From Rhodothermales bacterium (GTDB lineage Bacteria > Bacteroidota > Rhodothermia > Rhodothermales > VXPQ01): a stretch of DNA of 33,965 bases. A program made the translations under genes and the position numbers. How positions within the stretch are numbered: the stretch's first letter is position 1; every line of letters begins with the position of its first letter. Positions 1 through 33,965 of this stretch are shown here, in pieces. Where the stretch lies: contig JAJECT010000003.1 in assembly GCA_022821845.1 (NCBI GenBank), forward strand, positions 1 through 33,965. Reading direction: 5' to 3'. The notes under the pieces are model-generated. The model was not told the DNA's origin, did not search any database, and was given only the letters and a program-made list of their open reading frames with translations.

Positions 1-76
1 CGCAAAACATCGGGCCCCGAATACGCATGCAAGCGCATGAACCTGTTTACTCTTATGTATTTGCGAAAAGGCGCAC
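1..76. repeat. Partial copy of a repeated structured element
   Basis: Bases 1-76 match bases 213-288 with a single difference (position 51 t against 263 c), and similarity stops sharply at position 77. This copy keeps the inner loop and the start of the right arm; its left arm would lie before the window. The loop carries small palindromes (CGGGCCCG near 11-18 and CATGC...GCATG near 26-39). No convincing protein is encoded. Its nature is unknown; a short non-autonomous mobile element or a REP-like repeat are the options. Confidence 0.8.
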
Positions 77-190
77 CCAACCCCCGGTGTCCACCCTGAA
101 TTTCGAGGGGAGACACGCCGCCCCGGCAAGGCCGGTTAAAATAATAAGGCGCGAAAATTTCGAGGTTAAATAATTAAGGCGGGGCCTGTC
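77..190. other. Non-coding spacer between the two element copies, with short internal repeats
   Basis: No gene is supported here. The stretch contains short internal duplications: aatttcgagg occurs at 99-108 and 156-165, and two similar AT-rich motifs (ggttaaaataataaggcg at 134-151, ggttaaataattaaggcgg at 164-182) follow each other about 30 bases apart. The small minus-strand reading frame across this area runs through the repeats and looks fortuitous. Together with the flanking repeats and 300-409 it makes up a gene-free stretch of 409 bases before the first gene. Confidence 0.5.
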
Positions 191-299
191 TGGGGTCTGG
201 AGTGCGCCTTTTCGCAAAACATCGGGCCCCGAATACGCATGCAAGCGCATGAACCTGTTTACCCTTATGTATTTGCGAAAAGGCGCACTCCAGGCCCCA
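191..299. repeat. Complete inverted-repeat element (27-bp arms, 55-base loop)
   Basis: Arms 191-217 and 273-299 are reverse complements over 27 positions with one mismatch (t196). The 55-base loop (218-272) is shared almost identically with the copy at the left edge. An RNA or single strand of this region could fold into a long hairpin with two smaller hairpins in its loop. There is no T tract typical of an intrinsic terminator directly after the right arm. It lies upstream of the DUF1015 gene, so it could lie in that gene's leader; mobile-element origin (MITE or REP-like) is equally possible. Confidence 0.8.
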
Positions 300-409
300 A
301 ATGTTGTTCAATTCGCATATTCGCTGCGGTTTCACGACAAAAGAACCGGGCGTTTCCGAAATTACGGCGGATTGTTTTCCGCGCTATTTCGAGCCTTGCA
401 ACACCCCTC

Positions 410-1624
410 ATGGCGATTCTTCATCCTTTTCGCGCGCTCCGTCCCCTCCCCGGCAAGGGGGCGGAAGTGGCTTCCGTTCCCTACGACGTGGTCGATACGG
501 AAGAAGCCCGCGCCCTTGCCGCCGGACGGCCGCTGAGCTTTCTGCATGTCGTGCGCCCGGAAATAGACCTGCCGCCGGATGCAGACGAATACGCCCCGGA
601 AACCTATGCGCGCGGCGCCGCCAACCTGCAAGACTACGCCCGGAGCGCCGCCTCGACGCAGGAGGCGGAACCGTCCGTATATTTGTACCGCCTCGAAATG
701 GACGGACGGGCGCAAACCGGCGTATTCGGTTGCGTCTCGGTAGCCGAATACGATGAGGGAATCATCCTCAAACACGAAAAAACGCGCCCAACGAAGGAGA
801 CGGACCGCGTCCGGCATATCGTAGCCCAGCAGGCGCACGCGGAACCGGTCATTATGACGTACCGGAACACAGACCGCATCGACGCGCTGGTCGCCGCCGA
901 GACCGCTTCAAAGCCGCTCTATGATTTTACGGCGGAGGATGGCGTCCGGCATACGATCTGGAAAGCGGCGCAAAAGGATGCGCTGGCGGACGCCTTCCAG
1001 GCCGTGGAGCGCCTCTACATTGCGGACGGGCATCACCGGTGCGCGGCGGCCTCGCGCGCGGCGGCGGGACTGCGCGAAGCCGCTGCCGAATGCCCGGAGG
1101 CCGCGTTCTTCCCGGCGGCGCTCTTTCCCATGAGCGAATTGCGCATCCTGGCCTACAACCGCATCCTGCGCACACTGCCTGCGCCCGCCGGCGAGTTCCT
1201 CGATGCGCTGGCCGCCCGGTTTGACCTGTCCACAGATTCAGGGGAGAAAGCGCCCGCCGAACCGGGGACCGTTTGCCTGTACCTGGACGGACGCTGGCAT
1301 ACGATGTCCCTTCCGCCGACGGCCCGCCCCGAAGTAGCCGACGCGCTGGACGTCGCCCGGCTCAGCGAGCATTTGCTGGAACCCGTATTCAGAATCGCAG
1401 ATCAGCGCCTGGATCCGAACATCGACTTTGTGGGAGGCATTCGCGGCGCGGACGAACTGGAGCGTCTCGTCGATTCCGGGCGGGCGGCGCTGGCTGTTTC
1501 CATGTATCCGACCAGCGTGGAAGAATTGCTTGCGGTGTCCAACGCGGGCCTGCTCATGCCGCCGAAATCCACCTGGTTCGAACCGAAACTTCGCAGCGGA
1601 TTGCTTGTCCACTTGTTTGAATAA
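410..1624 (+). CDS. DUF1015 family protein, possibly linked to serine metabolism
   Basis: The 404-residue product matches my knowledge of the DUF1015 family (PF06245). It begins with the typical N-terminus (HPFRALRP, residues 5-12; PYDVV, 24-28), has a conserved HEKTRPTKETDR stretch (122-133), an ADGHHR motif (205-210), and ends with the family signature around MPPKSTWFEPK near the C-terminus. The ATG at 410 fits the family start; the frame stays open upstream to 239, but that extension runs through the repeat element. No signal peptide or membrane segment is visible, so it is probably cytosolic. It lies 80 bases upstream of serC on the same strand. DGHHR resembles a motif of ParB/sulfiredoxin-fold enzymes including free-serine kinases, so a role in serine or phosphoserine metabolism is a reasonable guess. 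The biochemical function is unproven. Confidence 0.85.
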   Translation: MAILHPFRALRPLPGKGAEVASVPYDVVDTEEARALAAGRPLSFLHVVRPEIDLPPDADEYAPETYARGAANLQDYARSAASTQEAEPSVYLYRLEMDGRAQTGVFGCVSVAEYDEGIILKHEKTRPTKETDRVRHIVAQQAHAEPVIMTYRNTDRIDALVAAETASKPLYDFTAEDGVRHTIWKAAQKDALADAFQAVERLYIADGHHRCAAASRAAAGLREAAAECPEAAFFPAALFPMSELRILAYNRILRTLPAPAGEFLDALAARFDLSTDSGEKAPAEPGTVCLYLDGRWHTMSLPPTARPEVADALDVARLSEHLLEPVFRIADQRLDPNIDFVGGIRGADELERLVDSGRAALAVSMYPTSVEELLAVSNAGLLMPPKSTWFEPKLRSGLLVHLFE

Positions 1625-1704
1625 CGCGCCTTCCCGAACTGTTTTTGCTTGCCGCCCGGCTTCCGGGTCTGCGGTTTTTCTGATCGTTCCGATCATCCCT
1701 TTTC

Positions 1705-2802
1705 ATGTACCCTGCTGCCATGCAACCCGCCCTGCGCTTGCATAACTTTTCCGCCGGTCCCGCAACGCTTCCGGAGGCCGTCCTGCTGGAAATAAAAGAG
1801 GAACTCCCGGTCTATGGCGACCTGGGCGCCTCCGTCCTTGAAATCAGCCACCGCTCCGCCGCCTATACGCAGATTGCGCAGGACGCGCGGGACCGCATGC
1901 GGCGTTTACTGGGCGTCGGAGAGGAATGGCATGTGCTTTTCCTGCAAGGCGGCGCGTCCATGCAGTTTCACCAGGCGCCGCTGAATTTTCGGAAACCGGA
2001 AGGGTCCGCGGATTACGTCGTGACCGGCCGGTGGGCTGCGAACGCGCTGAAGGAAGCGCAGCGGACAGGCAAGGCACGGGCCGCGGCCTCCAGCGAGGAC
2101 CAGAATTTCTCCTACCTCCCGGACGTCGCCGCATGGGATATCGACCCAGAGGCGGATTATCTGCATATCACCTCGAACAATACCGTGGCGGGTACGCAAT
2201 TTCAGGAAACCCCGCAGGTCGCTCCGCCGCTCGTATCCGACGCCTCCAGCGATTTTCTGAGTCGTCCGATCGATATGGCAAGGCATGCGCTGGTCTATGC
2301 GGGCGCGCAAAAAAACATTGGCCCGGCAGGCGCCACGGCGGTCCTCGTTCGCGACGATTTTCTGCAACGGCGCAATGCGTCGCTGCCGGTCATCCTGGAT
2401 TACGGCGTCCACGCCGCAAAATTGTACAATACGCCTCCTGTGTTCGCCGTGTACGTCATCGGGAAGGTGCTGGCCTGGCTGGAAGGGCAGGGCGGGCTGG
2501 CGACCATGGAAAAAATAAACGAGCGCAAGGCGGGCGCCCTGTACGCCCGCATCGACCGAACGGATTTCTACCGGGGCGTTGCGCGCAAGGAGGCCCGCTC
2601 GCGGATGAACGTAACCTTTCGCTTGCCGTCCGAAGACCTTGAAGCCCGTTTTCTTGCCGAAGCGAACGCGCAGGGCTTGCTGGGGCTGAAAGGACACCGC
2701 TCGGTGGGAGGGATGCGCGCCTCCCTCTACAATGCCTGTCCGGAAGCCTCCGTGGACGCGCTCACCGCCTTTATGGACGATTTCGAAAGGAAACGCGGAT
2801 GA
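1705..2802 (+). CDS. serC: Phosphoserine aminotransferase
   Basis: SerC is a cytosolic PLP enzyme that converts 3-phosphohydroxypyruvate and glutamate to phosphoserine in serine biosynthesis; it also serves in pyridoxal phosphate synthesis in some bacteria. The 365-residue product shows the N-terminal NFSAGPATLP block (14-23), the QGGASMQFHQ region (81-90), SSDFLSRPID (181-190) and the PLP-binding lysine in YAGAQKN (Lys203). Starting from the second ATG at 1720 gives 360 residues and places the lysine at 198, the same number as in E. coli, so 1720 is an equally good start; neither has a clear ribosome binding site. It follows the DUF1015 gene on the same strand. No serA or serB is in the window. 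Length and motifs are complete. Confidence 0.95.
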   Translation: MYPAAMQPALRLHNFSAGPATLPEAVLLEIKEELPVYGDLGASVLEISHRSAAYTQIAQDARDRMRRLLGVGEEWHVLFLQGGASMQFHQAPLNFRKPEGSADYVVTGRWAANALKEAQRTGKARAAASSEDQNFSYLPDVAAWDIDPEADYLHITSNNTVAGTQFQETPQVAPPLVSDASSDFLSRPIDMARHALVYAGAQKNIGPAGATAVLVRDDFLQRRNASLPVILDYGVHAAKLYNTPPVFAVYVIGKVLAWLEGQGGLATMEKINERKAGALYARIDRTDFYRGVARKEARSRMNVTFRLPSEDLEARFLAEANAQGLLGLKGHRSVGGMRASLYNACPEASVDALTAFMDDFERKRG

Positions 2803-2913
2803 TGTCCGGCGGGCTTCGTATATTTTCCCCGCCATGCGCGCAGGATGGGCCGTACGCGTGGCTTCGTCATGCCTTGCCAGCGCGCGTCTCGCAAGCCCCT
2901 GCGCTTCGTGGAC

Positions 2914-2958
2914 TTAATCAGGGTATTCTTAATCAGATGATCCTTACTCAGCGTATCC
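2914..2958. repeat. Three imperfect tandem 15-mers upstream of pntAA
   Basis: Three adjacent 15-base units (2914-2928, 2929-2943, 2944-2958) share the pattern TTAnTCAGnnnATnC, with 11-12 of 15 positions identical between any two. The array ends 16 bases before the pntAA start codon, so it lies in the leader or promoter region of the transhydrogenase operon. The last copy contains cagcgtatcctt, a 12-mer also present at 25749-25760 beside the YjbQ-like gene. It could be a repeated operator or a decayed slippage repeat. Confidence 0.55.
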
Positions 2959-2974
2959 TTTTATTTCGAGGCGT

Positions 2975-4111
2975 ATGGCGTTGACCATCGGGGTTCCAAA
3001 AGAGACCGCGGACGGCGAACGGCGGGTGGCGCTCGTTCCGGAAGTCGTTCGCAAGCTCGCGCGCGCGGGGTTCGAAATCGTCGTGGAGGCGGGGGCGGGC
3101 GAAGCGGCGTACTTTCCCGACAACGCCTTCCGGGAAGAGGGCGCGCGCATCGGGACGGATAGCGAAGCGCTGGGCGCGAACATCGTCCTGAAAGTCGCCC
3201 CGCCCTCGGAATCCGAAATCGGAAAGATGGCTTCCGGCGGCGTGTTTCTGGGGATGCTGGATCCGCTGGGCCGCCCGGCCCTCGCGCAGGCCCTGGCAAG
3301 CCGATCCGTTACGGCGCTCAGCATGGAACTGGTCCCGCGCATATCCCGTGCGCAAAAGATGGACGCGCTTTCCGCCATGAGCAGCGTGGCGGGGTACGTC
3401 GCCGCGTTGCAAGCCGCCGCCGAATTGCCCCGGTTTTTCCCGCTTCTGACGACGGCGGCGGGCACCGTGAAGCCCGCGAACGCGCTGGTGCTGGGCGCAG
3501 GCGTAGCCGGGCTGCAAGCCATCGCCACGGCAAGGCGGCTCGGGGCCCGCGTGTCCGCTTACGATATCCGGGACGCCGCGCAGGAAGAAGTCCGCAGCCT
3601 GGGCGCGAAGTTCGTGGAATTGGCGTTCGAAACGCAGGAAGACGCCGATACGGGCGGCTACGCCAAAGCGTTGACCGAAGAAAAAGCGGCCCAGCAAACG
3701 GCGTTGCTCGTTCCGCATATCGGGGCGGCGGACGTCGTGATCTCGACCGCGCTGGTGCCGGGCCGCCCGGCGCCGATCCTGATTGCGGACGAAGCCTTGC
3801 AAGCCATGAAGCCGGGGTCCGTAGTGATCGACCTCGCGGCCCCCGGCGGCGGCAATTGCGCGGCCACTCGCCCGGGCGAAACCGTTCTGTACGGGCACGG
3901 CGTACGCATCTTCGGCCCCCTCGATCTTCCGTCCCGCGCGCCCATCGACGCCAGCGCCATGTACGCCCGCACGCTGCTTGCCGTCCTCGCGGAGTTTTCC
4001 GACGGCGAAACCTTCCGCGCGGATTTCGAGGACGATATTTTCAAAGGCATGTGCGTGGCCGAGGGCGGAGAAGTCGTACACGAGCGCGTCCGCGCCCTGC
4101 TCGAAACATAA
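2975..4111 (+). CDS. pntAA: NAD(P) transhydrogenase, alpha subunit part 1 (NAD-binding domain I)
   Basis: This is the soluble NAD(H)-binding domain of the proton-translocating transhydrogenase, which moves hydride from NADH to NADP+ driven by the proton gradient. The 378-residue protein starts with the alanine-dehydrogenase-like block GVPKETADGERRVAL (6-20), has the conserved MDALSAMSSVAGY stretch (129-141), a Rossmann GAGVAG (174-179) and the IDLAAPGGGNC region (285-295). It ends without membrane helices; these are supplied by the next, separate gene, so the enzyme is of the three-subunit type known from Rhodospirillum. The start is the ATG after the 15-mer array. Three co-directional genes (pntAA, pntAB, pntB) form an evident operon with gaps of 59 and 12 bases. 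Confidence 0.95.
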   Translation: MALTIGVPKETADGERRVALVPEVVRKLARAGFEIVVEAGAGEAAYFPDNAFREEGARIGTDSEALGANIVLKVAPPSESEIGKMASGGVFLGMLDPLGRPALAQALASRSVTALSMELVPRISRAQKMDALSAMSSVAGYVAALQAAAELPRFFPLLTTAAGTVKPANALVLGAGVAGLQAIATARRLGARVSAYDIRDAAQEEVRSLGAKFVELAFETQEDADTGGYAKALTEEKAAQQTALLVPHIGAADVVISTALVPGRPAPILIADEALQAMKPGSVVIDLAAPGGGNCAATRPGETVLYGHGVRIFGPLDLPSRAPIDASAMYARTLLAVLAEFSDGETFRADFEDDIFKGMCVAEGGEVVHERVRALLET

Positions 4112-4170
4112 GGACACGCTGATCAAAACCGCTTCCCGCGCCCACCCTGTTTTCGACCCGACCTGTGCCC

Positions 4171-4473
4171 ATGCTAAGCAATCTTGTCATATTCGTTCTG
4201 GCGGCCTTCATTGGCTTCGAAATTATCAGCAAGGTGCCGCAAACCTTGCATACGCCGCTCATGTCCGGCACGAACGCCATCAGCGGCATTACCATTGTGG
4301 GCGCGCTGGTGGCGACGGGCATGGTCGCCGCCCCCTGGGCCAAATGGATTGGCTTTGCGGCGCTCGTCGTCGCCGCGATCAACGTGGTCGGGGGCTTCCT
4401 CGTAACGGACCGGATGCTCCAAATGTTCAAGCCGAAACAGCGCCCCGCCCCGGACGCTACCGAGACCTCCTGA
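4171..4473 (+). CDS. pntAB: NAD(P) transhydrogenase, alpha subunit part 2 (membrane)
   Basis: The 100-residue hydrophobic protein has about three membrane helices (roughly residues 3-22, 38-56 and 60-82) and the conserved TPLMSGTNAISGI stretch (about 29-41) that marks the membrane part of the transhydrogenase alpha subunit. In enterobacterial PntA this segment is fused behind the NAD-binding domain; here it is a separate gene. ATG at 4171 is preferred over an in-frame GTG at 4165. It ends 12 bases before pntB. Together with the first half of PntB it forms the proton channel of domain II in the inner membrane. Confidence 0.93.
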   Translation: MLSNLVIFVLAAFIGFEIISKVPQTLHTPLMSGTNAISGITIVGALVATGMVAAPWAKWIGFAALVVAAINVVGGFLVTDRMLQMFKPKQRPAPDATETS

Positions 4474-4485
4474 CGCTTCGTCCCG

Positions 4486-5958
4486 ATGCAAAACGCAATC
4501 TTGTTGGCATATCTCGCCGCCGCCGTACTCTTTATCCTGGGCATGAAGCGGTTGCAGTCTCCGGCGACGGCCCGCGCGGGAAACCGGCAGGCCGCGCTTG
4601 GCATGCTGGTTGCGGTCGTCGCGACGCTGCTTATTCAGGAAATCCTTTCTCCCGTGGAAATGATCGCCGGGTGCGCAGTGGGCGCGACGATAGGCCTGTT
4701 GCTGGCCCGCCGCGTGGCCATGACAAGCATGCCGGAACTGGTGGCGGTGTTCAACGGGTTCGGCGGGCTGGCGTCGGCGCTGGTGGCGGGCGGCGAAATC
4801 GCGCGCTATCTGGCGGCGGCGCCCGGCGCCGGCGCGTTCGCCCGTGTTGCGCAGACCAGCGCCGCCCTTGCGCCGCTGGACGCGTCGGCGGCGGCGATCG
4901 GCGCGCTGTGCATTCTGATTGGCGCGGTCACTTTTTCGGGAAGTTTTGTGGCGTTCGGCAAGCTGGGCGGGCGCCTGAGCGGCAATCCCGTTTCGTTTCC
5001 AGGGATGCGCGTACTTACGGCGCTGATCCTGCTGGGCGCGCTTGCGGCGGGCGGATACCTGATCTACGGGGCGGGCGCGTCCTTTGCGGCCATGGATATG
5101 CAAGCCATCCTGTGGGGCTCCCTCGCGCTGGGCGGGTTTGCGCTGGCGCTGGGCGTGCTCCTGGTCATTCCCATCGGCGGCGCGGACATGCCCGTGGTGG
5201 TGGCCCTGCTGAACGCCTATTCGGGGCTTGCCGCGGCGGCCACCGGATTCATGCTGGACAACACGGCGCTGATCGTAAGCGGCGCGCTGGTCGGCGCGTC
5301 GGGCCTCATCCTCACCTCCATTATGTGCGAGGCCATGAACCGGTCCTTGCTGAATGTCCTGCTGGGCGGGTTTGGCGGCGAAAGCGACGGAGGCGGCCCC
5401 GCCGTGGAAGGCGCCCGAGAGGATCTGACGGCGCAGGAAACGTCGGTGGAGGACGTCGCCATCCAGCTAACCTATGCGGAACAGGTGGTTATCGTGCCCG
5501 GGTACGGGATGGCGGTGGCGCAGGCCCAGCATCAGGTGCGCGAACTCGCGGATATGCTGCAAGCGCGGGGCGTAACCGTGAAATATGCGATTCACCCGGT
5601 GGCGGGGCGCATGCCCGGACATATGAACGTGTTGCTTGCCGAGGCGGACGTGCCCTACGATCAGTTGTACGAAATGGACGACATTAATAGCGAATTCGCG
5701 ATGACGGACGTGTCGCTTGTGATCGGCGCGAACGACGTGGTCAATCCGGCGGCGCGCACGGACAAGGCCAGCCCTGTTTACGGGATGCCTATTCTGGACG
5801 TGGATCGCTCCGGCGCGGTGGTCGCGCTCAAGCGGAGCCTGCGCCCCGGCTATTCCGGCATCGAGAATATGTTGTTCTACCACGAGAATACGCGCATGCT
5901 TTTCGGGGATGCGAAAGATTCGCTCGCCAACCTGGCGGCGGCGGTAAAGAATCTGTAG
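4486..5958 (+). CDS. pntB: NAD(P) transhydrogenase, beta subunit (proton channel and NADP-binding domain III)
   Basis: The 490-residue protein has a long N-terminal membrane part (about residues 1-295, eight to nine helices) and a soluble NADP(H)-binding C-terminal domain. Diagnostic motifs are MPELVAVFNGFGG (82-94), the nucleotide-binding loop GYGMAVAQAQ (339-348), HPVAGRMPGHMNVLLAEA (370-387) and GANDVVNPAA (414-423). All blocks of the family are present and the length is normal for PntB (about 460-490). It closes the pnt operon and converges with the GDSL esterase gene, whose stop lies only 14 bases beyond the pntB stop, so there is no room for a classical terminator between them. Likely job: NADPH supply for biosynthesis and redox defence. 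Confidence 0.96.
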   Translation: MQNAILLAYLAAAVLFILGMKRLQSPATARAGNRQAALGMLVAVVATLLIQEILSPVEMIAGCAVGATIGLLLARRVAMTSMPELVAVFNGFGGLASALVAGGEIARYLAAAPGAGAFARVAQTSAALAPLDASAAAIGALCILIGAVTFSGSFVAFGKLGGRLSGNPVSFPGMRVLTALILLGALAAGGYLIYGAGASFAAMDMQAILWGSLALGGFALALGVLLVIPIGGADMPVVVALLNAYSGLAAAATGFMLDNTALIVSGALVGASGLILTSIMCEAMNRSLLNVLLGGFGGESDGGGPAVEGAREDLTAQETSVEDVAIQLTYAEQVVIVPGYGMAVAQAQHQVRELADMLQARGVTVKYAIHPVAGRMPGHMNVLLAEADVPYDQLYEMDDINSEFAMTDVSLVIGANDVVNPAARTDKASPVYGMPILDVDRSGAVVALKRSLRPGYSGIENMLFYHENTRMLFGDAKDSLANLAAAVKNL

Positions 5959-5972
5959 GCCGCGTGGCGCAA

Positions 5973-6689
5973 TTATTCCCGGAAACGCCATTTTTCCATA
6001 ACCGGCCGGAGCGCGGCCCAGACATGCTCCGCGACGATCCGGTGGCCCGCCTCGTTGGGATGAATCCCGTCCGCCTGCATGAGCGAATCGACGCCGCCCA
6101 CGCCTTCGAGCAGGAACGGAACGAGGCGGACCTGCTCCCCGGCGGCAAGCGCAGGGTAGACGTTGCGGAAAGCCTGCGCGTACTCCGGCCCGAGGTTGGG
6201 CGGAATCTGCATGCCGGCGAGAATAATTTCCATATCCGGGTTCGCCGTCCGGGCCTTGTCCATGATGGCGCGCAGGTTGCGCGCTGTAACATCGACCGGA
6301 ATGCCTCGTAAACCATCGTTTCCCCCCAGTTCCAGCACGAGGACGTCCACCGCATGTCGCTCCAGATACCAGTCTATGCGGCGCAAACCCCCTGCGCTGG
6401 TTTCTCCGCTCAGCCCTGCGTTGATCGCCTGCGCGTTCCATCCCAGCGAATCCATGCGCTGTTGCACGAGGGCGGGAAAGGCATGGGCGGGATCCACACC
6501 GGCGCCCGCAGACAAGCTGTTTCCCAGAAAAAGCAGGACCGCATCCGGCTTTCGGGCCGGGTCTGGCGCAAGGACCTGCGCGTCTTCATCGCCCGCGGAA
6601 GGCGCCGGGCGGTCGTTGCGAGGCCCGCACCCCAGGCACAGAACAGGGATGCATGTGCATGCCAGCAGGTATAGTTTGCCGATGCGCAT
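5973..6689 (-). CDS. GDSL/SGNH-fold esterase, predicted lipoprotein (TesA-like)
   Basis: The 238-residue product has a signal sequence with a lipobox (LCLGC, lipid-acceptor Cys21), followed by an SGNH hydrolase domain. The catalytic blocks are visible: GNSLSAG with nucleophile Ser58, Gly93 in the second block, GGND (122-125) with oxyanion Asn124, and DGIHPN with Asp207 and His210. The family hydrolyses acyl esters or thioesters (E. coli TesA, bacterial arylesterases). Here the enzyme should be membrane-anchored outside the cytosol rather than soluble periplasmic. It is divergent to the following ABC ATPase and permease, the arrangement E. coli has for tesA and ybbA-ybbP, suggesting that they act together on hydrophobic acyl compounds. 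Gene symbol left empty because orthology to tesA is likely but not certain. Confidence 0.9.
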   Translation of the reverse strand: MRIGKLYLLACTCIPVLCLGCGPRNDRPAPSAGDEDAQVLAPDPARKPDAVLLFLGNSLSAGAGVDPAHAFPALVQQRMDSLGWNAQAINAGLSGETSAGGLRRIDWYLERHAVDVLVLELGGNDGLRGIPVDVTARNLRAIMDKARTANPDMEIILAGMQIPPNLGPEYAQAFRNVYPALAAGEQVRLVPFLLEGVGGVDSLMQADGIHPNEAGHRIVAEHVWAALRPVMEKWRFRE

Positions 6690-6816
6690 GGATTGCCGAA
6701 AACGTGTTGGCGCGAACGCGGGGTAAATAAATACGGGTTGCGTACATCCTCAGCAAGGAATAAGACCCGATGGCAACAAACCCCCGGAAACGAAAACCGG
6801 TTTCAGAAAAATATCC

Positions 6817-7518
6817 ATGGCCCCCATCCTTTCCGTTCGCCATCTCACGAAGACCTACCGAAGCGGCGACCGATCGCTTACCGTGCTATGCGACGTATCC
6901 TTTGATTTGCATCCCGGAGAAACGTGCGCCGTGGCGGGCCCCTCGGGTTCCGGGAAAACCACGCTGCTGGGCTTGTGCGCCGGACTGGATCGGGCTACGT
7001 CGGGAAGCGTGGATTTGTCCGGTCGTCGCCTTGGAAACCTGTCGGAAGACGCGCTGGCAAGGCTTCGTAACCGGGAAGTCGGGTTTATTTTTCAGACATT
7101 CCAGCTCATTCCTACGCTGACTGCGCTGGAAAACGTGATGGTTCCGGCGGAATTACGGGGCGAGAAGGGGGCCCGCAAGCGGGCAAGCGAACTGCTGGAT
7201 CAGGTGGGACTGGGAGAACGGATGTCCCATTATCCCGCGCAGTTGTCCGGGGGCGAACAGCAGCGGGTATCCATTGCGCGGGCGTTTGCGAACCGGCCCG
7301 CCATGCTTTTCGCGGACGAGCCCACGGGCAACCTGGACGCCGAGACGGGCGAAACCATCGAGGCGCTGTTGTTTGACTTGAACGAAACCGCGGGCGCCGC
7401 GCTGCTCCTCGTTACGCACAACCAGGAACTGGCCGAGCGCGCCGGACGCATCATTCGGCTCCGGGGCGGCCGCGTGGTTTCCGACGGCGCGCCGAAAGCC
7501 GAACCTGCCCTTCCGTAG
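6817..7518 (+). CDS. ABC transporter ATP-binding protein (YbbA/LolD type)
   Basis: The 233-residue ATPase contains Walker A GPSGSGKT (41-48), Q-loop Gln93, signature LSGGEQQR (143-150), Walker B AMLFADEP (162-169) and H-loop His201. This pattern and length belong to the MacB/LolD/YbbA group, which power FtsX-like mechanotransducing permeases rather than channels. It starts at the ATG at 6817. The gap of 15 bases to the downstream permease gene indicates one transcript. The gene is divergent from the GDSL esterase; the 127-base space between them probably holds promoters for both directions. The neighbourhood favours YbbA over LolD. Confidence 0.93.
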   Translation: MAPILSVRHLTKTYRSGDRSLTVLCDVSFDLHPGETCAVAGPSGSGKTTLLGLCAGLDRATSGSVDLSGRRLGNLSEDALARLRNREVGFIFQTFQLIPTLTALENVMVPAELRGEKGARKRASELLDQVGLGERMSHYPAQLSGGEQQRVSIARAFANRPAMLFADEPTGNLDAETGETIEALLFDLNETAGAALLLVTHNQELAERAGRIIRLRGGRVVSDGAPKAEPALP

Positions 7519-7533
7519 CCAGCGCGCGATACG

Positions 7534-10053
7534 ATGCCGAATTGGTGGATATGCAAGATGGCGTGGCGGGACAGCCGGGGCAGCCGACGGCAGCTGGCGC
7601 TCTTTTTGTCCGCCATGGTCGTGGGCGTGGCGGCGCTGGTGGCCATTTCGTCGTTCGGGAGCAACCTGCGCAAGGTGGTGGACCGCGAGGCGAAAACATT
7701 GCTGGGCGCAGACCTCATGCTGGAATCCGGGCGCCCGTTCGGAAGCGCCATGGAAGCGGCCATCGATTCTATTGGCGGCGCCCAGGCCCGCCTTGTCTCC
7801 TTTCCCTCCATGGCCTGGTTTCCGGCGGGGCGACATTCGCGCCTGATGACCGTGCGGGCAGTCGAGGGCGCCTTTCCTTTCTACGGGGACCTCGAAACCA
7901 CGCCCGCCGACGCGGCGAACCGCTGGCTTGCCGACGGCGGCGCGCTTGTGGATCGGACGGTCATGGACCTCTTTGACGCGCAGCCCGGAGACAGCGTCCG
8001 CATCGGGCGCCGTTTCTATCCGATAGCGGGGCAGATCGACAAGATGCCGGGCGAAAACCAGATGATGTCGCTTTTCAGTCCGCGCATATACATTCCCGCC
8101 GCGCGGCTGGATTCGACGCTCTTGTCCCGGGGGAGCCAGGCCGAGTACGCCCTTGCCTTCCGGTTCGACGACGGCAGGGACGTAGAAGCGCTTGTCGAAC
8201 GGGTGGCGCCGCGCTTGCGCGAAGAAGAAGTTCGCTACGATACGGTCGCCGAAATCCGGGAAGGCTGGGACGAGGGCCTCACCAATCTGTATCGCTTTCT
8301 GAACGTAATCGCTTTTGTGGCCGTGCTGCTGGGCGGCATTGGGGTGGCGGGCGCCGTGCACGCGTACGTGCGCAGGCGGCTGGCGACGATCGCCGTGTTG
8401 CGATGCCTCGGGGCGGGCGTCTGGCGAACATGCGCCGTGTACGCCTTGCAAACCCTTGCCATGGGCCTGGCGAGCAGCGCGGCGGGGGCCGTGCTGGGCA
8501 TAGGGGTGCAAGCGCTTGTGCCGCTGGCCTTGCAGGATTTCCTTCCCGTAACCGTGCCTTTTTCGATATCCTGGGGGTCCCTTGGGGCAGGCATGGCGCT
8601 GGGCGTCGGGGTCGCTGCGGCCTTTGCGCTTTTCCCGCTCGTTTCGGTTCGCCGCGTATCGCCGCTTTTGGCCCTGCGCGCAAGCGTGGAAAACGGTTTG
8701 TCCGGTTTGAAAGACCCCCTCTGGTGGGGCGCGCTCGGGATCGTGGCGGCGGGGATTGTCGCATTCGCCATAGGCAATGCGCCGTCGCCCGGCGTCGGAC
8801 TGGGCTACGCGGCGGGCCTGGCGGCGGGCTTTCTCGCCCTCCTGATTACGGCGAAAGGCGTCGTCTGGGCTGCGCGCCGCTTCTTTCCGGCGGGCTGGAG
8901 TTACATCTGGCGGCAAGGATTGGCCAACTTGTTTCGGCCCAATAACCAGACCACGATGCTGGTGCTTTCGCTTGGACTGGGCGCTTTTGCGATCGGAACG
9001 CTTTTCGGCGTGCAACGAACGCTGCTGGGCCAACTCGAACTGTCCGAAGCCCGGCGCTTGCCCAATATGGTCTTGTTCGATATTCAATCCGACGAAATCG
9101 AGCCGGTTACGAATATCGTGCAGGCGCATGGCCTGCCCGTGCTGGACAGCATCCCCATCGTAACCATGCGTCTTGCCTCCGTCAACGGACGCGCCGTACG
9201 CGCCATGCAGGAAGATTCCACGGCAACCTGGGCGCATCGCCGGGAATACCGCGTAACGTATCGGGACCATTTGACCGAATCCGAAAAGGTGGCGGCGGGC
9301 GAATTTATCGGCGCGGCCGATCCGAACGACCCGCGGGCGCCCGTATCGCTCGACGAGGATATTGCCCGGGAACTGGAGGTCGGGGTGGGGGACAGCCTTG
9401 CGTTCAACGTACAGGGCCAGTTGATTCCGGCCCGGGTGGCCAGTTTGCGCGAAGTGGAATGGCGGCGCATAGGCGCCAATTTTTATGTGGTGTTCCCCGC
9501 GGGCGTACTGGAAGAAACCCCGCGATTCCATGTCCTCCTTAGCCGGACGGAAACCGCAGACGCGGCGTCCGGGTTGCAGCGAGCCGTAGCGGACGGATAC
9601 CCTTCCGTCTCCATCATCGACTTGTCGCTGGTTCTGAGCGCCTTCGACGCTATTTTCTCCAGCGTATCGTTCGTGGTTCGTTTTATGGCGTCTTTCAGTA
9701 TCCTGACAGGAATCATTGTGCTCGTCGGAGCCGTGGTGGTGAGCCGGGCGCAACGGCGGCGCGAGAGCGTATTGCTGAAAACGCTGGGGGCCTCCCGGTC
9801 CGAAGTGCTTCGAATTATGACGATCGAGTATTTTTTCCTCGGATTCTTTGCCGCCTTGACGGGCCTTGCGCTGTCTTTCGCGGCGGTGTGGGCGTTTGCG
9901 GCGTTCCTCTTCGATACGCCTTTCCGGCCGGATATCGTGGCCGCGCTGGCGTTGCTGGTCGCTGTGCCGCTTTTGACGATAGCCACCGGACTCGTAAACA
10001 GTCGGGGCATCTACCGGCGATCTCCGCTGGAGGTATTGCGCGCGGAAACGTAA
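7534..10053 (+). CDS. ABC transporter permease, FtsX/YbbP type
   Basis: The 839-residue membrane protein has the double-FtsX layout of YbbP: one N-terminal helix (about 16-38), a large extracytoplasmic domain (about 40-250), a block of helices around 250-365, further helices near 395-440, a second extracytoplasmic domain (about 500-700) and a terminal FtsX domain with three helices (about 705-839). The cytoplasmic stretches with RRESVLLKTLGASR (746-759) and VRRRLATIAVLRCLGA (near 273-290) are typical coupling segments for a MacB-type ATPase. The pair with the preceding ATPase and the divergent GDSL esterase makes a YbbAP-TesA-like unit. Substrate is not readable from sequence; hydrophobic or acylated molecules are likely from the context. 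Confidence 0.92.
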   Translation: MPNWWICKMAWRDSRGSRRQLALFLSAMVVGVAALVAISSFGSNLRKVVDREAKTLLGADLMLESGRPFGSAMEAAIDSIGGAQARLVSFPSMAWFPAGRHSRLMTVRAVEGAFPFYGDLETTPADAANRWLADGGALVDRTVMDLFDAQPGDSVRIGRRFYPIAGQIDKMPGENQMMSLFSPRIYIPAARLDSTLLSRGSQAEYALAFRFDDGRDVEALVERVAPRLREEEVRYDTVAEIREGWDEGLTNLYRFLNVIAFVAVLLGGIGVAGAVHAYVRRRLATIAVLRCLGAGVWRTCAVYALQTLAMGLASSAAGAVLGIGVQALVPLALQDFLPVTVPFSISWGSLGAGMALGVGVAAAFALFPLVSVRRVSPLLALRASVENGLSGLKDPLWWGALGIVAAGIVAFAIGNAPSPGVGLGYAAGLAAGFLALLITAKGVVWAARRFFPAGWSYIWRQGLANLFRPNNQTTMLVLSLGLGAFAIGTLFGVQRTLLGQLELSEARRLPNMVLFDIQSDEIEPVTNIVQAHGLPVLDSIPIVTMRLASVNGRAVRAMQEDSTATWAHRREYRVTYRDHLTESEKVAAGEFIGAADPNDPRAPVSLDEDIARELEVGVGDSLAFNVQGQLIPARVASLREVEWRRIGANFYVVFPAGVLEETPRFHVLLSRTETADAASGLQRAVADGYPSVSIIDLSLVLSAFDAIFSSVSFVVRFMASFSILTGIIVLVGAVVVSRAQRRRESVLLKTLGASRSEVLRIMTIEYFFLGFFAALTGLALSFAAVWAFAAFLFDTPFRPDIVAALALLVAVPLLTIATGLVNSRGIYRRSPLEVLRAET

Positions 10054-10099
10054 CGGCGCAGCGCTTCCGAACAGACTCAGAGACCCCTGAAATAACAAC

Positions 10100-10846
10100 A
10101 TGACGGATTGCATGGACAGGGAGGGCATCGCCCGCAACGTTCGCCGGATTCGCGCGCGCATTGCGGAAGCCTGCCGGCGAGCCGGGCGTTCGCCCGACGA
10201 AATTACGCTCGTCGCCGTATCCAAAACGTTTCCCATGGCGGCGATAGAAGCGGCGCGCCAGGCCGGGGTACGCCATTTTGGAGAAAATCGCGTACAGGAA
10301 CTGGCCTCGAAGAGCAAGGAAGCGCCGGGGCGGACGCAAGGCGGGGACAGAACCTGGCACATGATCGGACATTTGCAGCGAAACAAGGCAAGGGACGTCG
10401 TTCGTTTCGCAGATTGCTTCCATGCGCTGGACAGCGCCCGCCTCGCCCGCGCGCTGAACGAACGCGCCCGAACGGAAGAGCGCACCGTGTCCTGCCTGGC
10501 CCAGGTCGATATTTCCGGCGAGGACAGCAAGTTTGGCGTAGCCCCGGACGAACTGCTTCCCCTGCTGGAAGCCGTGGTCGGCTGCGAGCGCATTCGGGTG
10601 CGCGGACTGATGGCTATCGGATCGCTTCGCGCCGAGCCGGACGCCATTCGCGGCGAGTTTCAGCGTCTGCGCGCCCTGTTCGACGCCGTGCCGCCCCGGT
10701 TCGCCCCGAACGTCTCCATGGAGCATCTTTCGATGGGCATGAGCCGGGATTTCGAGGCGGCCATCGAAGAAGGCGCCACGCATGTGCGGATCGGCAGCGC
10801 CCTGTTTGGAGAAAGAATCGCGCCAGAAGGCGGCAAAGGTCCTTAA
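10100..10846 (+). CDS. PLP homeostasis protein (YggS/PLPBP family)
   Basis: The 248-residue protein is a single-domain alanine-racemase-fold protein that binds pyridoxal phosphate and buffers its cellular level; no catalytic reaction is established for the family. Motifs are LVAVSKTFP with PLP-lysine Lys42, FGENRVQE (60-67), WHMIGHLQRNK (86-96), SKFG (143-146), and LSMGMSRDFEAAI (210-222) followed by VRIGSALFG (229-237), the phosphate-binding end. The length is typical. An alternative start is the ATG at 10112 (residue 5). It is followed, after 119 bases, by the DivIVA-like gene; in Gram-positive bacteria a yggS homologue also sits in the cell-division cluster with sepF and divIVA. Confidence 0.94.
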   Translation: MTDCMDREGIARNVRRIRARIAEACRRAGRSPDEITLVAVSKTFPMAAIEAARQAGVRHFGENRVQELASKSKEAPGRTQGGDRTWHMIGHLQRNKARDVVRFADCFHALDSARLARALNERARTEERTVSCLAQVDISGEDSKFGVAPDELLPLLEAVVGCERIRVRGLMAIGSLRAEPDAIRGEFQRLRALFDAVPPRFAPNVSMEHLSMGMSRDFEAAIEEGATHVRIGSALFGERIAPEGGKGP

Positions 10847-10893
10847 AAATGCGCTTCGGGAATTGTTTTCAAGCCGGGGCGGAAAAAATTCCG

Positions 10894-10901
10894 TATCTTG
10901 G
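10894..10901 (+). promoter_or_regulatory. Possible -7 promoter element for the divIVA-like gene
   Basis: TATCTTGG matches the Bacteroidota -7 consensus TAnnTTTG at all but one fixed position and lies in the only sizeable gap of this stretch, 64 bases before the start codon. No convincing TTTG element is seen at the expected -33 distance, so this is a weak call. Confidence 0.22.
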
Positions 10902-10965
10902 AGAATTGTCTTTTTCGACATAGGCAGGCATCCATCCAAACCTGCGGCATAAAGCGCGTTGCGCC

Positions 10966-11742
10966 ATGAAACTCACTCCGCTCGACATACGCAAACAGGA
11001 ATTTTCGCGCAAATTCCGGGGCTGCGACCCGGAAGAGGTGCAGATGTTTTTGAATATGGTCGCTGCGCAGTGGGAGAGCGTGCTCGAAGAGCGCCAGGGA
11101 CTTGAAAACAGGCTGACCGAACTCCGCGCCAAACTCGAACACTACGAAAAGGTGGAGGTGGCGCTGGAAGAAGCCCTGCGCATCACGCGCGAATCTTCCG
11201 AAAAAACGATCCGGAACGCCGAGGACAAAGCCCGAAACCTGATCGAGAACGCGGAATCCCAGGCGCGCCGCCGGGAGGACGAGGGGCGCAAAACGGTCAA
11301 CGAGATTCGGCGGCAAGCAGCGCGACTGAACGATTACCGCCTGGAATTGATGGCGCGGCTGCGCGCGCTGCTCACGTCTGAAACCGAATTGCTGGCCCGC
11401 TACGAAGAACACGCCAACGTGGTGCTGGGCAGATTGTACGCCGGCGCCGAAGGCGAGTCGAAGGGACAGCGGCCCGTCGATACGGCGCCTTCCGCGGCTC
11501 CCGCGCCGCGCAAACCAAAGGAACCCCAGCCTGCGTCCCTGCTTCCTGCGGAAGAAGAAACGGAGGCGGAAACGGATACAGAAAAGGAAACGGATACCGA
11601 GGCGGCGCCCGACGCAAAAGACGACGCGCCCCCCATCGACCCCGCCCCGAAAAAGCCCAAAAACACAGAAAAGGTCTCCGGCGAGCCGGATTCGTCTTCG
11701 GATATCCAGCACATCCGTCGCATTTTGAAAGACCTTGATTAA
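10966..11742 (+). CDS. DivIVA-domain coiled-coil protein
   Basis: The 258-residue protein opens with a DivIVA-type N-terminus: TPLDIRKQEFSRKFRGCDPEEVQMFL (spread over residues 4-29), including the Phe13 and Arg15/Arg18 positions expected for membrane binding. A long heptad-like coiled coil covers about 35-155. The last hundred residues are low-complexity, rich in Pro, Ala, Glu and Thr, and end in a short DIQHIRRILKDLD-like segment that may be a partner-binding tail. In Gram-positive bacteria DivIVA marks poles and septa through membrane curvature. In a presumed Gram-negative relative of Bacteroidota its role is less clear; growth-zone or envelope organisation is an inference. It is complete and lies between a PLPBP gene and the purine nucleoside phosphorylase gene. 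Confidence 0.85.
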   Translation: MKLTPLDIRKQEFSRKFRGCDPEEVQMFLNMVAAQWESVLEERQGLENRLTELRAKLEHYEKVEVALEEALRITRESSEKTIRNAEDKARNLIENAESQARRREDEGRKTVNEIRRQAARLNDYRLELMARLRALLTSETELLARYEEHANVVLGRLYAGAEGESKGQRPVDTAPSAAPAPRKPKEPQPASLLPAEEETEAETDTEKETDTEAAPDAKDDAPPIDPAPKKPKNTEKVSGEPDSSSDIQHIRRILKDLD

Positions 11743-11743
11743 T

Positions 11744-11791
11744 ATCCTTAATAAAGGATCCCTGAATCGTTGCGGCGGAATCCCGCCGTTT
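11744..11791 (+). terminator. Two small hairpins between the divIVA-like gene and the PNP gene
   Basis: ATCCTT (744-749 of this thousand) pairs with AAGGAT at 11754-11759 around an AATA loop. A second, GC-rich hairpin pairs CGGCGG (11773-11778) with CCGCCG (11783-11788) around AATC and is followed by only TTT. The second could act as a weak terminator or attenuator ahead of the PNP gene, whose start is 31 bases further. The short T tract keeps confidence low. Confidence 0.35.
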
Positions 11792-11821
11792 CATCGTACA
11801 CCTGACTGAAGTTCTCCCATT

Positions 11822-12658
11822 ATGTTTGACGCTGTTGCATACCGCCAGAATGTGAAAACCGTCGCCGAAGCCATTCGCGCCCGGATCGGCCTCGCGCCCC
11901 GCATCGGATTAATCCTTGGGACGGGCCTCGCCGAACTTGCGGAAAAGATCGAAGCCGAAACCGTCATACCCTACGAAGAAATTCCCGGATTCCCCTTGTC
12001 CACGGTGGAATCGCATCCGGGCCGCCTGCTGGTGGGCACGCTGGCCGGCGTACCCGCGTACGCCTTGCAGGGCCGTTTTCATCTGTACGAAGGATATGAT
12101 GCGCCAACCGTGGTCTTTCCCGTGCGCGTGTTCGGCGCGCTGGGCGTGGATACGCTGCTGATTTCCAATGCGGCCGGCGGCATGAATCCCCTGTACAGGA
12201 AAGGGGATTTGATGTTGTTGTCTGACCATATCAATTTCCAGAACGCCAACCCGCTCATCGGGCCGAATATCGACGACTGGGGAGACCGCTTCCCGGACAT
12301 GAGCGCGCCCTACGACGAGGAATTGCAACGAATAGCGGAAGCGAAGGCGCTGGAAGAGGGCATTAAGCTGCACCGGGGCGTATATGTATCGGTTACGGGC
12401 CCGAATCTCGAAACGCGGGCCGAATACCGCATGCTTCGGGCCTGGGGCGCGGACGTGGTGGGGATGAGCACCGTACCCGAAGTCATTGCGGCGCGCCATA
12501 TGAATATGCGCGTACTCGCCGTTTCGGTCGTAACCGACGAATGTTTCCCCGATGCGCTTGCGCCGGTTTCGCTCGAGGAGATTATCGCCGCCGCAGGCAA
12601 GGCGGAACCGCTCCTGACCCGGCTCATGTCGGCCATCGTATCGACCATCGGCGCATAG
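11822..12658 (+). CDS. Purine nucleoside phosphorylase (trimeric type)
   Basis: The 278-residue cytosolic enzyme splits purine nucleosides with phosphate to a free base and (deoxy)ribose-1-phosphate for purine salvage. Family blocks are LILGTGLAELA (30-40), SHPGRLLVG (64-72), GRFHLYEGY with His87 (84-92), ISNAAGGMN (114-122), VTGPNLETRAEYRML (191-205) and GMSTVPEVIAARH (214-226). At SVVTDECF (235-242) the position that I align with the purine-contacting Asn243 of human PNP appears to be Asp239. This could widen base preference, but the alignment was done by eye. The length is that of the PunA/DeoD-II group, not hexameric DeoD. The gene is in line with ileS, 38 bases downstream. Confidence 0.93.
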   Translation: MFDAVAYRQNVKTVAEAIRARIGLAPRIGLILGTGLAELAEKIEAETVIPYEEIPGFPLSTVESHPGRLLVGTLAGVPAYALQGRFHLYEGYDAPTVVFPVRVFGALGVDTLLISNAAGGMNPLYRKGDLMLLSDHINFQNANPLIGPNIDDWGDRFPDMSAPYDEELQRIAEAKALEEGIKLHRGVYVSVTGPNLETRAEYRMLRAWGADVVGMSTVPEVIAARHMNMRVLAVSVVTDECFPDALAPVSLEEIIAAAGKAEPLLTRLMSAIVSTIGA

Positions 12659-12696
12659 CGGATATTCTGCCGCCATGCCGCGCTGGCTTGCTGTCC

Positions 12697-15600
12697 ATGC
12701 CCAGGTTTGAAGAAGTAAAGCGATTCGATCACGCTGCGCTGGAGCAAGAAATGCTGGCCCTGTGGGAGCAGCGGCGCATTTTTCGGAAAAGCGTAGCGGA
12801 TCGGGCGGACAGAAAGGCGTTCACTTTCTACGAAGGGCCGCCCACCGCCAACGGGCGCCCCGGCATTCATCATGTGATGGCGCGGACCATCAAGGACGTC
12901 TTCTGTCGTTACCAGACGATGAAAGGCTTCTATGTGGAACGCAAGGCCGGATGGGATACGCATGGCCTGCCAGTCGAAATTGAGGTGGAGAAAGCGCTTG
13001 GACTTGCGGGGCGCGAAGACATCGAGCGATACGGGATCGCCGCGTACAACGCGAAATGCCGCGAAAGCGTACTGCGGTACAAGGAGATCTGGGACGACCT
13101 GACCAGGAAGATGGGGTACTGGGTCGATCTGGACAACCCCTACGTAACGTTCGAAAACAGGTATATCGAGACGGAGTGGTGGCTCGTCAAACGAATTTTC
13201 GAACGGGGCCTCCTGTACGAAGGACACAAGATTCAGTGGTACAGCCCGGGTTCGGGGACCGTGCTGTCGTCCCATGAGGTGAGCCTGGGCTACAAGGAAG
13301 CGCAGGACCCGTCCGTCTATGTCCGCTTCCCTGTTCGGGGCGAGGAAAACACGTTCTTTCTGGCATGGACCACCACCCCGTGGACGCTCATATCCAATGC
13401 GGCGCTGGCCGTAGGAAGCGACGTCGAGTACGTCAAGGCGCGCGTACGGAACGCTTCCGGGGACGAAGAATTTCTGATCCTTGCGGAAGAGCGGCTCGGC
13501 GCGCTGGACGGCGACGCCGAAATCGCGCTGCGGCGCAAGGGGCGGGACCTGGTCGGGACAACCTACGACCCGGTCTTCCCGTATTTTCTGGACGAGGGTC
13601 GCAAGCAAGGAGCCTGGCGCGTGGTGGAAGCCGATTTCGTGTCCACGGAGGACGGAACCGGCGTGGTGCATCTGGCGCCCGCCTTCGGGGCCGACGACCA
13701 TGCCGTAGGGCAAAAGGAAGGGCTCCCCCTCTTCAATCCGGTGGACCCTGCCGGGCGCTTTACGGAGGATATTGCGCTTGTTGCGGGCATGTGGTTCAAG
13801 GATGCGGACAAGCCCATCGCGCGCGATTTGCGGGCGCGGGGTTTGCTGTACAAACACGAAACGCATCTCCACAATTATCCGCACGACTGGCGCAAGGGGA
13901 CCCCGCTTATGAATTACCCGGTGGCGAGCTGGTTCGTGCGAACCACGGCGATCAAGGACCGGATGATGGCACTGAACGATACGATCCATTGGCAGCCCGC
14001 CGCCATGGGTACGGGGCGTTTCGGCGAATGGCTGAAAAACAACGTGGACTGGGCGCTGAGCCGCCGCCGATACTGGGGCACGCCGCTGCCGATCTGGCGA
14101 TCCGACCAGGAAGGGTCCGACTATATCGAAGTGATTGGCTCCATAGCGGAGCTTCGGGAGAAATGCGGCGACCAGCTGCCCGAACGCGACGAGGATATCG
14201 ACCTGCATCGCCCGTTCGTGGACGCCTTGACGTGGCCCGCCCCGGACGGCGGGACCATGCGGCGCGTGCCGGAGGTCATCGACGTATGGTTCGATTCGGG
14301 CGCCATGCCGTTCGCGCAGTGGCATTATCCATTCGAAAACAAGGAAAAATTCGAGCGGCATTTTCCCGCGGACTTCATCGCGGAAGGCATCGACCAGACG
14401 CGGGGCTGGTTCTACACCATGCACGCGCTGGCGGCGGCCGTGATGGATTCGGTGGCCTACGAGAATGTGGTCGTCAATGGCCTGATCCTCGACGAGCAGG
14501 GAGAAAAGATGTCGAAATCGCGGGGCAATGCGGTGGATCCGTTCGAAACGATCGCGCGCTACGGGGCGGATACGGTGCGGTGGTACATGATGAGCAATTC
14601 GCCGCCCTGGGAGAACATCAAGTTTTCGGAACGCGGCCTGGGGGATACCCTTCGGAAGTTTTTCGGCACGCTGGAAAATGCGTACGCCTTTTTCGCCACC
14701 TATGCGAACATCGACGGCTTCGCCTGTGCCGGCCCCCGCATCCCCGTACGGGAACGCCTTGAACTGGATCGCTGGATCGTCAGTTTGCTGCACAGTACGG
14801 TTCGGAAGGCGGATCGCGCGTACCAGGCGTACGACCCGACGCGGGCCGCGCGGGCGATAGAACGGTTCGTGGAAGAACTTTCCAACTGGTATATCCGGCG
14901 CTCCAGAAGGCGCTTCTGGAAAGCGGCGGACACAAGCGGCGACAAGGAAGCCGCCTACCAGACGGTGTACGAATGCCTGATGGCCATTGCGGGGATGATG
15001 GCCCCCATCGCGCCCTTTTTCAGCGACTGGCTGTACCGCGCGCTGCTGGCGGGCGCAAATCGGGAAGGGTGGGAATCCGTGCACCTGGCGCCGTTCCCCG
15101 AGCCGGTGGAGGCCGAAAGGGATCTCGACCTTGAACGGCGCATGGCGCTGGCCCGAACGATTTCCTCCCTTGCCCTTTCTCTCAGAAACCGGAGCGAAAT
15201 CAATGTGCGGCAACCGCTTTCGCGGATTCTCGCAGTAACGAGCGAACAGGTGCCCCAAAGCGACATAGAACAGGTCCGCACGATCATTCTGGACGAAATC
15301 AATGTCCGCGCCATCGAATATGTCCCGGAATCGAGCGGGTTGGTCAAGCGTTCGGCCCGCCCCGATTTCAAGCGGCTGGGGCCGCGCCTTGGCAAACGCA
15401 TGAAATCCGTCAATCAGGCCGTCCGGGGGCTGGACGAAGAGGAAATCGCCGGATACGTACGCGAAGGCCGCATTGCCGTCGAGGCGGACGGGGAGCAGAT
15501 TGAACTGGGACCCGGAGACCTTGAAATAACCAGCGAAGAAGTGACCGGATGGCTGGTGGGACAAGAAAACGACGTAACCGTCGCGCTCGACATCACGCTT

Positions 15601-15882
15601 ACGGAAGACCTGATCGCCGAAGGGCAGGCCCGCGAAATCGTGAACCGCATGCAGAACTTGCGCAAACGAAACGACTTCGAGGTAACGGATCGCATCCTGG
15701 TCGAATACCAGGCCGCAGAGCCCTTGTCCGACGCGATTCGGCGACACAGCGAGTGGATACGGAACGAGACCCTGGCGCTGGAGTTAAACGCGGTTAATTC
15801 TCCCCAGGGAGATGTCGTGGACGTTTTCCGCATTGGGGAAGAAACGCTCCAGGTGGGCGTTCGCCGCGTTAAAAATCCATAA
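12697..15882 (+). CDS. ileS: Isoleucyl-tRNA synthetase
   Basis: IleS charges tRNA-Ile and edits valine. The 1061-residue protein has a class I signature region FYEGPPTANGRPGIHHVMA (44-62), where the usual HxGH is GIHH, and KMSKS at 604-608. WDTHGLPVEIEVEK and an AWTTTPWTL editing-domain block are present, as is a C-terminal anticodon-binding region. The segment normally carrying a CPxCG zinc pair reads YSPGSGT, so those cysteines are missing. Overall it belongs to the long clade (Thermus and eukaryote-like) rather than the E. coli type. The ATG at 12697 was chosen because the family start MPRFEEV aligns there; the open frame reaches further upstream into the PNP gene. A TraR/DksA gene and lspA follow, the order often seen in Bacteroidota. 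Confidence 0.97.
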   Translation: MPRFEEVKRFDHAALEQEMLALWEQRRIFRKSVADRADRKAFTFYEGPPTANGRPGIHHVMARTIKDVFCRYQTMKGFYVERKAGWDTHGLPVEIEVEKALGLAGREDIERYGIAAYNAKCRESVLRYKEIWDDLTRKMGYWVDLDNPYVTFENRYIETEWWLVKRIFERGLLYEGHKIQWYSPGSGTVLSSHEVSLGYKEAQDPSVYVRFPVRGEENTFFLAWTTTPWTLISNAALAVGSDVEYVKARVRNASGDEEFLILAEERLGALDGDAEIALRRKGRDLVGTTYDPVFPYFLDEGRKQGAWRVVEADFVSTEDGTGVVHLAPAFGADDHAVGQKEGLPLFNPVDPAGRFTEDIALVAGMWFKDADKPIARDLRARGLLYKHETHLHNYPHDWRKGTPLMNYPVASWFVRTTAIKDRMMALNDTIHWQPAAMGTGRFGEWLKNNVDWALSRRRYWGTPLPIWRSDQEGSDYIEVIGSIAELREKCGDQLPERDEDIDLHRPFVDALTWPAPDGGTMRRVPEVIDVWFDSGAMPFAQWHYPFENKEKFERHFPADFIAEGIDQTRGWFYTMHALAAAVMDSVAYENVVVNGLILDEQGEKMSKSRGNAVDPFETIARYGADTVRWYMMSNSPPWENIKFSERGLGDTLRKFFGTLENAYAFFATYANIDGFACAGPRIPVRERLELDRWIVSLLHSTVRKADRAYQAYDPTRAARAIERFVEELSNWYIRRSRRRFWKAADTSGDKEAAYQTVYECLMAIAGMMAPIAPFFSDWLYRALLAGANREGWESVHLAPFPEPVEAERDLDLERRMALARTISSLALSLRNRSEINVRQPLSRILAVTSEQVPQSDIEQVRTIILDEINVRAIEYVPESSGLVKRSARPDFKRLGPRLGKRMKSVNQAVRGLDEEEIAGYVREGRIAVEADGEQIELGPGDLEITSEEVTGWLVGQENDVTVALDITLTEDLIAEGQAREIVNRMQNLRKRNDFEVTDRILVEYQAAEPLSDAIRRHSEWIRNETLALELNAVNSPQGDVVDVFRIGEETLQVGVRRVKNP

Positions 15883-15959
15883 CTAAACAGATTACGACAG
15901 GGAAGTATTCGGAACGGCAAGAAGCATCCGGGGACTATTTCTCTTCGCGTACTTTGGAC

Positions 15960-16418
15960 ATGGCTGTGAAAACATCATCTACCGACGCCAACGCTTCCTC
16001 GGCCAGCGAGGGGGCAGGGGGCAGCGCGCAGTCCGACGTCCGCGCGAACACGTGGTTCGCGGACGACGACTTCGAGCATTTCAAGGGGATCATTCTGGCC
16101 CGGCGCATGGAAGCCGTGGAAGACATCGACCGGATGCGCACGCAACTGGACGATGTGCGCGAGCAAGCCGAAAACGATACCGCGTACAGCTTTCACATGG
16201 CGGACGCCGGAACCGACGCCATGGAGCGCGAAAAATTGTACCTGATGCTGGCGCGGCAAAAGAAATACGTGGGCTATCTGGACCGCGCCCTGGAGCGCAT
16301 CAAAAACAGGACCTACGGGATATGCCGCGTGACGGGCAAGGCGATCTCCAGAGAACGTCTGGAAGCCGTGCCGCACACGGAGATGTCGATAGAGGGCAAG
16401 GCAAGACAAAAGAGGTAG
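15960..16418 (+). CDS. TraR/DksA-family protein with degenerate zinc finger
   Basis: The 152-residue protein has a low-complexity N-terminus (1-30), two coiled-coil helices (about 36-118) and a C-terminal DksA-like finger. The finger reads YGICRVTGKAI...VPHT (119-140): only Cys122 of the four expected ligands remains, with Thr125 and His139 where cysteines or neighbouring residues would be. The coiled-coil tip carries an Asp-rich stretch (MADAGTDAMER, 80-90) like DksA's. The family binds the RNA polymerase secondary channel and adjusts transcription, often with ppGpp. The C-terminus (TGKAI, VPHTEMSIE) is characteristic of the Bacteroidota branch. ATG at 15960 is chosen over a TTG two codons upstream. 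It lies between ileS and lspA. Confidence 0.88.
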   Translation: MAVKTSSTDANASSASEGAGGSAQSDVRANTWFADDDFEHFKGIILARRMEAVEDIDRMRTQLDDVREQAENDTAYSFHMADAGTDAMEREKLYLMLARQKKYVGYLDRALERIKNRTYGICRVTGKAISRERLEAVPHTEMSIEGKARQKR

Positions 16419-16448
16419 ACGTTACGGGCGGCGGTCCAGTATACGATT

Positions 16449-17093
16449 ATGATGCGCGTTCTCTGGATCTCCGGTCTTGTCGTTCTTCTGGACCAGTCCA
16501 CCAAGCAACTTGTGCTCCGTACGATGTATCGGGGCCAGCAAATTCCCGTGCTGGGGGACTGGTTGAAGTTCACGTTCACCGAGAATCCCGGCATGGCGTT
16601 CGGCATTACGCCGGGCCCCACCGCGGTCGTGACCGTGTTTTCCATGGTGGCGACGGCCTTGATCGTGTTCTACCTCTACCGCGTTCGGCAGGATTACTAC
16701 CCCTACCGGGCCAGCCTGGCGCTTATCCTGGGCGGCGCCGTCGGCAACATTATCGACCGCCTTTTTTACGGAGACGCGCTGTTTTCGGGCAAAGTGGTCG
16801 ATTTTATTCACGTGAATCTGTGGAACGGATTCCTTCCCGAATCCATTCCTCTGGTCGGCGGCATGTATATTTCCCTGTTCCCGATATGGAATGTGGCCGA
16901 TATGGGGATCGTATGCGGGGTGGCCAGCGTGGTTCTTCTGCACAAGCAATACGCGCGATACACGCAAGAACAAGCGGAACGGGAAACCGCGCAAAACGAG
17001 GCGGACGCGCCAGAGGCTGTCCAGGAAGACGCCCCGGGCGCGCTTTCGGAAACGGTTTCCGATCCCGGCGATCCAAACGAAAAGATCGCGTAA
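16449..17093 (+). CDS. lspA: Lipoprotein signal peptidase (signal peptidase II)
   Basis: LspA is an inner-membrane aspartyl protease that removes the signal peptide from lipid-modified prolipoproteins, such as the GDSL esterase predicted in this window. The 214-residue protein has four membrane helices and the family motifs: DQSTK (15-19), [10 protein letters not shown] (43-52), [11 protein letters not shown] (95-105), VVDFIHV with catalytic Asp118, and [11 protein letters not shown] with catalytic Asp151. About 43 residues after the last helix (172-214) form an acidic, Glu/Ala-rich tail absent from the usual 160-170-residue LspA. It starts 31 bases after the TraR/DksA stop; ATG at 16452 is an alternative. 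The lepA gene follows after 49 bases. Confidence 0.95.
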
Positions 17094-17142
17094 TCCGAAC
17101 CTGTCGGGCGTGCCCGGCGGTTCATTCCGACAGGGTACGGAC

Positions 17143-18951
17143 ATGTCCGACGAAAGACAGAGCCGGATACGTAATTTTTGCATCATTGCGCACATCGATC
17201 ATGGCAAGAGCACCCTTGCCGACCGATTGCTCGAGCGCACAGGCACCCTGACCGAGCGCGAACTGCAAGCGCAGGTGCTCGACAGCATGGACCTTGAGCG
17301 CGAGCGGGGCATCACCATCAAAAGCCATGCTATTCGCATGGGCTACCGGGCGGCGGACAACGAGGAATATGTGCTGAACCTGATCGATACGCCGGGACAC
17401 GTAGACTTTACCTACGAGGTATCTCGCGCCCTGAAAGCCTGCGAAGGAGCCATCCTTGTGGTGGACGCCGTACAGGGCATCGAAGCGCAGACGCTTTCCA
17501 ACGTGCACCTGGCCCTGGGGGGCGACCTGGAGATCATTCCGGTCATAAACAAGGTGGACTTGCCCAATGCGAGACCCGATATCGTAGCCCGATCCGTTCA
17601 GGACCTGCTGGGCGACGACGCAGAGGATATCATTCGGATAAGCGCCAAGACCGGCTTGGGCGTGGGGCGGTTGCTGGAAGAAATCGTCCGCCGCGTTCCG
17701 CCCCCGCAAGGCAACCCGGACGCCCCGCTTCAGGCCCTCATTTTCGACTCGATCTTCAATCCGTACCGCGGGTCCATCGTGTACGCCCGCATTTTCCACG
17801 GGACGCTGAAGAAAGGGGAGCGCATGCGCTTTATGTCGAACGGACAGGAATACGATGCAGAGGAAATCGGGACGCTGCGTCTTTCCATGCATCCGGCGGA
17901 CGAACTGCGCGCCGGCGAAGTGGGCTATTTGATCGGTTCGGTGAAGGAGGTAGGGCATACGCGGGTAGGGGACACCGTCACGCTGAAATCCCGGCCCGCC
18001 GAGGCGCCCATATCGGGTTTTCGGGAAGTCAAGCCGATGGTGTTCAGCGGCGTATACCCCGTCAACCCCGACGATTTTTCCGATTTGCGTTCTTCGCTCG
18101 AGAAGTTGCAACTCAACGACGCCGCGCTGACCTACGAGCCGGAAACCTCCGCCGCGCTCGGCTTCGGGTTTCGCATCGGCTTCCTGGGGCTGCTCCATAT
18201 GGAGATCGTGCAGGAGCGCCTCGACCGCGAATTCGGGCTGGAGATCATCGCTACGGTGCCGAACGTCAAATACGAAGCGCTTGCGCGCGACGAATCCGTG
18301 CATATCGTGGACAACCCGAGCAGCATGCCGCCGCGCGGAGAAATCGAACGGATTCGGGAGCCGATCGTGCAAGCCGAAATCATTACGCCGCCCAACTACA
18401 TCGGCAACCTGATGCAATTATGCCAGGATCGCCGGGGCGTCTACGTCAATCAGGCGTACCTTGGCGAAGAGCGCGTAAACCTTCAGTACGAACTTCCCCT
18501 CGCGGAAATCGTTTTCGACTTCTACGACCGGCTGAAAAGTTGCAGCCGGGGCTATGCTTCTTTCGATTACGAATTCCTGGAATACCGGGAAAGCGCGCTG
18601 GTCAAACTGGACGTATTGATCAACGGGGACCCGGTGGACGCGCTTTCGACCATTGTCCATAAAGACAAAGCCTACGACATGGGGCGCAAGCTGACGCGAA
18701 AACTGAGGGAACTCATTCCCCGGCAAATGTTCGAGGTGGCCCTCCAGGCGGCGATCGGCAACAAGGTGATTGCCCGCGAAACGGTGCGGCCCCTGCGGAA
18801 AGACGTAACGGCCAAATGTTACGGCGGCGATATTTCCCGGAAGCGAAAACTGCTCGAAAAACAGAAAGAAGGCAAGAAGCGCATGAAGCAGGTAGGCAGG
18901 ATCGAGGTGCCGCAAGAGGCTTTTCTGGCCGTTCTCTCGATGGAAGGGTAG
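17143..18951 (+). CDS. lepA: Elongation factor 4 (LepA), ribosome back-translocating GTPase
   Basis: The 602-residue translational GTPase has all G motifs: AHIDHGKS (16-23), RGIT (55-58), DTPGH (82-86) and NKVD (136-139), then EF-G-like domains and the LepA-specific C-terminal domain ending [21 protein letters not shown]. The family acts on stalled or mispositioned ribosomes and in initiation and assembly. The length equals that of typical LepA (about 600). The ATG at 17143 fits the conserved start; the frame is open further upstream but overlaps lspA. lepA lies before lepB as in E. coli, but here a small exported protein gene sits between them. Confidence 0.97.
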
Positions 18952-18969
18952 CCGCCGGGGGACTATGCC

Positions 18970-19779
18970 ATGAGGAGCGCGCGAATCCGGGTAGGCCTGG
19001 GGCTGTTTTTTCTGCTGGGAAATGCAGGATGGGGCGCCGCGCATGCGCGAGGCCAGTCAAGCGACCCCACAGACGCCTTGCTGGACTTGTACCAGATCGC
19101 TCGCCTGCGCGTGGAAGCGCAAGACGTTTTTTCCCGAAAAGGTTTGCGCGTAGCGCCGCTTCCGCCAGACCGGCTCCCCTGGGTAGCCGAGGACGTGCGG
19201 CAACAGATGGCGGCGCTGGAAGCGCTCAGAAATCCGCCGCCGCCCTCCATTCACAGCATCCGCCTGACGCCGCCCTCGGAAACAGACGCCTTCGAGGAAG
19301 CGTTCCGGGACACGCAGTGGGCCTATCTTGGCAGCAACGAACGCATCCCCGCCGATACGATGCGCACGCGCGCCCTGCGCGCCTTGCTCGAAGCCCGCTT
19401 CGGTCCGCCGACCCGCACCGTTGCGGAACAGGTCGCCGCAGGGGAGCCGCCTGCCGAATATATCCAGTTCGAATACCGATTCGTTCTGAACGACAGCATT
19501 CCGGTGGCGCTCGTGGACGTCAACGGCCCCCTGGAGCGGGGCGTCGTGACCATGACGGACCGGATGTACCGGGACCGCTTGCCCGAATTCAAGGCGACCC
19601 TGCTTGATTCCGCCTTGCGCGCAGGCGTTCGCGCCCCCTATGCGGACTACTACTATGTCCGCGCCCGGCAATCCTGGTTTTTAACCGGCTTCGACGGGGA
19701 ACGCTTTTTTCTCGAAAGGATACCCGTTCCGGATATGAAACAGGGACGTCCCGCGTTGTACAGGGAATCCGACCGTTAA
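18970..19779 (+). CDS. Exported protein of unknown function between lepA and lepB
   Basis: I do not recognise the family. The 269-residue product begins with a basic start (MRSARIR), a hydrophobic core (about 8-20) and a plausible signal-peptidase site after AHA near residue 26, so it is probably exported. There is no lipobox. The mature part looks soluble, with a Pro-rich segment near 88-101 and a strand-rich middle (EYIQFEYRFVLNDSIPVALVDV, within about 155-180). Its last third is rich in aromatic residues (YADYYYVRARQSWFLTGF, within about 220-240). It starts 18 bases after lepA and is followed by lepB, so it is likely cotranscribed with translation and secretion genes. Confidence 0.7.
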   Translation: MRSARIRVGLGLFFLLGNAGWGAAHARGQSSDPTDALLDLYQIARLRVEAQDVFSRKGLRVAPLPPDRLPWVAEDVRQQMAALEALRNPPPPSIHSIRLTPPSETDAFEEAFRDTQWAYLGSNERIPADTMRTRALRALLEARFGPPTRTVAEQVAAGEPPAEYIQFEYRFVLNDSIPVALVDVNGPLERGVVTMTDRMYRDRLPEFKATLLDSALRAGVRAPYADYYYVRARQSWFLTGFDGERFFLERIPVPDMKQGRPALYRESDR

Positions 19780-19918
19780 GGACGCGCCGATCCAAACCCA
19801 TTCGCAAAACCAACACGTTTGGCCCGTCCCCTTCACAAGCAATCGACCGGACACGATTTTGGCAGCATCTTCAACAGGCCGCAACAAGCGCCGCGCCCCG
19901 AAAGACCGCCTGGCCCGC

Positions 19919-20989
19919 ATGGCTTCTCCGGCTGCGGACAAGCAGGGTTCCGCCCGAAGCAAAAAGCCGAAAAGCCCGCTCAGGGAATGGACGGATGCTT
20001 TTCTGTACATTCTGGTGATCATGGTGATCGTACGGACGCTCTTCTTCGATCTGTTCAGGATCCCCACGCCCTCCATGGAAAAAAGCCTGCTGGTGGGGGA
20101 CTACCTGTTCGTTTCGAAGATACACTACGGCACCCGCACGCCCCTGACGCTCGGCATTCCCTTCACGCCCCTCTACGTCCGGGATTTTCTGTTGCCGCAT
20201 ACCCGGTTTCCGGGATTTACGAAAGTCAAGCGGGGGGACGCCATCGTATTCAATTTTCCGCCGGACGGCCAGCCTATCGACCGCAAAACGCACTACATCA
20301 AGCGCGTCGTCGGCATGCCGGGCGAACGCATCGAAATAGCCAATAAAATGGCGTACGCGGATGGAAACCCCTTGCCCCTCGACAAGAATATGCAGCAGTA
20401 TTGGGACGTGCGCAAAAGCGACCCCCGCATGCAGCTTTCCGGCGCGGCGCTGCGGGAGTTGGGCGTGTCGGACTTCCAGACCACCTCGGACCTGAGCGTG
20501 GTGCGGGTGCAAGCGACCCGGGAGGCCGCGGAAGCCATAGAAAGCTGGTCCTGGATCGACCGCGTCGAGCCGTCCATCGTACGGGAGGCCGCCGCCGAAT
20601 ACTACGACATGGTTATGTACCCCTCCGGGCGCGGATATACGCCCGACAATTTCGGTCCGGTAACCATTCCCGCCAAAGGGCGCTCCGTTCCGCTGACGCA
20701 AGAGAACTGGGAAATCTACGGGCCTGTCATTGCCCGGTACGAAGGCCATGCCGTCCGGCAGACGAGCGACGGGGGCTTCGAAGTGGACGGCGCGCCGGTC
20801 ACGTCCTGGACGTTCCGGCAGGATTATTACTTCGTGATGGGAGACAACCGGGACAATTCGGAGGACAGCCGCTTCTGGGGGTTCGTGCCCATGGACCATG
20901 TCGTGGGCAAGGCCGTGCTCATCTATTTTTCCTGGGACAAGGAGGCCGTGTTACCCCGCTTCCGAAGATTCTTCCATGTGATCCGGTAG
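19919..20989 (+). CDS. lepB: Signal peptidase I
   Basis: LepB cleaves signal peptides of exported proteins on the outer face of the inner membrane. From ATG 19919 the protein has 356 residues, with one membrane anchor (about 25-44), catalytic Ser52 in PTPSMEKSLL, general base Lys128 in HYIKRVVGMPGE and the closing box MGDNRDNSEDSRFWG (about 307-321). Some 150 residues are inserted between the lysine box and the closing box, a form I associate with Bacteroidota-type LepB. A TTG at 19859 would add 20 basic residues and is possible. The last 39 bases overlap the 3' end of the convergent L,D-transpeptidase gene. Confidence 0.93.
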   Translation: MASPAADKQGSARSKKPKSPLREWTDAFLYILVIMVIVRTLFFDLFRIPTPSMEKSLLVGDYLFVSKIHYGTRTPLTLGIPFTPLYVRDFLLPHTRFPGFTKVKRGDAIVFNFPPDGQPIDRKTHYIKRVVGMPGERIEIANKMAYADGNPLPLDKNMQQYWDVRKSDPRMQLSGAALRELGVSDFQTTSDLSVVRVQATREAAEAIESWSWIDRVEPSIVREAAAEYYDMVMYPSGRGYTPDNFGPVTIPAKGRSVPLTQENWEIYGPVIARYEGHAVRQTSDGGFEVDGAPVTSWTFRQDYYFVMGDNRDNSEDSRFWGFVPMDHVVGKAVLIYFSWDKEAVLPRFRRFFHVIR

Positions 20990-21958
20990 CGCCGGCGCGG
21001 CGCCCGTGTTTTCGGATCGCAGCCGGTCGAAACGCTTCTGCTGGCTCGTGCCCGGCGGCACGTCGTAGGGATGGCCGGGCAATTCGACGCGCCGCAGCGT
21101 GGGCGTTTCGCCCCGAACGAACGGCGCGGGCGCGCCTTCCGGGTCCTCCCCGACGACGATCACCGTGGTTCCCTGCGCAAGAATGCGGCTGCCGGTGGAA
21201 CCCGGCCCAACCAGGCCGTTTTCTACTTGCCAGGGGGTCGCCCAGTCGTAAATCCATTTTGCGTCGGCTTCCACCAGCCGTACGCATCCATGACTGGTGG
21301 GCCCGCCCGTGGGCATGGGGTATTGATGCACATGGATTCCCCGGGCATTGTGAAAATTGAATACCCAGTACATTTCCCACCGTTCGCCGGGAGGACTGAG
21401 CGACGATATGCGGTATTCCGTTTTCCAGTTGAAATTGAAGCGGCCTTGCGGCGTCGGATTGGAGGGGACGCCCGTATTGACGATGCCCCAGCGCGCCAGT
21501 TCGCCGTGCTCGTAGGCGGCCCAGGCCTGTATGGTTTTGTGGATAACGAACAATTTGTCGAACTCCCGGGCGTTCGGGTACGTAACGGGAAACGGCGCAT
21601 AGGCCCGGAAATCCGTCTCGAATTGCCGGGGAATCACCAGCGTGTCGCCGATCTCGACGGCGCCCATCAACCGGCGATTCAGCAGTTCCACCAGTTTGGA
21701 GCGGGCATGGCCCCGTTTGGCGTCTCCCTCGCCCATAATCTTGTAAAAACTGTTGCGGGCCAGCACGGTGCTTCCCCGTCCGTCGCCCAGCACGAAATAG
21801 TCGTATTCTACCTTCGGCAGGTCCGCCACGCCGTCGACGCGGTAGTTTTCCAGCACCGCCTCGATGTCCTGCTGATTGATGTAGGACTGCGCCGCCGCGA
21901 CATGGCTTCCCGCCGCGAGCAAAAGCGCGCAAAGAATTTTTCTGAACGAAAAGGGCAT
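20951..21958 (-). CDS. Exported L,D-transpeptidase (YkuD domain)
   Basis: The 335-residue product has a signal peptide (hydrophobic core about 6-22, likely cleavage after AAA) and a YkuD catalytic domain with His211 and the motif SHGCVR (222-227), nucleophile Cys225. Such enzymes make 3-3 peptidoglycan crosslinks or attach proteins to peptidoglycan in the periplasm. The enzyme domain is preceded by about 100 residues of unknown fold and followed by a 70-residue Pro/Glu-rich tail. ATG 21958 is preferred to a TTG at 21979 because it gives a compact signal peptide. It is the last gene of a minus-strand trio and its stop lies inside lepB. Confidence 0.9.
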   Translation of the reverse strand: MPFSFRKILCALLLAAGSHVAAAQSYINQQDIEAVLENYRVDGVADLPKVEYDYFVLGDGRGSTVLARNSFYKIMGEGDAKRGHARSKLVELLNRRLMGAVEIGDTLVIPRQFETDFRAYAPFPVTYPNAREFDKLFVIHKTIQAWAAYEHGELARWGIVNTGVPSNPTPQGRFNFNWKTEYRISSLSPPGERWEMYWVFNFHNARGIHVHQYPMPTGGPTSHGCVRLVEADAKWIYDWATPWQVENGLVGPGSTGSRILAQGTTVIVVGEDPEGAPAPFVRGETPTLRRVELPGHPYDVPPGTSQQKRFDRLRSENTGAAPALPDHMEESSEAG

Positions 21959-21984
21959 GGGATTCGGCGGTTCAGGCAAGGGAT

Positions 21985-23016
21985 TCAGTCATACGATACG
22001 GGCGTTCCGTGCAAGTCCCGCAAGCGTTGAATAACCTCCCGGTGTCCAAGCACGATCAGAATATCCTGCGCCTGGATGGCGTCCCGGGCGCTTGGATTGA
22101 AACGCATTTCCCCGGTGGCTCCATCGATGACGGCAATAACGATCAGGTCGAACTCCTGTCGAAAATGGCTTTCCGCAAGGGATTTTCCAACCAGGGCGGC
22201 GCCTTCCCTTATTTTGATTTCGTCCATGGCCCGGTCGATGGTTTCGGCGCGAAACACCTCGTCCATGAATCGGTCCACGTGGGGGCGCAAAATAACCTCC
22301 ACCATGCGCCGGGCGCCGATTTCGTGCGGGGAGATGGCCTTGTTCGCGCCCGCGTGAATCAGTTTTTGCTCGATATGCCGCGAATTTGCCCGGGAAAGGA
22401 TGAATAAATCCTTGCGGGCCTGCCGGGCGCTCAAACTCACGAAAACATTCGTGCTGTCCTCGGGGGTAGTGAGAATCAGGCCTTTCGACGCGTCAAGCCC
22501 CGCGCGCCGCAGGATTTCCTCGTCCTCGGCGTTGCCCTCGATACACGGAATGTCCGCCTTGCGCAACATGTCGGCCACGTCCCGGGACCGGTCGATCACC
22601 ACAAAGGTCTCTCCGGAGCGGAGCAGATCCTTTGCGATGCGCCTCCCCACCCGACCGTATCCGCAAATGATGTAATGGTTCTTCATGCGACTGATTTGCC
22701 TTTTCATGTGACGTTCCCGAATCTTGCGCCCGACCAGCAGCAACTGCGCGCTGCGCCCTGCGATAAACGCTGCGGCCCCAATTCCGAGCACGGCGATCCA
22801 TATCGTAAAAAAGCGGCCCGTCGTCGAAAGTTCGTGAATTTCCCCGAACCCTATGGTGGTTAGCGTAATGAAGGTAAAATACAGGCCGTCTACCCAGTTC
22901 CACCCCTCGATCAGAATGAATCCGAAGGTGCCGGCGGCAATCAGTACGCACAGAAAAAGAAACACCACGGCGATTTCTCGCACGGCGTTGTCCATCCAGT
23001 CGAATCGACTACGCAT
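21985..23016 (-). CDS. Potassium channel with RCK/TrkA domains
   Basis: The 343-residue protein has two membrane helices (about 14-36 and 67-88) flanking a pore loop with selectivity filter TTIGFG (53-58), then a cytoplasmic RCK domain with Rossmann motif GYGRVG (119-124) and a TrkA-C-like domain (about 261-340). This is the architecture of MthK/GsuK-type K+ channels, which assemble as tetramers gated by ligands such as nucleotides or Ca2+ on the RCK ring. Ligand specificity cannot be read. ATG 23016 is used; a TTG at 23028 lies upstream. The next gene, an L,D-transpeptidase, begins 26 bases later, so ion or osmotic balance and cell-wall strengthening may be co-expressed. Confidence 0.92.
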   Translation of the reverse strand: MRSRFDWMDNAVREIAVVFLFLCVLIAAGTFGFILIEGWNWVDGLYFTFITLTTIGFGEIHELSTTGRFFTIWIAVLGIGAAAFIAGRSAQLLLVGRKIRERHMKRQISRMKNHYIICGYGRVGRRIAKDLLRSGETFVVIDRSRDVADMLRKADIPCIEGNAEDEEILRRAGLDASKGLILTTPEDSTNVFVSLSARQARKDLFILSRANSRHIEQKLIHAGANKAISPHEIGARRMVEVILRPHVDRFMDEVFRAETIDRAMDEIKIREGAALVGKSLAESHFRQEFDLIVIAVIDGATGEMRFNPSARDAIQAQDILIVLGHREVIQRLRDLHGTPVSYD

Positions 23017-23069
23017 GGGTACGGGCAAGGAGCGTGTGGATCAAACGGCGTCGGATCAAAGACGGCGGA

Positions 23070-23576
23070 TTAAACGGCCTGGCGCAGAAAAAACGCGCGG
23101 CGATGCCAGGTTGCCGCCGCGGGCCGCTCGAACAGGCCCGCCCGCCAATCTCCCAGCCGCTGTATTCCCGGATCGAACACCATGGTTGTTTCGCGCGCGT
23201 CGCCCGCAGCGACCGCCGCCCGAAACGCCGCCCGCGAAACCGAGCGAATCGCCCCGTTCGCGTCGCGGTAATGCACCGCAAGGGCTGGCAACCATTCCAG
23301 CCCCAGTTCGGCGTGCGCCTGCTCGAGGGCATGCACGGAAGCGTCGATGCCGCATCCCGAAATGTCTCCGCCGGGAATATGCCCGGCTATGATCGCGAAT
23401 CGGCTTTCCGCCATGCCTGCGCCGCTCAGGACGGGTCGCCCATGCGATGTCCAGGACGCGCAAAATGTTTGCAGGATTTCAAGGGTCCTGTTTTCTTCGA
23501 GTTCGTTCAGGTCCCGGTCCGCCGCATAGATCCATATGCGCGCGTCGTCGGGCAAATGGCTGAAAGGATCGGTCAT
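23070..23576 (-). CDS. Small conserved protein of a Bacteroidota-type family, function unknown
   Basis: The 168-residue cytosolic protein starts MTDPFSHLPDDARIWIYAADR. It resembles a family of small Bacteroidota proteins recognisable by an N-terminal WIY..DR motif (Trp15), a central W..HG (residues 42-46) and GCGIDAS (74-80). These are sometimes labelled ABC transporter ATPase in databases, but no Walker A, signature or Walker B motif is present here, so that label would be wrong. The ATG at 23576 begins the recognisable part; longer in-frame extensions overlap the divergent SDR gene. It is the first gene of a minus-strand trio with the K+ channel (gap about 53 bases) and the L,D-transpeptidase. 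Confidence 0.75.
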   Translation of the reverse strand: MTDPFSHLPDDARIWIYAADRDLNELEENRTLEILQTFCASWTSHGRPVLSGAGMAESRFAIIAGHIPGGDISGCGIDASVHALEQAHAELGLEWLPALAVHYRDANGAIRSVSRAAFRAAVAAGDARETTMVFDPGIQRLGDWRAGLFERPAAATWHRRAFFLRQAV

Positions 23577-23709
23577 GCGGGCGCTGTCGGTTGGATTAAG
23601 GACTTTGGCAACGTACGTATACGTTTTTATGCGGAACACGTTCGACGCAAGGGGTTTTATGCAGGGATCACGCAAAAAACCTTCGTCAAAGCGCGCAACG
23701 CCAAAAAAT

Positions 23710-24486
23710 ATGGACCTCGAACTGCAAAACAAGGTGGCCATCGTTACGGGATCGAGCCGGGGCATAGGGAAATATATCGCCAAACGCCTTGCGGCGGAAG
23801 GCTGCCGCCTGGTCCTGTGCGCCCGGGGCGAAGAACGCCTTGCGGAAACGGCGGCGGAGCTGGAAGGGGAGGGCGCGTCGATATTGGCCCTGCAAACAGA
23901 CCTTGCCGAACAGGATGCGCCGCAAAACGTGGTGAACCGGGCCGTCGAGCGCTTTGGCCAACTGGACATTCTGGTGAGCAATGTGGGCGGCAATCGCCGC
24001 AAGCCCTTTGAGGACACGACCGACGAGGACTGGGAAAGCGTGCTTGACCTGAACCTCCGGGCCCATGTTCGTTCGGCCCGCGCCGCCACGCCGCACATGA
24101 AGGCGGCCGGGGGCGGGGCCATCCTGTTCGTGGCGTCTATTTTCGGACGAGAAGCGGGCGGCGCCGGGCTTTCTATCTACAACGCCACGAAATCGGCCCT
24201 GATCAGCGCGGCGAAGATCATGGCGCTCGAACTGGCTCCCGCCGGTATCCGGGCGAACAGCATTGCGCCGGGGTCCATTCGGTTTCCTGGAGGCAGCTGG
24301 GATCGGCGCGTCCGCGAGCAGCCGGAGGAAATGAAAGCCTTCGTGGCGCGACACTTGCCCGTCGGTCGCTTCGGCAGGGCGGAGGAGGTCGCGGACGTGG
24401 CGGCTTTTCTCGTCTCGGCGCGGGCAAGCCTGGTAACCGGCGCCTGCCTGAACGTAGACGGGGGGCAATCCCGGTCGCTTATTTGA
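23710..24486 (+). CDS. Short-chain dehydrogenase/reductase
   Basis: The 258-residue protein is a classical SDR: cofactor motif TGSSRGIG (13-20), NVGG (91-94) in place of NAG, catalytic Ser143, Tyr157 and Lys161 (YNATK), and the C-terminal NVDGG (248-252) typical of FabG-like enzymes. Arg17 after the first glycine-rich motif and Arg39 favour NADP(H). The substrate is unknown; FabG-like 3-ketoacyl reductase or a sugar/alcohol dehydrogenase are the usual possibilities. The ATG at 23710 fits the family start; an upstream in-frame ATG at 23659 would add a basic leader. It is divergent from the small conserved gene and converges on the palindrome array. Confidence 0.92.
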   Translation: MDLELQNKVAIVTGSSRGIGKYIAKRLAAEGCRLVLCARGEERLAETAAELEGEGASILALQTDLAEQDAPQNVVNRAVERFGQLDILVSNVGGNRRKPFEDTTDEDWESVLDLNLRAHVRSARAATPHMKAAGGGAILFVASIFGREAGGAGLSIYNATKSALISAAKIMALELAPAGIRANSIAPGSIRFPGGSWDRRVREQPEEMKAFVARHLPVGRFGRAEEVADVAAFLVSARASLVTGACLNVDGGQSRSLI

Positions 24487-24509
24487 GGATGCGCCGAACA
24501 AAATCGCTT

Positions 24510-24653
24510 CTATGCAAATTTTGCATAGACCAGCCTATTTCTATGCAATTATTGCATGATAGATATATTCTTCGTGCAATTGGCAGCGCGAATCGGCCTG
24601 CCTTTATGCAATTTTCGCATAATAAATCCCGGTTCTATGCAATAATTGCATAA
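24510..24653. repeat. Array of four to five palindromes spaced about 31 bp, in a convergent intergenic region
   Basis: Four 19-bp palindromes share the core TATGCAAT-W-ATTGCATA. They are 24510-24528 (CTATGCAAATTTTGCATAG, perfect), 24541-24559 (core of 15 perfect), 24604-24622 (two mismatches) and 24635-24653 (8-bp arms). A degenerate fifth (TGCAATTGGCA, 24575-24585) lies between the second and third. Centres are at 24519, 24550, about 24580, 24613 and 24644, so the spacing is close to three DNA helical turns throughout. The region is AT-rich within GC-rich surroundings, and both flanking genes end here. It looks like a cooperative binding site for a dimeric DNA-binding protein; stems with a 1-base centre are poor terminators. 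Confidence 0.85.
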
Positions 24654-24667
24654 AGAGCGCAGGCGCC

Positions 24668-25735
24668 TCACAGGCATTCCCGAAGCGTAGCGAGTACGCG
24701 GCGGCGGCCGGCAGGCGCCTTCTTCCACTGCACCAGAATGGGGCTTTGGTACGTTCCCTTCACAATGGACCCGCATCCATCCGATCCTTCGCCAGGCAAG
24801 ACCAGGAAACGAACCGCGCGCTTCATGCCCAGAAAGTGCGAAGCAGACGTCGTGAACAAGCGCCGTATGGCCCGGTCCGGCAATAATTTCCGGAACCCGG
24901 GCACGTGCAGTACGCTGTTCATTATCCGAATAAAATCGTATTTGACGTACTGCCAGCTTTTTCCGGGAAGCGCCAACGGGTTGCGGAGAAGATACTGTCC
25001 GCCCGTAATGGCGTACTCCAGGGGATTTTTTAACACCGACACGAGGTCGTGCTCCATCAGGAGCGTTTCGTACTCGTTGACCGTAAGCCCCGCCCCGGGT
25101 TGATCCGGATCCAGCTCGAATTCAATCCATCCTTTTGCGATTCCCCGCGCGCGAACCAGGTCCTCGGCTTTTGCGAACAGCCCAACTTTTTCGTTATTCA
25201 AATCGACCGAATCAATGTGTTCGTCGGCGACCGGCGTCTCGACGCTGAATTGGTCCACCAGCCGATCCTGGTCGAATCCGACGATCGTGGAATGCCGGCT
25301 GCGCGCCTGATCCTTGTGGTTGACGCCGTCCAGATCAATGAAATACACCGGCTGGCTCCGCTCGCCGTTGCGGTAGGCCACGCAATTTTCGATGCCTGCG
25401 CTGATAAAACTGAGATGGGAATCCGCATTGGGCGGTTCGTCCTCGCGCTCTGTTTCCGTCAGTTCCACGCGCGACGCCATGTCGTCGTGCCGATAACTTT
25501 TGCCCGCCGGGAACAGGCGCTGAAACGCGCGCAAAAAAGTATGTATGGAGTCCAGGCTATTGTTCAGGCGATGGGCTAATTCCTGGTCGATATAGCCGCC
25601 TGTGGTATGGTGGGAACAGTAGAGCACCCGGGCGTACGGGTCCAGAATGTCCCCGTGTTCTTCGCGAACGCGGCGCCGTACGTCGATTACGTCCAGCCGG
25701 GTCGCGGGCGTCAGGGCAAGATTGATTTCCTTCAT
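24668..25735 (-). CDS. YjbQ/UPF0047-like protein with long C-terminal extension
   Basis: The first 150 residues of this 355-residue protein resemble the YjbQ family: HHTTGGYIDQ (42-51), a helical segment ending FPAGKSYRHDD (75-85), NADSHLSFI (103-111) and a following strand pair ending FIDLDGVN (132-139). YjbQ proteins are normally about 140 residues and have weak thiamine-phosphate-synthase-like activity; their true role is unclear. The remaining 200 residues contain an acidic middle and a hydrophobic/basic C-terminal part that I do not recognise. The ATG at 25735 lies 24 bases after the rmlC-like stop on the same strand, making it the last gene of the dTDP-sugar cluster. The match is by motif only. 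Confidence 0.65.
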   Translation of the reverse strand: MKEINLALTPATRLDVIDVRRRVREEHGDILDPYARVLYCSHHTTGGYIDQELAHRLNNSLDSIHTFLRAFQRLFPAGKSYRHDDMASRVELTETEREDEPPNADSHLSFISAGIENCVAYRNGERSQPVYFIDLDGVNHKDQARSRHSTIVGFDQDRLVDQFSVETPVADEHIDSVDLNNEKVGLFAKAEDLVRARGIAKGWIEFELDPDQPGAGLTVNEYETLLMEHDLVSVLKNPLEYAITGGQYLLRNPLALPGKSWQYVKYDFIRIMNSVLHVPGFRKLLPDRAIRRLFTTSASHFLGMKRAVRFLVLPGEGSDGCGSIVKGTYQSPILVQWKKAPAGRRRVLATLRECL

Positions 25736-25758
25736 GATGGTATTCGAACAGCGTATCC

Positions 25759-26247
25759 TTAATCCATTACGAACTGCGAGCCCGGTCGATCTTCGTGGCG
25801 GATTTCGTCCACCGGTTCGCGTTTGCCTTCCCCCGCATAGAGTCGGTTCGGACAATTTACGATCCACGCGTCTTCCTGTCCCGTATTGCGGTAGGCGTGC
25901 ACGACGCCTGGCGGCACAAGCGCCGTCGCCGGACGCGCCGCCCCGAATTCCTCGCGAAAACGATAGCCGAAAGAAGGGGAATCGGGGCGCGTATCCCACA
26001 GGTACAGTCGAAAAACGCCGTTAAAAAACACGAACAAGTCTGTTTGCGCCGCATGTTCGTGCGGCCCGCGCGCCACGCCAGGATGGGTAAGGGACAAGTA
26101 GCCCATGCGCGGATGCACGGCCTCGGGCCATTCGTCGCGGCGAAAAAATTCGGCCAGCGACCCGCGCGCGTCTTCGAAAAACCGGAGCGGCCGAATCGGA
26201 CACCCGCTTATTTCGCCCTCTTTCCAGTCAGGCAAAACGATACTCAC
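25759..26247 (-). CDS. rmlC: dTDP-4-dehydrorhamnose 3,5-epimerase-like cupin
   Basis: The 162-residue product is a single cupin domain of the RmlC/FdtA-like group: FFEDARGSLAEFF (23-35), ARGPHEH with His63 and His65 (59-65), a strand-rich core and VPPGVVHAYRN (111-121). RmlC epimerises dTDP-4-keto-6-deoxyglucose at C3 and C5; relatives such as FdtA/QdtA isomerise the same substrate, and this short form could be either. The GTG start at 26247 overlaps the rmlA stop by 4 bases (GTGA), which supports this start and indicates translational coupling. The context of rmlB and rmlA shows that the substrate is a dTDP-4-keto sugar. No rmlD is seen. Confidence 0.82.
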   Translation of the reverse strand: MSIVLPDWKEGEISGCPIRPLRFFEDARGSLAEFFRRDEWPEAVHPRMGYLSLTHPGVARGPHEHAAQTDLFVFFNGVFRLYLWDTRPDSPSFGYRFREEFGAARPATALVPPGVVHAYRNTGQEDAWIVNCPNRLYAGEGKREPVDEIRHEDRPGSQFVMD

Positions 26248-27017
26248 GGCGCATTCAGGGATTGAAGTTCTTCGTAAACCAGGTCGCGGGCCAGTTCGTT
26301 CGCCTCGTGCCACCCTTCAATGGTGCCGGCGTCGCCCCACCACGCGTTCAGCACGCCCCAGGAAAGGCCGCCCGACCGAATGTACGCATTGCTTACGTCG
26401 CTGATTTCGTATTCTCCGCGCGCGCTGGGAGCGAGTCCCGCAATGACGTCGAATACGCCCGCATCGTAAAAATACAGGCCCGTTACGCAATAATTGCTGG
26501 GCGGGTCCGAAGGTTTTTCGATAATCTCCACGATCCGCTCGCCGTCAAAACGCGGCACGCCATAGCGCTCGGGGTCGGGCACTTCCTTGAGCAATACCCG
26601 GGCGCCCGCGCCGTCCGCGGCAAGCTGGCTGCGAAACGCCGCCGCCTCGCGCCCGATATCCTCCCCGATAATATTATCCCCCAGCACGACCAGCAAAGGC
26701 TGCCCCGCCGCGAACGAAGCGCACAGGGCAAGCGCCTGGGCAATCCCGCCCGGCTCGTCCTGTACGCGAAAGGTCAGGTCCAGGCCCAGATCGCGTCCGC
26801 TGCCAAGAAGATTCACGACATCGCCCATATGCCCCGGGCTGGTCACCACGGCAACCTCCCGAATGCCCGCCCGCCGCATCCGGATCAGCGGATGGAAGAT
26901 CATCGGATAACGACCGACCGGAAGCAAATGCTTGTTGGTGATCCGGGTGAGCGGGTACAAGCGGCTTCCCAGCCCGCCTGCCAGTAAAACGCCCTTCAGG
27001 GGTTGATCTTCGGACAT
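26244..27017 (-). CDS. rmlA: Glucose-1-phosphate thymidylyltransferase
   Basis: RmlA makes dTDP-glucose from dTTP and glucose-1-phosphate. The 257-residue protein carries the nucleotidyltransferase signature LLAGGLGSRLYPLT (11-24), the KHLLPVG lysine (Lys29), metal-binding GDN (113-115) and EKP (167-169). It is shorter than E. coli RmlA (about 290), lacking the C-terminal part that forms the allosteric dTDP-rhamnose site in the long forms, so feedback control may differ. It starts at ATG 27017, 38 bases after rmlB, and overlaps the rmlC-like gene by 4 bases. Products probably feed cell-surface polysaccharide synthesis. Confidence 0.93.
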   Translation of the reverse strand: MSEDQPLKGVLLAGGLGSRLYPLTRITNKHLLPVGRYPMIFHPLIRMRRAGIREVAVVTSPGHMGDVVNLLGSGRDLGLDLTFRVQDEPGGIAQALALCASFAAGQPLLVVLGDNIIGEDIGREAAAFRSQLAADGAGARVLLKEVPDPERYGVPRFDGERIVEIIEKPSDPPSNYCVTGLYFYDAGVFDVIAGLAPSARGEYEISDVSNAYIRSGGLSWGVLNAWWGDAGTIEGWHEANELARDLVYEELQSLNAP

Positions 27018-27032
27018 GCTTTTTCGATGCGG

Positions 27033-27056
27033 ACCAATATAAATACCAATATAAAC
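27033..27056 (-). repeat. 12-bp tandem repeat between rmlB and rmlA, promoter-like on minus
   Basis: Accaatataaat (27033-27044) is followed directly by accaatataaac (27045-27056), 11 of 12 identical. Read on the minus strand each copy contains TATATTGG, close to the TAnnTTTG promoter element of Bacteroidota. The second copy touches the rmlB stop codon, and the first ends 16 bases before the rmlA start. This could be an internal promoter or operator for rmlA. Confidence 0.45.
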
Positions 27057-28159
27057 TACGCTGGCGCGGCGTATTGTTCGCGATACCACTGGCGCCAGGT
27101 TTCGTCCGTCGCCTGTTCGAGCCAGGTTTCGTGCTCCAGGTACCAGGCGACGGTCGCCTCGATTCCCTGCGTCAGGTCGCGCCGGGGCCGCCAGCCCAGT
27201 TCGCGGCGCACCTTGGAGACATCCATGGCGTAGCGATAATCGTGGCCGGGCCGATCCGGCGCAAAGGACACAAGCGCCCGCGAAGCGCCTTCCGACCGTC
27301 CAAGCGCCCGGTCCACGCAATCCAGCACGTCGTGCGCGATCTCAAGGTTCGTCCGACACGCTTCGCCCCCCACGCCGTAGGTTTCCCCATCGACGCCCGA
27401 CATCAGTATGGTTTCCAGCGCTTCGCAATGGTCTTCCACGTAAAGCCAGTCGCGCACATGGTCTCCCGCGCCGTAAATTGGAATCTCGTTTTCCTGCATC
27501 GCCCGGACGATAATCAGCGGGATCAGTTTTTCGGGAAATTGCCGGGGGCCGTAATTATTCGAACAGTTTGAAATCACCACCGGCAAGCCATATGTTTGCG
27601 CCCAGGCGCGCGCAAAATGGTCCGCAGAGGCCTTGGAAGCCGAATAGGGCGAGCGGGGGTCGTACGGCGTCGTTTCGGAAAAAAAGCCTTCGGGACCCAG
27701 GCTTCCGTATACTTCATCGGTCGATACATGGTGAAAACGATAGGCCCCGGTCCCGAAATCGTCGGCGTTCCAGGCGGCGCGGGCTTCTTCGAGGAGCGTC
27801 GCCGTGCCCAGCACATTCGTATGCACAAAGGAAAGCGGCGCCCGCACGGACCGATCTACATGACTCTCTGCGGCAAAATGCACGACGGTAGAAAACGCAT
27901 GCTCCTGGAAAAGGGCGCGAACCTTTTCCCGGTCCGCAATATCGCCGCGCGCAAAAAAGTAATTTTCCGCCTGCTCGATGGGCGCCAGGTTCATGAGGTT
28001 GCCTGCGTACGTCAGGGAGTCCAGGTTCACGAACCGCGTATCGGGATAGCGCGGCACCATCCTGACGAGAAAATTGGACCCGATGAAGCCCGCCCCGCCA
28101 GTAACCAGTACGGAGCGGGGAACATGGTTGCAATGTGTCCGAAGGGCGTTCGAATCCAC
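27056..28159 (-). CDS. rmlB: dTDP-glucose 4,6-dehydratase
   Basis: RmlB converts dTDP-glucose to dTDP-4-keto-6-deoxyglucose with bound NAD+. The 367-residue extended SDR shows TGGAGFIGSN (20-29), HFAAESHVDRS (94-104), STDEVYG (146-152, catalytic Thr147, Asp148 and Glu149), YSASKASAD (172-180, Tyr172 and Lys176) and NNYGPRQFPEKLIP (201-214). The start appears to be GTG at 28159, about 15 residues before the first strand; no ATG fits the family start. Divergent polA begins 116 bases away. Together with rmlA and the rmlC-like gene it forms a dTDP-deoxysugar operon transcribed rmlB first. Confidence 0.95.
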   Translation of the reverse strand: MDSNALRTHCNHVPRSVLVTGGAGFIGSNFLVRMVPRYPDTRFVNLDSLTYAGNLMNLAPIEQAENYFFARGDIADREKVRALFQEHAFSTVVHFAAESHVDRSVRAPLSFVHTNVLGTATLLEEARAAWNADDFGTGAYRFHHVSTDEVYGSLGPEGFFSETTPYDPRSPYSASKASADHFARAWAQTYGLPVVISNCSNNYGPRQFPEKLIPLIIVRAMQENEIPIYGAGDHVRDWLYVEDHCEALETILMSGVDGETYGVGGEACRTNLEIAHDVLDCVDRALGRSEGASRALVSFAPDRPGHDYRYAMDVSKVRRELGWRPRRDLTQGIEATVAWYLEHETWLEQATDETWRQWYREQYAAPA

Positions 28160-28275
28160 GAAAAGCGCAGGGAATGCATGGGCAAAAAGAACGAAATGCC
28201 TCGCCGGGCTTTATACAGCATGCGCCCGGCGCGGTTTCGCAGACCGGCGCGCGCTATACAAGTACGCAGCATGAC

Positions 28276-31107
28276 ATGACCCGGAAAAACGAAACGAACG
28301 CGGCGAAGCGAACCGCCCCCCTCTATTTGCTGGACGCGATGGCCCTCGCCTACCGGGCCTATTTTGCGTTCATTGGACGCCCGCTGATGAATGCGCAGGG
28401 CGAAAACACCTCCGCGGCGTACGGTTTCGCCACCACGTTGTTCAAACTCATCGAAGACTACGGCATTCAGCGCATCGCCGTGGTGTTCGATGTGGTGGGG
28501 CCCGGCGGAGGCACGTTCCGGGATGAATTATTCGAGGACTACAAGGCGAACCGGAGCCCGATTCCCGAAGATCTGGCCGCCGCGCTCCCCCGCATCAAGG
28601 AGATTGTGGAGGCGTCGGGCGTAGTCGTGATAGAAGAGGGGGGCGTCGAAGCCGACGACGTGATCGGCACGCTGGCGCGGCAAACCGCCGGAGAAGGCGC
28701 CAAGGCGGTGATTGTGTCGCCCGATAAGGATTTCCAGCAGTTGCTTGGCGAGCATATTTCCATCTTTCGCCCGGCCCGGCGCGGCGAAGGCTTCGATTCC
28801 GTCACCGAGGAGGTGTTTCGGGAAAAATATGGCCTCGCGCCGATCCGGTTCATCGATTTGCTGGCGCTGATGGGAGACGCCAGCGACAATGTGCCGGGCG
28901 TGCCGGGCATCGGCGAAAAAACGGCGACGAAGCTGATTCAGGAGTACGGCTCGCTCGAAAGCCTGCTGGAGAACGCGCAACAGGTGAAGGGCAAGCGGGC
29001 GCGGGAGGGATTGATCGAACACCGGGACAAGGCCTTGCTCAGCAAGCAACTGGTTACGATCAAAACGGATGTCCCGCTGGACGTAACCGAGGCGCAGCTC
29101 GCGCGCGCCGCGCCGGATCGCGAAGTCTTGCTTTCCCTGTTTAACGCGCTTCAGTTCAATCGGCTCTACCGCAAGGTGAAATCGGGCGCATTCGCGCAAA
29201 CAGACGGAACGCCTGCGCAAAACGGGAGCGCGGACGCTGCGAAAACGAAAAAAGCGGCCGCCCCCACGCTCTTCTCCGAAGAACCGGCCAAGCCCTCGGC
29301 CCTAACGTCCTACGACCCGGAAAAAACCGCCTATCGGCTCGTCGTCGACAAGAAAAGCCTGCAAGCCGAGGCGGACGCGTTACGCAAGGCCGAGCGGTTC
29401 GCTTTCGACACGGAGACGACGTCGGTCGATCCGATGTGGGCGTCGCTTGTGGGCGTTTCCTTTGCCCTGGCTCCCGGCGAAGCCTGCTATATTCCCACGC
29501 CTTTGCCGGATGGCACGTCCACGGAAGAAGCGCTGGCCCTGCTGGCTCCCGCGCTGCGCGGAGAGGCGCGCAAGATCGGCCAGAACGCGAAGTACGACAT
29601 GGTCGTGCTGGAGCGGCACGGCCTGCGGGCGGAAGGTCCTTTTTTCGATACGATGGTGGCGCATTACCTGTTGTCTCCGGAAGAAGCGCACGGCCTGGAT
29701 TCGCTGGCCTTGAAATTCCTGGACTACAAGACCATTCCGATCGAAGACCTTATCGGAACGGGGAAAAATCAGCAGTCGATGCGGGACGTGGCGCCCGAAA
29801 AAATATGTCCGTACGCATGCGAAGATGCGGACGTCGCCTTGCGCCTCGCGGATATACTGGAGAAAAATCTCCGGGAGGAGGCCTTGCTGACGCTTGCGGA
29901 GCGGATCGAATTTCCGCTTTTGCGCGTGTTGGCGGATATGGAAATCGCCGGGATCCGCGTCGATCCGGATATGCTGGCCACGCTCTCCAGCGAAATGGGG
30001 GAGCGCCTTCGCGACCTCGAAGAACAAATCTACGCGGAGGCCGGAGAAACATTCAGGATTGGCTCCCCGCAACAGCTCGGCCATATTCTGTTCGAGAAAC
30101 TGGGCTTGCCAAGCAAGCGCAAAACGTCCCGCGGCGCGCCTTCCACAAGAGAAGAAGTGCTGGAGCAACTCGCAGGCAGCCACCCCCTGCCGGCGCTCGT
30201 GCTCGAATGGCGCAAATTTTCCAAGTTGAAAAGCACCTACGCGGACAGTCTCGGCAAACTGATCCATCCCGAAACCGGCCGCATTCACACGAACTACAAC
30301 CAGACCGTGGCGGCTACGGGAAGGCTGTCCTCGGCAGGACCCAACCTGCAAAATATTCCCATCCGGACGGACAAGGGACGGGAAATCCGCAAGGCGTTCG
30401 TGGCCCAAAAGGGGTGGAAATTGCTTTCGTCCGACTACGTGCAAATAGAACTTCGCATTCTGGCCTCCATGAGCGGGGACCAGGCGCTCGCCGAAGCGTT
30501 TCGACAGAAAGTAGACATACATCGGGCCGTCGCGGCGAATATCTACAAGGTTCCGCCCGAAGAAGTCCATGAGGACCAGCGCCGCAAGGCCAAGGAAGTA
30601 AATTACGGCATTCCCTACGGCATCGGCGCGCGGGGCCTGGCCCGCCGTCTGGGGTGCCAGTTTGCGGAAGCCCAGGAATTGATCGATAGCTATCTGAAAA
30701 CGTATCCTGCGGTAACGACCCTTATCAACCGGGTAATCGAAGAAGCCCAGGAGCAGGGATTCGTTCGCACGATACTCGGGCGGCGGCGTTTCGTACCGAA
30801 CATTCATTCGCGCAACGCGGCGCAGCGGGCGTTTTCCGAGCGCGTAGCCCGCAACATGCCCATCCAGGGAACGCAGGCCGACATGATAAAAATCGCCATG
30901 CTTCGGATAGATCGCAAACTGAAAGAAGAGGGACTCGCGGCCCGCATGTTGCTCCAGGTCCACGACGAACTCGTTCTGGAAATGCCGCCGGAAGAAATCG
31001 ATGCGGTGCAAACGATCGTTCGCGAGGAAATGGAATTGGCCCTTCCGCTCGAAGTGCCGATCGAGGTGCACATGAACACCGGAGACCATTGGCTCGACGC
31101 GCACTAA
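28276..31107 (+). CDS. polA: DNA polymerase I
   Basis: The 943-residue protein contains the N-terminal 5'-3' exonuclease (about 15-300, with SPDKDFQQLL and GDASDNVPGVPGIG blocks), a 3'-5' exonuclease domain with intact FDTETTS (Asp377, Glu379), and the polymerase domain. Motif A is DYVQIELR (from Asp720), motif B RRKAKEVNYGIPYG (769-782), and motif C VHDEL (His896, Asp897, Glu898). In motif B the residue aligned with E. coli Phe762/Taq Phe667 is Tyr777, a change known to relax discrimination against dideoxynucleotides. The serine in the usual DYSQIELR of motif A is Val722. ATG 28276 is chosen; upstream in-frame sequence overlaps the promoter region. It fills Okazaki gaps and acts in repair. 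Confidence 0.97.
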   Translation: MTRKNETNAAKRTAPLYLLDAMALAYRAYFAFIGRPLMNAQGENTSAAYGFATTLFKLIEDYGIQRIAVVFDVVGPGGGTFRDELFEDYKANRSPIPEDLAAALPRIKEIVEASGVVVIEEGGVEADDVIGTLARQTAGEGAKAVIVSPDKDFQQLLGEHISIFRPARRGEGFDSVTEEVFREKYGLAPIRFIDLLALMGDASDNVPGVPGIGEKTATKLIQEYGSLESLLENAQQVKGKRAREGLIEHRDKALLSKQLVTIKTDVPLDVTEAQLARAAPDREVLLSLFNALQFNRLYRKVKSGAFAQTDGTPAQNGSADAAKTKKAAAPTLFSEEPAKPSALTSYDPEKTAYRLVVDKKSLQAEADALRKAERFAFDTETTSVDPMWASLVGVSFALAPGEACYIPTPLPDGTSTEEALALLAPALRGEARKIGQNAKYDMVVLERHGLRAEGPFFDTMVAHYLLSPEEAHGLDSLALKFLDYKTIPIEDLIGTGKNQQSMRDVAPEKICPYACEDADVALRLADILEKNLREEALLTLAERIEFPLLRVLADMEIAGIRVDPDMLATLSSEMGERLRDLEEQIYAEAGETFRIGSPQQLGHILFEKLGLPSKRKTSRGAPSTREEVLEQLAGSHPLPALVLEWRKFSKLKSTYADSLGKLIHPETGRIHTNYNQTVAATGRLSSAGPNLQNIPIRTDKGREIRKAFVAQKGWKLLSSDYVQIELRILASMSGDQALAEAFRQKVDIHRAVAANIYKVPPEEVHEDQRRKAKEVNYGIPYGIGARGLARRLGCQFAEAQELIDSYLKTYPAVTTLINRVIEEAQEQGFVRTILGRRRFVPNIHSRNAAQRAFSERVARNMPIQGTQADMIKIAMLRIDRKLKEEGLAARMLLQVHDELVLEMPPEEIDAVQTIVREEMELALPLEVPIEVHMNTGDHWLDAH

Positions 31108-31109
31108 TC

Positions 31110-32405
31110 ATGCCGGAAGGTTTCGCATTCGAAGAAGCGTCGCAAGGCATAGCGGCGTACCGCCTTGCGGCCAATGGCTTGCAGGTGTTGCTGCTTCGGG
31201 ACGCTACGGCCCCCGTCGCCGCCTTTATGATCACCTACTTCGTCGGCAGCCGCCACGAACAGGAAGGCCGCACAGGCGCGTTCCATTTTCTCGAACACCT
31301 CATGTTCAAAGGGTCGGCCCGCTTCAACAAAGAGGCGGGGGCCTCGGTATTCGGCGTATTGCAGCGCACGGGGGCCCGGGTCAACGCCACCACTTCGCTG
31401 GATCGAACGAATTACTACGAAATGCTCCCCGTAGAACATCTTCCGCTCGCTGTGGAAATCGAAGCGGATCGCATGCGCGGCGCCTTGCTCCGACGCGAAG
31501 ACATGGAGCGGGAGCGCACGGTCATCCTGAACGAACTGGACCGGGGCGAAAACGATCCGATCCGAAAACTTTTCCATGCGGTGTGGAGCGCGGCCTTCAC
31601 CGAGCACCCCTACCACCACCCGGTGATCGGATGGCGAAAGGACGTGGAACAGATGACGCCGGCTGATTTGCGCCAGCTATACGATACCTGGTACCGACCC
31701 GACAATGCAACCGTTAGCGTGATCGGAGATTTCGATAAAACGAAGACGCTGGAATGCATTCGCCGCCATTTCGAGCCAATCGCCAATCCGACGAAACCTT
31801 TGCCTGTGGTCTGCGCCCGCGAACCGGCGCAGACGCAGGCGCGGCGCGTAGTCGTAGAGCAGGCGGGATGGCAGGGCGCCGTAATGCTTGCCTGGAAATC
31901 GCCCTGCGGGCTGGATACGGACACGGATGCCCTCGATATGCTTTTCGCGGTCCTGTCCGCCGGGAAAAACAGCCGTTTGTATCGCCGCCTTACCGATCGC
32001 GGCCTTACGACCAGCGCGTGGGGAACCGTTTCCCGGTTTCGCGATCCGGGGCTTGCCTATGTGTTTGCAAGGCCGGCGCCCGGCAAAACGCACGAAGAAG
32101 TAGCCGCGGCCATCCAGGAAGCCGTAGAGGAGGTTCGCGACAATGGCGTGGAGGAAGCAGAACTGCGGCGCGCGGCGAACCAGCGCAAGGCGCAGGCAGC
32201 CTTTAGCCGCGACGGGGCGTTTTCGGCGGCGGCGGAACTGAACGAAGCGCTGGCGGCGGGCGACTGGAAACTGTACGCGTCCATGCAGGACCGCCTGAGC
32301 GCCGTCTCCGCAGAAGACGTGCAGCGGGTCGCGCGGCGCTATCTCGTGCGCAGCGCCTGCACCACCGGCTTCTACAGGATAGCAGACGGCGAGGCCCCCG
32401 CATGA
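31110..32405 (+). CDS. M16 family zinc peptidase, catalytic subunit
   Basis: The 431-residue protein has the inverted zinc motif HFLEH (59-63) and the third ligand glutamate in ILNELD (Glu142), as in pitrilysin-like M16 peptidases. It lacks a visible signal peptide. Its C-terminal half does not carry the canonical Arg/Tyr substrate-binding pair of M16 enzymes (the corresponding segment reads TDRGLTTSAWG). The next gene provides that pair but lacks the zinc site, so the two probably form a heterodimer like mitochondrial processing peptidase. Start ATG 31110 lies 2 bases after the polA stop; a TTG at 31089 overlaps polA. The stop overlaps the next start (ATGA). Confidence 0.93.
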   Translation: MPEGFAFEEASQGIAAYRLAANGLQVLLLRDATAPVAAFMITYFVGSRHEQEGRTGAFHFLEHLMFKGSARFNKEAGASVFGVLQRTGARVNATTSLDRTNYYEMLPVEHLPLAVEIEADRMRGALLRREDMERERTVILNELDRGENDPIRKLFHAVWSAAFTEHPYHHPVIGWRKDVEQMTPADLRQLYDTWYRPDNATVSVIGDFDKTKTLECIRRHFEPIANPTKPLPVVCAREPAQTQARRVVVEQAGWQGAVMLAWKSPCGLDTDTDALDMLFAVLSAGKNSRLYRRLTDRGLTTSAWGTVSRFRDPGLAYVFARPAPGKTHEEVAAAIQEAVEEVRDNGVEEAELRRAANQRKAQAAFSRDGAFSAAAELNEALAAGDWKLYASMQDRLSAVSAEDVQRVARRYLVRSACTTGFYRIADGEAPA

Positions 32406-33718
32406 CGGTTTTTTCCGAAGCGCCGCCCGGCAGGCCGTCCTTCGTCGAGCGCATTTCCGAGCGTAGAATTGGTCCGTGCCGCCTTATCTCGCTGCGTACG
32501 CCCATCCGCGACGTGGTTACGTGGTGCGGCTCCTTCGCCAGCGCCCCGGACCTGGGCCGTCGAGAGGCGTTGTTGCTGCAACATCTGGTCGTATCCATGC
32601 TGGACAAGGGCGCCGGCGCGCTGGACCAGTTCGCCATCGCGGAAATACTGGAAACGAGGGGGGCGGAACTGGCGTTCGCCTCGGATACGCTGCGCATAGA
32701 TTTTGCGGGTCGCGCCCTGAAAAAAGACGCTCCCCAGGCGCTGGGCCTTGCCGCCTTGCAGTTGCGCGAACCCCTTTTCCCGGAAGAAGAACTGCCCAAG
32801 GCCAAAGACCGGATCGCTGCCTCCGTCAAGCGCTCCATGGAAAGCACCGCCGCGCAAGCGTCCAGGGCGTTGCGGCAGCAGCTATACGACGCGGCGCATC
32901 CGAATCACGCCCAGGCGTTCGAGGCGCAGCTGGCGCAATTGCAAGACTTTTCCATAGACGACGTCCGAACGTATCATGCGACGCATTTCGGCGCCAACGC
33001 CTTTACGCTCGTGGCGGTAGGCGACATGGACGAAGACGCGCTCGGCAAGGTCGTGGACGAATGCTTCGGCAGCTGGCCGACGCATGGCGCCACGCCGCGC
33101 TTCGCCGCGACAGCCGAACAGCGGATTCCCGGCGTATCCGTCGTTACCCTCCCGGACAAGGAAAATGTGGATGTGCGCCTGGGACATACGCTTTCGATCC
33201 GGCGCAACGCCGACGAGTACCTCCCCGTATTCCTTGCCAATTTCGTCCTGGGCGGCAATTTCTCGGCGCGCCTCATGCAAACCATTCGCGACGAAATGGG
33301 CCTGACCTACGGCATTGGCTCTTCGCTGGCGGGCGTATCCTCCGAATACGAAGGGCACTGGCAGGTGGGCGTAACCCTGTCGAAAGAACATGTGCAGCGC
33401 GGCATAGACGAAACAGCCAAGCAACTCCGCCGCTTCGTCGCGGACGGGATAACGAGCGAAGAGCTCGAAGAGAAAAAAACAACGGTTACGGGCGCGTTCA
33501 AGGTGGGGCTCTCCACCACGTTCGGACTGGCGAAAACGCTCCTCGCCCATATCGAGCAGGGATTCCCGCTGCGCTACCTGGACGAATTTCCAGAAAAGAT
33601 CGAACGCATTACCGTGGACGAAGCGAATAGCGCCATTGCACAGGCCTTCGTTCCCGACGCCCTGCACAGCGCGCTGGCCGGAAATATCCGGGAGGAAGAG
33701 GTCAGGATATGTTGTTAG
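32402..33718 (+). CDS. M16 family peptidase-like, non-catalytic partner subunit
   Basis: The 438-residue protein has the two-lobed M16 fold pattern but no HxxEH; the equivalent region reads LLLQHLVVSMLDKG (about 57-71). It retains the C-terminal RDEMGLTYGIGS segment (about 297-308) with the Arg and Tyr that bind substrate in active M16 pairs. The ATG overlaps the stop of the catalytic partner by 4 bases, so the two are translationally coupled in an equal ratio. It has no membrane segment. A T-rich stretch (33755-33776) follows the stop, but I see no clear terminator hairpin; an insertion sequence begins about 110 bases downstream. Confidence 0.92.
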   Translation: MTVFSEAPPGRPSFVERISERRIGPCRLISLRTPIRDVVTWCGSFASAPDLGRREALLLQHLVVSMLDKGAGALDQFAIAEILETRGAELAFASDTLRIDFAGRALKKDAPQALGLAALQLREPLFPEEELPKAKDRIAASVKRSMESTAAQASRALRQQLYDAAHPNHAQAFEAQLAQLQDFSIDDVRTYHATHFGANAFTLVAVGDMDEDALGKVVDECFGSWPTHGATPRFAATAEQRIPGVSVVTLPDKENVDVRLGHTLSIRRNADEYLPVFLANFVLGGNFSARLMQTIRDEMGLTYGIGSSLAGVSSEYEGHWQVGVTLSKEHVQRGIDETAKQLRRFVADGITSEELEEKKTTVTGAFKVGLSTTFGLAKTLLAHIEQGFPLRYLDEFPEKIERITVDEANSAIAQAFVPDALHSALAGNIREEEVRICC

Positions 33719-33831
33719 GGGATACTTTGGGGCCTTGGGGCGGTTACATTCCGGTTTTCTGTTTTTTTCTTATTTTCAAGGATTCGTTTGCTTCGGCAAA
33801 GCGTACCTGACCCCCCTTACGCCATCAGAAG

Positions 33832-33965
33832 TGGTCCGTAAAAACTGGACAGGCGTTTAGGTGTAGGCTTGCGATGGTTTACGCCGCTTTCGTCAGCGGC
33901 TTTCGTCTGTAGTATACGTCATCGGGCGTGAGGTTGTCAAGGCCCTGGTGCGGGCGTTCTTCGTT
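33832..33965 (-). mobile_element. End of an IS3-family-like insertion sequence (cut by window edge)
   Basis: A transposase gene end lies on the minus strand and is followed, 47 bases beyond its stop, by TGGTCCGTAAAAACTGGACA (33832-33851). This sequence has the look of an IS3-family terminal repeat and would mark the inner end of the element. The other end and any target duplication lie outside the window. It sits 113 bases after the M16 stop and does not break that gene. Confidence 0.7.
33879..33965 (-). CDS. IS3-family-like transposase, C-terminal 28 codons (partial)
   Basis: Read on the minus strand from the window edge, the frame gives NEERPHQGLDNLTPDDVYYR and a short basic tail ending KAA before the stop at 33879. 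N-x-x-RPHxxL-x-x-x-TPxxV is the very characteristic end of the rve integrase core in IS3-type OrfB transposases. The start and the DDE residues lie outside the window, so completeness cannot be judged. The terminal inverted repeat follows directly. Confidence 0.85.
   Translation of the reverse strand, partial: NEERPHQGLDNLTPDDVYYRRKPLTKAA

Follow-up and report, generated by a model that had tools for sequence, protein, structure and literature searches.

Paired palindromes of an uncultured Rhodothermales genus as candidate binding sites of a LysR-type regulator

Introduction

LysR-type transcriptional regulators (LTTRs) make up one of the largest regulator families of bacteria, and most of them act locally. 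The sites recognized by BenM and CatM have the form ATAC-N7-GTAT, containing T-N11-A, and each tetramer takes up two such sites (PMC6628147). In the oxyR–oxyS region of E. coli the OxyR sites IR1, located at −66, and IR3, located at −35, are 31 bp apart (PMC5002191), and in its reduced form OxyR contacts two pairs of grooves that are one turn apart (PMC2225504). Among other DNA-binding proteins, those of the Lrp type bind regularly spaced sites and wrap the DNA (PMC2995911), and a CRP site located between convergent genes has a hidden function, which is the control of a small gene (PMC4892627).

Here, we describe an array of palindromes located between two convergent genes in a 33,965-nt stretch of a Rhodothermales bacterium genome (contig JAJECT010000003.1), referred to below as the window. 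The genus to which it belongs is known solely as an uncultured genus of Rhodothermales, and six of its genomes (G000 to G005, where G000 contains the window) were compared with each other and with genomes from outside the genus.

Results

The window array consists of two pairs of palindromes

The array and its neighbors comprise the following features.

23710..24486, + strand: short-chain dehydrogenase (SDR) gene, which stops 25 bp before the array
24500..24510, no strand: left flank of the AAATCGCTTC type, common to the C21 array of G000 (aaatctcttc)
24511..24527, no strand: palindrome 1 (TATGCAAATTTTGCATA), first half of pair A
24542..24558, no strand: palindrome 2 (TATGCAATTATTGCATG), completing pair A at a start-to-start distance of 31 bp from palindrome 1
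24559..24604, no strand: inter-pair segment of 46 bp, homologous to the same segment of the C21 array (z 8.1)
24605..24621, no strand: palindrome 3 (TATGCAATTTTCGCATA), opening pair B at a start-to-start distance of 63 bp (six turns) from palindrome 2
24636..24652, no strand: palindrome 4 (TATGCAATAATTGCATA), completing pair B at a start-to-start distance of 31 bp from palindrome 3
24668..25735, − strand: gene encoding a 355-aa protein that weakly matches UPF0047 (YjbQ-like); the gene stops 16 bp after the array

The whole window contains four matches to the palindrome at up to three mismatches, while the expectation from shuffled sequences is 0.05. They are located at 24511-24652, in agreement with the four strong copies that a previous, sequence-only reading had placed within 24510-24653. 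In a 361-bp region four copies scored at least 11/12, and at most one such copy was obtained in 2000 shuffles. The strong copies have the core TATGCR-W5-YGCATA, with the fuller consensus YTATGCR-W5-YGCATAR, and every one of them contains ATGC-N7-GCAT with T-N11-A, which is the inverted-repeat pattern of LysR sites. The palindromes start 31, 63, and 31 bp from each other, which corresponds to 3, 6, and 3 helical turns, and the real layout is that of two 31-bp pairs, 63 bp apart. Hence, the proposed helical phasing on one face of the DNA was supported, as were the two spacings of 31 bp, while those given as "about 30" and "about 33" bp proved to be a single middle spacing of 63 bp. The weak fifth copy to which those two values belonged, TGC-AATTG-GCA at about 24575-24585, was rejected, because its arms are 2 bp too close and it is out of register; there was no in-register palindrome in 24559..24604, as no motif match between copies 2 and 3 scored above 7/10.

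Both neighbors, the SDR gene on the plus strand and the UPF0047-like gene on the minus strand, end at the array, as had been noted before. Neither a promoter-like nor a terminator-like signal was found at the array, and it had no Rfam match. Because this copy is not located upstream of any neighboring gene, and has no promoter-like site, it is termed here a predicted binding site rather than an operator.

The pair is the unit of arrays throughout the genus

A search of G000 made without any spacing requirement gave 40 sites at up to three mismatches. All 27 palindromes with at most two mismatches have a partner exactly 31 bp away, which indicates that the unit is the pair, a 48-bp element made of two 17-bp palindromes. 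About 13 arrays are present in this genome, and 75 across the six genomes of the genus; the regions in the other genomes were found by a pattern demanding 31 bp, which means that the uniform spacing there is partly due to selection by the search, while the search of G000 and the lack of indels between orthologous sites are free of this bias. The 31-bp pair itself is real beyond doubt. Each array of G002 to G005 is a single pair. Most arrays of G000 and G001 consist of two pairs, whose facing starts are 31, 32, 52, 53, 63, 73, or 83 bp apart, corresponding to 3, 5, 6, 7, or 8 turns of 10.5 bp. This whole-turn phasing between pairs is suggestive, as there are few independent distances other than 31 bp and three of the 63-bp ones may be related copies.

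The search of the genome and its relatives, which the sequence-only reading had recommended, thus revealed 31-bp arrays elsewhere in the genome and a spacing kept in the relatives. In place of randomly scattered single palindromes or an unconserved spacing, either of which would have spoken against that reading, exact 31-bp pairs occur genus-wide. On the other hand, its suggestion of a centromere-like or replication-related site was not supported. In the two closed genomes the arrays are spread around the whole chromosome and are not near the origin or the terminus, while canonical parS sites (TGTTTCACGTGAAACA consensus), which differ from the arrays in sequence, are present separately near the origin, two per genome. 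The identification of the arrays as parS or centromere sites was rejected on these grounds. Organization of the nucleoid by the arrays, another of its suggestions, is possible.

The paired site was found in all six genomes of the genus, with 11 to 26 pattern hits in each, while the other 108 genomes of the order gave only three single 3-mismatch hits, which were isolated and at chance level. Among the genomes of 84,980 species (GTDB), the exact pair recurs only in the Rhodothermales MAGs JAJDWX, OX638293, OX638295, and JANQSQ. One isolated exact pair was also present in each of six other, unrelated bacterial genomes, and there were hits in nine viral contigs; no link of these isolated pairs to the genus was found. 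In two Campylobacterota MAGs (Sulfurovaceae and Sulfurimonadaceae), an ATATGC-N7-GCATAT pair at 31 bp (L148:1492-1539 and L158:4464-4511) adjoins fdhD as well as a formate dehydrogenase-like operon, and a stand-alone HTH_1 protein of the LysR/ModE type is encoded nearby. Related AT-rich viral contigs (L177:7712, L180:10812, L182:6195) contain a TATGC..GCATA pair with 31-bp spacing next to genes of opposite orientation, and in L177 the second palindrome lies between TTGACC and TATATT, like an operator over a promoter.

Site loci are shared and the palindromes are conserved

Judged by their flanking proteins, several site loci are shared across the genus, including AADC/YceI, LysR/HAD, RuvA/amidohydrolase, exonuclease I, EgtD, GyrA-like/lysine aminotransferase, and others. 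The double sites of G000 and G001 occupy loci where G002 to G005 have single pairs. Between orthologous sites, the identity was 96% at the conserved palindrome positions, 81% at the five central bases, 66% in the spacer, and 52% in the flanks at 10–40 bp. As judged from these identities, the palindromes are under strong purifying selection. Two sites are located inside the coding sequences of adk and lptD in all six genomes. The codons of the adk site are ATA and AGA, and in this site (L016:6155-6202) two residues of the protein set G000 and G001 apart from the other species (I to T, D to C), at the very place where their first palindrome comes nearer to the consensus. The fact that the protein changes where the palindrome approaches the consensus points to selection acting on the DNA site itself in these coding sequences.

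Some of these loci have further features of their own. The AADC/YceI site is duplicated in G004 (G004:C1:41161 and 44625), where two identical pairs are 3.5 kb apart, and the copy is accompanied by a second decarboxylase gene fragment, which makes this a local duplication. Near the exonuclease I array of G000 there is a type II restriction-modification pair (L015:7128-8884, G000:C43), in which a D12 adenine methyltransferase accompanies an endonuclease of the EcoRV family (Pfam E 8e-114). Beside another array (L014:1929-6067, G000:C36, ∼121–125 kb) lies a two-gene defense candidate, PADLOC PDC-M23A/B, the second gene of which has matches to HamB-like (Hachiman) DEAD-box helicases; it sits where G002 and G004 have a different gene beside the site.

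The window array is a recent gain

At the place of the window array, G001 has unrelated sequence of about 45 bp between flanks that are 95% identical to those of G000, and the array is also absent from this place in G002, G003, and G004. On the other hand, the window array can be aligned with the array at G000:C21:58661 over the whole unit, at 132 of 163 aligned positions, including the 46-bp middle, for which none of 400 shuffles was as good. Unrelated arrays have only the motif and the spacing in common, while these two share the whole unit. The absence in the relatives together with this alignment indicates a recent gain of the window array by G000 and its homology with the array at C21. 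Its AAATCGCTTC-type left flank was probably part of the copied unit.

A LysR-type regulator gene has the paired site at its promoter

A search with HTH_1 revealed three LTTRs in G003 and a single one in each of G000, G001, G002, and G004. It gave none in G005, an 87% complete assembly of 670 contigs, though 11 sites are kept there; this assembly may just lack the LTTR locus and its site. In G000 the gene is located at G000:C29:11284-12186, and its product is composed of HTH_1 and LysR_substrate domains. Its nearest relatives are the BenM, CatM, and CbnR structures and AlsR, that is, the AlsR/BenM/CatM subfamily. The best family match is AlsR of Bacillus (NCBIfam NF045775, 236 bits, E 5.8e-70); identity with AlsR was rejected, because this score is far below the model cut-off of 430 bits. 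The G004 gene has one in-frame TAG and a shortened C-terminus, and its reading as a broken gene was rejected because of its open frame of 290–297 aa.

In all five genomes of the genus that have the LTTR, a paired site is located 22–45 bp before its start codon. For the array genus alone, chance could explain why one of the about 40 genes that flank the sites encodes a regulator. However, homologues with 48%–51% identity are present in four genomes (G024, G067, G086, G089; families f7 and f14) of genera without arrays, and each has a perfect ATGCR-N5-YGCAT palindrome 13–31 bp before its start codon. A half-good palindrome lies 31 bp upstream of this core, and its good half is the same one as in the array genus. 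In the 0.8 Mb of G086 that were scanned, the best-scoring 31-bp pair was the promoter of the LTTR homologue. A 40% homologue (G014) also has the core motif, while a more distant LysR protein (36%) has ATAGC-N5-GCTAT instead. The sites at the homologues' promoters indicate that the core motif and its geometry follow the LysR protein across families, while genome-wide copies are limited to the array genus. The presence of the site at the promoters of both the genus LysR gene and its homologues in other genera suggests that the motif is most likely a LysR-type operator copied elsewhere. Hence, the view that this is not an ordinary promoter operator is correct for the window copy and not for the motif, which occupies LysR gene promoters in five genomes of the genus and in other families.

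Regarding the gene neighborhood, the LysR gene adjoins a haloacid-dehalogenase-like gene in G000 (L010:6217-8393, C29), and in G000 and G001 it also adjoins a DehI-like gene with its own double array, both names having been read from the sequences. This LTTR may originally have served haloacid metabolism.

Discussion

The comparisons presented above suggest that the arrays are probably binding sites of the genus LTTR, with one tetramer per pair, which would have spread from its own promoter. We infer that the binding would involve a tetramer, with bending or wrapping of the DNA. Each 48-bp pair would hold one tetramer, a dimer of dimers, in which each palindrome would accept one dimer of DNA-binding domains through ATGC-N7-GCAT (T-N11-A), and the 31-bp spacing would correspond to the long, bent configuration, as in OxyR IR1–IR3. 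The ancestral site would have served the promoter of the regulator itself. In the array genus it would have reached about 12 additional fixed positions, and in the lineage of G000 and G001 most sites would have been doubled at whole helical turns, placing two tetramers on one face of the DNA. The window array, a recent gain of G000 related to the C21 array, would be such a double site.

The strongest competitor of the LTTR assignment, which we nevertheless consider unlikely, is that the arrays are chromosome-structuring sites (for bridging, looping, or as domain anchors) of another genus-specific DNA-binding protein, one of which the LysR promoter carries by chance. In favor of this view, the two closed genomes have about 12 sites distributed around the entire chromosome, a promoter bias is lacking, with convergent regions if anything over-represented, sites are conserved within adk and lptD, and the pair-to-pair distances of 31, 52/53, 63, 73, and 83 bp fit whole turns. 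Coincidence does not explain, however, why the LysR homologues of array-less genera have the same core motif and 31-bp geometry at their promoters. A small mobile repeat family of the REP/REPIN or MITE type, in which the palindromes serve transposition, is an improbable source of the arrays. It would account for the absence of the window array at the same place in the four relatives and for its homology with the C21 array including the middle segment. On the other hand, it is the palindromes, and not the spacers, that have long been conserved at shared loci, unrelated arrays have merely the motif and spacing in common, two sites are within essential genes (adk and lptD), and the G001 locus is not a clean empty site with a target duplication.

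Other paired-box regulators are very improbable binders. An Lrp/AsnC protein could be considered given the regularly spaced sites and DNA wrapping known for this type, and each genome has one such gene; yet no array is present at this gene, and across the order, including genera without arrays, the recognition helix of its product has hardly changed. ArgR was brought up by the ARG boxes of Streptomyces, while its domain PF01316 is absent from all six genomes of the genus, and as to NrdR, none of the flanking genes inspected was recognized as encoding a ribonucleotide reductase. Least probable of all is that the palindromes act as RNA hairpins, either terminators or stabilizers of the 3′ ends of converging transcripts. 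The intergenic RNA does fold well (z −5.1) and many copies are located close behind stop codons, but any inverted repeat folds in this way. Moreover, the arm sequence is fixed instead of covarying freely, the spacing is in whole DNA turns, copies are also found between divergent genes and in coding sequence, and the window array itself lacks a terminator-like signal.

The positions of the sites bear on their role. The site loci include 5 convergent, 4 divergent, and 11 tandem ones, compared to 1.9, 7.3, and 10.7 expected for random intergenic regions, where the counts are approximate because orientation was judged manually on the output of a simple codon-usage gene caller. These counts, together with the chromosome-wide spread, indicate positions unlike those of a promoter regulon. 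Both this lack of promoter bias and the sites kept in G005, where no LTTR was found, weigh against the LTTR assignment. The regulon reading was rejected, as the flanking genes show no coherent function. A wide-acting or architectural role of the sites is possible, and so is a function as decoys or in the control of small unannotated transcripts, by analogy with CRP (PMC4892627). At the window locus, the predicted local effect is most likely that of a nucleoprotein patch or a transcription roadblock rather than control of initiation. A further-reaching idea, which we regard as doubtful, is that a local, self-regulating LysR protein became a chromosome-architecture protein: its paired site would have been copied as a unit to about a dozen conserved, mostly non-promoter places, and in one lineage the strength of the sites would have been doubled by a second tetramer site at whole turns, with the tetramers bending or bridging the chromosome.

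What makes such questions accessible is that one type of site can be traced from a single promoter in other genera, through a dozen conserved and partly non-promoter or intragenic sites in the array genus, to doubled sites in two species. Because the spread can be traced in this way, the question of how a wide-acting regulator or an architectural protein arises becomes open to testing. In addition, sites at shared loci were doubled in concert, in each case at whole helical turns, which provides a natural experiment on cooperative binding.

Among described systems, the sites of BenM and CatM, whose regulators are close relatives of the genus LTTR, share with the arrays a 15-bp inverted repeat ATxC-N7-GxAT with T-N11-A and a regulator gene located beside a site. 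They differ in having the half-site ATAC instead of ATGC and in being located at promoters, while about a dozen arrays can be found anywhere, including between convergent genes and in coding sequence. The exact 31-bp pairs have the dimer-of-dimers spacing of OxyR IR1–IR3, where 15-bp inverted repeats with centers 31 bp apart form the long, bent arrangement. The OxyR half-site is ATAG instead of ATGC, and OxyR has a middle repeat, IR2, located 22 bp from IR1 and used on activation, to which no independent 22-bp equivalent is evident in the arrays. RptR (PMC12255303) was also considered and was rejected, as its 6-bp TAGCTA is unrelated to the array motif. The CRP site resembles the window array in being a regulator site between converging genes, and differs from it in that no promoter-like signal is present at the window array. 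The arrays are similar to organizing sites of the ParB/parS type in that there are few of them per chromosome, conserved, partly inside genes, and independent of the direction of transcription, while they differ in sequence and are not clustered at the origin or terminus. The kind of site is known, and it is its deployment that is unusual.
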